Source of the DNA: Rufibacter roseolus
GTDB lineage: Bacteria > Bacteroidota > Bacteroidia > Cytophagales > Hymenobacteraceae
Reading direction: 5' to 3'
Assembly: GCF_017916365.1 (NCBI RefSeq)
Contig: NZ_JAFMSU010000001.1
Span: 1,426,001-1,490,000 of the forward strand
DNA length: 64,000 nucleotides
Numbering within the stretch: the first letter of the stretch is position 1; every line of letters starts with the position of its first letter. The notes under the pieces are model-generated. The model searched no databases. It had not been told where the DNA came from and saw nothing but the letters and a program-made list of their open reading frames with translations. Positions 1-64,000 of this stretch are shown piece by piece. The position numbers and the translations under genes were made by a program.

Positions 1-1584
1 GTTGGCGGGCACCGGCGTGATGGTGGGTTTCTCCACTTTCTGGGCATTGGGGTCCTGGCCAGTGCGCTTGTAAATCACGGCGTAGTTGTTTCCGTAGTAG
101 CGGTTGGCCACGTCCATCACATCCTGCTTCGTGATCTTCTCAAAATTCTCTTCCTGCTTCAGGTAATCGGCCCAGTCCTGGCGGGCGATGAAGGCATCCA
201 CAAAAGCGGTGGCGCGGGCCGCGTTGCTCTCGTAGGCCTGCATCTTGCTGATCTTGTTCTTGTTCACGATGGCCGGAATCAACCAATCCTCAAACTGTCC
301 TTTCTTCACCAGCTCAATCTGCTGCAGCAACAGGTTCTTCACCTGGTCCAGCGTTTGCCCTTGGCGCGGATTGGCACTCAGAAAGTGCGCGCTGTAATCA
401 TTGTAGACCTCGGCGAAAGAACCAGCGCCCAACGCGGCCTGCTTCTGGTTGATGTTCAAATCAATGAGACCAGCCTGACCGTTGCTCAGAATCTGGTTGA
501 TCATGCGCAACACGATGGCGTCCTTTGATTTGATGCCCGGAAAACGGTACGCCAGCAGTAGGCTCTCGGCCTCCGGACCCAGAATTTCCTTTACCACGGG
601 AGCGGTGATCGGCTTCTCCTGCGGCGGGGTGTAGGTCGGGTCGGCTTTCTGCTGCCATCTCCCGAAGTGCTCATTGATTGTCCTGATGGTCTGATCAAAG
701 TCCAGGTCGCCGCTCATGGCAATGGCCATGTTGTTGGGCACGTAGTAGGTATCGAAATACTTCTTGATCTCGGTGATGGAAGGGTTTTTCAGGTGCTCCA
801 CCGTCCCGATGGTGGTCTGGGCGCCATACTGGTGCGTTGGGAACAAAGCAGCAAACGCCGCCTCAAACGCCTTGTTGTTGTCAGAGTCCAGTGAGCGGTT
901 TTTCTCCTCGTACACGGCCTCCAACTCGGTGTGGAACAAACGCGGGATCATCACGCCCAGGCGCTCAGACTCCAGCATGGCCCATTTGTCTACCTGGTTG
1001 CTGGGGATGTCGCCGTAATAAATGGTCTGCTCCACCCAGGTGCTGGCGTTGGAGTTCTTCATGCCCATAGCCGCTACCAGTTTGTCGTACTCGTTCGGCA
1101 CGGCGTATTTGGCCGCCACGCCCGAGATGGAGTCTATCTGGTGGTAGGTCTTCTTGCGCAGGGCAGGGTCTTTCTGGGTGCGGTACTGCTCATACAGCGC
1201 CTCAATCTTGGCCAGTTCCTCTTTCTCCTTTTCCCAATTGATGGTTCCTAAGCGGGTGGATCCTTTGAAGGCCATGTGCTCCAGGTAGTGCGCCAAACCG
1301 GTGGCGTTGGCAGGATCGTTCTTGCTGCCCGCGCGTACCGCGATGTAGGTCTGGATACGGGGTGCATTGTCGTACTTGGTCAGGTACACCGTGAGGCCGT
1401 TGTCCAGTTTGTAGATGCGTGCTTTCAGCGGATCATTGGGAACGGTGGTGTAGGTGAACTCTTTCTTGGCCTCCGCTGCCGGAGTTTCGGTGACCATGGC
1501 GGTGGTTTGGGTTGGCGTACTGGTCTTGCACTGGGCAAACAGCATGGCTCCCATGAGGGAAAAAGCAATAAATCTTTTTTTCAC
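1..1584 (-). CDS. M16 family zinc metallopeptidase (insulinase-like), C-terminus beyond the window
   Basis: The reading frame runs from a GTG at 1584 through position 1 without a stop, so only about 528 N-terminal residues are visible. An in-frame TAA lies five codons upstream of the GTG, which limits the start. The first residues form a hydrophobic signal ending in FAQC, so this is probably an exported lipoprotein, although Gln before the Cys is unusual for a lipobox. The inverted zinc motif HxxEH is seen as HYLEH about 90 residues in, followed by the conserved downstream Glu region (LEAVYEEKNRS). M16 peptidases degrade peptides or unfolded proteins in the periplasm. The domain after it (from EILGPEAESLLLAYRFPG) fits the second M16 half. 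The family is secure, the substrate is not known. Confidence 0.9.
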   Translation of the reverse strand, partial: MKKRFIAFSLMGAMLFAQCKTSTPTQTTAMVTETPAAEAKKEFTYTTVPNDPLKARIYKLDNGLTVYLTKYDNAPRIQTYIAVRAGSKNDPANATGLAHYLEHMAFKGSTRLGTINWEKEKEELAKIEALYEQYRTQKDPALRKKTYHQIDSISGVAAKYAVPNEYDKLVAAMGMKNSNASTWVEQTIYYGDIPSNQVDKWAMLESERLGVMIPRLFHTELEAVYEEKNRSLDSDNNKAFEAAFAALFPTHQYGAQTTIGTVEHLKNPSITEIKKYFDTYYVPNNMAIAMSGDLDFDQTIRTINEHFGRWQQKADPTYTPPQEKPITAPVVKEILGPEAESLLLAYRFPGIKSKDAIVLRMINQILSNGQAGLIDLNINQKQAALGAGSFAEVYNDYSAHFLSANPRQGQTLDQVKNLLLQQIELVKKGQFEDWLIPAIVNKNKISKMQAYESNAARATAFVDAFIARQDWADYLKQEENFEKITKQDVMDVANRYYGNNYAVIYKRTGQDPNAQKVEKPTITPVPAN

Positions 1585-1615
1585 GTCAGGTGGAATTTAT
1601 CTGATAGATAGTAGT

Positions 1616-1623
1616 CAAATATA
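1616..1623 (-). promoter_or_regulatory. Candidate -7 promoter element of the M16 peptidase gene
   Basis: On the minus strand this reads TATATTTG, an exact match to the Bacteroidota -7 consensus TAnnTTTG. It would start transcription about 28 bases before the GTG start at 1584. I see no clear TTTG -33 element at the usual spacing, so the call is moderate. Confidence 0.45.
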
Positions 1624-2011
1624 GGAAAACCGGGGGAGTTTATGATATTCTTTATAACGCTTTGATTTACAGGAGAAGTACAGATAAAGCAGTTTTCTTT
1701 TGTGGCCATCTGCTTTGCCGTTAAATGCTTTTTCTTGTGTACACGTAGTCTGCAATAGCTGGCGTGGCGCTGGTGTTTGCGTGGGTGCATGGGCTGGGTT
1801 GTTGCATGGCAGGGCTCCGAGCGCTCACGGCCGCGAGGCCCCGCCTTCCGGCCTCGCGCTGCGCCAGCTTCCTTTGCTCCTTTCAGTCGCAATGCCTTCG
1901 GCACCGGAACCTGACAAGGCGCTCCACCGAAAGGCTGGAAAAGGAAATACGTTTGCAGGAACGCCCCAAACTCACAGGTTTTGAAAACCTGTGAGGTCTT
2001 CTATTTATGAC

Positions 2012-2081
2012 ATGGTTCAAGTCTATGACTTGGACCCACCATGACCGGCAGTTTGCAAGGCCGTGAGGCGTTAGCCTCAAA
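2012..2081. repeat. Three-hairpin repeat, copy 1 (family C)
   Basis: Hairpin 1 is GGTTCAAGTC-TAT-GACTTGGACC. Hairpin 2 is weaker here (CGGC...GCCG). Hairpin 3 is TGAGGC-GTTA-GCCTCA. The same series occurs at 16708-16776 and 20847-20914. Confidence 0.8.
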
Positions 2082-2210
2082 AGCACACTTTTCCTGCTTG
2101 CCTGCCGCTCTATGCCTTTATCTAATTTTATAATTGTCAAAGATTCCTCCTTCGAAGGAGGGAGTGAGGATGTTTACACCTGCTGATTCACGCGTTCTCA
2201 TCGTCCTTGA

Positions 2211-2256
2211 AATGTAGAGACAAGGCATGCCTTGTCTCCAACGTGTCCTCCGCATC
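2211..2256. repeat. AGACAAGGCATGCCTTGTCT palindrome, copy 1 (family D)
   Basis: The core is a perfect 20-bp palindrome flanked by TGTAG and CCAACG. The flanks also match copy 2 at 16892-16937, including a shared GTCCTCCGCA on the right. A diverged member with changed but still pairing arms lies at 32281-32310. Confidence 0.75.
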
Positions 2257-2501
2257 AAGCAATGATTCCCTGAAAGGCAACCTGAGGTTTTATCAAACAG
2301 GCAGCAGCTGCAATTGCCATTTGCAGGACCTCCAGCCGCTGCGAAGTCTTTAGCGCAGATGGTAATGGTGGCGGGGCAGAGGCTGGTGCATTCCCGGAAT
2401 TCCCCCTACTCGGAGGGGTAGGGGTGAGTTCACATGCCTCTTAATTGTTATCAGTGTTCCATTTCAAGCCCATTTTGCAGAAAACAGCCCGGAAGCAGAT
2501 A

Positions 2502-3074
2502 TCACAACCGGGAAGTAGGGGAGGTGAGGGTGTTCTCAGCGGGGATGTTTAATTGGCTGGAAAGGAGATGGAGGGTTTTCTGTGCCTCCTCGGCACTGTC
2601 GGTGCGGAGTTCGTAGTCTGGTTCCTGGGATTGGGAGTAGAGCCCAATGGTGTACCATAGGACCGGCGCAGCGGGTTCATGGTCGTGCGTGTGGCCGTGA
2701 TCATGGTCATGGTCCTCGGCGGTTCTGAGGTGAGAGGTGAGCCGCACCTTTTGAAATGCTGGCAAGGGCGCCCATTTACCGGTTTTCAGGCCGAACATGC
2801 TCAGGTATTCCCGCACGCGGCGGTGCTGGAGATCCAGTTGGAAACCGTGGTAGGTGAACTTGAAGAGCACGCCCAGCAGGAGCAGGAGCGCACCCACTGA
2901 GAGCATCTGTATTGTGTCTACCGCATCGGTGCGCCACCAGGGGCTGCTGCCTAAGACCAGGCCAACTAACAACAGGGCGTACCCTAGGTAACTGAGGGGC
3001 CCAAAAAAGGAATCGGTTTTACGGTCTAGGAGGTGGCGCATAGGCACAAGTGGGTACAGACCTGTGAGACGCAT
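2502..3074 (-). CDS. Two-helix membrane protein with a histidine-rich loop, downstream of dnaX
   Basis: I do not recognise a named family. The 190-residue protein has two predicted membrane helices (about residues 27-45 and 57-73) and a soluble C-terminal half. Residues 121-133 alternate Asp/Glu and His (DHDHDHGHTHDHE), a typical metal-buffering or metal-sensing stretch. An ATG at residue 12 (position 3041) is an alternative start. The gene begins 33 bases after the dnaX stop on the same strand, so the two are probably co-transcribed. Metal binding is inferred from composition only. Confidence 0.7.
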   Translation of the reverse strand: MRLTGLYPLVPMRHLLDRKTDSFFGPLSYLGYALLLVGLVLGSSPWWRTDAVDTIQMLSVGALLLLLGVLFKFTYHGFQLDLQHRRVREYLSMFGLKTGKWAPLPAFQKVRLTSHLRTAEDHDHDHGHTHDHEPAAPVLWYTIGLYSQSQEPDYELRTDSAEEAQKTLHLLSSQLNIPAENTLTSPTSRL

Positions 3075-3107
3075 AAGTAGCCCCGCAGGTTTAAAGAAAG
3101 CAGAAAG

Positions 3108-5051
3108 TTAGAAATCGGTATCCAGACCCAGGCGGTTTTTTAGGTCTTTGAGGGCCGGATATAGATCTGCCAGGTAGTTGTACTTGTCCTGCGAGGTGTA
3201 GAGCTTGCGGGCGTTCTCCTGCTGTACCACGTCAATATGCACCTGCAAGCGGTTGTGGCCTAACGCTTGGCGCAGGTATAAAAGAAATTCCGGTTTGAAG
3301 CTGTTGAACTCGGCTACCTGTACCTCATTCTCCACTTGTAAATGCACCTCGGCTTTCTCGGCGTCAAAATACCATTCGCGGTTCAGGATAGTGTACTCCA
3401 GGGTGCGGTCGGTGTGCTTCACGCGGTCCACGTACTGTTGCCAGAGCTGTTGCAGTTTGTGTTGGTTGATGGTGGGCAGGGAGCCGGGCACGTAAGCCTC
3501 GTTCTCCTCTTCCAGTACCTCTACCGCGGGTGCCGCCGAGGCTGCTACTTTCTCCTCAATGTTCTTCAGGCTAGGCAGCTTGGATAGTTTGCGGCTGGCC
3601 AGGGGAGAAGCAATAGGCCGGGCTGGGGCTGCCGGAGCCGGTGCGGGCATGGGCGGTGCCATGGAAGGTACCGGAGAAGGTGCCTGACTAGGGTAGGTGC
3701 CAAACACCGGATCTTCGCCCGCGTCCATATCAGCAGGGGCGGTGTTGTGGTGTGTTTCTGAGCCGTTTTTCGCGGAAGCGGCTGAAATCGGCGCCGCCGG
3801 TGCTGGAGCCGATGGGGCAATAACGGGAGCGGATGCCGGGGCCGGGCTAGCCGGAACAGCGGCTGGAGCCGAACCGTTTGGCGCAGCTACGCCGGAATTC
3901 CCATTAGTTTTTTTTTTGACCTCTCCGTTCACAGAGAGGTCTGAGGCAAGCTGCAAGGCATGCGGCAGGTGGGCCAGTTTCATGAGCAGCAGTTCCACGT
4001 GCAACCGCTGGTTCTTAGCCGCTTTGAAGTTCTGGTCGCAACTACCCACCAGGTTCAAGCCAGAAAGCAAGAAACTCAGAGACGCCTCCTGCGATTGCTT
4101 CGCGTATTGGGCCTTTATGTTCTCAGAAACCTGCAGCAACTGTATTGTCACGGTGTCTTTGCACACCAATAAGCTTCGGAAATGCTCGCCAATGCCCAGC
4201 ACGAAGTTGTGTGAATCAAAGCCGTTTTTCAGGATTTCGTCATAAAGCAGCAGGGCACCGCTCAGGTTCTGGGTAAGCAGATATTCCGTAAGGCGGAAGT
4301 AATAGTCGTAGTCCAGAATGTGCAGGTTCTGCACGGTAGCCTTGTAAGTAAGGTGATGACCCGAGAAGGTCACCATCTGGTCAAAGATAGACAAGGCATC
4401 GCGCAGGGCACCGTCGGCTTTCTGTGAGATCAGGTGCAGGGCATCGTCATCGGCTTTGATGTCCTCTTTTTGGGCAATGCGGCCCAGGTGCTGCACCATG
4501 TCCTCAATCCGGATGCGGTTGAAGTCAAAAATCTGGCAGCGCGAGAGAATGGTAGGGATGATTTTGTGGCGCTCGGTGGTAGCCAGAATGAAAATGGCGT
4601 AGGCCGGCGGCTCCTCCAGGGTCTTCAGAAACGCGTTGAAGGCCGAGTTAGAGAGCATGTGCACCTCATCTATAATGTAGATTTTGTACTTGCCCGTCTG
4701 CGGCGCATAGCGCACCTGTTCCACCAGGTTTCTAATGTCTTCTACCGAGTTGTTGGATGCGGCATCCAGCTCGTGCACGTTGAATGAGCTGTTGTTATTG
4801 AAGCTTTTGCAGGAATCACACACGTTGCAGGCCTCTGTCTCCGGCGTAATGTTCTGGCAGTTGATGGTCTTGGCCAGAATACGTGCGCAGGTGGTCTTGC
4901 CCACGCCCCGGGGGCCGCAGAACAGGAACGCCTGCGCCAGGTGGTTACTGCTGATCGCGTTCTTTAAAGTAGTGGTAATATGGTGCTGCCCCACCACGCT
5001 ATCGAACGTAGTTGGGCGGTATTTCCTAGCAGATACAACAAAATTCTCCAT
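3108..5051 (-). CDS. dnaX: DNA polymerase III subunit gamma/tau
   Basis: This is the AAA+ clamp-loader ATPase of the replisome. Visible motifs are Walker A GPRGVGKTT at residues 46-54, a zinc module with Cys 65, 75, 78 and 81, Walker B IYIIDEVHM at 124-132, sensor 1 ATTE at 157-160 and the SRC arginine-finger motif near 170. The AAA+ and collar domains end near residue 375. An Ala/Pro-rich linker (about 390-500) and a tau-specific C-terminal domain follow, for 647 residues in all. A run of ten A encodes Lys379-381 at the gamma/tau junction and is likely a slippage site (separate entry). The ATG at 5051 lies only 8 bases beyond a TAACTTTG -7 element. The next gene downstream probably shares the transcript. 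Confidence 0.97.
   Translation of the reverse strand: MENFVVSARKYRPTTFDSVVGQHHITTTLKNAISSNHLAQAFLFCGPRGVGKTTCARILAKTINCQNITPETEACNVCDSCKSFNNNSSFNVHELDAASNNSVEDIRNLVEQVRYAPQTGKYKIYIIDEVHMLSNSAFNAFLKTLEEPPAYAIFILATTERHKIIPTILSRCQIFDFNRIRIEDMVQHLGRIAQKEDIKADDDALHLISQKADGALRDALSIFDQMVTFSGHHLTYKATVQNLHILDYDYYFRLTEYLLTQNLSGALLLYDEILKNGFDSHNFVLGIGEHFRSLLVCKDTVTIQLLQVSENIKAQYAKQSQEASLSFLLSGLNLVGSCDQNFKAAKNQRLHVELLLMKLAHLPHALQLASDLSVNGEVKKKTNGNSGVAAPNGSAPAAVPASPAPASAPVIAPSAPAPAAPISAASAKNGSETHHNTAPADMDAGEDPVFGTYPSQAPSPVPSMAPPMPAPAPAAPARPIASPLASRKLSKLPSLKNIEEKVAASAAPAVEVLEEENEAYVPGSLPTINQHKLQQLWQQYVDRVKHTDRTLEYTILNREWYFDAEKAEVHLQVENEVQVAEFNSFKPEFLLYLRQALGHNRLQVHIDVVQQENARKLYTSQDKYNYLADLYPALKDLKNRLGLDTDF
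3908..3917 (-). other. A10 slippage site for production of the short gamma subunit
   Basis: The coding strand reads GTC, then ten A, then CTAATGG. In frame 0 it gives Val-Lys-Lys-Lys-Thr-Asn. One extra A, or a -1 ribosomal slip, gives Lys-Lys-Lys-Asn followed by TAA at once. One missing A gives a TAG eight codons after the Lys run. Either event makes a protein of about 382-389 residues ending after the clamp-loader collar. Thermus thermophilus dnaX is known to use transcriptional slippage on a similar A run. Confidence 0.7.
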
Positions 5052-5058
5052 CGCTCTA

Positions 5059-5090
5059 CAAAGTTAAAGGTTTCTAAACCGATTGCGAAA
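5059..5090 (-). promoter_or_regulatory. dnaX promoter
   Basis: On the minus strand TAACTTTG lies at 5066-5059 (consensus TAnnTTTG), with a weak -33 element TTTCG at 5090-5086, about 19 bases upstream. The expected transcript start falls only about 4 bases before the dnaX ATG, so the leader would be almost absent. Confidence 0.5.
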
Positions 5091-5188
5091 CCGAATCTGG
5101 GCAGGGCAGGAAGGTTCTTGGTTTAGTGCAAAGGGTATGATGTTTCTGGCCTGTTTTAAGGAAAGGAGGCCGGAAACATAAAATTGAC

Positions 5189-5851
5189 CTACTTATCCGC
5201 TAAAGAATAATGAATCCCAAAGAGCAGATTGGAAGTGTTGATTTTACCATCTCTTAAAGATTTGTTGCTGTCATGTAGATTGAAGTTATGCCTCATTTCA
5301 CAACTTAAGCCTATTTGAGATGAGATGGCACGAGCATATCCGAGACCCAGGGAAAGACCAAGGCTTAAGTTCTTTGCATCTGAGTACGAAGAATATCTTA
5401 CTCCATCGCCTCTGTAAGTGTGTTTAAGTAGTATACCTAAGTTAGGGCCGGTATTCAGAAACAAGCCCGTTTCCTTTAGGTTTATGCCAATTAGAATTGG
5501 GATGGAGAGGTAGCGGCGATTTTCTTTGAATAGAAACTCCTCAGCAGGTTCGTTTGGTAAATTATTAGGGTAATTTGTAAAGGTTGTGGCAGATCTTTTA
5601 TTTTCAAACAGGAAGTTGGTTGCAAGATAGAATTTCTCAAACTGATACTTTGAAGAAACGCCAAAGGCTCCAATCAAAGCAATCTTGCCTTTATGTTCTA
5701 ATTGGTTGGAAGCAAAAAGGATACTTTCTCCTAAATGGCTATAGTTAGGGCCAGCAAGAAGCCCAAGCTGAAAAGTGCCTGGTTGTTGCTGGGCAAAGCT
5801 GATTGTTGAGCCGGTGAATACACATAGTGCTAAAAGAATGTGTGTTTTCAT
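5189..5851 (-). CDS. PorT-like outer-membrane beta-barrel protein
   Basis: The 220-residue product starts with a signal peptide (MKTHILLALCVF, cleavage after SFAQ). The rest alternates polar and hydrophobic residues and has Gly/Tyr-rich strands, for example LGLLAGPNYSHLG and GLSLGLGYARAIS, typical of the Bacteroidota outer-membrane beta-barrel families (PF13568-like). It ends in HYSLADK rather than an aromatic residue. The flanking DNA at 5860-5940 is AT-rich. Function is unknown; barrels of this type are common as orphan genes. Confidence 0.75.
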   Translation of the reverse strand: MKTHILLALCVFTGSTISFAQQQPGTFQLGLLAGPNYSHLGESILFASNQLEHKGKIALIGAFGVSSKYQFEKFYLATNFLFENKRSATTFTNYPNNLPNEPAEEFLFKENRRYLSIPILIGINLKETGLFLNTGPNLGILLKHTYRGDGVRYSSYSDAKNLSLGLSLGLGYARAISSQIGLSCEMRHNFNLHDSNKSLRDGKINTSNLLFGIHYSLADK

Positions 5852-5954
5852 GGTGTATTACTTAGGTATATAATATTTTATATATTATTAAAACCTATAT
5901 AACAGATTGAATAGTATTTACTTGCTTAAATTTATTTGTCGGTCTTGATAACCT

Positions 5955-6359
5955 TTACCTGAACGGCCGCTTCACCAGACTCACCTGCCCCATGGCGTCT
6001 TTCTCGTATCTGGCCAGGCAATGCGGCTGGAACTGGGCGTCAAAGTTCTGGGCTCCGGGGAACACTTCTTTGGGGGCGGGCTGGCCTTCCAGGAAGAAGT
6101 AGACTTTGGTGTTGCCGTATTTGGTGTGGGGCATGAAATCGCCGTACTGTTGCATCTGGTCCCAGAGGCTGTCTGAGACGGTGACGGCGTAGATGCGCTG
6201 GATAGGGCCGGTGTTGTTCTCGTTCCGGTAGATGGCTACTTCCTCAAAATCGCCGGAGAGGTCCTGCACGCCGGGCTGGGTGAAGGCATCCTTGACAAAC
6301 CAGACCATGAGCGCGGCAAAGACCGCCACCAAGGTATATTTCAATTTATTTCCAGACAT
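5955..6359 (-). CDS. Small anchored hypothetical protein
   Basis: I do not recognise this 134-residue protein. The chosen ATG at 6359 is followed directly by a basic stretch and one hydrophobic helix (YTLVAVFAALMVWFV), which suits an N-terminal anchor. A longer frame begins at 6416 but adds a charged segment before the helix and is less likely. The remainder is a soluble domain with VYFFLEGQPAPKEVFPG and a basic end (VSLVKRPFR). It probably faces the periplasm. Confidence 0.65.
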   Translation of the reverse strand: MSGNKLKYTLVAVFAALMVWFVKDAFTQPGVQDLSGDFEEVAIYRNENNTGPIQRIYAVTVSDSLWDQMQQYGDFMPHTKYGNTKVYFFLEGQPAPKEVFPGAQNFDAQFQPHCLARYEKDAMGQVSLVKRPFR

Positions 6360-6640
6360 CACGTGTTCCTGCGTTGGTTTAAAGCCCAAACTTACGCAGG
6401 CTTGCCCTAACCGCAAGCGGGAAGTTTAGGAGCCGCTTTTTATAAAAAGGCTTAAAAACAGAGATTTCCCGCTTTCTGGCCAGTTGTGACGCTGGGGAGA
6501 TAACATTTTTCAAAGGATTCAGTAAATGCTATACCCACAGTTTCTATCATAAGGTTGGCTTCTGGCTACCTGTGAGCAGGGCGGTGGGCGGAGCGCCTAA
6601 ACAGGCAGGCATCTTTGAACCTTTCAGCACTGATAATATT

Positions 6641-7381
6641 ATGGAATTGGATGATATGGCCCCAGAGGTGGCCCAGGAATTTTACCCGCAAGCCCTTAAA
6701 ATGCTTCACGAAAGCGGACTGCCTTTCTTAATGGGCGGTGGTTTTGCCCTCAGACAGTACACGGGCATGCAGCGTGCCATGAAAGACATGGACGTATTCT
6801 GTAAGGCCGGAGACTGTCCGCGTTTGCTCAAGATCTTCAATGACGAGGGTTTCAAGACCGAGCTGGTGGATGCCCGTTGGCTGGCCAAGGCCTATAAAGA
6901 AGGCAAATACGTAGACTTCATCTTCAACAACCCCGGCAACAACATGCCCGTGAACGACGGCTGGTTCCGGAGAGCTCCGGACGGAACAGAGTTTGGCGTG
7001 CCTGTGAAATACATCTCCGCCGAGGACTTGTTCCGCTGCAAAATCTACGTGCAGAACCGCGAACGCTACGATGGCTCAGACTTGAACCACCTTATTCTGC
7101 GCCACGGCGAGCACATGGATTGGGAACGTATTCTGCAGACCCTGGAGCAGCACTGGCAACTGGTACTCATGCAGTTGCTGTCTTTCCAGTTCGTGTACCC
7201 CTCTGAGAGAGACATCATTCCGCGCTGGCTGTTTGATGAGCTGTTGCTGCGTGCCAAAGAGCAGTTTGACATGCCACCGCCAACCGAGAAAGTGTGCCGC
7301 GGTTTGCTCATAGACCAGACCCAGTACGCCCCGGCCGTTACCGAGTGGGGCTTCAAAGCCATGACCATCATGACCATTTAA
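6641..7381 (+). CDS. Nucleotidyltransferase-fold protein
   Basis: The product (246 residues from the ATG at 6641; an upstream frame starts at 6572) has the layout of minimal nucleotidyltransferases. A Gly-rich LMGGGFALRQYTG segment (about residues 27-39) is followed by a DxD motif in MKDMDVF (about 43-49), the expected metal-binding pair. A third acidic site may lie at YVDFIF. The middle part (YISAEDLFRCKIYVQNRERYDGSD) resembles the nucleotidyl transferase AbiEii/toxin-like superfamily. A metallophosphoesterase follows 154 bases later on the same strand, so the two may act as a pair. The substrate is unknown. Confidence 0.75.
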   Translation: MELDDMAPEVAQEFYPQALKMLHESGLPFLMGGGFALRQYTGMQRAMKDMDVFCKAGDCPRLLKIFNDEGFKTELVDARWLAKAYKEGKYVDFIFNNPGNNMPVNDGWFRRAPDGTEFGVPVKYISAEDLFRCKIYVQNRERYDGSDLNHLILRHGEHMDWERILQTLEQHWQLVLMQLLSFQFVYPSERDIIPRWLFDELLLRAKEQFDMPPPTEKVCRGLLIDQTQYAPAVTEWGFKAMTIMTI

Positions 7382-7535
7382 CAAGATAGTAGATGTTTGA
7401 AAATAGATGTTTGATTTTCAGTAGGAAAGGGAGAAGGTAAAGCGGTTTTAAACCATCAGCTAATCTTCGCACGTATTCTATGGCTCAAACAAGATGTCTA
7501 ACATCTAATGTCTAGCGTCTAAAATCAAATCAAGC

Positions 7536-8357
7536 ATGGAACAACAACCGCAGACCTTCATTGCGCCGCAGCCCGTTCAACCGTTACAGCCCCAAGCCAC
7601 TGATCAGCCCAGTCCCACCCCTGAGGCCCAAAAGCCGGTAAGGATTGCCGCCGTGGGCGATATCCACGTGCGGGAGACCGACAAAGGCAAGTGGGTGGAT
7701 TTTTTCAAAGCCGCCTCTGAACAGGCCGAGATCCTGCTCTTATGCGGCGATCTCACTGACCATGGCTACGCGAAGGAGGCCGAGGTACTGGCGGAGGAAA
7801 TGCGGGCCTGCACCATTCCGGTGGTCTGCGTGCTGGGAAACCACGACCATGACAAAGACGAGCATGATGCCATCCGCAACTGCCTTGTCCGCGACAACGT
7901 GCATTTCCTGGACGGCGACGCCGTGGTAGTGAAGAACGTGGGTTTTGCGGGCGTCAAAGGTTTTGGCGGCGGTTTTGACAAGTACATGCTTTCCATGTTT
8001 GGCGAGTTAAGCAACAAAGCCTTCGTGCAGGAAGCCGTAGATGAAGCCCTTAAACTGGAGGCCGGCCTCTCGCGCCTGGATACCGAGTACCCCGGCGTGA
8101 AAAAGATTGCCGTGCTGCACTACGCCCCCATCAAAGCCACCGTGGAAGGGGAGCCCGAGGCCATCCACCCGTTCTTAGGCTGCTCGCGCTTGGCTGAACC
8201 CCTGGACCGCCAGAACGTGCTGGCCTGTTTTCACGGACACGCCCACGTGGGCACCCTGGAAGGAGAGACCCCCAAAGGCGTAAAGGTCTACAACGTAGCC
8301 AAACCCATCCTGCAGAAAGCCGGCTTTGCCATGCCGTTCTTTTTGTTTGATGTCTAG
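7536..8357 (+). CDS. Calcineurin-like metallophosphoesterase (cytoplasmic)
   Basis: All signature blocks of the two-metal phosphoesterase fold are present in order: GDIHVRE, GDLTDHG, GNHDHD, HYAPI and GHAHVG. The 273-residue protein has no signal peptide. The first 35 residues are Pro/Gln-rich and probably disordered. It lies downstream of the nucleotidyltransferase at 6641 and may hydrolyse a phosphodiester made by, or linked to, that enzyme; this is inference from position only. The substrate cannot be read from the sequence. Confidence 0.9.
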   Translation: MEQQPQTFIAPQPVQPLQPQATDQPSPTPEAQKPVRIAAVGDIHVRETDKGKWVDFFKAASEQAEILLLCGDLTDHGYAKEAEVLAEEMRACTIPVVCVLGNHDHDKDEHDAIRNCLVRDNVHFLDGDAVVVKNVGFAGVKGFGGGFDKYMLSMFGELSNKAFVQEAVDEALKLEAGLSRLDTEYPGVKKIAVLHYAPIKATVEGEPEAIHPFLGCSRLAEPLDRQNVLACFHGHAHVGTLEGETPKGVKVYNVAKPILQKAGFAMPFFLFDV

Positions 8358-8395
8358 AAGACAGTCCTGAGTTCTGAGTCTTTTGGAAAGAACTT

Positions 8396-8422
8396 GTAGG
8401 GGCAATCCCTTGTGGTTACCCT
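8396..8422. repeat. TGTAGGGGCAATCCC repeat (family E), single copy
   Basis: The unit GTAGGGGCAATCCCTTGTGG, then TTACCC, matches copies at 32488-32513 and, inverted, 32531-32555, and a diverged inverted copy at 16978-17003. GGGGCA and TGCCC arms can pair in most copies. A GTTGGTGATAAC tail here also resembles sequence near 17040-17060. Confidence 0.6.
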
Positions 8423-8512
8423 TATTGTTTTCAGCGCGGGTTAGGTCGTTGGTGATAACAATAAAAAGGCGAAAGCTCCAGGCCCTGCGTGATTAACCAA
8501 AACAAGAATTAC

Positions 8513-8564
8513 ATAAGCCTGTTTAAGGTCCGGTTTTCTGAAATCAGGCTTTAAACAGGCTTAT
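8513..8564. terminator. Bidirectional terminator-like hairpin between convergent genes
   Basis: A perfect 14-bp outer stem ATAAGCCTGTTTAA/TTAAACAGGCTTAT encloses a second inner palindrome around GTTTTCTGAAAT. It lies between the phosphoesterase (ends 8357) and the convergent methyltransferase and overlaps the latter's stop codon. Confidence 0.65.
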
Positions 8565-9307
8565 TTCTTTATCCTTCCTATCCGGCTGAAGACGGGGAAC
8601 CGCACTTCCTTGGTCTCGTTTTCAGGCCACAATTCCTTCACCTGTTCCATAAAGCCATTCACCGGGTTGTCGCCATTCTTCCGGATGTAGGACTGCACAC
8701 TGGACCAGGAATTGAGGTAGCCTTCAAAATCAGGTAAGGCCCATTGAGCGGTGATGGCGCCGGTGAAAGCGGGTTCTTCCTGAAAGGGGAACGGAATGGT
8801 GGTATAGGCTTCGTCCACGTAACGCCGCTCGAAATTCCAGTACGGGCCCACCGTGCCTGAGTAGAAATGGTTGAATAGGGCATCTACCTCCGGCGAGATG
8901 GAAAGCACGCCGTATCCCCAGAGGGCCAGAATAGCACCTGGCTTGGCTACCCGGTTTACCTCCTGGTAGAACCTCTCAAAGTCAAACCAATGCACGGCCT
9001 GGCCCACGGTGATCAGGTCAAAGGAATTATCCGGGAAGGTAGTGTGCTCTGCTGGCATCAGGTGGTAGGTGATGCGGTCTGAGGCGGGTGCTTTGGAAAG
9101 CTGCTGCTCGCTGATATCGGTGGCGTGTACATGGGTGAAGAACTTGGCCAGTTCCAGGGCTACCTGTCCGTTGCCGGTGCCGCAGTCCCAGGCCAGTTCG
9201 TGCGTTTGCAGCAGGGAGCGCAGATGCTGGTAGAGTTCTGGCGGGTACGTGGGCCTGAACTTCTTGTACAGACCCGCCTGGGTGGAGAATAGGTCTTTGG
9301 GTGCCAT
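8561..9307 (-). CDS. Class I SAM-dependent methyltransferase
   Basis: The product (248 residues from the ATG at 9307) has the class I methyltransferase fold. Motif I is LAWDCGTGNGQVALELA, the acidic end of beta 2 is VHATDIS, and the motif IV region is FDLITVGQAVHWFDFERF, which matches the 'QAxHWFD' type seen in trans-aconitate/SmtA-like methyltransferases (Methyltransf_11). A longer frame to 9376 adds a hydrophobic stretch that overlaps the promoter of the divergent pruA, so I chose the shorter start. The substrate is unknown. It is convergent with the phosphoesterase. Confidence 0.88.
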   Translation of the reverse strand: MAPKDLFSTQAGLYKKFRPTYPPELYQHLRSLLQTHELAWDCGTGNGQVALELAKFFTHVHATDISEQQLSKAPASDRITYHLMPAEHTTFPDNSFDLITVGQAVHWFDFERFYQEVNRVAKPGAILALWGYGVLSISPEVDALFNHFYSGTVGPYWNFERRYVDEAYTTIPFPFQEEPAFTGAITAQWALPDFEGYLNSWSSVQSYIRKNGDNPVNGFMEQVKELWPENETKEVRFPVFSRIGRIKK

Positions 9308-9385
9308 TGCAGAGAAAATTAACGTTAGAAAGAGGAACCGTTGGGGTAAAAAGCCCATAAACCCATTGGCTACCATGGGTTAGCC

Positions 9386-9411
9386 TTTTTTACTCTAAAC
9401 CCCTACCTTTG
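9386..9411 (+). promoter_or_regulatory. pruA promoter
   Basis: TACCTTTG at 9404-9411 matches the Bacteroidota -7 element TAnnTTTG. A T-rich stretch (TTTTTTA at 9386-9392) lies where the -33 element is expected. Transcription would start about 35 bases before the pruA ATG. Confidence 0.55.
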
Positions 9412-9449
9412 CTTATCTCATTACCTGAATTTAAAAACCAATACCCAAT

Positions 9450-11102
9450 ATGGCCAACGGATTTTTTAATGTCCCCATCCCGGTAAACGAGCCCGTAAAG
9501 AGCTACGCGCCCGGCAGCAAAGAAAGAGAAGAACTACTTAATGCCTATAATACGCTGCGCGAGCAGCAATTGGATATTCCCATGTACATTGGGAGCGAGG
9601 AAGTGCGCACCGGCAACCTAATGCCCGTAACTCCTCCGCACGACCACAAACGTGTCATCGGGAATTACCATTACGGTAACGCCAGCCATGTGCAGCAGGC
9701 TATTGACGCCGCTCTGGCTGCCCGCGAGCAGTGGGCCCATATGCCTTGGGAAAGCCGTGCCGCCATCTTCCTGAAAGCCGCTGATCTGCTGGCCGGACCT
9801 TTCCGGGCACGCATGAACGCCGCCACCATGCTAGGTCAGTCCAAGAACGCCTTCCAGGCCGAGATTGACGCCGCCTGCGAGATGATTGACTTCTTCCGGT
9901 TCAACGTGAAGTACATGACAGACATCTACAAAATGCAGCCGGAGTCAATGCCGGGCATGTGGAACCGTCTGGAGCACCGTCCGCTGGAAGGTTTCGTGTT
10001 CGCCTTAACGCCGTTCAACTTTACCTCTATCGCCGCTAACCTGTGCGCCGCTCCGGCCATGATGGGTAACGTAGTGGTATGGAAACCAGCCAACACCCAG
10101 GTGTACTCGGCCCACGTGATCATGGAGCTGTTCAAAGCTGCTGGCTTGCCAGACGGTGTGATCAACCTGGTGTACGTAGACGGTCCTGAGGCCGGCGATG
10201 TCATCTTCAAGCACCGCCAGTTCGCGGGTATCCACTTTACCGGCAGCACCGGCGTGTTCAACAACATCTGGAAAACCATTGGCGAGAACATCAACTCGTA
10301 CCGCGGTTATCCACGCATTGTGGGGGAGACCGGTGGTAAGGACTTTATCGTGGCGCACAAATCGGCGCACGCCAAAGAAGTGGCCGTGGCTATTACCCGT
10401 GGCGCTTTTGAGTACCAGGGACAGAAATGCTCTGCTGCTTCCCGTGCCTACATTCCTAGCAACATCTGGGAGGAAGTGAAGGGGCACGTGGTAGAAGACC
10501 TGAAATCCCTGAAAATGGGTGATCCGCAGGACTTCGGTAACTTCATCAACGCCGTGATTGACGAAAAGTCCTTCGATAAACTGGCCAAGTACATTGATGC
10601 CGCCAAGAACGATGACCAGGTAGAGATCATCGCCGGCGGTAACCATGACAAGAGCAAGGGTTACTTTATTGAGCCTACCTTGATTGTTGCCCAGGACCCG
10701 CAGTACGTAACCATGTGCGAGGAGCTCTTCGGGCCGGTACTCACGCTGCACGTCTATGATGCCGATAAGTTTGAGGAGATTCTGGAGATTGTAGATACAA
10801 CCTCTCCTTACGGATTGACGGGTGCTATTTTCTCCAATGACCGTTACGCCGTTGAGCTTGCCACGAAGAAACTGAGCCACGCGGCCGGTAACTTCTACAT
10901 CAACGACAAACCTACCGGTGCCGTAGTAGGGCAGCAGCCATTTGGCGGTTCCCGCGCCTCCGGTACCAACGACAAAGCCGGTTCCATGCTGAACCTTTTG
11001 CGTTGGACCAGCGCCCGTACCATCAAAGAAACGTTTGTACCGCCGGTAGATTACCGCTACCCATTCCTGCAAGGCGGAAGCGCCGCTGAAGGTGCCCTCT
11101 AA
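9450..11102 (+). CDS. pruA: L-glutamate gamma-semialdehyde dehydrogenase (1-pyrroline-5-carboxylate dehydrogenase)
   Basis: This 550-residue aldehyde dehydrogenase oxidises glutamate semialdehyde to glutamate with NAD+, the second step of proline catabolism. The general base Glu293 is in GETGGKDF and the catalytic Cys327 is in GQKCSAASR. The Rossmann segments FALTPFNFTS, KPANTQ and FTGSTGVF are intact. Length and the N-terminus (FFNVPIPVNEPVKSYAPGS) match the single-domain P5C dehydrogenases of Bacteroidota and eukaryotes rather than the bifunctional PutA. No proline dehydrogenase gene is nearby. It has its own promoter and a strong terminator at 11129-11165, so it is likely monocistronic. 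Confidence 0.96.
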   Translation: MANGFFNVPIPVNEPVKSYAPGSKEREELLNAYNTLREQQLDIPMYIGSEEVRTGNLMPVTPPHDHKRVIGNYHYGNASHVQQAIDAALAAREQWAHMPWESRAAIFLKAADLLAGPFRARMNAATMLGQSKNAFQAEIDAACEMIDFFRFNVKYMTDIYKMQPESMPGMWNRLEHRPLEGFVFALTPFNFTSIAANLCAAPAMMGNVVVWKPANTQVYSAHVIMELFKAAGLPDGVINLVYVDGPEAGDVIFKHRQFAGIHFTGSTGVFNNIWKTIGENINSYRGYPRIVGETGGKDFIVAHKSAHAKEVAVAITRGAFEYQGQKCSAASRAYIPSNIWEEVKGHVVEDLKSLKMGDPQDFGNFINAVIDEKSFDKLAKYIDAAKNDDQVEIIAGGNHDKSKGYFIEPTLIVAQDPQYVTMCEELFGPVLTLHVYDADKFEEILEIVDTTSPYGLTGAIFSNDRYAVELATKKLSHAAGNFYINDKPTGAVVGQQPFGGSRASGTNDKAGSMLNLLRWTSARTIKETFVPPVDYRYPFLQGGSAAEGAL

Positions 11103-11128
11103 GCGATTCTGACCTTATTTTCTGGAAA

Positions 11129-11165
11129 CAGCCCCTAAACGGAAATCCGTTTAGGGGCTGTTTTG
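11129..11165 (+). terminator. pruA terminator
   Basis: Stem CAGCCCCTAAACGGA/TCCGTTTAGGGGCTG, about 15 bp perfect with a short loop, followed by TTTTGTTT. It starts 26 bases after the pruA stop. Confidence 0.85.
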
Positions 11166-11181
11166 TTTGCATCTTTTCTAT

Positions 11182-11271
11182 TGTCATCCTGAAAGGATCT
11201 TTTGGGAGGACGGTAATGACGTACAAGCCAAGGCATTTCCAGTTTGCTCACAAGATCTTTCCAAGATGACA
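11182..11271. repeat. Inverted repeat TGTCATCCTGAAAGGATCTT, copy 1 (family B)
   Basis: The left arm TGTCATCCTGAAAGGATCTT and the right arm AAGATCTTTCCAAGATGACA are near reverse complements separated by about 50 bases. Total length is 90 bases. The same unit lies at 12766-12854 and 20997-21084, there nested inside another inverted pair. Together with the pruA terminator it fills the 308-base gap 11103-11410. Confidence 0.8.
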
Positions 11272-11410
11272 GTAGGTGAGGTGACAAAAGGAGAAGCTAT
11301 CCCTGGAGACACCGCAGGAGGCAAGAAAGCGACTTTCTGGGCAGCAAAAGGGGAAGGTTTACCCAAAGTCTGTTATCTTGGCTTTTAGAACTCACCAGAA
11401 GAAGCTGGCT

Positions 11411-12004
11411 ATGAAAACTCCCGCACCGGTTACCCTCAAAGGCAAGCATGTGATACTCCGGCCTCTGCAGGAAAGTGATATCCCGGAACTGTGCCGGGTT
11501 GGTTTGGAGGAAGACCTTTGGCGTTTGAGTCTGAACGTACTGCGTACCCCAGAGGACATGGCGGCTTACGTGCAGGCTGCCCTCAAAGCCCAGGAAGCGG
11601 GCACGGCCCTTCCATTTGTCTACCAGCATCCCACCACTGGCGAACTCATGGGCAGTACCCGTTTCGGGAACATTGACGTGGCCAACAAGGGCCTGGAGAT
11701 TGGCTGGACCTGGCTGATGCCGGCCTGGCAGCGCACCGGCGTGAATACCGAGGCCAAGTACCTGTTGCTTCGGCACGCCTTTGAAGACCTGGGCTGCATT
11801 AGGGTGACCCTGAAAACCGATGTGCTCAATGAACGGTCCAGACAGGCCATGCGCCGTATAGGGGCCCGCGAGGAAGGCATTCTGCGCAACCACATGGTCA
11901 CTTCAGACGGCCGCGTGCGCGATTCGGTGATTCTCAGTGTCATTGACCGCGAGTGGCCCGATGTAAAGGCCCGGCTGGAGGGCATGCTGCAGCGGCAAAG
12001 CTAA
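11411..12004 (+). CDS. GNAT N-acetyltransferase, RimJ/RimL type
   Basis: The 197-residue protein follows the GNAT layout: an N-terminal beta strand KHVILRPLQESDIPEL, a core strand region PTTGELMGSTRFGNIDV, and the acetyl-CoA pyrophosphate-binding helix region around WQRTGVNTEAKYLLLRHAFE. A conserved LNERSRQAMRRIGAREEG segment is typical of the Acetyltransf_3 (RimJ/RimL-like) subfamily, where it contacts CoA. The ATG at 11411 is chosen over an upstream in-frame TTG at 11378 because the fold begins right after it. The acceptor (protein N-terminus or small amine) cannot be told. A DUF4112 gene follows 50 bases later and may be co-transcribed. Confidence 0.9.
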   Translation: MKTPAPVTLKGKHVILRPLQESDIPELCRVGLEEDLWRLSLNVLRTPEDMAAYVQAALKAQEAGTALPFVYQHPTTGELMGSTRFGNIDVANKGLEIGWTWLMPAWQRTGVNTEAKYLLLRHAFEDLGCIRVTLKTDVLNERSRQAMRRIGAREEGILRNHMVTSDGRVRDSVILSVIDREWPDVKARLEGMLQRQS

Positions 12005-12054
12005 AACTAATCTTACTGCCTGTTTCTGCGTATGAAGGAGAAATCCCCAAAACC

Positions 12055-12543
12055 ATGCAGACAACCCCGCCCGTTACACCCGTTGATGAACGCCTGAAGT
12101 GGGTAGAGTCTATCTCCAGGCTACTGGATAACCAGTTTGTGCTGCCGGGCACCAAATTCCGGTTCGGGTTAGACCCCATCATGGGTTTATTGCCCGTGGT
12201 AGGCGATCTTTCCTCCTTTGCCATGTCTGGGGTGCTGGTCATGACCATGGCCAAGCACGGAGCCAGCCGGGCGCTGGTGGTAAGAATGCTGTTCAATATT
12301 TTCCTGGATGCCGTGATAGGAAGTATCCCCATTGTGGGCTGGCTCTTTGACTTCGGGTACAAGGCAAACCAGAGAAACGTGAACCTGCTGCGCCGCCACT
12401 ACCAGGAAGGCAAGTACCAAGGCAAAGGCACCGGTTTCATCATAGGCGTGCTCATTGCTTTCCTAATCCTGTTCGGGCTGCTGCTTTGGGGTCTCTGGAA
12501 AGTAGCCGAGTACCTGTGGCTGTGGGCCTCCTCGGCGTGGTAA
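12055..12543 (+). CDS. DUF4112 membrane protein
   Basis: The product has 162 residues from the ATG at 12055. The family mark is the segment LLDNQFVLPGTKFRFGLDP followed by MGLLPVVGD, which I recall as the conserved core of DUF4112. Hydrophobic helices lie at about residues 55-75, 85-105 and 135-155. An Asn/Arg-rich loop (KANQRNVNLLRRHYQEG) lies between helices 2 and 3. Function is unknown in the family. It follows the acetyltransferase closely and ends before a strong hairpin at 12573-12622. Confidence 0.8.
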   Translation: MQTTPPVTPVDERLKWVESISRLLDNQFVLPGTKFRFGLDPIMGLLPVVGDLSSFAMSGVLVMTMAKHGASRALVVRMLFNIFLDAVIGSIPIVGWLFDFGYKANQRNVNLLRRHYQEGKYQGKGTGFIIGVLIAFLILFGLLLWGLWKVAEYLWLWASSAW

Positions 12544-12572
12544 TAATTAAGAGAGAACTTCAGAAAGATAAC

Positions 12573-12622
12573 AAGCCTTGTTTTAGCCCTGTTTATTCAA
12601 AATCAGGGCTGAAACAAGGCTT
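12573..12622 (+). terminator. Long-stem terminator with the shared CTGTTT core
   Basis: Arms AAGCCTTGTTTTAGCCCTG and CAGGGCTGAAACAAGGCTT pair over 19 positions with one G-T pair, followed by TTCTGTTT. It belongs to the recurrent hairpin series described in the findings. Confidence 0.75.
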
Positions 12623-12652
12623 TTCTGTTTGACAAAAGCATGCCTTCTGGAC

Positions 12653-12906
12653 CCGCTGGCGCGAGCGTCCCGCTCGTGTCCGCACGCATTGCAGATCCTC
12701 TTCTGCTTCCTGGTTTCAGAGTTCAGGCATTCCCCTCCATTCTAATTGACAGCACTCCTCTTGTTTGTCATCTTGGAAAGATCTTGTGGGCGAACTGAAA
12801 AGGCGTTGAAGAAACGGGACTACCGCTTGTTCCCAAGATACTTTCAGGATGACAAAACGGTGTTTTAAAATGCGTGCGGACACGAGCCGGAGGCTCGCGC
12901 CAGCGG
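12653..12906. repeat. Composite inverted repeat A1: GCTGGCGCGAGC pair around a family B unit
   Basis: A 38-base element beginning CCGCTGGCGCGAGCG (12653-12690) recurs in inverted orientation at 12869-12906. Each half forms its own hairpin: CGAGCG-TCC-CGCTCG on the left and CGAGCC-TCC-GGCTCG (read inverted) on the right, a paired change. The 178-base spacer holds a complete family B unit at 12766-12854. This fills most of the 400-base gap 12544-12943; I see no gene in it. Confidence 0.85.
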
Positions 12907-12943
12907 ATCTTATGCCTCAGACATTAGAGCGATTAAATAGAAC

Positions 12944-14176
12944 TTAATTATGCTCCAGCGCCAGGTACCGATGACGCACCAGCAGGCAGGCTCCAATCAC
13001 GCCGGCTTTCTCGCCCAGTTTGGAGACTTTGAGTTGGGTGTCATTGTTCACCAGGCTGAGGGAGTAGCGTTTGATGGCGCTCTTGATGGGCAGCAGGATG
13101 TAGTCCTCGGTAGAAGCCAGGCTGCCACCCAGTACCACCAACTCGGGGTTGAAGACGTTGATGAGGAGCGCAATGCCGCGGCCTATCTTGTCGCCTATCT
13201 TAGCGATGAGTTCTATGGCCAGCACATCGTCGTTGTGGGCGGCGGTGATGATATCCTCCAGTTGCAGGTCCTCCGGTTGGATGTTGTTCTGCGTAATGAC
13301 GGTGGAGGCGCCGGCCAGCATGCTTTCCCTGAACATCTCAATCAGAGCCCAGCCCGAGGCCTCGGTTTCCAGGCAGCCTTTCTTGCCGCACTTGCACATC
13401 TTCTCGTTCTGGTACAGCGGAATGTGGCCAAACTCGCCGGAGTAGCCAGATTTGCCGTAGTACAGCTGGTTGTTCAGGATCATGCCCATGCCAATGCCGT
13501 AGTCCAGGTTCAGGAACAATACGTCTTTCTCGCTCTCTACCACGCCTGAGCAGAACTCTCCGTAAGCCATGGCCCGGGAATCGTTCTCCAGGAACACCTT
13601 AATGCCGATCTCCTTCTCAATGATCTTGCTCAGCGGCGCATCATGGAAATCAAAGAGGTTGTAGTTGTAGCCCTTGGCGTAGTTGATGCGACCCGAGAGG
13701 TTAATGCCTATGCCCAGAATCTTCTCCTTAGGAATGGGCAACTCAGAGATGAAGTTGTTGATGATGTGGCACAGCTCGTCAAGTGATTCTTTGTCGTTGG
13801 CCAGCTTATAAGGGTAGCTCTCGAAATCTGAGATGAGATTCTTCTGGAAATCGGTGAGGCCGATGTTGATGTGGGAGGTTTTCACGTCAATGCCCAGAAA
13901 GAAGGCAGACTCGGGTGCCAGGCCATAGACGTTGGGTTTGCGGCCGCCCGTGGAGTCTACTTTGCCGTGGTCCTGCACCAGGCCGTCCTGGATGAGGTCA
14001 TTGAGCAGGCTGGTGATTTTGGGAACGCTCACGTTCAGTTCCTTGCTCAGCTCGGCAATGGTGGCGTTCCCCGTGTTGGCGAAATAAGAAATGACTTTCT
14101 TCTTGAGGTTGACGTTCTTAAAGGCCACCCCGGTAGAGAAATCACTGTTTATTTCCTCAAAGAAAGTCATTGTCAT
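12944..14176 (-). CDS. ROK family transcriptional regulator/sugar kinase homologue
   Basis: The 410-residue protein has an N-terminal winged helix-turn-helix (about residues 25-85, ATIAELSKELNVSVPKITSLLNDL) followed by a ROK actin-like ATPase domain starting at FFLGIDVKTSHINIGL. The ROK zinc motif CxCGxxGCxE is seen as CKCGKKGCLE near residue 260, and the phosphate-binding region GIGINLSGRIN is present. This is the NagC/Mlc/XylR layout, so it probably represses sugar-use genes and responds to a sugar or sugar phosphate. The two ATGs at 14176 and 14170 are both possible starts. No sugar operon adjoins it, so the target is unknown. Confidence 0.93.
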   Translation of the reverse strand: MTMTFFEEINSDFSTGVAFKNVNLKKKVISYFANTGNATIAELSKELNVSVPKITSLLNDLIQDGLVQDHGKVDSTGGRKPNVYGLAPESAFFLGIDVKTSHINIGLTDFQKNLISDFESYPYKLANDKESLDELCHIINNFISELPIPKEKILGIGINLSGRINYAKGYNYNLFDFHDAPLSKIIEKEIGIKVFLENDSRAMAYGEFCSGVVESEKDVLFLNLDYGIGMGMILNNQLYYGKSGYSGEFGHIPLYQNEKMCKCGKKGCLETEASGWALIEMFRESMLAGASTVITQNNIQPEDLQLEDIITAAHNDDVLAIELIAKIGDKIGRGIALLINVFNPELVVLGGSLASTEDYILLPIKSAIKRYSLSLVNNDTQLKVSKLGEKAGVIGACLLVRHRYLALEHN

Positions 14177-14416
14177 CTTCGGTTCGTATGCATGTAGCTA
14201 GAGGGGGAGCAGTTTTTCTGCTTGCTCTCCAAATTTAGTTATTTCCAAACAAGGAATGTCGCTTTTTCATAATTCTTCTGCACCTGTTTAGCACTATTCC
14301 TAAAGAACGATGCAGTCTGCCCGTAGTCCGTTGATAGCCAGCGCCCTGTGTCAAGAGCCATCCGTTTTTAGCAAAATACCTTGAAAACGGCCCGTCAGAA
14401 GCAGTACCTTACGAGC

Positions 14417-15148
14417 ATGAAACCCCTTGCCATCTTTAACTGGAGCGGCGGCAAAGACTCCGCCCTGGCTTTGCACCGGATACAGCAGGCGCAAACTTTT
14501 TCCCTGCATGCCCTCTTCACCACGGTAAGCCAGGCCCACGGACGCGTGACCATGCACGGCGTGCGCGAGGAACTCATGCAGGCGCAGGCAGCCGCTTTGG
14601 GTTTGCCCTGGCAACCGCTCTACCTGCCCGAGGGGGCCAGTATGCCGCTCTACAACCAGGCCATGGCCCAGGCCTGGACCCAGTTCAAAACCGATGGCGT
14701 GACGCACGGCATCTTCGGGGATATTTACCTGGAGGATCTGCGGCAGTACCGGGAGGAGCAGTTGGCGCAGGTGGGGGTTGAAGCAGCTTTTCCGTTGTGG
14801 GGTGAGCAGCCCACGACTTTGCTGGAGGAGTTCTGGCGGGCGGGTTTCAAGGCCAAAGTAGTCTGCGTGAACGGCCAGCACCTGGATGCTTCCTTCGCCG
14901 GCCGTGACCTGGATGAGGCTTTCGTGTGGGATTTGCCCGCCCACGTAGACTCCTGTGGCGAGAACGGTGAGTACCATTCCTTTGTCTATGATGGGCCCAA
15001 TTTCCGCCAGCCGGTGCCGGTGCAGTTGGGTGAGGTAGTGTTCAGAAGCTACGCCCCTGCCTCCCAGACGCAGGAAGATGAATGCTTCGCGGAGAAGCCG
15101 ACACCCTATGACACCGGCTTCTGGTTCTGTGACCTTCTGCCCACCTAA
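14417..15148 (+). CDS. Dph6-related ATP pyrophosphatase (diphthine-ammonia ligase-like)
   Basis: The product has 243 residues from the ATG at 14417. The PP-loop SGGKDS at residues 10-15 marks an N-type ATP pyrophosphatase that adenylates its substrate. The C-terminal motif GENGEYHSFVYDGP corresponds to the EGGEYET-type motif of the Dph6/MJ0570 family. Eukaryotic and archaeal members amidate diphthine on elongation factor 2, but bacteria lack diphthamide, so the bacterial substrate must differ and is unknown. An internal GIFGDIYLEDLRQYRE segment is also typical. The gene stands alone; the next gene begins 161 bases later on the same strand. Confidence 0.88.
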   Translation: MKPLAIFNWSGGKDSALALHRIQQAQTFSLHALFTTVSQAHGRVTMHGVREELMQAQAAALGLPWQPLYLPEGASMPLYNQAMAQAWTQFKTDGVTHGIFGDIYLEDLRQYREEQLAQVGVEAAFPLWGEQPTTLLEEFWRAGFKAKVVCVNGQHLDASFAGRDLDEAFVWDLPAHVDSCGENGEYHSFVYDGPNFRQPVPVQLGEVVFRSYAPASQTQEDECFAEKPTPYDTGFWFCDLLPT

Positions 15149-15309
15149 ATGAAAGTTCTCGGGATAAACCTGGTGTAGGCAGACTTTCCCTAAAACAGGC
15201 CGTAAACGCCCCAAGGATTGGCAATATCGGCGCAGCTGCGCTATTTTAAGGACCTTTTTCTGAAATAGATTTGAAAATGCGTAGCTTTCTTCCCTAATCC
15301 AGAGCCCCT

Positions 15310-16695
15310 ATGCTGTACTTTCTGCTTAAGACCCTTTTCAGGATAGCGTTGCGCGTTTTCTTCAGGCGTTTCACGGTGAACAACCGGCACCTGCTGTTCT
15401 CTGATGGGCCCCTCATAGTGGTCTCCAACCATCCCAACACGCTCATGGACCCTATTGTGACGGCCTCGCTCATGAAGCAGAACATCTACTTCCTGGCCAA
15501 GAGCAGTTTCTTTAAACCGGGCATCCAGGGGTGGCTTTTCCATAGACTGTTCATGATTCCGGTGTACCGCCGCGAGGACGTAGGCGACAGCGGCACCGCC
15601 CAGAATGATGCCACTTTTGCCAAATGCTACGAGTTTCTGGGCAAAGGCGGCACGCTCATGGTTTTCCCCGAGGGCAACAGCTTCATGCAGCGCCGCCTGC
15701 GTCCGCTGAAGACCGGTACCGCCCGCATTGGCTTGGGTGCCGAGGCCCAGCACGATTTCAACCTGGGTTTGCGCATTATTCCGGTGGGCGTGAACTACTC
15801 AGACCCGTCCCGTTTCCGCAGCGATGTGTTTGTGAACGTGGGCGAGCCCATCCACGTCAAAGATTTCCAGGCGGCTTACGCCGATGACCCCTTCAAAGCC
15901 TCGCACGTCCTCACCGATGAGATAAAGGCTCGCCTGGAGTCCCTGGTCATCCACACCGAAACCGACGAAGAAGACGCCCTTGCCCGCCAGGTGGAAGCCG
16001 TGTACCAGGACCAACTGGTAAAAGAACTGGACCTGGCCCCGTCTGAACCCCAGGAGCGTTTCCTTATCACCAAAGGCATTCTGCAGAGCATTAAATACTT
16101 TGAGGCCCGCCAACCCGAGCGCATCCATTACCTGCGCGCCGAGCTGCAAAACTATCTTCAGCACCTGGAGAGCGTAGGCCTGGTCCCCGATGCTTTCAAG
16201 CGCATTCCTAAACGCCGGGAGGTGGCCTGGGGCACCGTGCAAACCATCCTTTACCTGTTCCTTGGGTTTCCTTTTTACCTGTTCGGGGTGGTGCACAACT
16301 ACCTTCCGTACCTCTTGCCCGCCAAGATTGCCCGCATGCTCACCAAAGATATTGAGTTTTATGCGCCCATCATGATGACCATTGGCATGTTCACCTTCCC
16401 CATCTTCTATGCACTGATTGGTTGGGCAGTGCATGCCTGGCTGGGGTTTTCGGGTTGGGCGTTGGTGGCTTATTTGGTGGCTTTGCCTGTGACCGGTTTC
16501 TTTGTGCTGCACTACTGGCACCGCATCCAAATAGCGCGCCGCAACTGGATTTTCTTCTCGTTGTTTTCTAGGCGTTCAACCGTGCTGCATAGCCTGCTGG
16601 AGCAACGCACCCGCCTGATGACCGCCCTGGAGCAAGCCCGCCAGGAGTTTTTGGCGTCTTTTCCGGAGAATAATGCTGAAACAAAGAGTGCTTGA
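15310..16695 (+). CDS. PlsC-like 1-acylglycerol-3-phosphate acyltransferase with C-terminal membrane domain
   Basis: The acyltransferase domain occupies about the first 220 of 461 residues. The catalytic block is NHPNTLMDP, the variant H-x5-D form found in many Bacteroidota members. The substrate-binding block is VFPEGNSF, with GTARIGLGAE after it. An acidic, helical middle region (about 215-290) is followed by three or four membrane helices (about 305-335, 350-380, 385-405). It likely transfers an acyl chain to a lysophospholipid or similar acceptor at the inner membrane. The extended C-terminal half is longer than classical PlsC of about 245 residues; its role is unknown. Confidence 0.9.
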   Translation: MLYFLLKTLFRIALRVFFRRFTVNNRHLLFSDGPLIVVSNHPNTLMDPIVTASLMKQNIYFLAKSSFFKPGIQGWLFHRLFMIPVYRREDVGDSGTAQNDATFAKCYEFLGKGGTLMVFPEGNSFMQRRLRPLKTGTARIGLGAEAQHDFNLGLRIIPVGVNYSDPSRFRSDVFVNVGEPIHVKDFQAAYADDPFKASHVLTDEIKARLESLVIHTETDEEDALARQVEAVYQDQLVKELDLAPSEPQERFLITKGILQSIKYFEARQPERIHYLRAELQNYLQHLESVGLVPDAFKRIPKRREVAWGTVQTILYLFLGFPFYLFGVVHNYLPYLLPAKIARMLTKDIEFYAPIMMTIGMFTFPIFYALIGWAVHAWLGFSGWALVAYLVALPVTGFFVLHYWHRIQIARRNWIFFSLFSRRSTVLHSLLEQRTRLMTALEQARQEFLASFPENNAETKSA

Positions 16696-16707
16696 AATTC
16701 TCTTTCC

Positions 16708-17060
16708 TGGTTCAAGTCTGTGACTTGGACCTATATTGGCTGAAGTTTGCAACTTCAGTGAGGCGTGAGCCTCAAAACCACTTTACGGAATTACTTCCTA
16801 CGTTCTTCCTTACCAAGCCTCAGGGCTGCAGCCGCGGCCTGCGGACGGAGGTGGGATTCTGCGGTCCTAGCCTTGTTCTCACCGGTTTTTGAATGTAGAG
16901 ACAAGGCATGCCTTGTCTCCAGCGGGTCCTCCGCAATAACAGGCAACTATTGGAAATAACCGGGAGCAACCGGAAAGGGCACCCACAAGAGGTGCCCCTA
17001 CATTGCCCTCTGCCCGGGGATGCCTCCTCCGCCCGCCGTTGTTGGTGTTATCACCAATAA
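16708..17060. repeat. Palindrome cluster: families C, D and E
   Basis: The gap 16696-17175 has no convincing gene. It holds a three-hairpin unit at 16708-16776 (GGTTCAAGTC-TGT-GACTTGGACC, TGAAGTT-TGC-AACTTCA, TGAGGC-GTGA-GCCTCA), the AGACAAGGCATGCCTTGTCT palindrome at 16897-16916, an inverted family E unit at 16978-17003, and a GGTGTTATCACC palindrome near 17043-17054. Hairpin 2 of the first unit differs in sequence from the copy at 20847 but stays fully paired. Confidence 0.8.
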
Positions 17061-17175
17061 CCATAATTGCATATCCCTGCGTCCTATCCCAAGTTGAACA
17101 ATCCAAAGAAGCAGGCTGTTGCGTAGATGAGGTAGGAGGCAGGTGGTTCTGCTTCTGTTTATCAATTCTACCGTT

Positions 17176-17904
17176 ATGTATTTTCTCTCCAGGTTAGTGT
17201 TGTTTTTCGCGGGTATTCTGTTTTTGGCGGGCTGCTCGTCTTCAGGTAAGGAGGAAGTTGAAAATACGCCAACTCCTAAAATCCCGAGTTCGCCTTCTGC
17301 TTCCACCGCTTACCTGGCCTTGGGCGATTCTTACACCATCGGGCAGGGTGTGGCGGCTACGGAGCGGTGGCCGGTTTATTTGGCTAATATGCTGGGGGCG
17401 GAAGGGGTGAAGGTGGGCGAGCCGCGCATCATTGCGCAGACCGGTTGGACCACTGCCAATCTTCTACAGCGCGTGAAGTCTGAGAAGTTTGACGGAGATT
17501 TCGGGTTAGTCTCGCTTATGATAGGGGTGAATAACCAATACCAGAACCGCAGCCTGGAGGAGTTCAGGATGCAGTTCAAAGAGCTGTTGGCGCTGAGTAC
17601 CAAACTGGCGCAAAACGACCCTAAAAATGTGCTGGTGCTTACCATCCCAGACTGGGGTGCCACGCCTTATGCTTCGGGCTGGGACCGGGCGTACATCACG
17701 GCGCAGATCAAAAAGTTCAATGACGTGATCAAAGCGGAGACGGTTGTAGCAGGTATTACCGTTATAGATATTTATGACATGACTTTGGCCGTGAAAGAAT
17801 CGCCTCAGCTTTTGGCACCTGATGGATTGCACTACAGCGGATTGATGCACCAGCTATGGGCGCAACAGGCCTTGCCGGAGGCGAAGAAGAAACTCCTGGA
17901 TTAA
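17176..17904 (+). CDS. SGNH/GDSL-type esterase lipoprotein
   Basis: A lipobox FLAGC places the lipidated Cys at residue 20 of 242. The SGNH fold blocks follow: block I GDSYTIG with nucleophile Ser52, block III GVNNQ with the oxyanion Asn, and block V DGLHYS with Asp216 and His219. The enzyme is therefore an exported ester hydrolase anchored in a membrane, close to the TesA/arylesterase subfamily. The ATG at 17176 is chosen because the signal peptide starts there; an in-frame GTG at 17143 is upstream. The substrate is unknown. Confidence 0.92.
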   Translation: MYFLSRLVLFFAGILFLAGCSSSGKEEVENTPTPKIPSSPSASTAYLALGDSYTIGQGVAATERWPVYLANMLGAEGVKVGEPRIIAQTGWTTANLLQRVKSEKFDGDFGLVSLMIGVNNQYQNRSLEEFRMQFKELLALSTKLAQNDPKNVLVLTIPDWGATPYASGWDRAYITAQIKKFNDVIKAETVVAGITVIDIYDMTLAVKESPQLLAPDGLHYSGLMHQLWAQQALPEAKKKLLD

Positions 17905-17996
17905 ATTTTTTTGGGAGGTCTCATTTTTGGAACGGTATATGTAATACGGATTTTGCCGCCGCAGCGACACAAAATTAACCTCACAATCTATCCCGT

Positions 17997-18419
17997 ATGG
18001 AAATGAAATTTAACGCAGTTGGTGCCCTGTTAGTGGCAGGGATTTTAACGTTGTCTGGTGCCTCGGCGCAAACCCCAAATAAACCCATTGCTTTGCAGAA
18101 AACCGCTTCTGTAGCCAGGGTTGCTCCTGGTAAAGACGCACCTGTCCGTCGTGAGACTTTATCCGGCATAGACCTGTTTCCTCAGGACAAAAAGAACGAT
18201 ATTTTCATGCTTTCTTTCCAGCAGGAGATCCCCGAGGATGGGGTACTGGAGCTCACCAACTATGCGGGGAAAGTATTATACACCACCGTCATCCCTAAGG
18301 GAGACAATACCCTGGCACCTCCCTTGAACATAGGCAAATTGAAAACCGGCACGTACCTGGTGGAAGTAAAAACTGGCAACACGGTGTACTGGAAAAAGCT
18401 CCGCGTTAGGCTGAGGTAA
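17997..18419 (+). CDS. Small secreted protein made mostly of a T9SS-sorting-like beta domain
   Basis: The 140-residue product has a signal peptide (cleavage near SGASAQ). After about 45 residues of linker comes one beta-sandwich-like domain with the pattern of type IX secretion C-terminal domains: LELTNYAGKVLYTTVIPKG, then LNIGKLKTGTYLVEVKTG and a basic KKLRVRL end. Normally such domains sit behind a large cargo; here there is none. It might be a free-standing structural protein of the same fold rather than a secretion signal. I am confident it is exported, less so of the domain match. Confidence 0.75.
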   Translation: MEMKFNAVGALLVAGILTLSGASAQTPNKPIALQKTASVARVAPGKDAPVRRETLSGIDLFPQDKKNDIFMLSFQQEIPEDGVLELTNYAGKVLYTTVIPKGDNTLAPPLNIGKLKTGTYLVEVKTGNTVYWKKLRVRLR

Positions 18420-18474
18420 TATCAAGAAATCAGAGGTATGTTGCCTTCTGATTGGGATCAGTCCACTATTCTTG

Positions 18475-18510
18475 ATTTCCCTTCTGGGAGGGGTAGGAGA
18501 GGGTTCCTCC
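18475..18510. repeat. GGGAGGGGTAGGAG repeat
   Basis: CCCTTCTGGGAGGGGTAGGAG resembles the unit at 2402-2430 (CCCCTACTCGGAGGGGTAGG). It lies between convergent genes, next to a terminator. Confidence 0.4.
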
Positions 18511-18564
18511 TGAAGCTATATCTGAGGCGTGCTTTCTCAAGCCTTTCTTCTGAATTTTGCCAAC

Positions 18565-18600
18565 AAAAAGGCCTGCGGTATTTTCTCCGCAGGCCTTTTT
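18565..18600. terminator. Bidirectional terminator
   Basis: A perfect 14-bp stem AAAAAGGCCTGCGG/CCGCAGGCCTTTTT with an 8-base loop. It has T runs on both strands and lies between two convergent genes (18419 and 18614). Confidence 0.9.
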
Positions 18601-18613
18601 GTTTGTGCTGATT

Positions 18614-19621
18614 TTACCAGTTGAAGGTGAGCAACACCAATTCTGAGGAGCCATCGTCATTATCGGCCACGGCCACGGCTTCCAGGTGGTGGCGGTGTTC
18701 GTCTATAATACAGATAGATTCAATTTTGCTTTTAAGGATACTGCCGTCTTTCTCTTTCACGGGGATCACGGTCTGCGGTACGGTGGCCTGGGCAGAACCC
18801 TTAGGGTGGGCTTTGAGCCAGCCTACCAGGCTACCATAGACTTCCCCGTCCAGCACGGCGTTGGGCGTTTCCTCGGCAGAGGCCGTGAACAAGAGCCTGC
18901 CACCCAATCCGGTCGCCAGACCAGAGAAGCCGGTTTTGATCTGGGCCAAATCGGGAAGGACCCAGGGCTGAATGGCAGATGGTTGGGGTGCCTCGCCTCT
19001 GCCGCGCAGGAAAGACGTGATAGACGACAGCGTATAGGTGATGAGCACATTATGGCCGCCCGGCGCAAAACGCTGCAGCAGGTATAGGTATTCCTCATCT
19101 GCCGAGAGACCTTCAATGTTGAGGGCGGCTTCGCCGGTGATGGCTTTGTTCTGGCGCAGCTGATCGTAGAGTTTTTCCAGGGGTACCTGTACCGGTTTGC
19201 CCGCGCCCTGCCGGGTGATGGGGACCAGATAACCGACATTACGCATGCTGGTAGCCCCCGAGCCCACAATGAACAAGTACGGTTGCCCTTCCAGCATCAC
19301 CGAGGTAATGGCCTCCAGGTCTGGTTTCACGGGTTTGGGAATGCGACCGCCCACCATTGATTTCGCCTCCAGCAAAGACACTTTCTGCACCACCTTAAAC
19401 TGCTCATTGAGGCAGAACAGGTACGGCGAATCATCCCCGATGACGTAATATTGGTCGCCTACGCGCTCAATGCCCGAGGCCGAGGGAACGCCCTCCAGCA
19501 CCATTTTCTGGGTTACAACAGCGGCAGGTTGGGCTGAATCTGAGGATGACTGGCAGCCGGTGGAGAATACAGTCATGGAAAGAAAGAAGCAAAAGCAAAG
19601 TTGACGTACGAACATAATCAT
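18614..19621 (-). CDS. Exported lipoprotein with beta-propeller-like sequence (DUF6929-like)
   Basis: The 335-residue protein starts with a signal ending VFSTGC, a lipobox with Cys near residue 23. The mature part has repeated strand-turn segments such as GIERVGDQYYVIGDDSPYLFCLN, PDLEAITSVMLEGQPYLFIVGSG and LSADEEYLYLLQRF, and ends IDEHRHHLEAVAVADNDDGSSELVLLTFNW. This spacing suggests a beta-propeller. I recall this conserved pattern, including KPDLEA, from DUF6929, but have not checked it. Two start codons (19621 and 19615) are possible. Function is unknown. Confidence 0.75.
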   Translation of the reverse strand: MIMFVRQLCFCFFLSMTVFSTGCQSSSDSAQPAAVVTQKMVLEGVPSASGIERVGDQYYVIGDDSPYLFCLNEQFKVVQKVSLLEAKSMVGGRIPKPVKPDLEAITSVMLEGQPYLFIVGSGATSMRNVGYLVPITRQGAGKPVQVPLEKLYDQLRQNKAITGEAALNIEGLSADEEYLYLLQRFAPGGHNVLITYTLSSITSFLRGRGEAPQPSAIQPWVLPDLAQIKTGFSGLATGLGGRLLFTASAEETPNAVLDGEVYGSLVGWLKAHPKGSAQATVPQTVIPVKEKDGSILKSKIESICIIDEHRHHLEAVAVADNDDGSSELVLLTFNW

Positions 19622-19733
19622 TTTGGGTCTACCCTAAATCTGATCCATGGACAATGACCTATTCCTCGGATGTATGGTGTACGAGGCAAACTTGTTTTTA
19701 GCCCGATTTTAAAGAAATGACGGTAAAACAGCA

Positions 19734-20627
19734 TCAGACCAGGGCCATTTCTTCCAGTACCTGCCGCGCCCGCAGGCAACTGGCTTCCTTGTCTTTGATC
19801 TCCAGCATAATGTCCACATCCAGCCCGTTGAGGTGGGTGAGAAACTCGCGGAACAGCTCGGTCTCTATGCTGGTAATGTGCTTGCCCTTGCGCTCGCCGG
19901 GGCTCTGGGAGCTGTAGTCCATCATGAGCACGCCATCTTGCTGCGGGTGCCAGGTACCTGAGGCCAGTTGCAGGGCCTCTTCCATGGGCTCGCCGTTGTT
20001 CAAACACTCGTGATGGAAATTATCGAAGAGGATGGGGATGCCTGTCTCAGCGTGCAGTTCCAGGCAATCCTGCAGACTGTAAAGTCGGTCATCGTTCTCC
20101 ACCACCAGGCGCGCCTTCACGGCCTCGGGCAGTTGGTGATGGAAGGTCTGGATAAAGCGTTTGAGGGCCGCAGGTTTGTCGCCGTACACGCCACCCGCAT
20201 GGATCTGCAGTTTGGCCGTGGAGTCCAGCCCCATCAGATCCATAACGCTGCCCTGGTATACCAGCTCCGCGATGCTGTTGCGCACAATGCGCTCATCTGG
20301 CGAATTGAGTACCACAAACTGGTCTGGGTGCATGGAGATGCGCATGTTGTGCTTCTTGATGTAATCGCCCAGGCGCCGGAACGTCATCTGGAAATGCTGC
20401 TGCCAGTTGTAGGTGCAGATCTCGTGCGAGGCGAACGGCACCAACCCGGAGCTCATCCGGAAGAACAGGAATCCGTGCTCCAGGTTGTACTCCAGGATAC
20501 GGCGCAGACAGGCCAGGTTTTTCTCCACCATCTGCACCAGCCGCTCCTCATTGTAAGAAGCCAGCCTGAACGTGCCCGACGAACTGCAGTCCAATGATTC
20601 ATTCACACAGGGATATCCGATCTTCAT
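19734..20627 (-). CDS. uvsE: UV DNA damage endonuclease
   Basis: The 297-residue product matches the UvdE/UvsE TIM-barrel nucleases, which nick DNA 5' of UV photoproducts and start an alternative excision repair route. Conserved blocks are IGYPCVNESL at the N-terminus, RMSSGLVPFASH, RISMHPDQFVVLNSP, QIHAGGVYGDK, LVVENDD, ILFDNFHH and MLEIKDKE; the His, Glu and Asp residues in these blocks bind three metals. Length is normal. No repair partner is adjacent. I see no match to a LexA-like site upstream, only palindromic repeats farther away. Confidence 0.95.
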   Translation of the reverse strand: MKIGYPCVNESLDCSSSGTFRLASYNEERLVQMVEKNLACLRRILEYNLEHGFLFFRMSSGLVPFASHEICTYNWQQHFQMTFRRLGDYIKKHNMRISMHPDQFVVLNSPDERIVRNSIAELVYQGSVMDLMGLDSTAKLQIHAGGVYGDKPAALKRFIQTFHHQLPEAVKARLVVENDDRLYSLQDCLELHAETGIPILFDNFHHECLNNGEPMEEALQLASGTWHPQQDGVLMMDYSSQSPGERKGKHITSIETELFREFLTHLNGLDVDIMLEIKDKEASCLRARQVLEEMALV

Positions 20628-20846
20628 GGTTCACAAGGTTTGATGCTATAAACCCTTGCCCCAGGCATAAGTTTATGGATTAGTTAACGAAGGCCCGCCC
20701 GTTGTGTTCCGATGAAGTGCTGTGTTTGAATAAATGAAGTTCTAGCTTTGGACAACGTCTGCTTGATTCAGGTGCGTGACATAGCGTTTTAAACCCGTTT
20801 TCATAGAATTAAGTCGGCAACGGATTAGGCTGGAGACTACCAACCC

Positions 20847-20914
20847 ATGGTTCAAGTCTGTGACTTGGACCTATTATGCGGGCAGTTGCAACTGCCCTGA
20901 GGCATTAGCCTCAA
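20847..20914. repeat. Three-hairpin repeat, copy 3 (family C)
   Basis: Hairpins in order: GGTTCAAGTC-TGT-GACTTGGACC, a perfect 16-bp palindrome GGCAGTTGCAACTGCC, and TGAGGC-ATTA-GCCTCA. It lies in the 681-base gap 20628-21308 together with the composite repeat at 20934-21188. I see no gene in this gap. Confidence 0.8.
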
Positions 20915-20933
20915 GCTGAATTTTTAACTTTTT

Positions 20934-21188
20934 CCGCTGGCGCGAGCCTCCGGCTTGTGTCCGCACGCATATTGAATGGAAAGGCCTACCCTCTTTTGTC
21001 ATCCTGAAAGGATCTTGTGAGCAAACAGAATTGGCGTTTCTCTAACGTTTTTCTAGTTCGCCACAAGATCTTTCCAAGATGACAGCAGGGAAATTGTAGG
21101 AATGTAGGGTAGGGTTCGGGATTCCTGAAAGCCAAAACAAGCCTTTCATGAATGCGTGCGGACACGAGCCGGAGGCTCGCGCCAGCGG
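20934..21188. repeat. Composite inverted repeat A2: GCTGGCGCGAGC pair around a family B unit
   Basis: The outer halves lie at 20934-20970 and 21151-21188 in inverted orientation, separated by 180 bases. The inner family B unit is at 20997-21084. The arrangement and spacing match composite A1 at 12653-12906, while the spacer sequences outside the family B unit have diverged. The left half hairpin is CGAGCC-TCC-GGCTTG and the right is CGAGCC-TCC-GGCTCG. Confidence 0.85.
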
Positions 21189-21232
21189 GAGCTAAGGACA
21201 AGTCCTTTAAAGGGGAATGGAATGGCATAAAA

Positions 21233-21271
21233 CGTTTCGGGCCTGTTTTCTGCAAAACAGGCCCGAAAACG
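21233..21271 (-). terminator. Terminator of the macroglobulin gene
   Basis: Stem CGTTTCGGGCCTGTTTT/AAAACAGGCCCGAAAACG with a 4-base loop and one bulged A. It lies 38 bases past the stop codon at 21309 and is followed by TTTTATG on the minus strand. Confidence 0.7.
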
Positions 21272-21308
21272 GGAGTGTATACACTCAGGACTCAAGACTC
21301 AGAACTCC

Positions 21309-24300
21309 TTACTTCACGTTCACCTCTTTTACGCCTTCCCGCCCGAAGAAAGTAGGGAAATACATGAGCTCTGCTTTGGCCGGGTTCAGGGTGTAGGTGC
21401 CTTTGTAGCGGGGCAGCAGCTGGATGGTGAACGTGTACTTCCCTCTGCTCAGGTGGTTGGAGAAGATAGATACTTTGTGGCGGAAGTACTCGCGGTGCGC
21501 CTCGTAGCGGCCCCAGCTGGATTTGGAGTCATAGGTGCAACCGGCGGGGATGGGCACTTCAATCATCACGTAAGAGGCATCGGCTTTCACTTCTATCTCT
21601 ACTTCCATCTGCACCGGTTTACCCGCCGACAAAGTGGCTTTGGCCTGCTTGGTATCGGCGAAGGACGTGCGGACCACAAAGTCTTTGTCTACCCGCGCGG
21701 GTTGGGCGATCCACTCGTTCTGGTAGGCGGTGAGATACATCGCCAGCGAACCTTGTTTCTTAATGGTAATCTGCTGGGTGGGCGTAAAGGTGGTGTCAAC
21801 CGGGAATTTCTTGAGCGTGGCATTCACCCCTCCAGAGAGGAAAAGCTGGTTCTCGGGAGTCTGGCCTTTCTCTTTGACCAAATCAGGCAGAAGCGTCTCT
21901 AGGATTCTCGCTGATTCATAGGTGTTGCGCCAGTAACCGGTGCGCCGCTCGTTCAGCAGGAACGCCTGGATTCTGAGCAGATCGCGCTCGTGGTTGCCCG
22001 CCGCTTTCAGGATTTCGTAGGCCAGCAGCGTGTTGGAAATGTGATTGTCAAACAGGCTGTTTTTGTTTTCGCCCCAATGCAGACCGCCCAAGATGGTGGT
22101 GCGCTGGTACTTCTGCAGGGTATCTAAGGGAGCCCTCAGGTTCAATTGCTGCCGAAGTCTGGTCAGGCGGAACTGGTCTTCCAGAGAGAGTTTGGGTTGT
22201 TTCTCTAGCTTGGTCACGTACGCCGGGAAGTCAACTTTGGCATCTAGTTTCTGTAGAATCTCCAGCGCCCTGATTTTGTCACTGGCGTCTTTCCTTTCCA
22301 CATGATAGGTGAGGTAGTCAACCAGCGGTTGTTTCTTGAAACTGGTGGTGTAGCCTTCCTGCTGGGCCATGACCAAAGTCTCGGTGACGTGGTGGCTGAT
22401 CCAGAGGTAAGCGGGGCCGTTTTCCCACCAGCTCCAGGTACCGTCTTCTTTCTGGGTTTTCTCCAGGTGCCGGATCAGGCGGCGTACCATTTTGTCGTGC
22501 TCAAACTCCTTGCCTAACGCCGCCTGGATGCGTTTCTCCCACAGCAAGCCTTTCAGTTTAGAGGCGGCCTGCTCATTGCACCAGTATTCATAGCGGTGGA
22601 GGGCCTTGATCTCGTCCAGCATGACTTGAAGCAGACTGCTTTGGGCGTAGAAGTGCGCCGGTCCTTTGTTGGGATCAAACGTTAGGGTAAGCGTGGTGTC
22701 AATGGGCAGCGACAAGAAAACGCCTGTACGCTCCAGCACGCCTTTTTTATACACGCCAATGTGCCGCCTCTCCCCGTCTGAGATGCCGCTGCCCTGCCGC
22801 AAAGAGTACATCAGTTCCACCGAGTCCGGTGCTACGGCCGGAGCCTGAATCATGACAGTATCGGTGAACACGCGGCCCAATTTCAGGTTTTGTTGCCGAA
22901 GCGTTTGTCCGTTGAATTCGAATCGGGTCTGTACTGAGGCGGTATCTGGCAGGTAGTTTACCGCTTTGCTGATGATTTGCGTTTTATCGCCTTCAATCAG
23001 GAACCTGGGGCCGCTCAGGGTCGCCATCATGGCTTTGAACGACCGGATCTCGGTGCTGGTCTGGCCGCTTCGTTTGTTTCCGTCCATGGCCAGCACGTGC
23101 GCTTTCCAACTGGTGACATCGCCGGGGAAGGTGACCGGAAAGGTGACTTTGCCTTGTTTGTCGGTGGCCAGGCGCGGTTGCCAGAAGGCATAATCAGAGA
23201 AGTAGCTGCGGATGGAGGCGGTGGCGTCTGCCTCGGGGCCAGCCAGAAGCGGCTGCTCGGCATCGGCTTTGCCTTTCTTGGTGGTAATGATGATGACGCC
23301 GTTTGCTGCCGCGGCTCCGTAGATGGCGGCTGCCTCTGCGCCTTTCAGGGTGGTAGTGGAGGCAATGGCGTTCGCCCCCAAATCTCCTATATTTCCGCTG
23401 AACGGCAGACCATCAACAATAATGAGCGGTTGTGAGTTGCCCTGGATGGATGAATTCCCTCTGATGCGGATAGGACCATTGGATTCTGCTACCTGCACAC
23501 CGGCTACCCGGCCTTGCAATGCACCTTGTATCCCGTAGCCGGTGACCACCACTTCATCTAATGCTTTAGCATCAGTCATTAGTTTGATGTCTATGCGGCG
23601 GCTGCCCCTTACCGGTACTTCCTGGTTTATATATCCAATGAAGGAGATCACGAGCACACCGTTTGAAGGGGCTTCAATGGAGAACCTGCCATTCACATCA
23701 GTTGCAGTAGCTGTGCTGGTCCCTTTTATCTGAACCGTTACTCCTGGCATGGCCTCTCCGGTGGCCGCATCAAACACCTGGCCTTCTACTTCATTGAAGT
23801 AGCTCCCCAAAGAACCACTGTAGATCACTGTGGGAGCTGGATTGGCAGGAGCCGGTACAGACAATGGGGCGGTTGTGATTGCCCGGCGTTTGGCGGCTTC
23901 CACGCTGTTCTGTAAATACGCTTCCAGGGCTTTGGTCTCCGGGGTAGGAGCTTTTAGCTGAGATTTGCTGAAAAGAAGGCGCAGTTCCCCGTCGGGCCGG
24001 ATGGTCACCAGGGTGCTGATTTGCCGATGGTCAGGAAACACCAGCACCAGTTTGTATTTCTTGGGAGCCAGTTGGTTCAGGTGGTTCATGCTGCCTCGGT
24101 ACATGGCTACCTGTTCATTGGAGGCATTGGGTTCATACAAAAAGAAAAACCTGGGGCCTTCTGCAAACGTGGAATCCAGTTGCCAGTGCAAACGGCCGCT
24201 ACCAGCTTCGGTGCGGTACTCGGGTTTTTCCAGTATTTGAGATAACCAGAAAGCGTTTTGGGCTTCTTCCCACTGGTGCCGCAAGCCTTTTTCTGTATAA

Positions 24301-27161
24301 GCGATTTCTGCCAGAGAAGCAGACGGTAGGTGGTAAGAATTGCCTTTTGCCGAAAGAAACACCCTGTCTGGGAACGTCAGTTTTTCGCGCATTTTCAGCA
24401 AACCAGGCTCAAAACGATGGGTGTAATTGGCTTCGGGCGTAAAGCTGGTCATGAAGTTTCCCAGCGAATAGAACTGCACCTCATGTGGTTTGAAAGGCCC
24501 GGTCAGCAAGATTTTATCCCATTGATTACTGCGGTTGAAAGTTCTTAGACTGGGACTGTTGGGTAAGTACTGCACGGTTTTTCCTTGCTTAAGGAAAGTG
24601 AGACCGGTATGGAAATTCTGCTCCACGGGCACCAGGTACTGAGACAGGACACCTTGTTCAGATTGGGAAAGATACCCTGCTTCGGCTTTCTCCAGTAAAG
24701 CGGGCATCTTGTTCTGGTCGATACTCAGGATTAGTTTCTGCCCTTGTTTCAGGTACACGCTGTCTAACTCAAGGAAGTGTTTGGCCGTGCGAAGTTTCAG
24801 GGAATGGTACCCGCTGTCGGCCGGGAAAGAATAAGGCGGCACCACATCTGTGCCGGAGAAGTACACCGGTACCTGGTCCAGGAAAATCACATGCACGGGC
24901 ACCACCCGGCCGGAGTCTACCACAAAGGGAGCGAACTGGGTGGTGCTGTCTGGAGTAGCGGTGTAGTTGGAGTAAAGTCCGCTTTCTGGGTACAGCAACT
25001 GGTAATAGGCCAGGCTGTCCAGGCCCATGCTTTTCCGCCATTGAGTCCACTGCAAAAGATGCGAGCCCTGGCCCGGCGCATCTTTCCTGGAAAAGGTACG
25101 CCGGTCTTTCCTGCTTTGGAATTTCTGGTATTTGGGAAGCGAAGGCGGTGAATCGTTCCTGAACTTTGAGGTGAGGGCGTAGGCTGTTACATCCACGTTG
25201 GCCGCAGGTTTGCCCTTGGCGTTCTTCACTTCTAAGGTGAGATTGGTTTTCTGCCCCGGATACACCGTAGCCGGGGCCTGAACGGTGATGTTCAGTTCAT
25301 TCTTCCGGAAGGGAGCATTGTATTCCTCGCTCTTTACCTCGCCGCTCCACAGGTACTGCACAGACACATAATACGGCTCCTGATTGGTGGCTTTGCGGGT
25401 GTTTTGCCAAAAGGAAGCGGTATCCTGTCCCCGATCAATTAATTGGTTGTTTTTGTAAACGAAGTACCAAAACGGCAGGCGTCTGGGGTTCTGGATGGAA
25501 AGGAAAAGCGAGTCGCCGGTGCGCTCAGAATAGAACTGGAGGTTGGCCGGTTCGTCTCTCAGTTCAAGGGTGCTTTGCAGCTTTTCGGAGGTGATCTGGT
25601 ACTTCCGGACATGGGCCTGCAAAGGAAGAAGGGCCGGCAGTTGAATGACCTGCGTCTGCAGTTTCTTTCCCTGGGCATCGGTTAAGACCAACGTGGCTGT
25701 TTTAGGAAGTGATTTCTCGCCCTGCAGGTAGATGGCCTGCACACTGTCTTTGAGTAGGGTTAGTTGCAGGTGACCGTCTTCAAAAGAGTAAAGGCCGCTG
25801 GCGCTTTTGGTGCTCCGTTCATTGCTGGAGTTCAGGAAAACAGCTTGCACCTGGTACTCCACCTTTGCCTTTGGGAAGATGGTGGCCGGAAGCTGGATGG
25901 TGGTTTCGCCGGAGCTCTCCAATGGCTGCGTATGTACCCACAGCGTGTCTGGGATAAACTGCACCGGATCTTTGGTCTGCCTGATCTGCCTGGTGAGCAC
26001 GGTGATTTCTACCCGGGCATCGGTTAAAGTCAAGCCATTGGCATCGGCTCCGCGCAGGATGACGCTGTTGGTGGTGCCGGCAAAATGCTCGGGTTTCTCT
26101 AGCCTGAGGGTGTAGGTGTTCTCCTTCAGTTCATAGTCTTCGTACTTGAACTGGGTAGTGGTGATGCTGACATCGTCCCATTTTTTCTCCCGTATCAGGG
26201 CCAGGTTGACATAGGTGTCTAACCTGAGTTGGAGGGAGTCATGGAGCACGAAAGAACCCTCGTAGGCACCCGGCCGGAATGGTTTCAGGTTGCCCACCTT
26301 CTTGGTTTTGCTGTTACCATAGAGCTCTGCCTTTAAATTCTTCTTGTAGGGTTTTCCGCTTGGTTTCACCAGAAACGCCTTGTACTGCACCGTATCACCT
26401 GGGCGGTACATGGGTTTGTTCAGGACCAGATAACCTTTAGGAGAGGTATCGAAGTTATCTAACCAGGAGCCGTCAAACAGATTGAAGACCTGTTGAACAA
26501 ACCCTCTGGGGTAGCCATGGATGATGCTATAACCAATATCCCGGAAAGGGCTCCAGAAATAATACAGTGGTCGGCCCAATAAAACCTTACGCCATAGCGG
26601 GGCTTTCCACTTCCTGCTATTTTGCTCTACCGGCACATAAAACGTGAAGCCTTCATGCGTCACCGAGAGCAGTCCGCTTTTCTTGATATTGGCCCGCCGG
26701 TAACTTTCTGAGGCAGCATCGAACGGAATCTTTTTCCTGCCCAGCTCTACTTTGGCGTTGGTGATGGGGTTACCCAAAGAGTCATACAGCACCGCCGCCA
26801 AGTCCACATGGTTCTTCAGGAGCTGCAGTTGCAGGTTGGTTTGGCTCTCCAGAGAATACATCAGATCAGGCCCCGAGGTGTAGGTGTACAGGTAATGCCC
26901 CTGCGGCAAACGCTTCTGATAGGCCAGGTTGGTAGGGAAGGAGTCTATCCTGGAGTGAAAGAAGCTCTCTTTGGCTGCGTCCATTCCTTTCTCATAAAGC
27001 GTTTCCGCCTCGGCGTCTGTGATTCGGTAGATATAGGTGTAGTAACTGGTAGTGCGGCTGTTAGCCAGGTTCTTCTGCGCCCAAGTATGATGAGTGAGTT
27101 GCAGAAAGCAGATGAAAAACAAGAATAGAAAACGAGTGCGGAGGCAGGGGAGCAGCGGCAT
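21309..27161 (-). CDS. Giant alpha-2-macroglobulin-like protein with inserted carboxypeptidase-like and TonB-plug domains
   Basis: The product has 1,950 residues from the ATG at 27161, which begins a signal peptide (cleavage near HHTWAQ). An in-frame start at 27365 would precede the signal and overlap the sucD promoter, so it is rejected. The N-terminal half has macroglobulin (MG) strands, with the MG2-type block YRPGDTVQYKAFLVKPSGK. Around residues 1125-1200 a carboxypeptidase-like domain begins EGQVFDAATGEAMPGVTVQI and ends in DEVVVTGYG. A SusC-type TonB plug follows to about 1295 (LQGRVAGVQV, PLIIVDGLPF, AAIYGAAAANGVIIITTKKG). The A2M domain resumes (YAFWQPRL, TSWKAHVLAMDG) and the thioester motif CNEQ lies at 1528-1531. 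No barrel is present. It probably traps or binds proteins at the outer membrane; the role of the plug is unknown. Confidence 0.9.
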   Translation of the reverse strand: MPLLPCLRTRFLFLFFICFLQLTHHTWAQKNLANSRTTSYYTYIYRITDAEAETLYEKGMDAAKESFFHSRIDSFPTNLAYQKRLPQGHYLYTYTSGPDLMYSLESQTNLQLQLLKNHVDLAAVLYDSLGNPITNAKVELGRKKIPFDAASESYRRANIKKSGLLSVTHEGFTFYVPVEQNSRKWKAPLWRKVLLGRPLYYFWSPFRDIGYSIIHGYPRGFVQQVFNLFDGSWLDNFDTSPKGYLVLNKPMYRPGDTVQYKAFLVKPSGKPYKKNLKAELYGNSKTKKVGNLKPFRPGAYEGSFVLHDSLQLRLDTYVNLALIREKKWDDVSITTTQFKYEDYELKENTYTLRLEKPEHFAGTTNSVILRGADANGLTLTDARVEITVLTRQIRQTKDPVQFIPDTLWVHTQPLESSGETTIQLPATIFPKAKVEYQVQAVFLNSSNERSTKSASGLYSFEDGHLQLTLLKDSVQAIYLQGEKSLPKTATLVLTDAQGKKLQTQVIQLPALLPLQAHVRKYQITSEKLQSTLELRDEPANLQFYSERTGDSLFLSIQNPRRLPFWYFVYKNNQLIDRGQDTASFWQNTRKATNQEPYYVSVQYLWSGEVKSEEYNAPFRKNELNITVQAPATVYPGQKTNLTLEVKNAKGKPAANVDVTAYALTSKFRNDSPPSLPKYQKFQSRKDRRTFSRKDAPGQGSHLLQWTQWRKSMGLDSLAYYQLLYPESGLYSNYTATPDSTTQFAPFVVDSGRVVPVHVIFLDQVPVYFSGTDVVPPYSFPADSGYHSLKLRTAKHFLELDSVYLKQGQKLILSIDQNKMPALLEKAEAGYLSQSEQGVLSQYLVPVEQNFHTGLTFLKQGKTVQYLPNSPSLRTFNRSNQWDKILLTGPFKPHEVQFYSLGNFMTSFTPEANYTHRFEPGLLKMREKLTFPDRVFLSAKGNSYHLPSASLAEIAYTEKGLRHQWEEAQNAFWLSQILEKPEYRTEAGSGRLHWQLDSTFAEGPRFFFLYEPNASNEQVAMYRGSMNHLNQLAPKKYKLVLVFPDHRQISTLVTIRPDGELRLLFSKSQLKAPTPETKALEAYLQNSVEAAKRRAITTAPLSVPAPANPAPTVIYSGSLGSYFNEVEGQVFDAATGEAMPGVTVQIKGTSTATATDVNGRFSIEAPSNGVLVISFIGYINQEVPVRGSRRIDIKLMTDAKALDEVVVTGYGIQGALQGRVAGVQVAESNGPIRIRGNSSIQGNSQPLIIVDGLPFSGNIGDLGANAIASTTTLKGAEAAAIYGAAAANGVIIITTKKGKADAEQPLLAGPEADATASIRSYFSDYAFWQPRLATDKQGKVTFPVTFPGDVTSWKAHVLAMDGNKRSGQTSTEIRSFKAMMATLSGPRFLIEGDKTQIISKAVNYLPDTASVQTRFEFNGQTLRQQNLKLGRVFTDTVMIQAPAVAPDSVELMYSLRQGSGISDGERRHIGVYKKGVLERTGVFLSLPIDTTLTLTFDPNKGPAHFYAQSSLLQVMLDEIKALHRYEYWCNEQAASKLKGLLWEKRIQAALGKEFEHDKMVRRLIRHLEKTQKEDGTWSWWENGPAYLWISHHVTETLVMAQQEGYTTSFKKQPLVDYLTYHVERKDASDKIRALEILQKLDAKVDFPAYVTKLEKQPKLSLEDQFRLTRLRQQLNLRAPLDTLQKYQRTTILGGLHWGENKNSLFDNHISNTLLAYEILKAAGNHERDLLRIQAFLLNERRTGYWRNTYESARILETLLPDLVKEKGQTPENQLFLSGGVNATLKKFPVDTTFTPTQQITIKKQGSLAMYLTAYQNEWIAQPARVDKDFVVRTSFADTKQAKATLSAGKPVQMEVEIEVKADASYVMIEVPIPAGCTYDSKSSWGRYEAHREYFRHKVSIFSNHLSRGKYTFTIQLLPRYKGTYTLNPAKAELMYFPTFFGREGVKEVNVK

Positions 27162-27309
27162 GCAGGGCAGTTTTTTGTTATTAATATAGGGAAAAAACAG
27201 TATTCTGCTGCATGCCGAGGAAAATGCCAGGTTCTGTTTTACCCCTGATTTTAAGGAAACAAACCTAAAACCGGGAGGGCAGAAGCCAAGGCTTAATGCA
27301 GATTCTTCG

Positions 27310-27340
27310 TTTGGATGGGTGGCAAAAAAGCCTAATTTTG
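27310..27340 (+). promoter_or_regulatory. sucD promoter
   Basis: TTTG at 27310-27313 and TAATTTTG at 27333-27340 are spaced by 19 bases, a textbook Bacteroidota -33/-7 pair. Transcription would start about 43 bases before the sucD ATG. Confidence 0.75.
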
Positions 27341-27386
27341 CGTACAGTTTAACCAGAGCGTACATCTTTCACATAATCCACTACAC

Positions 27387-28277
27387 ATGAGTGTTTTAGT
27401 AAATAAAGATTCCAAAGTGATTGTGCAGGGCTTCACCGGCTCAGAGGGTTCCTTCCACGCACAGCAAATGATTGAGTATGGTACCAATGTGGTAGGTGGC
27501 GTAACGCCCGGCAAAGGTGGTTCTACCCACTTAGACCGTCCGGTGTTCAACACCGTGGCCGAGGCCGTACAGAAAGCCGGAGCCAACGTATCCATCATTT
27601 TCGTGCCGCCGGCTTTTGCCGCCGATGCCATCATGGAAGCCGCCGATGCCGGTATTGAAGTGATTGTGGCCATCACCGAGGGAATTCCGGTGAAAGACAT
27701 GGTTGCCGCTAAAAACTACATCAAAAACAAGCCGGTTACCTTGATCGGGCCAAACTGCCCGGGCGTGATCACGCCAGGCGAGGCGAAAGTTGGTATCATG
27801 CCAGGTTTCGTGTTCAAGCCAGGTAGAATCGGGATCGTTTCCAAGTCTGGTACTTTGACCTACGAGGCTGCTGACCAGATTGTTAAAGCTGGTTTGGGTA
27901 TCTCTACCGCCATCGGTATCGGGGGTGACCCAATCATCGGAACGCCTACTAAAAACGCGGTTGAGCTGTTGATGGAAGACCCAGAGACCGACGCCATCGT
28001 GATGATCGGTGAGATTGGCGGTAACTACGAGGCTGTAGCCGCTGAGTACATCCGGGCTACCGGTAACAAGAAGCCAGTGGTTGGTTTCATCGCGGGACAA
28101 ACTGCGCCAGCTGGCCGTAGAATGGGCCACGCCGGTGCCATCATCGGCGGTGCCGATGACACGGCTGCCGCTAAAATGCGCATCATGCGCGAGAACGGCA
28201 TCTTCGTGGTAGACTCTCCGGCTGAAATCGGCGAGACCATGGTAAAAGTCCTGAACGGCGAAGCGGTGAACGCGTAA
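27387..28277 (+). CDS. sucD: Succinate-CoA ligase, ADP-forming, alpha subunit
   Basis: The alpha subunit carries the CoA-binding Rossmann domain and the phosphohistidine of the citric-cycle enzyme that converts succinyl-CoA to succinate with nucleotide phosphorylation. The N-terminal block is [20 protein letters not shown]. The CoA-ligase block EGIPVKDM and the segment [10 protein letters not shown] are present. The active-site His248 is in GHAGAIIGG. Length (296) is normal. The beta subunit gene sucC is not adjacent, so the pair is split as in many Bacteroidota. It has its own promoter and a terminator, and is probably transcribed alone. Confidence 0.97.
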
Positions 28278-28304
28278 GCATTCTCCCTATAAGCATTCTC
28301 CCTA
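28275..28304. repeat. Exact tandem duplication of 15 bp at the sucD stop codon
   Basis: TAAGCATTCTCCCTA occurs twice in a row, starting with the sucD stop codon TAA. It is a recent-looking local duplication just before the terminator. Confidence 0.9.
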
Positions 28305-28313
28305 TAGATATAG

Positions 28314-28345
28314 AAAGAGGCGGTTCTGCAAAGAGCCGCCTCTTT
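28314..28345 (+). terminator. sucD terminator
   Basis: Stem AAAGAGGCGGTTC/GAGCCGCCTCTTT with a 6-base loop and one G-T pair, followed by TGTTTT. A second hairpin of the shared TAGGCCTGTTT series follows at 28351-28384, before the convergent oxyR. Confidence 0.85.
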
Positions 28346-28387
28346 TGTTTTAGGCCTGTTTATGTAAAATCAGCCTCTAAACAGCAT

Positions 28388-29323
28388 TTACTTGATCTTC
28401 ACCACCCTTACCGGATGTCGCTCCTTCAATCCGTCTGGTACGTGCGCTAAAATTTCATCTCTCAACGCCTCAATCAGCTTCTTTTTCAGGAAACTGCGGT
28501 GCACCACCAAGCTCACCTCGCGAAGTGGCTGTGGCTCGGCGAAGGGGCGGATCATGGCTTTCTTCTCGTCTGACATGTCCTGCACCGATAGCTCGGGCAG
28601 CAGGGTCATGCCGCTTTGGGTTTCCACGATCCGCTTTAATGTTTCTAGCGAACCACTCTCGTAGTCTAGGTGCACGTTGCGGATGCCTTTGGCGCGGTTG
28701 CAAAGCTGCAGCACCTGGCTTCTAAAGCAATGGCCGTCGTTCAGGAGCCACAGTTCGGCGGGATCAATGGCCTCGGCGGTGATGGTCTCGTTTTTGGCCA
28801 GCGGGTGAGAAGGGTGCAGGTAGCCTACAAACGCCTCGTAGAAGAGCGGTACCTCCACAATGGTTTTATCGTGCAGGGGCGTCACCAGCAAGCCCACGTC
28901 CAGCAGTTCCAGCCGCAGATTCTCCACGATGCTGCTGGTGACCAGTTCCTGGATGGTGACGTGCACTTTGGGGTACTTTTGGATAAACGAGGTGATAAAC
29001 AGCGGCACCAGGTACGGGGCAAGGGTAGGGATAACGCCAATCCGGAGTTCGCCCGTGATACCGTCGCGCTGCACTTTCACCAGCTCCTCAATCTTCTTGA
29101 ACTCGGCCACGGCCACCCTGGCCTGTGCGATGACCTCTTTCCCCAACTCGGTGGGGCGTACGGGCACCCGGCTGCGGTCAAACACTTGCACCCCTAATTC
29201 CTCCTCCAACTTCTGGATCTGCATGCTCAAGGTGGGCTGCGTCACAAAGCATTTCTCGGCGGCAGTGGCGAAGTGGCGGTACGTATCTACAGAAAGCAGG
29301 TATTCCAGTTGGGTGAGGGTCAT
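28388..29323 (-). CDS. oxyR: LysR-type hydrogen peroxide regulator OxyR
   Basis: The 311-residue protein has a LysR helix-turn-helix at residues 1-60 (LTQLEYLLSVDTYRHFATAA) and a periplasmic-binding-like sensor domain. The two redox cysteines fall at residues 199 and 208 in GHCFRSQVLQLCN, the same numbers and spacing as Cys199 and Cys208 of E. coli OxyR, so peroxide sensing by disulfide formation is well supported. It is divergent from dps-ahpC-ahpD, the expected regulon. The intergenic palindrome at 29483-29500 overlaps the oxyR -33 position, which suggests self-repression. Start ATG at 29323. Confidence 0.95.
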   Translation of the reverse strand: MTLTQLEYLLSVDTYRHFATAAEKCFVTQPTLSMQIQKLEEELGVQVFDRSRVPVRPTELGKEVIAQARVAVAEFKKIEELVKVQRDGITGELRIGVIPTLAPYLVPLFITSFIQKYPKVHVTIQELVTSSIVENLRLELLDVGLLVTPLHDKTIVEVPLFYEAFVGYLHPSHPLAKNETITAEAIDPAELWLLNDGHCFRSQVLQLCNRAKGIRNVHLDYESGSLETLKRIVETQSGMTLLPELSVQDMSDEKKAMIRPFAEPQPLREVSLVVHRSFLKKKLIEALRDEILAHVPDGLKERHPVRVVKIK

Positions 29324-29459
29324 CTTAGTATTGAATGATTGAGAGGTTGAGTGATGGAGTGAATAAAGCTTCTGAATGAATTTTTGGTGTTTATTCCAGA
29401 TAGCCTTTTGGGCCTGTTATCTTAAAAAGCGACTTAAAAGGCTTTTTCCGGAACTGAGA

Positions 29460-29467
29460 CAAAGGTA
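29460..29467 (-). promoter_or_regulatory. oxyR -7 element
   Basis: TACCTTTG on the minus strand. The matching -33 position (about 29487-29490) lies inside the palindrome at 29483-29500. The leader would be about 135 bases and contains an imperfect hairpin of the shared TTTTGGGCCTG series. Confidence 0.55.
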
Positions 29468-29482
29468 ATAGATAATGGCTAT

Positions 29483-29500
29483 GATAGTATAAGTACTATC
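29483..29500. promoter_or_regulatory. Candidate OxyR operator
   Basis: GATAGTATAAGTACTATC is a perfect palindrome with 7-bp arms. Its ATAG and CTAT halves match the half-site words of the E. coli OxyR site, and further CTAT words lie at 29479-29482 and 29509-29512. It overlaps the oxyR -33 position and ends 2 bases before the dps -33 element. Confidence 0.6.
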
Positions 29501-29502
29501 AA

Positions 29503-29534
29503 TTTGTTCTATATAATCGTTTCGGACACCTTTG
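29503..29534 (+). promoter_or_regulatory. dps-ahpCD promoter
   Basis: TTTG at 29503-29506 and CACCTTTG at 29527-29534 (one mismatch to TAnnTTTG) are spaced by 20 bases. The leader before the dps ATG would be about 45 bases. Confidence 0.6.
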
Positions 29535-29582
29535 TCGTATGGTTAGGCAATACAAGAACATTTTCTAACCTATCACACCACT

Positions 29583-30059
29583 ATGGAATCACACAACGAA
29601 TTAGGACTGGAACGCAGAGACACCAAAGACTTAGCCGTTAAACTGAATGAATTGCTGGCTAATTACCACGTGTACTATCAAAACCTGCGCGCCTTCCATT
29701 GGAATATCAAAGGCGGAAACTTCTTCGCGCTGCACGCCAAGTTTGAGGAACTGTACACCGAGGCTTTTGAAACCATTGATGAGATTGCTGAGCGTATCCT
29801 GACCCTGCGCCACGTGCCCATGCACAGCTTCTCTGATTTTCTGGCCACGTCCCGCGTGCAGGAAAGAAAAGGCCTTACCTCAGACGTAGACACCGTGGCC
29901 GCCACCGTGGAGAACATCGGGCAGATCATCCACCTGGAGCGCGAGGTGCTGGCTCTGGCCGCTGAACTGGACGACGAAGGTACCCAGGGCCTCATCAGCG
30001 ATAACCTGAATACCCTGGAGAAAAACCTCTGGATGCTGAACGCCTTCCAAGGTTCTTAA
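29583..30059 (+). CDS. dps: Dps ferritin-like DNA-protection protein
   Basis: Dps forms a 12-subunit cage that oxidises Fe(II) with hydrogen peroxide and stores the iron, so Fenton chemistry is prevented. The ferroxidase site is visible as YYQNLRAFHWNIKG (His) and LHAKFEELYTEAFETIDEIAERI (Asp and Glu across the dimer). The length of 158 residues is usual. It is the first gene of a peroxide-stress run: ahpC starts 61 bases downstream on the same strand, and oxyR is divergent upstream. Regulation by OxyR through the palindrome at 29483 is inferred. Confidence 0.95.
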   Translation: MESHNELGLERRDTKDLAVKLNELLANYHVYYQNLRAFHWNIKGGNFFALHAKFEELYTEAFETIDEIAERILTLRHVPMHSFSDFLATSRVQERKGLTSDVDTVAATVENIGQIIHLEREVLALAAELDDEGTQGLISDNLNTLEKNLWMLNAFQGS

Positions 30060-30120
30060 TCCGCCGCGCTCCTAAAACACTACTACAACCCTTTATTTTC
30101 TTTTAACCTTTACATATATC

Positions 30121-30678
30121 ATGTCACAAAACCGAGTACTATCTGTTGGGGCAGAATTCCCTGCCTTTTCCAAGAAAGCTGTTGTTTCTTTAGAGAGAGA
30201 CCAAGAGTTTAGAACCATCACCGAGCAAGAGCACCGCCAAAACGACCAGTGGCTGGTGATGTTCTGGTGGCCGAAAGACTTCACCTTTGTGTGCCCCACC
30301 GAGATCGCCGAGTTCAACAAGAACTATGATGAGTTCCGCGACCGCGACTGTCAACTGATTGGCGCCTCCACTGATTCTGAGTTCGTGCATGCCGCCTGGC
30401 GCCGCGACCACGATGACCTGCGTGGCCTTCGTTTCCCAATGCTGGCCGATACCTCTAAGTCTTTGGCCGAAGAACTGGGCATCTTAGATACCGAGGAGAA
30501 AGTAGCCTACCGCGTTACTTTCATTGTAGACCCACAAGGCATCATCCAGTGGGTGAGCGTGAACGGATTGAGCGTGGGCCGCAACGTAGCCGAGGTGCTG
30601 CGCGTGCTGGACGCCCTGCAAACCGATGAGTTGTGCCCTTGCAACTGGAAAAAAGGCGAAGCTACTTTATCCGTTTAA
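30121..30678 (+). CDS. ahpC: Alkyl hydroperoxide reductase AhpC, mycobacterial (AhpD-linked) type
   Basis: The 185-residue peroxiredoxin has its peroxidatic Cys58 in DFTFVCPTE and a C-terminal Cys172-x-Cys174 pair in DELCPCNWKKGE. That three-cysteine pattern is the one in Mycobacterium AhpC (Cys61, Cys174, Cys176), which is reduced by AhpD, and not the two-cysteine enterobacterial type reduced by AhpF. An ahpD gene lies next, in agreement. The enzyme reduces hydrogen peroxide and organic peroxides in the cytoplasm. It probably shares the dps transcript. Confidence 0.94.
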   Translation: MSQNRVLSVGAEFPAFSKKAVVSLERDQEFRTITEQEHRQNDQWLVMFWWPKDFTFVCPTEIAEFNKNYDEFRDRDCQLIGASTDSEFVHAAWRRDHDDLRGLRFPMLADTSKSLAEELGILDTEEKVAYRVTFIVDPQGIIQWVSVNGLSVGRNVAEVLRVLDALQTDELCPCNWKKGEATLSV

Positions 30679-30833
30679 TTGTTTTTAATACAGGAAGGCT
30701 GCGGAGGGCCGGAAGGTAAAGTCTGTCACTTACCGGTCCCCGAAGCTTCTGTTTCCTTTTCACTTTCCGGAAAACGGGCCTAATTCCCTACCTGGGAGCA
30801 CAGCCTGCCCATCCTCCCTATCTATACTTTACC

Positions 30834-31418
30834 ATGCTTTCTGTCATCCAAGAAACCCAACAAGATTTCCTGAAGGACTTAGGTCTTTCTGATCAAGCTT
30901 TCGCGCGCCTGGACCAACTGGTGCAAGGCGACTCCAAATACCTGAAAGACCTGCGTATCAACCTCAAAACTGCCCTGCAGTCTGAGAACGTGACGTCCAA
31001 AGAAGCGTACCTGATAGCCTTGTCGGCGGCCGTAAACGAAGAAAACAACACCTTAACCGAGTCTTTCCGGACGTTGGCTGCCTCCCACGGCGCCACTGAC
31101 GCTGAGTTAGCCGAGGCCGTTGCGGTGACTTCGCTGTTGAGCACCAACAACATTCTGTACCGTTTCAAGCACTTCATGCACACTGATTTCTATGAGTCAG
31201 CGCCTGCCAAAGTGAAGATGAACATCATGATGAACCCCGTAACCGGCAAAGAATTCTTTGAACTGGTGAGTCTGGCTATCTCAGCTATCAACGGCTGTGA
31301 GCGCTGCGTGACCTCGCATGAGGAAAGCGTGCGTAAGCTGGGCGCTTCTGAGCAGCGTATTTTTGATGCCGTGCGCATTGCCGCCGTAGTGGTGGGCGTG
31401 AGCAAGGTCATCCGTTAG
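30834..31418 (+). CDS. ahpD: AhpD alkylhydroperoxidase (carboxymuconolactone decarboxylase fold)
   Basis: The 194-residue protein has the AhpD active site Cys155-x-x-Cys158 with His162 in INGCERCVTSHEESVRK, and an upstream conserved Glu in TGKEFFELVSLAISA. AhpD carries electrons from a lipoylated partner (dihydrolipoamide succinyltransferase in Mycobacterium) to AhpC. It lies 155 bases after ahpC, on the same strand, which supports a working pair. The length is slightly above the 175-177 residues of mycobacterial AhpD because of a longer N-terminal helix region. A VOC gene starts 20 bases after the stop. Confidence 0.92.
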   Translation: MLSVIQETQQDFLKDLGLSDQAFARLDQLVQGDSKYLKDLRINLKTALQSENVTSKEAYLIALSAAVNEENNTLTESFRTLAASHGATDAELAEAVAVTSLLSTNNILYRFKHFMHTDFYESAPAKVKMNIMMNPVTGKEFFELVSLAISAINGCERCVTSHEESVRKLGASEQRIFDAVRIAAVVVGVSKVIR

Positions 31419-31438
31419 GATTCTTATTTCTTTTGCCT

Positions 31439-32248
31439 ATGTCAATGGCATTAAACCAGGTAACCGTTTCTGTGCAGCAATTGCCGGAAGCGGTTGCTTT
31501 TTACAAAGGCTTGGGCCTGCACCTGATTGTGCAAAGCGCCCATTACGCCCGTTTCGTGTGCCCCGATGGACTTTCCACGTTCTCGGTGCACCAGCACCAG
31601 GAGGGTACTTTTCCGCCCTCGGCAACCACCGTTTACTTTGAGTGCGCCCAGCTAGACCGGCAGGTGGCCTCCTTGAAAAGCCGGGGCTACGTGTTCGAGC
31701 AGGGCCCCACAGACCAGCCCTGGGCCTGGCGCGAAGCCTACCTGCATGACCCCTCCGGGAACCGCATCTGCCTGTACCATGCCGGCGAGACCCGCGTGAA
31801 CCCAGACTGGCGCCTGCCCGAGAGCAAAACCAAACATTTCCTCACCGAAGCCCGGTTCACCCACTGGCTGAACTCCATCCAAACTGCCCTGGGCGATAAT
31901 GATGCCGCCTCCTTGCGAAGCCTTTTTGCGCCGGATGTACGGTTGCTGGAATCGCCGTTCGCCGCGCCGGTATTCGGTCCTCTGAAAGTGAAACAGCACT
32001 GGGACAGAGCCATGGGACTGTACGCCAACGTGTCTTACCACCTCATAGGCGTGCAAGGTGCCATTGGCTACGCGCAATTGGAGGGTACCTGGGGCGCCTC
32101 AGAAAGCGTAGTCTACAGTGCCATGCTGGCCCTCCGGTTCAACCCCGCGGGCCTCTGCACCGAGGTAGTGGTTTGGGGCGGACCTACCATCTCCAGAGGC
32201 GTCATGCTCAAGAACGTTTCAGGGGTGTTTTCCAGAAATCAGGCCTAA
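31439..32248 (+). CDS. VOC (glyoxalase-like) domain fused to a SnoaL-like domain
   Basis: Residues 1-118 form a glyoxalase/VOC domain (MALNQVTVSVQQLPEAVAFYKGLG to HDPSGNRICLYHAG). From about residue 135 a nuclear-transport-factor-2/SnoaL-like domain follows, with WLNSIQTALGDNDAASLRSLFAPDVRL and the final VVVWGGP strands. Both domains bind small molecules in a cone-shaped or beta-alpha-beta pocket. The gene follows ahpD by 20 bases and so belongs to the peroxide-stress run; it might detoxify a reactive product, which is inference. The ATG at 31439 is chosen over the upstream TTG. Confidence 0.85.
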   Translation: MSMALNQVTVSVQQLPEAVAFYKGLGLHLIVQSAHYARFVCPDGLSTFSVHQHQEGTFPPSATTVYFECAQLDRQVASLKSRGYVFEQGPTDQPWAWREAYLHDPSGNRICLYHAGETRVNPDWRLPESKTKHFLTEARFTHWLNSIQTALGDNDAASLRSLFAPDVRLLESPFAAPVFGPLKVKQHWDRAMGLYANVSYHLIGVQGAIGYAQLEGTWGASESVVYSAMLALRFNPAGLCTEVVVWGGPTISRGVMLKNVSGVFSRNQA

Positions 32249-32280
32249 AACAGGTGAGGAGATAATTTGATGGACTAACC

Positions 32281-32560
32281 GTGGAAACCAGGCATCGCCT
32301 GGTCTCCACGGTATCTGATTTACCTAACCTGATTCACGGTATTGGTAGGGGCAATCCTCCGCTGGCGCGAGCGTCCCGCTCGTGTCCACAGGTATTGCTG
32401 AACATTACCCTGCTGATGTGCAAAAGAGGATCTGGAATGCGTGCGGACACGAGCGGGACGCTCGCGCCAGCGGAATTGTTTAATGCTGTAGGGGCAATCC
32501 CTCGTGGTTGCCCTTTGCTGCTATCGCCGTAAGGCAACCACGAGGGATTGCCCCTTCATT
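32281..32560. repeat. Repeat cluster: families D, A3 and E
   Basis: The gap 32249-32676 carries no convincing gene. In order: a diverged family D palindrome at 32281-32309 (arms GTGGAAACCAGGC and GCCTGGTCTCCAC), a partial family E unit at 32344-32357, the inverted pair A3 at 32359-32396 and 32436-32473 with a 39-base spacer, and an inverted pair of family E units at 32488-32513 and 32531-32555. A3 abuts the partial E unit directly. Confidence 0.8.
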
Positions 32561-32578
32561 AAAATCGATATAAAACAA

Positions 32579-32612
32579 AGAGGCCCTCCGCTTTGTAGCA
32601 GAGGGCCTCTTC
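32579..32612 (-). terminator. rny operon terminator
   Basis: Stem AGAGGCCCTC/GAGGGCCTCT with a 13-base loop, between convergent genes. A further hairpin of the shared series (CTGTTTTGCAGAAATCAGCC) follows at 32617-32645. Confidence 0.7.
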
Positions 32613-32676
32613 TATCTGTTTTGCAGAAATCAGCCTCAAAACGAGAAGCTAATCACTGGCAACTAATAACTAATTA

Positions 32677-34269
32677 CTACTTCGCGTAAGACACCGAGCG
32701 CATTTCGCGGATGACCGTGATCTTAATCTGACCTGGGTACTGCATCTCTTTTTCAATCTTCTGGGAAATATCAAAAGAAAGCTGTTGGGCGCGTTCGTCG
32801 GTGACGTTGTCGGCGTCTACCATGACGCGGAGCTCGCGGCCGGCCTGGATGGCGTAGCACTGGTTCACGCCGTCGAAAGAGTGGGCGGTTTCTTCCAGTT
32901 CTTTCAGACGCTTGATGTACGACTCCATGATCTCGCGGCGGGCACCAGGGCGGGAGCCGGAAATGGCATCACAAGACTGGATGATTGGCGAGATCATCGC
33001 GGTCATCTCAATCTCGTCGTGGTGAGCCCCAATGGCGTTGCATACGTCTGGGTGCTCTTTGTATTGCTGGGCCAGTTGCATCCCGATGATGGCGTGCGGC
33101 AATTCTGGTTCCTCAGTCGTTACTTTTCCAATATCGTGGAGCAGACCGGCGCGTTTGGCGTGCTTCACGTTCAGGCCCAGTTCGGCGGCCATGGTGGCGC
33201 AAAGGTTGGCTACTTCTCTGGAGTGCTGCAGCAGGTTCTGGCCGTAAGATGATCTAAAGCGCATGCGGCCCACCATCTTGATCAGCTCAGGGTGCAGACC
33301 GTGGATACCCAGGTCAATGGCAGTACGCTCACCGATTTCCACAATCTCTTCTTCAATGCTTTTCTTCGTTTTGGACACCACTTCCTCAATACGGGCCGGG
33401 TGGATACGTCCATCGGCTACGAGGCGGTGCAGGGAAAGACGGGCAATCTCGCGGCGTACCGGGTCAAAACCAGAGATGATGATGGCTTCCGGGGTATCGT
33501 CTACGATGATTTCAACGCCAGTGGCGGCTTCCAGGGCGCGGATATTACGACCTTCACGACCGATGATCTTGCCTTTGATATCGTCAGACTCAATGTTGAA
33601 GATAGAAACGCAGTTCTCAATGGCGTGCTCAGCGGCGGTGCGTTGGATGGTCTCGATTACTACCTTTTTGGCTTCTTTAGTAGCGGTGAGCTTGGCCTCG
33701 GCCACAATGTCTTTGATGTAAGAAGAGGCGCGGGTAGAGGCTTCTGACTTGAGGTTCTCCACCAGTTGCTCACGGGCTTCCTCGGCGCTCAGGTTGGCAA
33801 TACGCTCCAGGCGGCTCAGAATTTCGTGGTGATCCTGCTCTACTTTGCTTAGTTTGTCGCGGTACTGGGCCTCCAGGTCTTCTTTGCGCTTGTTGAAACC
33901 GTCCAGTTGCTGGTTCAGTTTGTCTTTAAGAACGTCGGTTTCCTGCTCTTTTTTCTTCAGGTCTTCCTGCTGCTTGGTAATGAACTGCTCGCGCTGCTTT
34001 ACCTTGTTCTCGTTCTGAATGATGATGTTTTTCTTGCGGTTGGCCTCTTCCTCGTACTCGGCTTTCAGTTTCAGGAAATGCTCCTTGGCTTCCAGCATCT
34101 TGTCTTTCTTCTGGGTCTCGGCTTTCACCTCCGCCTCGCGGATGATGAGTTTGGCCCGCTCAGTGGCCTGTTCTTCCTGCTCCTTGAAGAGCTTCAGGAG
34201 CAGCACGCGGCCTACGTAGAAGCCTATCCCGGCGCCTACTACCGCTGCTAAAATGATATAAATAGTCAT
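32677..34269 (-). CDS. rny: Ribonuclease Y
   Basis: RNase Y is a membrane-anchored endoribonuclease that starts mRNA decay. The 530-residue product shows an N-terminal membrane helix (residues 2-23), a long charged coiled coil (about 30-200), a KH domain with [11 protein letters not shown] near residue 236, and an HD domain with HDIGKV near 375 and [12 protein letters not shown] before it. The order and length are typical. It lies downstream of zapA on the same strand. An 8-bp inverted repeat GCTATAAC/GTTATAGC lies between zapA and rny at 34271-34299, just upstream of the start, and may be a processing or control hairpin. Confidence 0.97.
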
Positions 34270-34270
34270 G

Positions 34271-34299
34271 GCTATAACTGTAAAGGGTTATGTTATAGC
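34271..34299 (-). promoter_or_regulatory. Hairpin just upstream of rny
   Basis: Arms GCTATAAC and GTTATAGC are perfect 8-bp complements around a 13-base loop and end one base from the rny ATG. It could hide the rny translation start or act as a processing site in the zapA-rny transcript. Confidence 0.45.
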
Positions 34300-34337
34300 A
34301 ATGACACTTGGCCAATAAATGCGGAGCGGACGGTTGA

Positions 34338-34634
34338 TTATCCGAGCTGCAGAGAAGAGAGCAGTTGGTTTAAAGAAGAGAGTTTTTCCTCCAACGACAG
34401 TTGGGTTTCTACGGCGGCGTCCTCCGTTTTTATCTTGTCGGCGGCGGTTTCCAAGGCAATCATGGCCAGCAGGTCCTGCTTGTCATGAATCCCGAACTCT
34501 TCCCGGAACATTCTCAGGCGCTCGTTCAGGTATTTGCCGGCCTGCCGAAGCCTTTCTTCCTCGTCCTCGTTTACCCGCATTGGGTATTCGCGGTCGGCTA
34601 TCTTGATGCGTATAGATAACTCACTCATGCCCAA
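34338..34634 (-). CDS. zapA: Cell division protein ZapA
   Basis: ZapA binds and bundles FtsZ filaments at the division site. The 98-residue product begins SELSIRIKIADREYPMRVN, the conserved N-terminal beta domain, followed by EEERLRQAGKYLNERLRMFRE and a C-terminal coiled coil with DLLAMIALETAADKI, the helix that forms the tetramer. The length is typical. It lies between a coiled-coil gene and rny; the pheT-(hypothetical)-zapA-rny order is one I recall as common in Bacteroidota. Confidence 0.9.
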   Translation of the reverse strand: MGMSELSIRIKIADREYPMRVNEDEEERLRQAGKYLNERLRMFREEFGIHDKQDLLAMIALETAADKIKTEDAAVETQLSLEEKLSSLNQLLSSLQLG

Positions 34635-34803
34635 ATGCTGTTAAGTGCTGCCGTGGCGCGTTTGTTGGTTAAAAGGTTGCCCTGCGATGTCATAAAAAAG
34701 TAAAAATTCCGCATGTCAAGCCTAAGGTTCTAAATTGGTATAAGGGCGTGCAGGCACGCATTTAAAGAGAACAACAACAACCGCAACCAGACAACCCGTT
34801 CTT
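34635..34803 (-). other. Intergenic region upstream of zapA, possible structured RNA
   Basis: This 169-base stretch holds a perfect hairpin GCGTGC-AG-GCACGC at 34747-34760 and is T-rich on the transcribed strand. I cannot fold it reliably. 6S RNA is often linked to zapA in other phyla, but I see no proof here. Confidence 0.2.
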
Positions 34804-35100
34804 CTATTCTCTTAAATAAGCGATGCACTTGTCAATTTCGCGCAAGTACTCGTTTATTTTTAGCTTCAACTCCGTTGAATTGGTAGTGTCTACTGCTATG
34901 GTTTGTACAATTTTACTAATATTATCTTGATTCTGAAAATTTTTTATCTCAGCATCTTTTTCCTGAATCACTTGCTGGAGGCGCGCTATTTCCTGGTGGG
35001 CTGCCTGTAGCCGCTCTTGCCCGGCCTGGTACTGCTGTACCAGCTGGCGCACTTTGCCCTCAATGGACTGGATCTGCTGAAGGGTGGATTGGTCAGACAT
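34804..35100 (-). CDS. Small coiled-coil protein between pheT and zapA
   Basis: The 98-residue product has no named family that I can assign. Residues 5-60 are a Gln/Glu-rich coiled coil (LQQIQSIEGKVRQLVQQYQAG to VIQEKDAEIKNF), followed by a short conserved-looking tail ELKLKINEYLREIDKCIAYLRE. The length and coiled coil resemble ZapB-like division factors, but that is only a suggestion based on its place next to zapA. It starts one base beyond the pheT stop on the minus strand, so translation is probably coupled to pheT. Confidence 0.8.
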   Translation of the reverse strand: MSDQSTLQQIQSIEGKVRQLVQQYQAGQERLQAAHQEIARLQQVIQEKDAEIKNFQNQDNISKIVQTIAVDTTNSTELKLKINEYLREIDKCIAYLRE

Positions 35101-35101
35101 C

Positions 35102-37516
35102 TTACTTCCGGATTACGGCTCCTAGTTGGTGCTCAAACTGTTGCATCAGGCGGTTCATGGTAGAATCAATCACTTTGTCGGTCAGCGTCTGGTTCTTGTC
35201 CTGCAGGGTGAAGCTGATGGCGATGGCTTTTTTGCCGCTCTCAATCTTGTCTCCCTCGTAGACGTCAAACACATTCACCTCCTGGAGCAACTTGCGTTCC
35301 ACCTTCTGGGCCACCTGCTTGATCTGGTCAAAAGATACGGATTTTTCCACCACCAAAGACAAGTCGCGGCGCACTTCGGGGAATTTAGAGAGTTCCTCAA
35401 ACACCAGCTTGTCTTTGTAGTTGCGCAACAAATAATCCCAATTCAACTCAGCGTACCAAACGGGCTCTTTCACGTCTACCTGCTTGCACACGCTGTCCTT
35501 CAGTAACCCGATATGACCCAAAGTCACATCGCCTTTCTGATAGGTCACACCACCCGCTAAATAGGGGTGCTCTGTGGGTTTGGTGGTGTAGTTAGGCAGA
35601 CGACAAAGCGTCAAGACCTGCTGCACCTGTCCGGCCAGATCATGGAAAGAAGCCTTGGCAGTGGCCTGTTGCCAGCTTTCGGCGGCGCGGTTGCCGGTTA
35701 TGAACAAGGCCAGGTAGTTGTTCTCTTTGTATTTCTCGCCCTCTTTACGGTAGACTTTGCCAATCTCAAACACTTTGAGGTCGCGCTGGCGGCGGTTGAT
35801 GTTGTGACGCAGCACCTCCAGACCAGAATACACCAAGGTAAGGCGCATGGCATCCAGGTCTTCTGAGTTGTAGTTGAGGATTGGCACCAGTTCGGCAGGC
35901 GTGTTGCCCTCCGCGTCTTTGTAGTAGTTGGAGTTAGTGAGTGAATTGGTGATGGTCTCCAGATAGCCGTTGGCCGCCAAGGCATCCGCGATGCGTTTGG
36001 TGATCACCTCTGGGTCAGGGTTTGGGAACTTGGCCAGGTAACTGGCGGCCAGGTTCTCGCTCAGATGGATGTTGTTGTAGCCATAGATACGCAGCACTTC
36101 CTCTACCACATCGGCTTCGCGGGTCACGTCTACCTTGTGCGGCGGAATGGATAACAGCAAACCCTCAGCAGTTTCTTCAATGATGCCGATGCCCAAATCA
36201 GTCAGAATCTCCTTGATTCTGGCTTCGCCGATGTGCTGCCCGATGAGTTGGTGCACGCGGGCGTAGCTTACCTGAATCTGGGTAGGCTCTACCGGCGACG
36301 GGTACACATCAACAATCTCCGACGAAATCTCGCCACCCGCTACTTCCTGAATCAACAATGCGGCTCTTTTCAGGGCCGTGATCACCATGTTGGGATCTGT
36401 GCCGCGCTCAAAGCGGAAGGAGGAATCGGTTTTGATGCCGTGCGTCTGGGAAGTCTTCCGGATGCCGGCCGGAGCAAAGTAGGCGCTTTCCAGGAAGATG
36501 TTCTGGGTGGCCTCGGTCACGCCGGCCTGCAAACCCCCGAATACGCCTGCGATCACCATCGGCTCCTCGGCGTTGCTGATGGTCAGGTCCTCGGCGCGCA
36601 GGGTACGCTCCACGCTATCCAAAGTCGTGAACTTTGTGCCTTCAATGGCATTTTTCACGATGATCTTACCGCCCTTGATTTTCTCGGCATCGAAAGCGTG
36701 CATGGGCTGGCCCAACTCGTGCAGCACGTAATTGGTCACGTCCACCACGTTGTTGATCGGTGACAAGCCAATGGCTCTTAATCTTTGCTGCAGCCACTTA
36801 GGCGATTCCTGCACTTTCACACCGGAAACGGTCACGCCCGCGTAACGAGGACAGGCCTCGGTGTTTTCCACCTCCACGGAGATAGGCAGGCTGGTATTGG
36901 CTACCTGGAAACCGCTTAGGTCTGGTAATTGAAAAGGCGTTTTGAGCAGGGCCTGTAAGTCACGGGCTACGCCCAAGTGAGAGGCGGCATCGGCGCGGTT
37001 TGGCGTCAACCCAATCTCAAACACCTCGTCAGACGCCAACCCGAAATATTGAGCCGCGGGGGTTCCGTTAGGCAGATCAGTATCGAGCACCATGATGCCG
37101 GAGTGGTCGTTGCCTAACCCAATCTCGTCCTCGGCACAGATCATGCCCTCAGACAAGGCGCCTCTGATTTTTGATTTTTTGATCTGGAAGGGCTCGCCAC
37201 CCGCAGGGTACAGGGTAGCCCCCACGGTGGCAATAACCACTTTCTGACCCGCCGCCACGTTGGCCGCACCGCAGACGATGTGCTTGGGCTCGCCGTCACC
37301 GGTGTCCACGGTGGTCACGCTCAGTTTGTCGGCATCGGGGTGCTTGGCGCAGGTGAGCACCTCCCCGATGACCATGCCCTGCAAGCCGCCGGGTACTACG
37401 TCTACGGTTTCAATGCCTTCTACCTCCAGACCGGCATCGGTGAGGAGTTTGCCCACTTCCTGGGCGGGTTTATCTATGGCAATTAACGTCTTGAGCCAAT
37501 CCAGTGATATGCGCAT
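35102..37516 (-). CDS. pheT: Phenylalanine-tRNA ligase beta subunit
   Basis: PheT pairs with PheS to charge tRNA-Phe. The 804-residue product (ATG at 37516, beginning MRISLDWLKTLI) has the N-terminal tRNA-binding EMAP-like domain (about 40-150, VIGEVLTCAKHPDADKLSVT), the B3/B4 editing domain (TNYVLHELGQPMHAFDAEKI), B5, a catalytic-like core without active-site function, and the C-terminal anticodon-binding FDX-ACB domain (FPEVRRDLSLVVEKSVSFDQI). The upstream in-frame start at 37558 has no support. PheS is not adjacent. Two hairpins in the leader may control it (separate entry). Confidence 0.97.
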   Translation of the reverse strand: MRISLDWLKTLIAIDKPAQEVGKLLTDAGLEVEGIETVDVVPGGLQGMVIGEVLTCAKHPDADKLSVTTVDTGDGEPKHIVCGAANVAAGQKVVIATVGATLYPAGGEPFQIKKSKIRGALSEGMICAEDEIGLGNDHSGIMVLDTDLPNGTPAAQYFGLASDEVFEIGLTPNRADAASHLGVARDLQALLKTPFQLPDLSGFQVANTSLPISVEVENTEACPRYAGVTVSGVKVQESPKWLQQRLRAIGLSPINNVVDVTNYVLHELGQPMHAFDAEKIKGGKIIVKNAIEGTKFTTLDSVERTLRAEDLTISNAEEPMVIAGVFGGLQAGVTEATQNIFLESAYFAPAGIRKTSQTHGIKTDSSFRFERGTDPNMVITALKRAALLIQEVAGGEISSEIVDVYPSPVEPTQIQVSYARVHQLIGQHIGEARIKEILTDLGIGIIEETAEGLLLSIPPHKVDVTREADVVEEVLRIYGYNNIHLSENLAASYLAKFPNPDPEVITKRIADALAANGYLETITNSLTNSNYYKDAEGNTPAELVPILNYNSEDLDAMRLTLVYSGLEVLRHNINRRQRDLKVFEIGKVYRKEGEKYKENNYLALFITGNRAAESWQQATAKASFHDLAGQVQQVLTLCRLPNYTTKPTEHPYLAGGVTYQKGDVTLGHIGLLKDSVCKQVDVKEPVWYAELNWDYLLRNYKDKLVFEELSKFPEVRRDLSLVVEKSVSFDQIKQVAQKVERKLLQEVNVFDVYEGDKIESGKKAIAISFTLQDKNQTLTDKVIDSTMNRLMQQFEHQLGAVIRK

Positions 37517-37535
37517 GGTGTGTAATCTCAGGGTG

Positions 37536-37593
37536 TGACAGGTGCAGCCACGCCGCACCTACAGCCGTTTTGCGGCTACAATTTTCAAAATTA
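37536..37593 (-). promoter_or_regulatory. pheT promoter and structured leader
   Basis: TAATTTTG (minus strand, 37593-37586) matches the -7 consensus. The leader of about 65 bases has two hairpins: AGCCG-CAAAA-CGGCT and AGGTGC...GCACCT (37536-37558). I see no run of Phe codons, so classical attenuation is not supported. Confidence 0.5.
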
Positions 37594-37809
37594 CCAAAAA
37601 CTGGTTAAGATGGAGAAATCAAGGCGTTATTTTGTGGAAAACGTCTTGAAGCAGCTTGGATAACCTGCATTATGAGGGATGCAGAGAGTTTTGGGACTGT
37701 TTTCTGGAATACGGGCTAGAAATGGCGTTGGCGCAGACGCTCGCAGGTCCACCAGACGCTACGAGGTCATTTGAGCAAGCGGTAGAGGGTAAAGCAGAGA
37801 TTGGTTCCT

Positions 37810-37924
37810 CCGCTGGCGCGAGCGTCTCGCTCGTGTCCGCACGCATTGCTGATTAGTGTGCTGCTGATGTGCTCAAAAAGATCAGGAATACGTGCGGACA
37901 CGAGCGAGACGCTCGCGCCAGCGA
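37810..37924. repeat. Inverted pair A4 (GCTGGCGCGAGC family), short-spacer form
   Basis: The halves are at 37810-37847 and 37887-37924 with a 39-base spacer. Both halves carry CGAGCG-TCT-CGCTCG. The spacer shares CTGCTGATGTGC and AGATC words with the A3 spacer at 32397-32435, so A3 and A4 are true copies of one 115-base unit. The rest of the gap 37517-37973 holds the pheT leader, a CTGTTTTCTGGAATACGGGC hairpin near 37700, and no gene that I can support. Confidence 0.85.
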
Positions 37925-37973
37925 AGGACTTTTAACTCAGAACTCAAGACTCAAGACTCATTACTCGCCAAGT

Positions 37974-38579
37974 CTACTTGGCAAACGCTTGCTCGCCGGC
38001 CGGAATCTTCACCTTCAGGCGGTTTTCGGCGGGGGGCATAGGGCAGGCGAACTGCGGGTTGTAGGCGCAGAAGGGGTTGTAGGCTTTGTTGAAGTCCAGC
38101 ACGATGGTCTGTCCGTTGGGGATAGCGTCCAGGTAGCGGCCGCCGCCGTAGGTCTCAAAACCGTTGGTCTGGTCGGTAAAGGGGATGAATAGCGTATCTG
38201 AGGTGGAGCCGGCTTTCTGGAACAGCGTGAGCGTATGCGTCTGGCCTTCCAATTCAAATGAGGCTTTCCCTTTCACAAAGTAAGGTTCTTGGGTGCCGGT
38301 GGTCATGGGCATGGCAGTAGGTTCCTTGCTTTCAATGGGCGTGAAATCAGCGGCGATCTCGAAATCACGGGCGGGGGCGTAGTAATTCAGCTTGTTGAAG
38401 GAGCGGCGCAGAGAATCAGGGAGGGGAGAGCGGGTGACGCTTCTGAAGGTGAGGTCTTTGTTTTCCCTGAATTTCAGGACAGCCTGGTTGTAGCTCTCAT
38501 CGTTGAAGAATAGGTCTTTTACCAGGTAACCTACAATGAGCAGCACGCCAATGAGAATGATGTATTTGAATCCTTTCAT
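37974..38579 (-). CDS. DUF1684 family protein, membrane anchored
   Basis: The 201-residue product has one N-terminal helix (FKYIILIGVLLIVGYLV) and a periplasmic DUF1684 domain. The family marks are FTDQTNGFETYGGGRYLD and DFNKAYNPFCAYNPQFACP followed by PPAENRLKVKIPAGE, which match the pattern I recall closely. The two Cys in that last block are conserved. The function of the family is not established. It is transcribed alone between two repeat-bearing gaps. Confidence 0.9.
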   Translation of the reverse strand: MKGFKYIILIGVLLIVGYLVKDLFFNDESYNQAVLKFRENKDLTFRSVTRSPLPDSLRRSFNKLNYYAPARDFEIAADFTPIESKEPTAMPMTTGTQEPYFVKGKASFELEGQTHTLTLFQKAGSTSDTLFIPFTDQTNGFETYGGGRYLDAIPNGQTIVLDFNKAYNPFCAYNPQFACPMPPAENRLKVKIPAGEQAFAK

Positions 38580-38685
38580 GAACTAAGGCAGGTTGAAGGC
38601 GCAAAGGTCGGAAAGAAATTGATACGGTGGAGAAAGAAGCCGCTTTGGGTCTGCTTTTCTGAAAACGAGCCCGAAACGCCGTAGC

Positions 38686-38843
38686 TGCGTTATCCTGTAA
38701 CGCCGTCGTTCTATTGAACGAAATCACCTTTTCCAAATAAGACCTTGTTACAAAGCTAGAATCTGAGTGGCAAGGATAATTTATTGAGATTTGAGTCGTG
38801 GGTTGCTGCGTAGGGTCACGGCGTTACGGTGTAACGCCGCTAC
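38686..38843. repeat. Inverted pair with GTAACGCCG words (family F)
   Basis: The left unit (GCCGTAGCTGCGTTATCC, then TGTAACGCCGT, about 38689-38707) and the right unit (GGCGTTACGGTGTAACGCCG with GCTAC, about 38819-38843) are inverted relatives about 110 bases apart. Both also contain internal GGCGTTAC/GTAACGCC pairs. The 394-base gap 38580-38973 holds no gene. Confidence 0.65.
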
Positions 38844-38865
38844 AGTTTGAGTAATGACTAGTACG

Positions 38866-38935
38866 GTTTAGGCGCGTTTTCCGGAAAACAGGCCCTAAAC
38901 AAAAAGGCAGCCACTTCTTAGCGACTGCCTTCCAG
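38866..38935 (-). terminator. radC terminator region
   Basis: Stem AAGGCAG/CTGCCTT at 38903-38932 followed on the minus strand by TTTTTG, then a hairpin of the shared GGCGCGTTTTCCGGAAAACA series at 38868-38895. Confidence 0.6.
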
Positions 38936-38973
38936 AAAGACAAAACAATGGACAATCAACAATCAACAATTCT

Positions 38974-39678
38974 TCATAGAAGGTCTTCGTCTGCGAAGCT
39001 ATAGTAGCTGCTGTCGGTGAAGATGAGGTGGTCCAGGATGGGGAGGTCCAAAACCTTTCCGGCCTCCTGAAGCTTTTTAGTTAAGGCAATGTCGGCGGCG
39101 CTGGGTTTTAATTGCCCCGAGGGGTGGTTGTGCACCAGGATAATGGCGCTGGCCAGGTTCTCCAAGGCATGTTTGAAGATGAGCTTCGGATCGGCTACGG
39201 TGCCTGCCACGCCGCCGGTGCTGATCTGGATTTTCTTCATAATGGTGTTGGCCCGGTTGAGCAGGATAATCCAGAACTCCTCGTGCGGCAAATCCAGCAG
39301 TTGCGGGCGGATGTAGTCGTAAATATCGGTGGAGCAGGTGATGCGGGTTTTCACGGCCGGGGCGGCCTCTTTGCGGCGACGGCCCAATTCCAGCGCGCTT
39401 ACAATGGAGATGGCCTTGGCCTCGCCGATGCCTTTGTGCTTCTGCAGTTCCTTTACGGTAAGCCGGGCCAAGGCATTGAGGTCATTGTCTACGGCGCTGA
39501 GGATGAGTTTGGCAACGTCCACTGCGCTCAGTTTGGCCGTGCCAGACCCGATGAGGATACCAATGAGTTCGGCATCGGAGAGGGCGGCGCGGCCTTTGAG
39601 CAGGAGTTTCTCGCGCGGGCGATCTTCCTCAGCCCAGGACTTAATAGAGAGTGGTGCGGTGGCGTAAAGCGTAGACAT
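38974..39678 (-). CDS. radC: RadC (JAB/MPN+ domain protein)
   Basis: The 234-residue protein has an N-terminal helix-hairpin-helix part (about 20-100, ELIGILIGSGTAKLSAVDVA and LQKHKGIGEAKAISIV) and a C-terminal JAB1/MPN+ metalloprotease-like domain. The metal motif is HNHPSGxxxPSxxD, seen as HNHPSGQLKPSAAD, with an upstream Glu in HEEFWIILLNRAN. The name comes from an old link to DNA repair, but the true biochemical role of RadC is not settled. The length is normal and the gene is transcribed alone. Confidence 0.95.
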   Translation of the reverse strand: MSTLYATAPLSIKSWAEEDRPREKLLLKGRAALSDAELIGILIGSGTAKLSAVDVAKLILSAVDNDLNALARLTVKELQKHKGIGEAKAISIVSALELGRRRKEAAPAVKTRITCSTDIYDYIRPQLLDLPHEEFWIILLNRANTIMKKIQISTGGVAGTVADPKLIFKHALENLASAIILVHNHPSGQLKPSAADIALTKKLQEAGKVLDLPILDHLIFTDSSYYSFADEDLL

Positions 39679-39791
39679 ACGGGATAATGCTTATATAGAA
39701 TTCAGAATAAAATTTCTTGTACAATTTATATGGCTTAGAAATAGTTCACCGCCCGGCTACAATAACACGTACATCCTTCGTTAAGGAAAAT

Positions 39792-39799
39792 TAGCTTTG
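39792..39799 (+). promoter_or_regulatory. Candidate -7 element of the membrane phosphoesterase gene
   Basis: TAGCTTTG matches TAnnTTTG; transcription would start about 25 bases before the ATG at 39828. No clear -33 element. Confidence 0.45.
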
Positions 39800-39827
39800 T
39801 CGCATTGAATTAGTTTTATAGAAGCAC

Positions 39828-41057
39828 ATGACCAGATTGATCATCACGTTAATACTCGTATTACTCATAGATATTTATGTTTTCCAGGCCGTGCGGGCGG
39901 TGGCAGCCGCCTGGGCGCCGGGTGCCCGTAAAACGGCTTACATCATTTACTGGGCCATCAGTTTGTTTACCTTAGGTACCCTGTTGCTGGCTTTGCTCAC
40001 CCGGGGCTCGGCCCCCAACCCCACGCGCATGCAGGTGGCCAACGTGCTCTTTGTCCTGTTCATCTCTAAGTTAGTGATCGTGCTTTTCCTGTTCCTGGAT
40101 GATCTGGTGCGCCTCACGCAGTGGGTCTCCAATACGGTACGGGGGCCGGAGAGCCCTAAGTTTGATGTGTCCCGGCACCGGTTCATGAGCCAGCTGGCGC
40201 TGGTGATGGGTGCGTTGCCGTTCACGGCCCTGATCTGGGGCATGGTGAAAGGTGCCTATGACTACCAGGTAAAGAAAGTGACCCTCAGGTTCCCCAACCT
40301 ACCGCCCGCCTTTGAAGGATACCGGCTTCTGCAGATCACCGATATGCACTCGGGCAGTTTCCACTCTGGGGAGCCGCTGGAGAAAGCCGTGGCCCTCATC
40401 AACAAGCAGGCCGTAGATGCGGTGGTCTTCACCGGCGATATGGTGAACAACGTAGCCTCTGAGGTGGAGCCGTATGTTCCTACGCTGGCTAAAATCAAGG
40501 CCCGCGACGGGGTCTTCTCCATCCTGGGCAACCATGACTACGGCGACTATGTGGCCTGGGAAAGCCGCGAGGATAAAATGCGGAACCTGAACACGCTCAT
40601 CAATCACCACCGCCGGGCAGGCTGGGATATCCTCATGAACGAGCACCGCGTGCTGGAGCGCGATGGGCAGCAGATTGCGCTGCTGGGGGTGGAGAACTGG
40701 GGGCACCGCATGAATTTTCCCAAGTACGGGATTCTGTCCAAGGCTTACGCCGGCACAGAGCACCTGCCGTTCAAGATCCTGCTTTCCCATGATCCCTCGC
40801 ATTGGGACGGGGAAGTGAACACCAAGTACCCAGATATCGACCTTATGCTTTCAGGCCACACCCACGGGATGCAGTTTGGCGTGAACATCCCCGGTTTTAA
40901 GTGGAGCCCCGTGCAGTACGTGTACAAACAATGGGCCGGCCTGTACCAGAAAGGCAGGCAGCATCTGTACGTGAACGTGGGTCTGGGATTCCTGGGTTAC
41001 CACGGCCGTGTAGGCTTCCTGCCTGAGATCACAGTGTTTGAATTCAAACGTGCTTAG
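39828..41057 (+). CDS. Membrane-anchored metallophosphoesterase (YaeI/YkuE-like)
   Basis: The 409-residue product has about four N-terminal membrane helices (residues 3-20, 32-55, 68-90, 124-140) and then a calcineurin-like domain with QITDMHSGSF, FTGDMVNN, ILGNHDYGD, LLSHDPSHWD and LSGHTHGMQFG. This is the subfamily that includes YkuE and the lipid A-related or UDP-sugar phosphoesterases; the substrate is not predictable. The phosphoesterase domain probably lies at the membrane face. A strong hairpin at 41116-41165 ends the transcript. Confidence 0.9.
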   Translation: MTRLIITLILVLLIDIYVFQAVRAVAAAWAPGARKTAYIIYWAISLFTLGTLLLALLTRGSAPNPTRMQVANVLFVLFISKLVIVLFLFLDDLVRLTQWVSNTVRGPESPKFDVSRHRFMSQLALVMGALPFTALIWGMVKGAYDYQVKKVTLRFPNLPPAFEGYRLLQITDMHSGSFHSGEPLEKAVALINKQAVDAVVFTGDMVNNVASEVEPYVPTLAKIKARDGVFSILGNHDYGDYVAWESREDKMRNLNTLINHHRRAGWDILMNEHRVLERDGQQIALLGVENWGHRMNFPKYGILSKAYAGTEHLPFKILLSHDPSHWDGEVNTKYPDIDLMLSGHTHGMQFGVNIPGFKWSPVQYVYKQWAGLYQKGRQHLYVNVGLGFLGYHGRVGFLPEITVFEFKRA

Positions 41058-41115
41058 AAAAGCTTTGGATTTGGATTGATCTAAAATTCTTTTGGTGATC
41101 TTTTGATCAAAGTAC

Positions 41116-41168
41116 AAACCCTGTTTTTAGGTCTTTTTTGGTAAAAAGGCCTAAAAACAGGGTTTTTG
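41116..41168 (+). terminator. Long-stem terminator
   Basis: A perfect 16-bp stem AAACCCTGTTTTTAGG/CCTAAAAACAGGGTTT encloses a T-rich/A-rich inner pair and is followed by TTTGTTTTG. Confidence 0.85.
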
Positions 41169-41317
41169 TTTTGTTAAGTACTTTTATGGCTTTTGTGGAG
41201 AGAAACGTTGATGTAGATTAAGTACAATCTATGAATAACCTGGCCGATGGGGTTGCGTAAAACTGCTGGAATGAGCTAAGCTACTTGGCCACAGATGTTC
41301 TACTTAAGAAACAGGTT

Positions 41318-42130
41318 ATGAAAAAGTATATGTTAATGTTTATGGCGGCAGGGGCCTTTGCTTTCTCTTCTTGCCGTGAAGACGCCGGTACCTCTACAGA
41401 AACAAACGAAAACGACAGCGATACCCCAGACAACGCCTCCGGCGAGACCACCGACTCTTCTACGGTTTATAACTATGAGCGAGAGTCAAGAGATAGAGCC
41501 AACCGCATGTCCTCCCAAATCTCCCAGGACCTGAAACTAGACGCAGCCGCCCAGGCCCGCATCAGAACGGTGATGTATAACCGCGCCCGCATGATGAACG
41601 AGCTGGAGACCCGCTACAGCAGCACAAACCAAAGTGCCGGCCTTGCCGCAGACAGCAGCACCATGAGCGAAGACATGATGGTAGAAGACGATAACATGAT
41701 GGACAGCGGTGCCGCCGTGCAGACCTCCAGTACCATGGAAGTGACCGGCTACCCTGATGATTATCCTACTCAATATTACAGCGAGATTGAGTCTATCAAC
41801 TCCAATGTAGACATGGAGGTAAAAGGCTTCCTTACTCCAGAGCAGTTTAAGATGTACGAGGCCAACCGTCAAAAATATTACAGCACAGAGGCTAAATACA
41901 AAACCCAGGACGGCTCCAAGCTCAAAATTGACGGTGACGAGGCCAAGCTGAAAGCGGGTCAAGCCAAAATGAAGAGAGACGGAGATGAGTCAAAACTCAA
42001 AACCGAGACCACCAAAGTGAAAAAAGACGGTGATGAGTCTAAAATCAAGACCGATGCCGCCAAGATCAAGCGCGAGAAGGACGAGGTGAAATACAAGTCC
42101 GGTGACACTAAAATAAAACTGGAGAACTAA
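41318..42130 (+). CDS. Lipoprotein with C-terminal 16-residue Lys/Asp repeats
   Basis: A signal with lipobox (AFAFSSC, Cys near residue 18) begins the 270-residue protein. An acidic Thr/Ser-rich linker follows. The middle (about 48-190) is helical and resembles short DUF-type regions with LKLDAAAQARIRTVMYNRARM and EVKGFLTPEQFKMYEANRQKY. From Lys201 to the end there are about four and a half 16-residue repeats of the form KxKxDGDExKxKxxxx, for example KMKRDGDESKLKTETT. Alternating Lys and hydrophobic positions suggest stacked beta turns. I recognise no function; it may bind an acidic polymer or ions. The upstream in-frame start at 41285 lacks support. Confidence 0.85.
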   Translation: MKKYMLMFMAAGAFAFSSCREDAGTSTETNENDSDTPDNASGETTDSSTVYNYERESRDRANRMSSQISQDLKLDAAAQARIRTVMYNRARMMNELETRYSSTNQSAGLAADSSTMSEDMMVEDDNMMDSGAAVQTSSTMEVTGYPDDYPTQYYSEIESINSNVDMEVKGFLTPEQFKMYEANRQKYYSTEAKYKTQDGSKLKIDGDEAKLKAGQAKMKRDGDESKLKTETTKVKKDGDESKIKTDAAKIKREKDEVKYKSGDTKIKLEN

Positions 42131-42142
42131 GCGTTCTCTCTG

Positions 42143-42184
42143 TATCTTTGAAAGGCTTGCCCGTAAGAAAGGCAAGCCTTTTTC
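42143..42184 (+). terminator. Hairpin terminator abutting a TATCTTTG element
   Basis: Stem AAAGGCTTGCC/GGCAAGCCTTT with a 9-base loop then TTTCATT terminates the repeat lipoprotein gene. TATCTTTG at 42143-42150, an exact -7 match, lies directly before the hairpin. A similar fusion is at 50701-50732. Confidence 0.75.
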
Positions 42185-42210
42185 ATTGCATTTGCGCCCT
42201 TCTGTGTTCT

Positions 42211-42903
42211 ATGAGTAAGCATTTTTGCTTTTTATTTCTTTTGATGTTAAGCTTGGCTGGCCTGCAGAGAGCCTCGGCCCAGACCACGGCAGGGCACAGC
42301 ATCTGGGTAAGCGGGCAGGTATTGCGGGAAGACACCAAAGCGCCCATCGCGGGGGCATCTGTGTACCTCAAAGCCACCGGCCAGGGACAGGCCACCAATG
42401 AGCAGGGCGCCTTCCGGATCAAAATCTCCTCTGCTGACACGCTTGTTTTCCGGGCGCTTGGCTTCCGGGAGAAAATATACGTGCCCTCGCTGCGCAGCGT
42501 CACAGAGCTGCGGGTGAACATCCTGCTGCAGCAAGAGAGTGTGCAGTTGAAAGAGGTGCGGGTATCGCCTTTGTCGCCGGAAAAGGTAGACCGGGTACTC
42601 AGGAACATGAAACCGCGCCCCGCGCCGCCCAAACCCCGGATGAACGTAACCGTGCCGCGCATCATCATCCCGCCCGGGCCGCCTGCCCCGGCAGACCTCA
42701 TTACCAGCCCCCTGAGTTTCCTGTATGAGCAGTTCTCCAAAGAAGGAAGGCAGCGCTCGCGCGTGGCCAAACTCATGGAGGAACGCGAGCGCCAGAAGCA
42801 GGCCGAGCGCCTCATGATGCGGCAGGATTCGCTGCGGCAGGCCCGCCTGCGTTATAACCGCCTCTTCCGGGACACCACCACTTTCTATGAACCGCGCTGG
42901 TAA
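42211..42903 (+). CDS. Secreted protein with carboxypeptidase-like regulatory domain
   Basis: The 230-residue product has a signal peptide (FCFLFLLMLSLAGLQ, cleavage near RASAQ). A CarboxypepD_reg-like beta sandwich covers about residues 32-120 (VSGQVLREDTKAPIAGASVYL to LQQESVQLKEVRVSP), the type that usually leads into TonB receptors. No plug or barrel follows; instead there is a Pro-rich linker (KPRPAPPKPRMN) and a charged helical end (MEERERQKQAERLMMRQDSL). The ATG at 42211 is preferred to one at 42148 because the signal peptide follows it. Probably a periplasmic or surface adaptor; function unknown. Confidence 0.82.
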   Translation: MSKHFCFLFLLMLSLAGLQRASAQTTAGHSIWVSGQVLREDTKAPIAGASVYLKATGQGQATNEQGAFRIKISSADTLVFRALGFREKIYVPSLRSVTELRVNILLQQESVQLKEVRVSPLSPEKVDRVLRNMKPRPAPPKPRMNVTVPRIIIPPGPPAPADLITSPLSFLYEQFSKEGRQRSRVAKLMEERERQKQAERLMMRQDSLRQARLRYNRLFRDTTTFYEPRW

Positions 42904-42990
42904 CAGACTCCTGGCCTGAGCCCGGTAGGTCTTAAAAATTTGGTTACCTTTGTGCCTGATTCCAAGAGTCAAACCACCAAGAGACAAGGT

Positions 42991-43971
42991 ATGTATTTCA
43001 ATAATGTTATAGAGGCCATTGGTAACACGCCACTGGTGAAGCTGAACAGCGTCACAGACGGAGTGAAAGCCACTGTGCTGGCAAAAGTAGAGTATTTCAA
43101 CCCGGGCAACTCCGTGAAAGACCGTATGGCCCTTCGCATGGTAGAAGACGCCGAGAAAGCGGGCATCCTCAAGCCGGGCGGTACCATCATTGAAGGAACC
43201 TCGGGCAATACCGGCATGGGCCTGGCCCTGGCCGCCATCGCCAAAGGCTATAAATGCATCTTCACCATGTCTGACAAGCAGAGCCAGGAGAAGATCAATA
43301 TTTTGAAGGCAGTAGGCGCCGAGGTGGTGGTTTGCCCTACCAACGTGGCTCCCGAGCACCCAGACTCTTACTATTCTGTGGCCAAGCGCCTGAACCAGGA
43401 GATCCCCAACTCGTTCTACCCCAACCAGTACGATAACCTCTCCAACACCGCCGCCCACTATGACACCAGCGGCCCCGAGATCTGGAAACAGACTGAGGGT
43501 AAAATCACCACGTTCGCTTGCGGCGTAGGCACCGGCGGTACCATCTGCGGTATCTCCAAGTACCTCAAAGAGCAGAACCCAGACATCAAAGTGATAGGCA
43601 TTGACACCTACGGCTCAGTGTTTCAGAAATACAAAGAGACCGGCGTCTTTGACGAAGAAGAGATCTACCCGTACGCCACAGAGGGTATTGGCGAAGACAT
43701 CCTGCCCAAAAACGTGAATTTTGACCTGATTGACAGGTTCATCAAAGTAACCGATAAAGACGGGGCCCTCATGACCCGCCGCCTGGCCAAAGAAGAAGGT
43801 CTGTTTGTGGGCTGGTCCTGCGGATCTGCAGTGCACGGCGCCCTTGAGTACGCCCGCCAGCACCTCACCGAGAACGATACCATGGTGGTGATTTTACCAG
43901 ACCATGGTACCCGTTACCTGGCCAAAATCTACAACGATGATTGGATGCGGGAACAAGGCTACCTTGACTAA
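42991..43971 (+). CDS. PLP-dependent cysteine synthase/cystathionine beta-synthase
   Basis: The 326-residue enzyme has the fold type II PLP pattern. The Schiff-base Lys is in NPGNSVKDRMA, the PLP-phosphate loop is GTSGNTGMG plus GVGTGGTICG, and the C-terminal Ser/Cys region is GWSCGSAVHG. The end DHGTRYLAKIYNDDWM resembles cystathionine beta-synthases more than CysK. The C-terminal CBS regulatory pair is missing, so the enzyme would not respond to adenosyl ligands. It makes cysteine or cystathionine from an activated serine. TACCTTTG at 42945-42952 is a candidate -7 element about 38 bases upstream. The exact substrate is uncertain, so I give no symbol. Confidence 0.9.
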   Translation: MYFNNVIEAIGNTPLVKLNSVTDGVKATVLAKVEYFNPGNSVKDRMALRMVEDAEKAGILKPGGTIIEGTSGNTGMGLALAAIAKGYKCIFTMSDKQSQEKINILKAVGAEVVVCPTNVAPEHPDSYYSVAKRLNQEIPNSFYPNQYDNLSNTAAHYDTSGPEIWKQTEGKITTFACGVGTGGTICGISKYLKEQNPDIKVIGIDTYGSVFQKYKETGVFDEEEIYPYATEGIGEDILPKNVNFDLIDRFIKVTDKDGALMTRRLAKEEGLFVGWSCGSAVHGALEYARQHLTENDTMVVILPDHGTRYLAKIYNDDWMREQGYLD

Positions 43972-44009
43972 ATCTTTGCTTTTAAGCCTGTTTTTTTAGA
44001 AACGGGCTT

Positions 44010-44050
44010 AGAACGGCCACCAAGCTTTCATCTTGGTGGCCGTTCTGTTT
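44010..44050 (+). terminator. Terminator of the cysteine/cystathionine synthase gene
   Basis: A perfect 15-bp stem AGAACGGCCACCAAG/CTTGGTGGCCGTTCT with a 7-base loop, followed by GTTTAT. A hairpin of the shared AAGCCTGTTTTTTTAGAAAC type precedes it at 43983-44009. Confidence 0.85.
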
Positions 44051-44155
44051 ATAGAAGTTGCCGTCAACTAGCTGTGGATCAAGGCCGAATTTCTGCCAGC
44101 AACTTTGTGGCGGTAGCACCCGTTTTAAGCACATTGAACTTTCAAAACCTAACCT

Positions 44156-45412
44156 GTGGTCCTCCTTCAGATTTCCCCAAATAATGCGGTAAGTTCTCCT
44201 GCAGGCACCCCTGGGCCCGATGGTCTGGTGTTGGTAGGGGATTTGATGGTGGTAACAGCCTACGTTCTGGTAGCAGGCACGCTTTTCTACCTGGCAATCC
44301 GGCAAAAAAACCAGGAACGGAAGGTAGTGCTGACGCTCTTCGGCGTCACTGCTTTAATGGGCGGGGCTTTGCACTCTCTCAACTTCTGGGGCGATGGCAA
44401 TGACGGAGGCTTGTTTCTGGTGCTAAGGCTGGTATTTGGCGTGATTGCCTTGGTAGCCACCGGTTTGCTGATCAAGGCCGTGCCGGGGCTTTTGGCCATT
44501 CCCAGCCCAGAGCAGTTGCAGAAGGCCAATGACGAGCTCAGGGAGCAGATAGCCGAGCGCGAACGAAGCCAGGCGGCCCTGCGCCAGGTGCAGCAGGACT
44601 TAGAGCAGCGGGTGCAGGAGCGCAGTGCCCGGGCCATCACCGCCACCCGCGAGCTGGAGCGTGAGGTGGAGAACCGCAAACGCGCCGAGAAGCAGCTTAT
44701 CTCCAAAAATTACGAGCTGGTCAAGAAAAACGCTGATCTGGATGATTTTGTCTACTATGCCTCCCGTGACCTCCGTGCCCCGGTACTCAACATCACCGGC
44801 CTGGTAGAAGCCCTAAAGGAGGAGTTGCCGCCGGATAACCCCGAGTTCAACCAGCTTTTCGCGCGCTTGGACGATTCCGTTTCCAGCATCCACCGCAAAC
44901 TGTACAACATCACAGAGGTGAGCCGTATCCAGCGGCCGGTGAAGGAGGAGGAACTGAGTATGGTTTCTTTTACGCAGGTGCTGGAGCTGGTGAGGGAAAG
45001 GCTGGCAGAGCCCCTTAGCATCGCGGAAGCGAACCTGCACACCGATTTCTCCGCCGCGCCCGAGGTGTACTTTTCCCGTGACAACCTCCTCAGCCTGCTC
45101 ACGAACCTTATCTCCAACGCCATTAAATTCCGCGATGCCCTGCGGCCGCTGCAAATTACCCTGTCCACCCGGCACCAGGACCACTACCTGGTTTTAACAG
45201 TGCAGGACAACGGCATGGGCATGGACTTAAGCCAGTACGGCCAGCATTTATTCTCATTGTTCCGCCGGTTCCATGACCACGTGGAGGGCAGCGGCGTAGG
45301 ATTGTATATTATTAAACGCATCATGGACAACAACCGCGGCAAAGTGGAGGTGGACAGCGTGTTGGGCGAAGGAACCACCTTCCAGCTGTATTTTGTGAAC
45401 CATGAACAATAG
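44156..45412 (+). CDS. Ethylene-receptor-like membrane histidine kinase lacking the phosphoacceptor His
   Basis: The 418-residue protein starts with GTG; no better start is seen. Three helices (about residues 23-47, 57-78, 86-112) align with the ETR1 ethylene-binding domain: Asp29, Tyr36 and His73 fall at the spacing of ETR1 Asp25, Tyr32 and His69, and the following AxPSPEQLxxANxEL linker is the one I recall from bacterial homologues. The copper Cys (ETR1 Cys65) is Gly69. A coiled coil leads to a HisKA-like region reading FVYYASRDLRAP, where Arg204 replaces the phosphorylated His. The ATPase domain is intact (N box NLISNAIKF, G1 DNGMGMD, G2 GSGVGLYI). It overlaps no gene and is followed 14 bases later by a response regulator. 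It is likely a sensor scaffold or allosteric partner. Confidence 0.88.
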   Translation: MVLLQISPNNAVSSPAGTPGPDGLVLVGDLMVVTAYVLVAGTLFYLAIRQKNQERKVVLTLFGVTALMGGALHSLNFWGDGNDGGLFLVLRLVFGVIALVATGLLIKAVPGLLAIPSPEQLQKANDELREQIAERERSQAALRQVQQDLEQRVQERSARAITATRELEREVENRKRAEKQLISKNYELVKKNADLDDFVYYASRDLRAPVLNITGLVEALKEELPPDNPEFNQLFARLDDSVSSIHRKLYNITEVSRIQRPVKEEELSMVSFTQVLELVRERLAEPLSIAEANLHTDFSAAPEVYFSRDNLLSLLTNLISNAIKFRDALRPLQITLSTRHQDHYLVLTVQDNGMGMDLSQYGQHLFSLFRRFHDHVEGSGVGLYIIKRIMDNNRGKVEVDSVLGEGTTFQLYFVNHEQ

Positions 45413-45426
45413 ACCGCACCAAGGAT

Positions 45427-45858
45427 ATGAAGAAACTGAAGGGCATCATGCTCGTCGATGACGATGATACAAACAACTTCCTGAACCAGCGTTTGCTGAG
45501 CCGGATGCAGATTACAGACAAAATCAAGGAGTTCCGCAATGGCAAACACGCCTGGGATTACCTCCACCAGTTAAGCGAAGGGAGCGTTGACACCGCCTCA
45601 GCGGATTACTTTAAGCCCTCGCTCATCCTGCTGGACATCAACATGCCCGTGATGAACGGCTTTGAGTTCCTGGGCATGTTTGAGCAACTGGACCCCGGTT
45701 TTCGTCAAGACATGGTGCTGGCCCTGCTTTCCACCTCAGAGCACAGCCAGGACACCGAGCGCGCCGCCGCCCAGAACATCGCCTACCTTACCAAGCCCTT
45801 GACGGCCCAGAAAGTACAGCACCTCCTGGATACCTATTTCCCTGAAACCGGCGCGTAA
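45427..45858 (+). CDS. Single-domain response regulator
   Basis: The 143-residue protein is one CheY-like receiver domain with no output domain. It has the acidic pocket MLVDDDDTNN, the phosphoacceptor Asp in LILLDINMPVMNGFEF, the switch Thr/Ser in LLSTSEHSQD and the Lys in YLTKPL, so it can be phosphorylated. It follows the histidine kinase by 14 bases and is surely co-transcribed. Because that kinase lacks its His, the phosphate may come from another kinase. The long insert after helix 2 (SEGSVDTASADYFK) is common in Bacteroidota receiver proteins of this kind. Confidence 0.92.
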   Translation: MKKLKGIMLVDDDDTNNFLNQRLLSRMQITDKIKEFRNGKHAWDYLHQLSEGSVDTASADYFKPSLILLDINMPVMNGFEFLGMFEQLDPGFRQDMVLALLSTSEHSQDTERAAAQNIAYLTKPLTAQKVQHLLDTYFPETGA

Positions 45859-45918
45859 ACAAATAATGTGAGGCAACTTTCGCTGATAGCTAGAGAATCC
45901 GGAGTTTGATATCTGCGG

Positions 45919-45970
45919 AGCGTTTCAGGGGTGTTTTCTAATAAACGCCTCTGAAACGCTTTGTTGTTTC
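45919..45970. terminator. Bidirectional terminator
   Basis: Stem AGCGTTTCAGGGGTGTTT/AAACGCCTCTGAAACGCT pairs over 18 positions with two G-T pairs, followed by TTGTTGTTT. It lies between convergent genes and carries the shared core. Confidence 0.8.
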
Positions 45971-45989
45971 ATACCCGCTGGGCGGAAAC

Positions 45990-46829
45990 CTAGAACTGGT
46001 ATTTCAGGAAAATGTGCACCATAACGCTGATGCCCGCCAGCATGAGGCCCACTCCTATAAGTTTCTCAGAAAATTGCTGGGTAGGAGGGAATTGCTGGCC
46101 TTTGAGGGTTTTCCCCAGCAGCGCCCCAATCGCGAAGGCCAGCATGAGCGGCATGCTCTTGGTCCAGTCAATATGCCCTAGCCAGTAGTGCGAGGAAATA
46201 CCTGAAAGGCTGGTGACCACCAGGATGAACAAAGACGTAGAGATGGCAATCTGCGACGGAATCTTGAACACCCTGATCATGATAGGCGTCTGCAAAAAGC
46301 CCCCGCCAACCCCGAAGAGCCCGGCAATGACGCCGGAACACAACCCGAAGAAAGCCATGAGGCTGCCGTTCAACCTATAAGCCAGGTGCCTGGGGTGGTT
46401 CTTCCGGATGAAAGAGGTGGGCATGCGGTTAAGGCGATACATCATGCCCTGCTTGCGTTTTTTCTCCTGTTTATACGTGATGAGCATATAAATACCCACC
46501 GCCAGCACAAACAGCGCGAACAGGATCTGCATCTGCAGCACGGGCATGTAGGCCACCAGAAAAGCGCCTATGAGTGTCCCCACCATGGCCGGGAACTGCA
46601 GGAGCGAGGCTACCACGTAGTCAATGCTTTTCTCCCGGAAATTGAAGATGGAAGACACCAAGGCCGCCGGCAGCAGCGCCGTCATGGCCGTGCCTATAGC
46701 CAGTTCAATGGGAAACTGGAAGAACATGATGAGGATAGGCACCATGAACACCCCACCCCCAAAGCCCACCAACGTCCCGAAGGTGCTGACCACAATCCCT
46801 ACCGCAAAAAGGAGAATTTCTGTTAACAA
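45990..46829 (-). CDS. TauE/SafE family sulfite/anion exporter
   Basis: The 279-residue membrane protein has about eight helices arranged as two related halves. Each half has the family motif: GFGGGVFMVPILIMFFQFP near the N-terminus and LFGVGGGFLQTPIMIRVFKIP near residue 175. Members export or take up sulfite, sulfonate or related organic anions. A basic loop (KQEKKRKQGMMYRLNRM) lies between halves. No sulfur gene is adjacent on the same strand, although a cysteine synthase lies 2 kb away. The substrate is unknown. Confidence 0.9.
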   Translation of the reverse strand: MLTEILLFAVGIVVSTFGTLVGFGGGVFMVPILIMFFQFPIELAIGTAMTALLPAALVSSIFNFREKSIDYVVASLLQFPAMVGTLIGAFLVAYMPVLQMQILFALFVLAVGIYMLITYKQEKKRKQGMMYRLNRMPTSFIRKNHPRHLAYRLNGSLMAFFGLCSGVIAGLFGVGGGFLQTPIMIRVFKIPSQIAISTSLFILVVTSLSGISSHYWLGHIDWTKSMPLMLAFAIGALLGKTLKGQQFPPTQQFSEKLIGVGLMLAGISVMVHIFLKYQF

Positions 46830-47050
46830 GCCGCGCTTTTACTAGATGTCAAGGTATGAGAAAGAGGAGCAATACCCTTTCCGCCGAAGTGTAGTTTTTG
46901 GGGCTCCATAAAAGGGCCCTGCCATTGCTTACCGTCCGGCCGGAAGAATAGTTACCAAGCCAGAAGCAATAATTTTGCCAGCGTGCGCTGAATAGGCGGC
47001 AAGCAGCTGGATAATGCGCCTTTTACCTGTTCATAGCAGGCAGAGTCCGT

Positions 47051-47090
47051 CTGTTTTTAGGCTGAAATCTCAAAAACAGGCTTAAAACAG
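47051..47090 (-). terminator. Hairpin of the shared core series downstream of ade
   Basis: CTGTTTTTAGGC and the downstream GCTTAAAACAG pair imperfectly around CTCAAAAACAG. It lies 19 bases past the ade stop. The gap 46830-47108 holds nothing else I can name. Confidence 0.5.
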
Positions 47091-47108
47091 GCAGAAACAT
47101 ACAACTGT

Positions 47109-48767
47109 TTATTCTCCCTCCAGGGTAGCGCTGGTCACGTTTACGAACTGGAAATGCAGGCCATCGAACAAGCCTTTGTCGCTGAGTTTCAGGGACGGAA
47201 TCACCAAAAGGGCCATAAAAGAGAGTGTCATGAACGGCGAGGTGAGGGTGCTGCCCAGTTCCTTTGCGGTGCGGTCCAGTTTGGCGTACTGCTGGGCCAC
47301 CCAGTAACCATCTTCCGGCGACATGATGCCGGCTACCGGCAACGGCAGCACCTCTTCTCTTTCTCCGTCTACCGCCGAGATGCCGCCTTTGGCTTCAATG
47401 AGCAGGTTCACGGCGCGGCACAGGCTCTCATCGTCCACGCCCACGGCAATGATGTTGTGCGAGTCATGGCCTACGCTGGACGCAATGGCCCCGCGCGTCA
47501 ACCCGAAGTTCTTAATAAAGGCCAGGGCCGGCGCGGTGTTCTGGTAACGGTTCACCACGGTCATCTTCAAGACATCCTGGGCCAGGTCGCTCACAATGTG
47601 GCCGTTTTCGATTTTTGGGTCCAGAAACAGCATGCCGGTTACTAGTTGGCCGTTGTAAGGCTCAATCACCCTGATCTTCACGGCCTCGCCGGCCGGGAAG
47701 AGGAACTGGTCCACGGTTTTAGGCTCGGCGTGGAAGTTATTGATGACCTCGCTGGGGGTGAACGCGATCTTGCTCTGGCCGTTCTCCGCCACCAGTTGCC
47801 CGTTGATGTAGGTCCGGAGCACGTTGAAATCCTTTGGATTATCAATCACGATAAAATCTGCGGGGTCTTTTTCCTGCAGCAGGCCAACTTCCAGTTTGTA
47901 ATGTTGTACCGGGTTCACGCAGGCGGCCTGTAGCACGTGGAACAAATCATGGTCTAGGACCAAGGCACGTTTCACCAGCTCGTTGATATGGCCTTCTACC
48001 AGGTTGTCGGGGTGCTTGTCATCGGAGCAGAACATAATCTGGTCCGGGTGCTGGGAGAGGAGTTCAATGAGCGCATTGAAGTTCTTGGCAGCGCTGCCTT
48101 CCCGGATGAGGATTTTCATGCCGGCGGCGATTTTATCCAGGGCTTCCTCAGCGGTGAAGCACTCGTGGTCGGTGGTCATGCCGGCGGCGGCGTAGGCTTG
48201 GGCCTCTTCGCCGCGTAGGCCAGGCGCGTGGCCGTCTACCTGCTTATCAAACTTCTGCGCCAGCGTGATCTTCTGCATCACCAGGTCATCCCCGTTCAGG
48301 ACGCCGGGCCAGTTCATCATTTCGGCCAGGTACTTGACCTCGGGCCGCTGGAACAATTCCTCAATGTCCTCGGGCGTTATCTCGGCGCCAGCCGTCTCAA
48401 AAGGCGTGGCCGGCACGCAGGACGGTGCCCCGAAAAAGAATTTAAAAGGCACTTTTTTTCCGTTCTCCAGCATGTACTCCACGCCTTTGAGGCCCAGAAC
48501 GTTCCCGATCTCGTGCGGGTCAGAGACCGTGGCTACCGTGCCGTGCGGCACCGCCAGGCGCGCGAACTCTGAGGGCACCAGCATGGAGCTTTCCACGTGC
48601 ACGTGCGCGTCTATGAACCCGGGTAGGAGATAGTGCGTTTCTGTGACGGCTTCCCGTATAATGCGGGCAATCTGACCATCCATGATCTCCAGGGTTCCCT
48701 GGTAGATTTCCTTCTGAAGGACGTCAATGATATTGCCACTCATTTTGTAGAATCTGGGTGTAGCCAT
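47109..48767 (-). CDS. ade: Adenine deaminase
   Basis: This amidohydrolase converts adenine to hypoxanthine and ammonia in purine salvage. The 552-residue product has the metal motif [14 protein letters not shown] near residue 50, [10 protein letters not shown], the HxE-type metal ligands in [10 protein letters not shown] and [11 protein letters not shown], and the catalytic Asp in [12 protein letters not shown]. The C-terminal adenine deaminase domain ([20 protein letters not shown]) is the feature that separates Ade from other amidohydrolases. The start at 48767 fits; an internal ATG at 48743 is possible. It is divergent from the small lipoprotein at 48873. Confidence 0.95.
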
Positions 48768-48852
48768 GGTAAGTTTTCAAGGAGTTTTGAGAAAAGTAGG
48801 CCGGAAATGATAGGGTACGTAAAAACCCGTAGCGGTTCCGGCAGAATACGTT

Positions 48853-48860
48853 TATCTTTG
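48853..48860 (+). promoter_or_regulatory. -7 element of the small lipoprotein/cmk transcript
   Basis: TATCTTTG matches TAnnTTTG; transcription would start about 9 bases before the ATG at 48873. Confidence 0.5.
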
Positions 48861-48872
48861 CAGTCAAAGTTA

Positions 48873-49040
48873 ATGGTTTTGAGAAAGATTTTTTCCCTTG
48901 GGTTAGTGTGGTGCTTGCTGCTGGGTGCGGTGAGTCCCGCCTGTACGCGCAAGTCCTCGTCCTTGAGCAAGAAAACCAAAAGCTACCAGCGCCACCAGCG
49001 CTCGGGCAAAGGCATACCCTGCCCCACCAAAGATTGCTAA
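48873..49040 (+). CDS. Small lipoprotein with a Cys-rich tail
   Basis: The ATG at 48873 begins a 55-residue protein with a clear signal and lipobox-like end (LLLGAVSPAC, Cys24). The mature part is only about 31 residues: basic (KKTKSYQRHQRSGKG) and ending IPCPTKDC, with Cys50 and Cys55. It has its own -7 element and lies 22 bases before cmk on the same strand. A longer frame from 48633 runs through ade on the other strand and is not credible. I do not know a function. Confidence 0.7.
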   Translation: MVLRKIFSLGLVWCLLLGAVSPACTRKSSSLSKKTKSYQRHQRSGKGIPCPTKDC

Positions 49041-49062
49041 TTTATTCACCTAAGGCACTGGT

Positions 49063-49758
49063 ATGAAGAAGATTGTAGTAGCCCTGGACGGGCACTCTTC
49101 GTGCGGTAAAAGCACTACCGCCAAGCAAGTGGCAAAAGAACTAGGCTACGCTTACATAGACACCGGCGCCATGTATCGGGCCGTTACCCTTTACTTTTTA
49201 GAGCATTACGTAGACCTCACCAACCCCAAGAAGGTGCAGGAAGCGTTAGACAACATCGAAGTAACTTTCCACCGCAACGCCAAATCGGGCCGCAACGAGG
49301 TTTTCCTCAACGGCCTCAACGTAGAGGACGAGATCCGGAAAATGTACATCTCAGACAAGGTGAGTGAGGTGAGCGTATTGCCGGCCGTGCGCCATGCCAT
49401 GGTGGCCGAGCAGAAGAAAATGGGCAAGCGCCGTGGCGTGGTGATGGACGGCCGTGACATTGGAACCGCTGTTTTCCCCGATGCCGAGGTGAAGGTTTTC
49501 ATGACCGCCGATGTGGAGATCAGAGCCCGCCGCCGCCAGCAGGAGTTGTTTGAGAAAAAGCAGATGGTGCCGTTTGACGAGATTGTGGAGAACCTGAAGA
49601 AACGTGACCACATTGACTCTACCCGCGCCGAGAGCCCCCTGAGACGCGCCGAGGATGCACATTTGCTGGATACTTCCTATATTACCATAGATGAGCAGGT
49701 TGACTTCGTGCTGGATTTAGTCGCTTCGGCGCTGCTGCAGAAAGAACTTGCCCAGTAA
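49063..49758 (+). CDS. cmk: Cytidylate kinase
   Basis: CMP kinase phosphorylates CMP and dCMP with ATP. The 231-residue protein has the P-loop GHSSCGKST at residues 10-18, the NMP-binding segment GYAYIDTGAMYRAVTLY and the DGRDIGTAVFPDA block. The LID region IRARRRQQELFEKKQM and the conserved RDHIDSTRAESPLRRAEDA segment are present. The length is normal. It follows the small lipoprotein by 22 bases and precedes ispH by 20 bases, on one strand; a separate ispH promoter lies inside that gap. Confidence 0.96.
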   Translation: MKKIVVALDGHSSCGKSTTAKQVAKELGYAYIDTGAMYRAVTLYFLEHYVDLTNPKKVQEALDNIEVTFHRNAKSGRNEVFLNGLNVEDEIRKMYISDKVSEVSVLPAVRHAMVAEQKKMGKRRGVVMDGRDIGTAVFPDAEVKVFMTADVEIRARRRQQELFEKKQMVPFDEIVENLKKRDHIDSTRAESPLRRAEDAHLLDTSYITIDEQVDFVLDLVASALLQKELAQ

Positions 49759-49767
49759 ACAGTTTGT

Positions 49768-49775
49768 TACCTTTG
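49768..49775 (+). promoter_or_regulatory. ispH -7 element directly before the start codon
   Basis: TACCTTTG matches TAnnTTTG and ends three bases before the ispH ATG at 49779. With the usual distance the transcript would begin at or next to the A of ATG, so the mRNA could be leaderless. Confidence 0.45.
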
Positions 49776-49778
49776 TGT

Positions 49779-50672
49779 ATGAACGTAACCATAGATAAGA
49801 ATTCGGGCTACTGTTTTGGGGTAGAGTTCGCCATCCAGATGGCCGAGGATGAATTGGAAGAAGTATCTGAGCTGTACTGCCTGGGTGACATTGTGCACAA
49901 CAGCATGGAGGTACAGCGTTTGTATAACAAAGGACTGCGCATCATTGACCGCGAGCAGCTGGAGCAACTGCATGACTGCAAAGTCTTGATCAGGGCGCAT
50001 GGCGAGCCGCCGGAGACTTACCAGACCGCTTTGCGCAACAACCTGGAGCTCATTGACGCCTCCTGCCCGGTGGTGCTCAAACTGCAGAACCGTGTGAAGC
50101 ACGCCTATGACTCAGTCAAAGCCCACAACGGCCAGATTGTGCTGTACGGGCAACAGGGACACGCCGAGGTGATCGGCTTGGCCGGCCAGACCGGCAACGA
50201 GGCCATCGTGATCACCACCGAGGAAGACCTGGATAAGCTGGACTACACGCGTCCTATCACGCTTTTCAGCCAGACTACCAAAAGCACCAAAGGCTTCTAT
50301 CGCATGAAAGAGCTCATTGAGGAGCGCGTGGCGGCGGTACGGGCCAACGGGGTAGAGGTGATTGACCTGGATGCCAATGACAGCATCTGCCGCCAAGTGT
50401 CTAACCGTGAGCCGCAATTGGACAAATTCGCGCAGAACCATGATGTGGTGGTATTTGTGAGCGGCAAGAAAAGCTCTAATGGCAAGGCGCTGTACGCTGT
50501 GTGCCAGCGGGTGAACCCCAGAAGCTATTTCGTGGAGAACGCCGAGGAACTGGACATGGACTGGTTTAAAGACGCTAACTCCGTGGGTATCTGCGGGGCT
50601 ACTTCCACGCCTATGTGGCTCATGCAGCAGGTGGCAGATGCCATTCAAGCGCAGCACCCGGTGGCGGTATAA
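49779..50672 (+). CDS. ispH: 4-hydroxy-3-methylbut-2-enyl diphosphate reductase
   Basis: IspH makes IPP and DMAPP in the last step of the MEP isoprenoid pathway, using a [4Fe-4S] cluster. The 297-residue product starts MNVTIDKNSGYCFGVEFAI, with the first cluster Cys. The other two are in IDASCPVVLKLQ and NDSICRQVSNREPQLDK, and the substrate-binding H-x-E motifs are present (YGQQGHAEVIGL). An in-frame TTG at 49764 is rejected because family members begin at the ATG. It ends 76 bases before the DUF502 gene. Confidence 0.96.
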   Translation: MNVTIDKNSGYCFGVEFAIQMAEDELEEVSELYCLGDIVHNSMEVQRLYNKGLRIIDREQLEQLHDCKVLIRAHGEPPETYQTALRNNLELIDASCPVVLKLQNRVKHAYDSVKAHNGQIVLYGQQGHAEVIGLAGQTGNEAIVITTEEDLDKLDYTRPITLFSQTTKSTKGFYRMKELIEERVAAVRANGVEVIDLDANDSICRQVSNREPQLDKFAQNHDVVVFVSGKKSSNGKALYAVCQRVNPRSYFVENAEELDMDWFKDANSVGICGATSTPMWLMQQVADAIQAQHPVAV

Positions 50673-50700
50673 TTCTTAGAACAAAATATTAGAGACTCAG

Positions 50701-50736
50701 TATATTTGAAAGCCCCGGTGACGGGGCTTTTTTACT
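50701..50736 (+). terminator. ispH terminator abutting a TATATTTG element
   Basis: Stem AAAGCCCC-GGTGAC-GGGGCTTT followed by TTTTAC. TATATTTG at 50701-50708 directly precedes it, the same fusion as at 42143. Confidence 0.75.
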
Positions 50737-50748
50737 ATCCTTCTGTTT

Positions 50749-51291
50749 ATGAAAAAATTCTTACGCTATTTTCTGAATGGTTTTCTGATTGTAGCTCCTA
50801 TCTCTCTGACCATCTACATTATTGTGGCCACCATCAATTGGCTGGATGATCTGTTCTACATGAAATACCCAGGCGTGGGCCTGACGCTCATCATCATATT
50901 GGTGACGATAGTAGGGTTTATAGGTTCTCATTTCCTGGTGAAGCCTTTCTTTGTGCTCACCGAGCGCATCATGAGCCGCCTGCCACTGGTGAACATGATC
51001 TACTCATCGCTCAAAGACCTTTTTGATGCGTTTGTGGGCGAGAACCAGAAATTCAACCAACCGGTGCTGGTAAAGATGACGCAGTACAATGATACCTACA
51101 AACTGGGTTTCGTGACGCAGCTTTCCATGGACGCCGTGAACCTGCCCGAGAAAGTAGCCGTCTATTTCCCGCACTCCTACAACTTCTCCGGCGAACTGTT
51201 CCTGGTGGCCCGCGAGAACGTCACCTACCTGGAAATCCCAAGCAGCGAAGTCATGAAGTTTGTGGTATCCGGTGGAGTTTCCAAGCTCTAG
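50749..51291 (+). CDS. DUF502 membrane protein
   Basis: The 180-residue protein has two N-terminal helices (FLIVAPISLTIYIIVATINW and LTLIIILVTIVGFIGSHFLV) separated by a short loop, then a soluble domain. The segment IMSRLPLVNMIYSSLKDLFDAFVGE is the DUF502 core. A strand-rich end (LGFVTQLSMDAVNLPEKVAVYFPHSYNFSGELFLV) completes the domain. The function of the family is unknown. It lies 76 bases after ispH and 13 bases after the ispH terminator, so it may be read from its own promoter. Confidence 0.9.
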   Translation: MKKFLRYFLNGFLIVAPISLTIYIIVATINWLDDLFYMKYPGVGLTLIIILVTIVGFIGSHFLVKPFFVLTERIMSRLPLVNMIYSSLKDLFDAFVGENQKFNQPVLVKMTQYNDTYKLGFVTQLSMDAVNLPEKVAVYFPHSYNFSGELFLVARENVTYLEIPSSEVMKFVVSGGVSKL

Positions 51292-51327
51292 CCTGCGGCT
51301 CAGTAGTCTGTCTGATTTTTACTTCAG

Positions 51328-51423
51328 TTTAAGGGCCGTTTTTGAGGAAGAAGGCTTAAAACAGAAATCAAAGAACCCGCTTCAAGCCTGTTTTCTTAAA
51401 AACAGGCTTGAAGCGGGTTCTTT
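51328..51423 (+). terminator. 25-bp perfect-stem terminator downstream of the DUF502 gene
   Basis: AAAGAACCCGCTTCAAGCC, continuing through TGTTTT, at 51370-51394 is exactly complementary to 51399-51423, leaving a 4-base loop (CTTA), followed by ATTTTAG. An imperfect relative lies just before at 51328-51365. The remaining gap up to 51715 shows no gene; a frame from 51614 merely extends the next gene. Confidence 0.9.
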
Positions 51424-51715
51424 ATTTTAGGGCTTATTAGCTTAATGTGTGCTTCAAGTATACTGGTACCACGGGCAGATTTTCCCCTTGAGGAGCAGTT
51501 GCAATCTTTTTATAACTGTTTTTGCCGCTTCTTTTCTAAAAATGGCCTAAAAACACCGGAGCAGCCCATAAATTTAACCTTCTGTCAGAAGAAAGAGGGA
51601 AAGTCGGGAGGTAATGATATCTTTAGAGGCGCAAATTCTGGAAAAGCAGAATCTGGTGAAATTACTTTTGCCCCGGGTTTGCCTATTGTCGTGTGAATCA
51701 AAAACATATCCCCTG

Positions 51716-54295
51716 ATGAAACATCTTCTTGTTGGTTTACTGAGCCTGATTTCCATTTGCTCCTGCGGACAAACGTCTCCTGCCCAACCCCAGGTAAAGA
51801 CTACCCCAGCGGTAGACACGCAACAACAGCCCCTGAGCCTTACCTGGGAAGTGTTGGAGGAGAAGCATTTGGGTAAAAACCAGACGCTGTCGGTGCTCAC
51901 TTTTAAGAACAGCGGGTCTGTGGCTCTGCCGGCTTCGGGGTGGAGTATCTACTTCCACTGCTCGCCGTCTTTCACGCCTAAAGCCACTGATGCGCCTTTG
52001 AAGGTAGAATCCATCAACGGGGATCTGCTGCGCATGGTGCCCACGGGCAAATTCAAGGAACTGAAACCGGGCGAGACGCAGAAATTTGAGTTTGTGGCGG
52101 CCGGCCAGATTGTGAACGAGTCCCGAGCGCCTCGGGGCTTTTATTTGGTGTGGGACAAAGAGCCTACCAAAGGTTACTCTATCACCAATGCCCAGGTTCT
52201 GAAACCCGCCAAGAACATGGTGGGTTGGATTGAGCCCAAAGACATCTACACCCAGAACAGCAGCATCAAAGATATTCCTGCCGAGCAACTCCCTAAGATT
52301 TTCCCTACGCCGGCGCAGTACAAAGAAACAGACCAAGCCTTTGCTCTGACCTCGGCGGTGCCGGTGGTAGCGGACGGGGCTTTCCAGAACGAGGCCGCTT
52401 TGCTGGCTGCTCACCTGGGCACCATCTTCGGGCAGAAGCCTGAGGTAATAGCCTCCGGCACGGGCAAAGCCATCCGCCTGAAGAAGAAGGCAGGGTTGGG
52501 GAAGGAAGCCTATGAACTGGTAGTGACGCCGCAGGAAATCCTGATCTCGGCCACTACGTCCGCGGGCGCTTTCTACGGCACGCAGTCTCTGAAGACCCTG
52601 TTACCGGCCTCGGCATTGGCCCAGACACAGACCTCGGTTCTGGTCCCCGGGGTGCAGGTGAAAGATGAGCCGAGGTTCGGGCATCGCGCAGTCATGCTGG
52701 ACGTGGCGCGTAATTTCCATAAGAAAGAAGCTGTTTTGAAGGTGCTGGACCTGATGGCCCTGTATAAATTGAACGTGTTCCACTTTCACCTGAACGATGA
52801 CGAAGGCTGGCGTCTAGAGATTCCGGGTTTGCCTGAGTTGACGCAGGTGGGCGGTCGCCGGGGCCATGACCCTAGCGAGAAAAACTTCCTTATGCCCGCT
52901 TATGGCTCTGGTCCCGAGGTAGACAAATCCAGCGGTAGCGGCTTTTACACCCGCGCAGATTTCATCCAGATTCTGAAATACGCCCGCGAAAGGCACATCA
53001 AAGTAATCCCCGAGGTGGAGACGCCCGGCCACGCGCGTGCCGCCATCAAATCCATGGATGCCCGCTACGAGCGGCTGATGAAAGAAGGCAAAACCACCGA
53101 GGCCCAAAAGTACCTGCTCCGTGATTTGAACGATAAATCGGAGTATCGCTCAGTGCAGTACTTCAACGACAACGTCATCAACGTGGCCCTGCCGTCTACC
53201 TACAACTTCCTGGAGAAAGTGACGGATGAGCTGCTGGCCATGTACAAAGAAGCTGGCGCGCCCATCCAGACCATCCACTTCGGGGGCGACGAGGTGCCCA
53301 ATGGCGTGTGGGAGAAATCACCGGAAGTGCAGAAACTGATGACCCAGAACCCCGAGGTGAAGAACGTGGATGACCTGTGGTACTACTTCTTCGGGAAGGT
53401 GAGCAAGATGCTGGAGAAACGGAATCTGTACCTGTCTGGCTGGGAGGAAATAGGGTTAAGCAAGGTGAGAACCAACGGCCGTCTGTCTTACGTAGCCAAC
53501 CCCACGTTTGTGAAAAAGAATTTCCACGTGGATGTCTGGAACAACGTGGGCGCCAACCTGGATCTGCCGTACCGCATGGCCAACGCCGGCTACAAAGTGG
53601 TGCTCACCAACGTGACGCACTTCTACCTGGACCTGGCATACCAGAAAGAATACGATGAAAAGGGTCTGTACTGGGGCGGGTTCCTGGATGTGGACAAACC
53701 CTTCTATTTCAATCCCTTTGATTACATGAAGAGCATACGGGTGAACGAGGATAACAAGCCGCTCACCTCTAGCGCTGCTTTCGCGGGCAAAGAGCAACTC
53801 AAGCCCGCGGCCCGCGCCAACATTGTAGGGCTGCAGGCCCCTTTATGGAGCGAGACCCTCACCTCACCGGACCGTCTGGAGTACATGCTCCTGCCCAAAG
53901 TGCTGGGCTTAGCGGAAAGAGCCTGGGCCCCTGATCCTGCCTGGGCTGCCAACCCTGAGTCAAGTCAGAGCAAAGCGGCCTATGTGCAGGCCTGGTCCCA
54001 GTTTGTGAACGTGCTGGGCAAACGGGAACTGCCCCGCCTCAATTACTACGCCGGCGGATTCGGTTACCGGATTCCTACGGTGGGCGCCACAGTGCAGGAC
54101 GGCAAAGTACTGGCCAACGTGCAGATGCCTGGCCTCATCATCAGGTACACCACAGATGGAGCAGAGCCAAACGCGCAAAGTAAAGTGTATTCCGGACCTG
54201 TTACTGAAAAAGGAACCATAAAACTGGCCGCCTTTGACGTGGCGGGTAGAAGCAGCCGGGTGACCACTGTTGAGAATAAGTCTGGTATGCTCTAA
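51716..54295 (+). CDS. GH20 beta-N-acetylhexosaminidase lipoprotein
   Basis: The enzyme removes terminal N-acetylhexosamines, for example from chitin oligomers or glycans. The 859-residue product has a lipobox (SICSC, Cys near 17) at the ATG at 51716. An N-terminal carbohydrate-binding CHB_HEX-like domain (about 35-160, LTWEVLEEKHLGKNQT) is followed by a GH20b domain (about 180-320) and the catalytic barrel with FHFHLNDDEGWRLEI and the catalytic Asp525-Glu526 pair in GGDEVPNGVWE. A C-terminal CHB_HEX_C-like beta domain ends the protein (RYTTDGAEPNAQSKVYSG). It is probably surface or periplasmic. It stands alone and no SusCD pair adjoins it. Confidence 0.95.
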   Translation: MKHLLVGLLSLISICSCGQTSPAQPQVKTTPAVDTQQQPLSLTWEVLEEKHLGKNQTLSVLTFKNSGSVALPASGWSIYFHCSPSFTPKATDAPLKVESINGDLLRMVPTGKFKELKPGETQKFEFVAAGQIVNESRAPRGFYLVWDKEPTKGYSITNAQVLKPAKNMVGWIEPKDIYTQNSSIKDIPAEQLPKIFPTPAQYKETDQAFALTSAVPVVADGAFQNEAALLAAHLGTIFGQKPEVIASGTGKAIRLKKKAGLGKEAYELVVTPQEILISATTSAGAFYGTQSLKTLLPASALAQTQTSVLVPGVQVKDEPRFGHRAVMLDVARNFHKKEAVLKVLDLMALYKLNVFHFHLNDDEGWRLEIPGLPELTQVGGRRGHDPSEKNFLMPAYGSGPEVDKSSGSGFYTRADFIQILKYARERHIKVIPEVETPGHARAAIKSMDARYERLMKEGKTTEAQKYLLRDLNDKSEYRSVQYFNDNVINVALPSTYNFLEKVTDELLAMYKEAGAPIQTIHFGGDEVPNGVWEKSPEVQKLMTQNPEVKNVDDLWYYFFGKVSKMLEKRNLYLSGWEEIGLSKVRTNGRLSYVANPTFVKKNFHVDVWNNVGANLDLPYRMANAGYKVVLTNVTHFYLDLAYQKEYDEKGLYWGGFLDVDKPFYFNPFDYMKSIRVNEDNKPLTSSAAFAGKEQLKPAARANIVGLQAPLWSETLTSPDRLEYMLLPKVLGLAERAWAPDPAWAANPESSQSKAAYVQAWSQFVNVLGKRELPRLNYYAGGFGYRIPTVGATVQDGKVLANVQMPGLIIRYTTDGAEPNAQSKVYSGPVTEKGTIKLAAFDVAGRSSRVTTVENKSGML

Positions 54296-54343
54296 GCAGA
54301 ACAGGACTAGAAAAGTGAAAACCTTCTTCTAGTTTTTTTATGA

Positions 54344-54381
54344 ATGCGGCTCTCTATAATGGTAGTGAGCCGCATTTTTGT
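54344..54381 (+). terminator. Terminator of the hexosaminidase gene
   Basis: Stem ATGCGGCTC/GAGCCGCAT with a 14-base loop, followed by TTTTGTTTAG. Confidence 0.8.
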
Positions 54382-54424
54382 TTAGATTGTTTTCTCCTGT
54401 TTAAAGCTCTGGTGAGTACTGCTT

Positions 54425-55561
54425 ATGAAAAGGCGTTTCTGGGATAATGATGAAACATATGATTTCAAGCCCCTATATGAGGCTATAAAGAAGTATTACC
54501 CTTTAGGAGCAATCCATGATGCAGAGGATTATCAGGATGATAGCTCAGAATCTATGTTGAGGTATGATACCATCCACAAAGGTGTTTATACGCGCAGCCA
54601 TTATTCAGCAAAATGGAGAGAGTTTAAAAAATACCTGCAGAAAGAAGTCAGTAAGAAAATCAAAACCAACCATTTCCTTTCTGATCCTTGTTTTCAGGGG
54701 AGCCTGTTGCTTGAACAGAAGGGAATAGAGGATTTAAAATGGACAAAAGAGCTGCACTTTTCCATTTGTTTGCTAGGTCCGTTTTACACCATTTTTGGTT
54801 TGGACTCAACAGAAATTTCTTTAGCCCCGGATAGAATGTTCACTGAAGATCAGGAGCCTAGGTGGCAAAGGTTTTCCCGATCGCATGCTGTAACAGTATC
54901 CCCCGTTTTTGAATACAAGGAAGCCTTTTTGCTACTTCAGGAAAAGATTAGCAACTGGTTTGAAGGATATAAGTTTGTTCCTTATCACATCAATATGATA
55001 GAGATAGACGGGCTTGTTACAGAGGTGTATCAAAAGAATAAGAGTCTAACCGGAACCGTGTACAGCGCCTTGTTCAGCTCTTATATAGAATTGGATGCTC
55101 CCATCAGGGGAGACGATAGGTACGGTTATCAGGAGTGGCGGAAACCGGTTAAGCTCACCGATGAAGATATAAGGAAGCAAAAGCAGTTGGAAGCATCTAA
55201 GCTGAAAAGCAAAGAGCAGGCTGACTCAAAAGAAGTTTCATTGCATAAGCTCTGGAGATACAAAGAGCTTATCAGGTTACCGCAACTTACCAGGGCATTT
55301 ATTTCTATACCTACATATTCCCTTCTGGACTTTACAGAGCCCGGTCTTCTTTTGTTCACTACGGAGAAGAACGATATACCCCAGGCAACTAAGTATGAAG
55401 TTGTAGGGGAGGAGATCAGGTTGGCTTCTGTGAATCATTATTGGTTTAAGATTTCCTCTATTTCAGAAAGAGAGTTGAAGTTGATTTTTCATATTGATTT
55501 AGAAGCTGGTGAAAAGAAAATCAAAGGAGACCTGGTGGAGCTTGTGTTTGAGCTGTACTAA
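54425..55561 (+). CDS. Hypothetical protein, AT-richer than its neighbours
   Basis: I do not recognise this 378-residue protein. It is soluble, rich in Lys, Glu, Tyr and Phe, without signal or membrane segment. It uses more AT-ending codons than the GC-rich genes around it, which may mean recent arrival. The N-terminus MKRRFWDNDETYDFKPLYEAIKK is helical. A Lys/Glu-rich helix (about 246-265) separates a first domain from a second one that starts near SLHKLWRYKELIRLPQL. Small immunity or defence proteins can look like this, but nothing in the sequence proves it. The reading frame is long and uninterrupted. Confidence 0.75.
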   Translation: MKRRFWDNDETYDFKPLYEAIKKYYPLGAIHDAEDYQDDSSESMLRYDTIHKGVYTRSHYSAKWREFKKYLQKEVSKKIKTNHFLSDPCFQGSLLLEQKGIEDLKWTKELHFSICLLGPFYTIFGLDSTEISLAPDRMFTEDQEPRWQRFSRSHAVTVSPVFEYKEAFLLLQEKISNWFEGYKFVPYHINMIEIDGLVTEVYQKNKSLTGTVYSALFSSYIELDAPIRGDDRYGYQEWRKPVKLTDEDIRKQKQLEASKLKSKEQADSKEVSLHKLWRYKELIRLPQLTRAFISIPTYSLLDFTEPGLLLFTTEKNDIPQATKYEVVGEEIRLASVNHYWFKISSISERELKLIFHIDLEAGEKKIKGDLVELVFELY

Positions 55562-55760
55562 CCGGCAAGTCTTTGATGCCTTTGATTTTCTTTTCAACAA
55601 ATCGTTTTTAGCCCTTTTTCAGAAAAGCAGTCCTAAAACAGTTTTATGCTCAGCTATCTTCGTAGGGCAATTCTGTAGGTTTTCTATACTCCTTAGTTGC
55701 ATCCGGAAGTATAGGTAATATGGCAGAATACCAAAGCCAAAGACCAGAGACGAAGGGTTA

Positions 55761-56105
55761 TTAGTCGTTGGTTTTCTCCAGGGCTTTCTCCGCTTTTCTG
55801 GCTTGCTTATCGGCCTTCATCCTGTTGCGCTGGGCCTTGCGTTCCATTTTGGCGGCTTGTTTGGCTTCCTTGGCAGCATTGGCGGCGTCTTTCTCTAGCC
55901 GGCTAGCCTCTTTGGCCCGGGCCTTGGCTATTTTGGCTTCGGCCTTGGTTTCCTTCCTTATCTCTGATAACTCGTTCAGGCGCCTTTTGTCATCCAGGGC
56001 TTTCTGCCGCATAGAGTCTTGCTGGGTGCTTTGCGCCGATGCCTGTAAGGAAAATAGCGAGAGGCCGGCGGTGAGTAAAGTGAATAGTAAGAGTTTGGCT
56101 TTCAT
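55761..56105 (-). CDS. Small secreted Ala/Lys-rich coiled-coil protein
   Basis: The 114-residue product has a signal peptide (LLLFTLLTAGLSLFSLQASA) and a mature part that is almost entirely a charged helix rich in Ala, Lys, Arg and Glu (RKETKAEAKIAKARAKEASR and similar). Low complexity makes homology hard to judge. Such proteins occur in many Bacteroidota as orphan exported proteins. It could bind nucleic acid or polyanions through its positive charge, which is inference from composition. It is divergent from the hydrolase at 56515. Confidence 0.75.
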   Translation of the reverse strand: MKAKLLLFTLLTAGLSLFSLQASAQSTQQDSMRQKALDDKRRLNELSEIRKETKAEAKIAKARAKEASRLEKDAANAAKEAKQAAKMERKAQRNRMKADKQARKAEKALEKTND

Positions 56106-56514
56106 ATGGTTATGGTGGTTGGTTCTGCTCTTTTTTACGAATGTTGGTCTAAAAAGGGCGGAAAACCGCTATATATAGATTCAGCTATCAGAAGAAAAGG
56201 TAAGCGCTCTTCCCAGGGGATGCCCCGGTGAAATTAATTCCTCATGCTGTCTGCTTTTGTGTACCTTACCAGATGCTGGAAAATCAAAACTTTTTGGGTC
56301 CTATCGTTTTCGAGGGAGCGACCTTCGGTTTAGGTTGGTGATGAAACGTTCTGCGAACGGATTTGCAGCTTTGAGCGGTAAATCTTTAACAACCCAGCTG
56401 GCCTGAGTGAGTAAAAGTAAAGTTAGCAGAGATTGGGTAGGAGCCTGTTTCTTAGAGTCGCCTTTCCCGGCTGATCTTTCTGCAAATTATAAACCACAGA
56501 CAACCGCTTTTTTT
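56106..56514. other. Gene-free stretch, no repeat recognised
   Basis: I see no convincing gene, palindromic repeat family or clear promoter here. An in-frame extension of the downstream hydrolase to 56407 exists but looks non-coding. Confidence 0.5.
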
Positions 56515-57327
56515 GTGCCGTCCATCAGAATAAAATCATCTAATCTGCATTACCGCATCATGGGTAACGGGCCGAGGGCGCTACTGGCGTTCCATGGCTA
56601 CGGCCAGGAGGGGCATTACTATGATACCATGGCCCGCACCCTGCAGCCCGAGTACCGGGTGTACGCCATTGACCTGTTCTTCCATGGGCAGAGTACCCTG
56701 AGCAAGGCAGACCAGCCGCTCTCCAAGAAAAAGCTGCAGGCATTTATCCAAGCCTTGCTGGAGAAGGAGGACATTGGCCGTTTCTCGGTGATGGCGTTCA
56801 GCATGGGTGGTAAATTCGCGCTTACGGTGCTGGAGAAGTTTCATGACCGCATGCAGGAACTCTACCTCATTGCCCCAGATGGCATCAAAACGCACCTGCT
56901 TTACAGTCTGGCCACGTACCCCGGCTGGATGCAAGGCCTGTTCAAACGCATCGTGCTGCGGCCCACCCGGTTTTTCCAGACCTTGAGTTGGCTGGAGCAG
57001 AAACGGTGGGTAGACTCCGGCCTGGTCAAGTTCGCCAACTGGCAGATGGACTCGCCCCAGAAACGGCTGCGCGTGTACCGCAGCTGGACGGGTTTCAGCA
57101 ATCTCACCTTTGACACGCGCAAGATTGTGCGGCTCCTGAACCAAAGCAACATTGAGGTGAACGTCTTCCTGGGTAAGTATGACCAGATTATCTCCCATAA
57201 AAGGCTGCAGGTGTTCCTGAATGCCCTTAAGCGGCATAACCTGGTGGTACTGCAGACCGGCCATACCAACCTGCTTTACACCGTGGCCACCTGGCTCAGG
57301 AATCACCGTTCAAAGACAGCCAACTGA
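56515..57327 (+). CDS. Alpha/beta hydrolase
   Basis: The product has 270 residues from a GTG at 56515. An in-frame GTG at 56407 would give 306, but the added part resembles leader sequence. The fold marks are the oxyanion segment LLAFHGYGQEG, the strand VYAIDLFFHGQS, the nucleophile elbow AFSMGGK, the acid in FLGKYDQIISHK and the catalytic His in LQTGHTNLLY. It has no signal peptide, so it is cytoplasmic. The large cap region (about 140-210) contains an Arg-rich WMQGLFKRIVLRPTRFFQ helix. The substrate is not known. Confidence 0.85.
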   Translation: MPSIRIKSSNLHYRIMGNGPRALLAFHGYGQEGHYYDTMARTLQPEYRVYAIDLFFHGQSTLSKADQPLSKKKLQAFIQALLEKEDIGRFSVMAFSMGGKFALTVLEKFHDRMQELYLIAPDGIKTHLLYSLATYPGWMQGLFKRIVLRPTRFFQTLSWLEQKRWVDSGLVKFANWQMDSPQKRLRVYRSWTGFSNLTFDTRKIVRLLNQSNIEVNVFLGKYDQIISHKRLQVFLNALKRHNLVVLQTGHTNLLYTVATWLRNHRSKTAN

Positions 57328-57935
57328 GTTTCTTTGCGTATACGCCCTAGAGGTGTTTTTCCCTTAGGTGAGCCAATGGGATCTGCCTATCCGTTTTGGG
57401 CCTGAAATCAGGAAAATAACGTGGAAACAGCTTGGCAAAGTCCATTGGGCCTGCACCGGATAATAAGGAGAAAGAAATGAAACTATTCTTTCACTAAGGG
57501 CTGGAGTCGGCTTTTCAGGAGTACATGAAGTGTCTTAACTGTATCACGCTTCTGGTTGCCCGGGCAAGAAAAATGACGCCCCACAAGGTGTTTAAAAAGG
57601 GGCCCAGGAACTCATGGAAGTAAAAAGAAAGGATCATCAACTGGAAAAAGCAAGCGTGACCCAAGACTTTAAGGAGGATTTTTAATTTAAGGATATGCAC
57701 TAGGGAAATATTGTAATTTTAAGATTTACTTAGGGGTAATCAATAGTAGCTTTATTGGTGAAATACTGTTTTGTAAATCTAGGAGTATGCTTAAATCTTG
57801 CGCTATCCCGTGTATATTAATTTTTTACAATATTGAAATTCATTAATATTGTAAAACTATATACCATTTAAGTTTAATTTTTTAATTGGAGTATTCGGGT
57901 ATTACCGCTTGCTCTGCAAACCTGCTCTAAAAACT
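57328..57935. other. AT-rich gene-free region
   Basis: Over about 600 bases composition shifts from GC-rich to strongly AT-rich (57660-57900). A 61-codon minus-strand frame at 57515-57700 is not convincing. The region holds the repeated AATATTGTAA motif described in the next entry and a weak TTTTGGGCCTGAAATCAGG unit near 57395. Confidence 0.6.
57707..57856. promoter_or_regulatory. AATATTGTAA motifs: candidate operator upstream of the sugar dehydrogenase
   Basis: AATATTGTAA lies at 57707-57716 and again inside AATATTGTAAAA at 57845-57856. The inverted word TTTTACAATATT is at 57823-57834, so the last two form a 12-bp inverted repeat with a 10-base spacer. It starts about 113 bases before the ATG at 57936. 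A dimeric regulator could bind; the protein is unknown. Confidence 0.45.
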
Positions 57936-59147
57936 ATGAAACAAAGCACTATCCTGAAGTGGGGTACTTGTTTACTGGTGGTTCTCTGCCAACTGGGATG
58001 CTCTTCCAACTCGGGCAAGCCCGATGCCCAGGAAGAAGGCGAGAGAACCTCTACCGCCGCTCAGGACACCGCCTCTGAGAACGTGACGGAACAGCCCGCC
58101 ACTGATGCAGACCTGGCCAAAATCTCCTTGCCAGACGGCTTCCAGATCAGCTACTTCGCCCGTAATGTGGTGAATGCCCGCTCCATGGCCCTGGGCCCGG
58201 ACGGAACGCTCTACGTGGGTTCCCGTGACAAAGGCAGCGTGTACGCCTTGCCAGACCGCAACAAAGACGGCAAAGCCGATGAGGTGATCACCATTGCCAG
58301 CGGCTTGAACATGCCCAACGGCGTGGCCCTGCGCAACGGCTCCTTGTTTGTGGCCGAGATCAGCCGCATTACGCGCTATGACAACATCGCCCAGAACCTG
58401 AAGAACCCGCCCAAACCGGCGGTGGTCTATGACAAATTCCCTACTGAGGAGCACCACGGCTGGAAATACATCGCCTTCGGGCCCGATGACAAACTGTACG
58501 TTCCGGTGGGCGCGCCCTGCAACATCTGCCTTAGAAAAGAACCGGTGTACGCCGCCATCAACCGCATGAACCCAGACGGCTCGGGCTTGGAGGTTTTCGC
58601 CAGCGGCGTGCGCAACACCGTGGGCTTTGACTGGCACCCTACCACCAAGGAACTCTGGTTCACCGACAACGGCCGTGACCTCATGGGCGACAACATGCCG
58701 CCAGATGAACTGAACCGCGCGCCTAAGAAAGGCATGCACTTCGGGTATCCGTTCTGCCACGCCGGTGAGACCCTGGACCCTGAGTTTGGTAAAGGGAAGA
58801 ACTGCGCAGACTACACCGCGCCCGTGCAGAAGCTGAATCCGCACGGCGGTACCTTGGGCATGGAGTTCTACACCGGCAATATGTTCCCCGAGAACTACAA
58901 AAACCAGATCTTCATTGCCGAGCACGGCTCCTGGAACCGCACTGAGAAAATAGGTTACCGCCTGAGCCTCTACCGCACCGATGCCCAGGGCAAAGGCAGC
59001 TTTGTGCCTTTCGCGGCGGGTTGGCTGCAGGACGGCAAGGAGTGGGGCCGCCCGGTAGACGTGGAGGTGATGCCAGATGGTTCTCTGCTGGTTTCTGATG
59101 ACATGAACGATGCCATTTACCGCATCACGTATAGCGGTAACAAATAA
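57936..59147 (+). CDS. PQQ-dependent sugar dehydrogenase-like lipoprotein
   Basis: The 403-residue product has a lipobox (VLCQLGC, Cys near 22), an acidic Ser/Thr-rich linker, and a six-bladed beta-propeller of the sorbosone/glucose dehydrogenase type. Marks are LPDGFQISYFARNVVNARSMALGPDGTLYVGS in pieces, EEHHGWKYIAFGPDDKLYV, GVRNTVGFDWHP, LWFTDNGRDLMGDN and FIAEHGSWNR; conserved His, Arg and Asp residues in these blocks bind PQQ and calcium in the family. It probably oxidises a sugar or aldose in the periplasm. An upstream in-frame start at 57909 lies before the signal and is less likely. Confidence 0.9.
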   Translation: MKQSTILKWGTCLLVVLCQLGCSSNSGKPDAQEEGERTSTAAQDTASENVTEQPATDADLAKISLPDGFQISYFARNVVNARSMALGPDGTLYVGSRDKGSVYALPDRNKDGKADEVITIASGLNMPNGVALRNGSLFVAEISRITRYDNIAQNLKNPPKPAVVYDKFPTEEHHGWKYIAFGPDDKLYVPVGAPCNICLRKEPVYAAINRMNPDGSGLEVFASGVRNTVGFDWHPTTKELWFTDNGRDLMGDNMPPDELNRAPKKGMHFGYPFCHAGETLDPEFGKGKNCADYTAPVQKLNPHGGTLGMEFYTGNMFPENYKNQIFIAEHGSWNRTEKIGYRLSLYRTDAQGKGSFVPFAAGWLQDGKEWGRPVDVEVMPDGSLLVSDDMNDAIYRITYSGNK

Positions 59148-59215
59148 GCTGATTTCTGGCTTCTTTTTCTCATATTGGCCTAGAAACAGTATGTTCCATG
59201 CATGTAAGGCGCCAG

Positions 59216-59404
59216 ATGATGAAAAAGAAGCCAGTACTTTTTTCGGTCGTGGGAATATTTCTTTTCGCTGCTTCTGCTTTTGTGTTTATAGAACACAGCA
59301 ATGACCATAAGGAGTGCTCTACAGTTACCAGCACTACCACCAATCAGGCAGGAATTCAAGTCACAAGCACAAAGCACCTTTGCAGAGAGCAATTCAGTTT
59401 TTAG
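59216..59404 (+). CDS. Small exported protein with two Cys
   Basis: The 62-residue product starts MMKKKPVLFSVVGIF, a short signal or anchor, then a Thr/Ser-rich part with Cys34 and Cys56, which could form a disulfide. The ATG at 59216 is chosen because an earlier one at 59198 precedes the basic segment. It is short, so coding status is uncertain, but the basic-hydrophobic start and two spaced Cys speak for it. No family is recognised. Confidence 0.5.
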   Translation: MMKKKPVLFSVVGIFLFAASAFVFIEHSNDHKECSTVTSTTTNQAGIQVTSTKHLCREQFSF

Positions 59405-59487
59405 GTACGCATCTTAACCGAGTAACCAATGTCTGTTTCAGGCCTCTTTTTACAGAACAGGCTTAAAAACGGCTAAGTCCAGGAGGT

Positions 59488-59979
59488 ATGAAGAAAGACA
59501 AACCTGTAAAAAGTATCATTGGCCGGCGCGAGATGGTGGATTTCCCCGACCTGGAGTTATTTGACATAGAAGCCAAGGTAGACACCGGCGCGTATACCTC
59601 TTCCATCCACTGCAACAACATTAGGGAGGTGGATTTGCCCAACGGGCAGCGGGCCATCCACTTTGAGCTTCTGGACGCCAACCATCCGGCCTATAACCAC
59701 AAGGCTTTCCAGTTCACAGATTTTGACCTCCGGATTGTAAAAAGTTCGTTTGGCGATGTGCAGGAACGCTACGTTATCCGTACAAAGGTCCTCATTAACG
59801 GGCTGGAGGTAGAGACGGAGTTCTCGCTTTCAGACCGCAGCGACCTCAAGTACCCGGTGCTGCTGGGGCGTACGCTGCTCAGGCGCCGCTTTATTGTGGA
59901 TGTCTCCAAAAAGTACCTGTCGCTCAAGGCCAAAAACAAGTCCAAAAAAAGTAACACACCCAAGAATTCCCCTTTATGA
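59488..59979 (+). CDS. Retropepsin-like putative ATP-dependent zinc protease, RimK-associated (RimB-like)
   Basis: The 163-residue protein belongs to the PF05618 family, which has an aspartic-protease-like fold. The active-site word is [12 protein letters not shown], with Asp-Thr-Gly near residue 31, and the second half has [16 protein letters not shown]. Bacterial homologues are paired with RimK, and the Pseudomonas RimB protein acts with RimK on glutamate tails of ribosomal protein S6. Its stop codon overlaps the rimK start by four bases (ATGA at 59976), so translation is coupled. The final 25 residues are Lys-rich and probably disordered. Confidence 0.9.
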
Positions 59980-60911
59980 AAATAGCGATTCTCTCGCGCG
60001 ACCCCAAATTATATTCCACCCGCCGGTTAGTGGAAGCCGCCCAGCAGCGGGGCCATGAGGTAGTAGTCCTGGACCACTTGCGCTGTGACCTGGTCATGGA
60101 GAAAGGTGACCCGCATATTCTCTACAAAGGCGAGTTGCTCACGGGCATAGATGCCATTATTCCCCGCATCGGGGCCTCGGTTACGTTCTACGGAACGGCC
60201 GTGGTACGCCAGTTTGAGATGATGAAGGTGAAAAGCGTAGTGGCTTCCCAGTCCATCCTGCGATCAAGAGACAAACTCCGCAGCCTCCAGATCATGGCCC
60301 GGGCGGGTCTGGGCATGCCCAAAACGGCTTTCACCAACTACTCCAAACAAGTAAAGGAACTCATCAAAGAGGTAGGCGGCGCGCCGCTGGTGATCAAACT
60401 GCTGGAAGGTACCCAAGGCCTGGGCGTGGTGCTAGCCGAGACCCAGAAAGCCGCCGAGTCGGTGATTGAGGCGTTCCACAACCTTAAGGCCCGCATTATT
60501 GTGCAGGAGTTTATTGCTGAGAGCAAAGGCGCCGACATAAGGGTGTTTGTGGTGAACGGCGAGGTAGTAGGGGCCATGAAGCGCCAAGGCAAGGAAGGCG
60601 AGTTCCGCTCTAACCTGCACCGCGGCGGCAGCGCCAGCCTTATCAAGCTTACGCGCGCCGAGAAAACCGCTGCCCTCATGGCTGCCAAGTCCCTGGGCCT
60701 GGACGTGGCCGGCGTAGACATGCTGCAGTCTTCTCGTGGGCCGCTGATCCTGGAGGTGAACTCCTCGCCGGGGCTGGAAGGCATTGAGAAGGCCACCCAG
60801 AAAGACATCGCGGGCAAGATCATTGAATACACAGAATTGCTGGTGAACAAAGGGAAAACTAAGAAGTCCAAACCCAAGAGTACCCCAGATGGCGGAGATG
60901 ATCATCAATGA
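59976..60911 (+). CDS. rimK: Ribosomal protein S6-L-glutamate ligase-type ATP-grasp enzyme
   Basis: RimK adds glutamate residues to the C-terminus of ribosomal protein S6. The 311-residue protein has an N-terminal RimK preATP-grasp domain ([43 protein letters not shown]) and an ATP-grasp domain with [39 protein letters not shown] and the metal site [14 protein letters not shown]. It overlaps the protease by 4 bases and the deacylase by 23 bases, so the three form one tightly coupled operon. The Lys-rich C-terminal tail ([11 protein letters not shown]) is extra. Confidence 0.95.
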
Positions 60912-61827
60912 TATTCCCATCTACCCGGGAGACAGCAAACTCATCCGGCTTAATGTTTCCCGGCTGCCCAGCGGCACGCAGATAGACATCCCTATCCACG
61001 TTTTCAGGTCCCAAGAACCCGGTCCGGTGCTGCTGCTCATGGCCGGCATGCACGGCGATGAGGTGAACGGCATTGAGTTGATCCGGCGAATGATCAGGAG
61101 AAACCTGCTGCATCCTTTGAAGGGCACGGTGCTGGCCATTCCTATCCTCAACATTTACGGGTTCCTGAACTTCTCGCGTGAGGTACCAGACGGAAAAGAC
61201 GTGAACCGCAGCTTTCCGGGGAACGCTAAAGGTTCTCTGGCCAGCCGCGTGGCGGCGCGGTTCACCAAAGAAGTTCTGCCGCTCATTGATTACGGCATAG
61301 ATTTCCACACCGGCGGCGCGAGCAAATCAAATTTCCCGCAGATCAGGTGTCGCCTGGAGGACGGTGAGAGTGATGCGCTGGCCAAAGCGTTTGGGGCGCC
61401 CTTCGTGCTGAACTCCAACTATCGGCCGGGCTCCCTCCGCAAAGAAGCCTCAAACCTGGGCAAGACCATCATTGTGTATGAGACCGGTGAGTCTCTGCGG
61501 TTCGATGAACAGGGCATTATCCTGGCCATGGAAGGAACCCAACGCGTCATGCACCACCTGGGCATGGCCGACAAATCAGTGCCAGCATCGCAGCCGCCCG
61601 TGGTCTGCCACCATACCACCTGGATTAGGGCACCCCGCGCCGGGCTTTTCCGCAGTTTTGTGAAAAACGGGCAAGAAGTGAGCCGGGGGCAGCAAATAGG
61701 CGCCGTTTCTGATCCGTACGGCGGAGCCACCCATCCCATCACCACGCCCGTGGCAGGCTATGTGGTAGGGCTAAACCATATGCCCGTGGTAAATCAGGGA
61801 GACGCCATTCTGCACATCGGCTATTAA
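60889..61827 (+). CDS. Succinylglutamate desuccinylase/aspartoacylase family zinc deacylase
   Basis: The 312-residue M14-like enzyme has the zinc motif HGDE in [13 protein letters not shown], a third ligand in [11 protein letters not shown], and the catalytic Glu in [12 protein letters not shown]. Arg/Asn substrate contacts may lie in [11 protein letters not shown]. Family members hydrolyse N-acyl amino acids. Here the gene overlaps rimK by 23 bases, so it probably acts on glutamate or on glutamate tails handled by RimK and the protease. The C-terminal beta domain ([20 protein letters not shown]) is lipoyl-like. The exact reaction is unproven. Confidence 0.92.
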
Positions 61828-61934
61828 GCTTTATTTTTATTTAGGGAGTGGGGGTAAATACGATATTGCCTGTCAATTACCTACCAGGTAGGTAAACATG
61901 CCTGCGATCTGTGTCTATCTCAACTCTTTTCTGA

Positions 61935-64000
61935 ATGTCCTTTCATCTTCGGTTCCGGAGCCCTGCAAGTCGCAGCCTCCGGATGTTTGCTGCTTTGGTT
62001 TTTCTGTTGCTCCCGCTCACGGGTTTGGCCCAGAGACACACCATCAGCGGCTACGTGCGTGATGCCCAGACGGGCGAAAACCTCATTGGGGTAGCCATCC
62101 TCAACACCGTCACGGGGCAGGGCACTGCCACCAACGCTTACGGCTTCTACAGCCTTACCCTTCCCAAAGACTCTGTGAAACTGGTGCTTTCCTACGTGGG
62201 CTATGAGCGCAAGACGTTTTCGGCGTATTTAGACAAAGACGTGCAGCAAAACCTCCTGCTGACCCCGTTTGCCACGGCCCTGCAGGAGGTGGAGATTGTG
62301 AACACCCGCGAGGAAGACGTGCGCGAGAGCACCCGCATGAGTACCATCAACATGAGTGTGGCGCAGATAAAATCGGTGCCGGCTATGTTTGGCGAGGTGG
62401 ACGTGCTCAAAACCCTGCAACTGCTGCCGGGCGTGCAGAGCGGGGGCGAGGGAAGCAGTGGCTTGTACGTACGCGGCGGCGGTCCGGACCAGAACCTCAT
62501 CCTCCTGGACGGCGTGCCGGTGTACAATGCCTCGCACCTGTTCGGGTTTTTCTCAGTGTTTACCGCTGAGGCCCTCAACAACGTGGAATTGGTGAAAGGC
62601 GGCTTCCCGGCGCGCTACGGCGGTAGGCTGTCCAGTGTGCTGGACATCTCCATGAAAGAGGGCAACATGAACAAGGTGGACGGCGAAGGTTCCATCGGGC
62701 TCATCGCCTCGCGGCTGACTGTGGGCGGACCTTTGAAGAAAGATGTGGCTTCCTTTATCGTATCGGGCCGCCGAACCTACATTGACGTGTTGGCCCGCCC
62801 GTTCATGAACAAAGAAGAGGGCGTGGGAGGCTATTATTTCTATGACCTCAATGCCAAACTGAACTGGAAAGTAAGCGAGAAAGACCGCCTGTACCTGAGT
62901 GCCTACCGAGGCTACGACGAGTTTTACGCCGATATGGAACGCAGCGGCGCCGACAGGGAGAAAAGCACCGCCGGACTGGGCTGGGGAAACCTCACCTCGG
63001 CGTTCCGCTGGAACCGTGTCATCAACCAGCGCCTGTTCCTGAACACGCACCTCACCTACACCAAATACCAGTTTGATATCAGCAGTGAGGAAGAATCTAC
63101 TTACCAGGGCGAAAGCTATGACTACAAACTCAAGTACTTGTCCAACATCCGGGACCTGAGCACCAAGCTGGACTTTGACTTTATCCCCAATCCCAACCAT
63201 TACATCCGGTTTGGGACTCAGTACGTGCACCACCAGTTTCAGCCGGGCGCGCTGCAGGTACGGGACAATAACGGCGGCTCGGCCGAGGACCTGAACGTGA
63301 ATACCCAGAAAACCAATGCGCAGGAAGTAGGGCTCTACCTGGAGGATGACTTTAAGCTTTCTGACCGGGTAAAGGTGAACGTGGGCGTGCGGGCCAACGG
63401 CTTTTGGGTTAACAAAGAGACCTATTCTTCCATTGAGCCGCGGGCTTCGGTTCGGTTCATCGCCACAGAGAAGCTGAGTTTGAAAGCGTCTTACACGCAC
63501 ATGACCCAGTTCATCCACCTGCTCACCAACAGCGGCATTGGGTTGCCCACCGATCTTTGGGTGCCGTCCACTGAGAAAGTGAAACCGCAGCGCTCGCGCC
63601 AGATCGCGCTGGGTGCTACCCGTACCATCGCCGGCGATAAGCTGGAAGTCAGCCTGGAGGGCTATTACAAAACCATGCGCAACCTCATTGAATACAAAGA
63701 AGGCGCGTCTTTCATTGGCATCTCCAACAGTTGGGACACCAAGGTGACTACCGGCAAAGGCTGGGCTTATGGTATGGAGCTTTTTCTGCACAAGAAGACC
63801 GGCCGCACCAACGGCTGGGTTGGTTACACGCTGGCCTGGTCTAACCGCCAGTTCCCGGATTTAAACCGAGGCAAGGAGTTCCCTTACCGCTATGACCGGC
63901 GTCATGATTTTGAGGTGGTGGTCATCCATCAGCTTAAACCCAACCTGTCTTTGTCGGCTACGTGGGTGTACGGCACCGGCAACGCGGTTACCTTGCCCGA
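61935..64000 (+). CDS. TonB-dependent receptor, C-terminus beyond the window
   Basis: The frame starts at the ATG at 61935 (MSFHLRFRSPASRSLRMFAA, a basic signal start) and stays open to the window end, about 688 residues. An ATG at 61983 is an alternative. After the signal peptide comes a carboxypeptidase-like domain (HTISGYVRDAQTGENLIGVA) and a TonB plug with LQLLPGVQSGGEGSSGLYV and LILLDGVPVYNASHLFG, then KGGFPARYGGRLSSVLDI and the first barrel strands (VSGRRTYIDVL onwards). It imports an iron complex or nutrient using TonB energy. It is not a SusC pair by its plug form, and the substrate is unknown. Confidence 0.95.
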   Translation, partial: MSFHLRFRSPASRSLRMFAALVFLLLPLTGLAQRHTISGYVRDAQTGENLIGVAILNTVTGQGTATNAYGFYSLTLPKDSVKLVLSYVGYERKTFSAYLDKDVQQNLLLTPFATALQEVEIVNTREEDVRESTRMSTINMSVAQIKSVPAMFGEVDVLKTLQLLPGVQSGGEGSSGLYVRGGGPDQNLILLDGVPVYNASHLFGFFSVFTAEALNNVELVKGGFPARYGGRLSSVLDISMKEGNMNKVDGEGSIGLIASRLTVGGPLKKDVASFIVSGRRTYIDVLARPFMNKEEGVGGYYFYDLNAKLNWKVSEKDRLYLSAYRGYDEFYADMERSGADREKSTAGLGWGNLTSAFRWNRVINQRLFLNTHLTYTKYQFDISSEEESTYQGESYDYKLKYLSNIRDLSTKLDFDFIPNPNHYIRFGTQYVHHQFQPGALQVRDNNGGSAEDLNVNTQKTNAQEVGLYLEDDFKLSDRVKVNVGVRANGFWVNKETYSSIEPRASVRFIATEKLSLKASYTHMTQFIHLLTNSGIGLPTDLWVPSTEKVKPQRSRQIALGATRTIAGDKLEVSLEGYYKTMRNLIEYKEGASFIGISNSWDTKVTTGKGWAYGMELFLHKKTGRTNGWVGYTLAWSNRQFPDLNRGKEFPYRYDRRHDFEVVVIHQLKPNLSLSATWVYGTGNAVTLP

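Follow-up and report, generated by a model that had tools for sequence, protein, structure and literature searches.

Results

A pseudo-histidine kinase gene is followed by a receiver gene

The window analysed here, 64,000 nucleotides of Rufibacter roseolus DNA, harbors a gene pair whose features all lie on the forward strand. The first gene (44156..45412, GTG start) encodes a 418-aa pseudo-histidine kinase composed of an ETR1_N domain, a coiled coil, a HisKA region and a HATPase_c domain. The open reading frame of a single-domain receiver (45427..45858) starts 14 bases downstream of it. In Pfam searches, PF25487 (ETR1_N) matched residues 25-115 of the kinase (positions 6-97 of the 97 in the profile, E 3.7e-9, 37.2 bits with a cut-off of 27), HisKA residues 195-260 (29.5 bits, cut-off 26.9) and HATPase_c residues 309-413 (E 7.5e-18, 65.4 bits, cut-off 26.4), and the receiver frame passed PF00072 (E 2.2e-13). 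Among the 25 matches listed for the kinase, no NCBIfam profile reached its curated cut-off.

An AlphaFold2 model of the kinase, for which 26 natural sequences served as input (mean pLDDT 79.8, pTM 0.51), contained three membrane helices, then an extended coiled coil and, after it, the kinase core. Helix 1 (residues 22-49, 44219..44302) carries Asp29, Tyr36 and Ala40, and helix 2 (residues 53-78, 44312..44389) carries His73 and Gly69, whose codon GGC (44360..44362) stands where outgroups have the copper Cys. Arg91 lies in helix 3 (residues 84-113, 44405..44494). The alignment to the letters of ETR1 is presumed, residue 40 being what we take to be the counterpart of Pro36 and residue 91 that of Lys91; the sequences from the sister genera bear the same signature. 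The AIPSPEQL linker and the coiled coil (residues 114-192, 44495..44731) lead to the DHp (HisKA) region (residues 193-262, 44732..44941), in which Arg204 (codon CGT, 44765..44767) replaces the phospho-acceptor His. In the HATPase_c ATP-binding domain (residues 300-416, 45053..45403) the N, G1 and G2 boxes are retained, and in the receiver Ser102, Lys123 and the phospho-acceptor Asp70 (codon GAC, 45634-45636) are intact. Coordinates, frame, Asp29, Tyr36, Gly69, His73 and Arg204 all agree with a previous sequence-only reading of this DNA, as does its statement that the ATP boxes and the Asp of the downstream receiver are kept.

The best PDB matches of the model were histidine kinase cores. When the membrane half was searched by sequence against the PDB, eight entries were matched (best E 0.0098), none of them a receptor, and its ETR1 fold therefore rests on Pfam and the three predicted helices rather than on a solved structure. 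Chain 4q20_B of DivL ranked sixth by E-value among the matches of the model. This is no evidence of special kinship, since the model had 347 PDB matches with E-values of at most 0.001 and DivL is just one HisKA core among them.

Both replacements are fixed in Rufibacter

The kinase gene is present in 15 of 16 Rufibacter genomes, the window genome included, and is missing in G137. The nearest protein of a named relative is that of Rufibacter hautae (90% identity), followed by that of Rufibacter sp. XAAS-G3-1 (73%). In the family, the N-terminal half was matched in 41 of 204 genomes, comprising the 15 of the genus, 12 with good sister-genus orthologues (L073-L084) and 14 outside the genus with weak matches (best E 3.4e-5). 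Position 204 was Arg in all 15 genus orthologues, while position 69 was Gly in 14, Ala in one and Cys in none. Hence the two losses claimed from the single sequence, of the copper Cys and of the phospho-acceptor His, hold throughout the genus; the point to be refined in that reading is position 29, which is Asp in two orthologues and Glu in the other 13. As all 15 orthologues carry both changes, chance is excluded and a sequencing error or an oddity of one genome was rejected; fixation in 15/15 together with low dN/dS argues against error and decay alike. Orthologues with normal Cys and His, which the sequence-only reading would have taken as a sign of error or decay, do occur, though solely outside the genus and as the ancestral state. 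We conclude that the protein is a pseudokinase, fixed in the genus, that arose from a kinase of the ethylene-receptor type.

In a tree of 103 sequences, the 15 genus sequences formed one clade (support 100/100; stem length 0.85 changes per column), and its nearest relatives were four sister-genus kinases (support 98/76, below the starred level). The sister-genus orthologues have the identical domain order, but, unlike the Rufibacter protein, they retain the Cys (12/12) and, where a kinase domain is present, the His (10/11, the exception being Asn in L075). All eight genus loci examined (L031, L032, L227-L232) share the gene order cysK, kinase, receiver, TauE-like gene. Six sister loci were compared with them, and the order recurs in three, two with His (L234, L235) and one with Asn (L236). 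Of the remainder, L233 has cysK, kinase and receiver, L238 has a truncated ETR1_N frame beside cysK, and L237 has the kinase only, without any neighbour from the window, so that cysK adjoins in five of the six (L233-L236, L238). Since sister genera have a canonical kinase at the same locus, both losses are best placed on the Rufibacter stem, as far as sequences can tell; their relative order cannot be told. Alignment, tree and synteny together show, at the level of sequence comparison, that an ordinary operon of ETR1_N histidine kinase and receiver lost Cys and His on this stem, after which the losses were fixed.

Two further observations concern the neighborhood. In G010, from another genus, the orthologue at the cysK locus consists of an ETR1_N frame of 218 aa that lacks the kinase part (L079, L189, L238), and the 12 kb examined there held no match to the receiver or the TauE-like gene. 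In the window, 41285-42130 encodes a protein whose central part is acidic and whose C-terminal part is built of repeated units such as KRDGDESKLK; it is also found at the locus in 8/8 genus loci and in G137.

The receiver is kept with the kinase

A receiver lies directly downstream of the kinase in all 15 genus genomes that have the kinase. Its acidic pocket, phospho-acceptor Asp70 and Lys123 are present in 15/15, and at position 102 ten orthologues have Thr and five have Ser. E35, R37, F85 and E105 are genus-specific (14 or 15 of 15; absent from eight sister receivers), Glu105 having been gained three residues past the active-site Ser/Thr. In G137 cysK adjoins the TauE-like gene; neither kinase nor receiver was found in 11 kb at this locus, and the best receiver of that genome is a 43% paralogue located elsewhere. 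This joint absence suggests that kinase and receiver form one unit. Outside the genus the pairing is looser, as no receiver lies directly downstream in four of 12 sister loci (L077, L078, L079, L081).

The membrane domain lacks the copper Cys and retains polar positions

In ETR1, copper binding is assigned to Asp25, Cys65 and His69 (PMC12643061). Asp25 is further predicted to hold His69 in place and to form a bond with Lys91, a residue that takes part in output (PMC11819568), and the ethylene-insensitive tomato mutant Nr carries Pro36Leu (PMC6727826). Among the 15 genus orthologues, His73 (at ETR1 His69) is invariant, position 29 (at Asp25) is acidic throughout (Glu in 13, Asp in the window genome and L059 only) and position 91 is basic throughout (Arg 12, Lys 3). 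Position 40 is Ala in 14 and Ser in one, and Pro in 11/11 sister sequences. Of the features of a Cu(I) ethylene receptor, the equivalents of His69 and of an acidic Asp25 are thus present and those of Cys65 and Pro36 are missing. The missing Cys means that the protein should not be called an ethylene receptor, and sensing of ethylene through Cu(I) in the manner of ETR1 is unlikely, judged from the residues present. With Asp/Glu29, His73 and Arg/Lys91 retained and the Cys gone, the polar positions have been kept without the Cys ligand.

A substitute copper ligand was sought and rejected. No position from 20 to 115 has Cys in six or more of the 15 genus orthologues, and Met68, which adjoins the lost Cys, is found in 12/15. 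The sequence-only reading had interpreted the two losses as a changed ligand and a non-phosphorylating role as partner or scaffold; the latter is still the best reading, while the former, for which nothing identifies a ligand, is conjectural. The Rufibacter membrane domain may sense no ligand.

The phospho-acceptor is lost from a conserved kinase core

Both domains of a HisKA sensor kinase, HisKA and HATPase_c, are present and the H-box acceptor His is absent, for which reason the protein is not to be called a functional histidine kinase. Ordinary autophosphorylation is excluded in HisKA kinases without an acceptor His, and by its sequence the Rufibacter protein should not autophosphorylate. 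The residue at +4 from the acceptor site is Gly (12) or Ala (3) in the 15 genus orthologues and Ser (6), Ala (4) or Val (1) in the 11 sister kinases, Thr and Asn being absent from both groups, so that only the loss of the His is genus-specific. Defined as present in 14 or 15 of 15 genus sequences and absent from the 11 sisters, the genus-specific changes of the DHp lie around the H box and in helix 2 (D197, Y201, R204, L211, V213 in 14/15, K248, L249, N251). Between residues 190 and 299, His246 is the one other His that at least five sequences carry. The N, G1 and G2 box residues N321, D351, G353, G355, G380 and G382 do not vary across the 26 aligned sequences from genus and sisters.

Among the kinases of this 5.5 Mb genome (30 loci of 52 kinase matches), His was read in 31 of 32 kinase rows and Arg in the window kinase only. 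The nine best paralogues are 37-45% identical to it over the kinase part, and the genome has intact paralogues whose DHp helix 1 is similar. One intact paralogue, L006, adjoins L192, the closest paralogue of the receiver.

Mean pairwise identity was compared between the 15 genus and 11 sister sequences. It was higher in the genus for the DHp (81.1 vs 57.7%), the ATP domain (75.2 vs 56.8%) and the receiver (77.1 vs 54.9%, eight sister receivers) and, reversed, lower for the membrane domain (56.1 vs 61.5%); because the clades differ in age, which partly confounds the contrast, this reversal is the informative part. Compared with the R. hautae orthologue, dN/dS was 0.083 for the membrane domain, 0.071 for the linker, 0.053 for the DHp and 0.088 for the ATP domain. 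The five remaining pairs gave values of up to 0.37 (membrane domain) and 0.11 (DHp), with synonymous sites near saturation in some pairs.

The double loss was found in Rufibacter only

PF25487 matches came from 86 of the 390 order genomes and 21 of the 395 phylum genomes, the phylum set taking in some genomes of the order set. After removal of duplicates and one broken copy, 106 ETR1_N domains from outside the genus were compared, 12 from the family search and the rest from the order search; two weak matches from the latter (L127, L128), in which the domain was not recovered, were left out. The copper site was Cys in 100 of these 106. The H-box column could be read in 85 (His 83, Asn 2), the others having a gap at the H box (L107, L129, L134) or no kinase in the same open frame (18). 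None of the 85 proteins in which both positions were readable had lost both Cys and His. The phylum set held 20 loci from outside the genus and thereby added 17; of these, 16 had Cys and His, and L226 had Asn at the Cys site and an unreadable H box.

Single losses were observed within the order. The Cys is replaced in L119 (Phe), L120 and L121 (Thr), L122 (Ser), L124 (Ile) and L125 (Val). Of these, L119, L120, L121, L124 and L125 retain the H-box His and occupy three places in the tree, and L122, one of the 18 without a kinase in the same frame, has its kinase match in the next frame. Asn replaces the H-box His with the copper Cys retained in L075/L190 (G009) and L135 (G504), which lie in different parts of the tree. 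Cys loss was therefore rejected as the cause of His loss: each change is found without the other outside the genus, five Cys-less proteins retaining His and L075 and L135 retaining Cys, and the two are not generally coupled.

Split receptors were a further observation at 12 loci (L097, L099, L101, L102, L104, L105, L106, L109, L112, L113, L114, L115), where a lone ETR1_N frame of 155-220 aa is followed, within about 15 bases of its end, by a second frame of 374-469 aa that matches a kinase profile in 12/12. The arrangement was absent in L091 and L189, 14 of the 18 kinase-less loci having been examined.

Discussion

The plant subfamily II receptors ETR2, ERS2 and EIN4 combine an ETR1_N domain with a degenerate histidine kinase and keep the copper Cys; they are a separate lineage with a degeneration different from that of the Rufibacter protein. 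SynEtr1 and AzoEtr1 (PMC11819568) share with the latter the three-helix ETR1_N domain, His at ETR1 His69, Asp or Glu at Asp25 and a basic residue at Lys91, but the Rufibacter protein has neither the Cys for Cu(I) nor a phospho-acceptor His. SynEtr1 signals via histidine kinase activity and a phosphorelay (PMC11819568). Caulobacter DivL, with Tyr550 in place of the His, binds DivK~P and lengthens its life, has neither kinase nor phosphatase activity and binds ATP weakly (PMC4211667). As in DivL, the H-box acceptor is replaced in the Rufibacter protein, the histidine kinase fold is kept and the partner is a single-domain receiver, and the model matches the DivL structure 4q20; whereas DivL has PAS sensors, Tyr and weak ATP binding, the Rufibacter protein has an ETR1_N sensor, Arg and conserved ATP boxes. 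Its Pfam matches, taken up to an E-value of 1, included no PAS domain, and with PAS sensors and the Tyr at the acceptor site both missing, the likeness to DivL is one of mode only.

We suggest that the Rufibacter protein probably signals by binding its receiver partner rather than by phosphorylating it, its most probable role being either that of a DivL-type receiver reader or that of one partner in a heterodimer. By analogy with DivL, it would be a lineage-specific, acceptor-less pseudokinase module that docks the receiver, keeps its ATP site and acts as a reader or sequesterer of the phosphorylated receiver, a reading on which we are evenly divided. The DHp surface, remodelled yet highly conserved, would keep docking the receiver, which another kinase would phosphorylate; the intact kinases of the genome make such a phosphate supply possible. 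The pseudokinase would then read or sequester the receiver, as DivL does with DivK~P, and the state of the receiver could be relayed through the coiled coil or handed on to a partner kinase. Conservation of the ATP site suggests that bound nucleotide may still set the conformation, or that it serves inside a heterodimer. A more detailed version, in which the DHp reads the phosphorylated receiver through an Arg204-Glu105 contact and the state travels from the inside outward via the coiled coil to a metal-free network of Asp/Glu29, His73 and Arg/Lys91, or to a partner kinase, is doubtful.

A rather unlikely alternative with some appeal is that the protein is one half of a heterodimer, its ATP domain phosphorylating the His of a canonical paralogue in trans, or tuning that paralogue, which would feed the receiver. 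The six invariant box residues (26/26) and the intact paralogues with similar DHp helix 1 in this genome would suit such a role, and conserved ATP boxes, in contrast to the weak ATP binding of DivL, fit a heterodimer partner at least as well. ChrS/HrrS offers a precedent, yet the truncated ChrS pseudokinase itself did not heterodimerise significantly in two-hybrid assays (PMC9491836), and nothing points to a particular partner kinase in Rufibacter. The conserved pairing of DHp and receiver would suit an enzyme that acts as a phosphatase only and dephosphorylates the receiver. The phosphatase reaction of HK853 uses H260 and T264, the activity of H260A being diminished (PMC5727384), and counterparts of both are absent in 15/15 genus orthologues (Arg204; Gly or Ala at +4), which makes canonical phosphatase activity unlikely. 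The missing Thr or Asn at +4 is shared with the 11 sister kinases and hence is no genus-specific loss; on balance we consider a phosphatase-only role very unlikely.

It is also highly improbable that Arg204 itself or another residue near the H box accepts the phosphate. Tyr201 is a conspicuous candidate, present in 15/15 genus and 0/11 sister sequences next to an intact ATP site, but His246 occurs in just nine of 15, and we know of no HisKA kinase with such an alternative acceptor. A gene decaying after ethylene sensing was lost is hardly credible: one genus genome (G137) has no copy and G010, of another genus, has the 218-aa ETR1_N frame only, but this is opposed by low dN/dS, 15 open frames and conservation of DHp, ATP domain and receiver.

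A literature search, weak since subscription journals lay mostly outside its scope, found no published report of a Rufibacter pseudokinase and no publication linking Rufibacter with a histidine kinase. Passages of PMC12189002, on bacterial signalling, name ethylene receptors in the title of a reference and nowhere else, and nine places in PMC13211072 mention no receptor. The gene pair offers a clean natural experiment, in one lineage, in which a two-component sensor has lost its known ligand site and its catalytic acceptor and yet persists next to its partner. Because sister genera have canonical orthologues at this locus for comparison, one can ask directly what a histidine kinase still does without phosphotransfer. 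The case bears on whether the reversed receiver sensing of DivL is more general, and on what becomes of ETR1-type membrane domains without the copper Cys.
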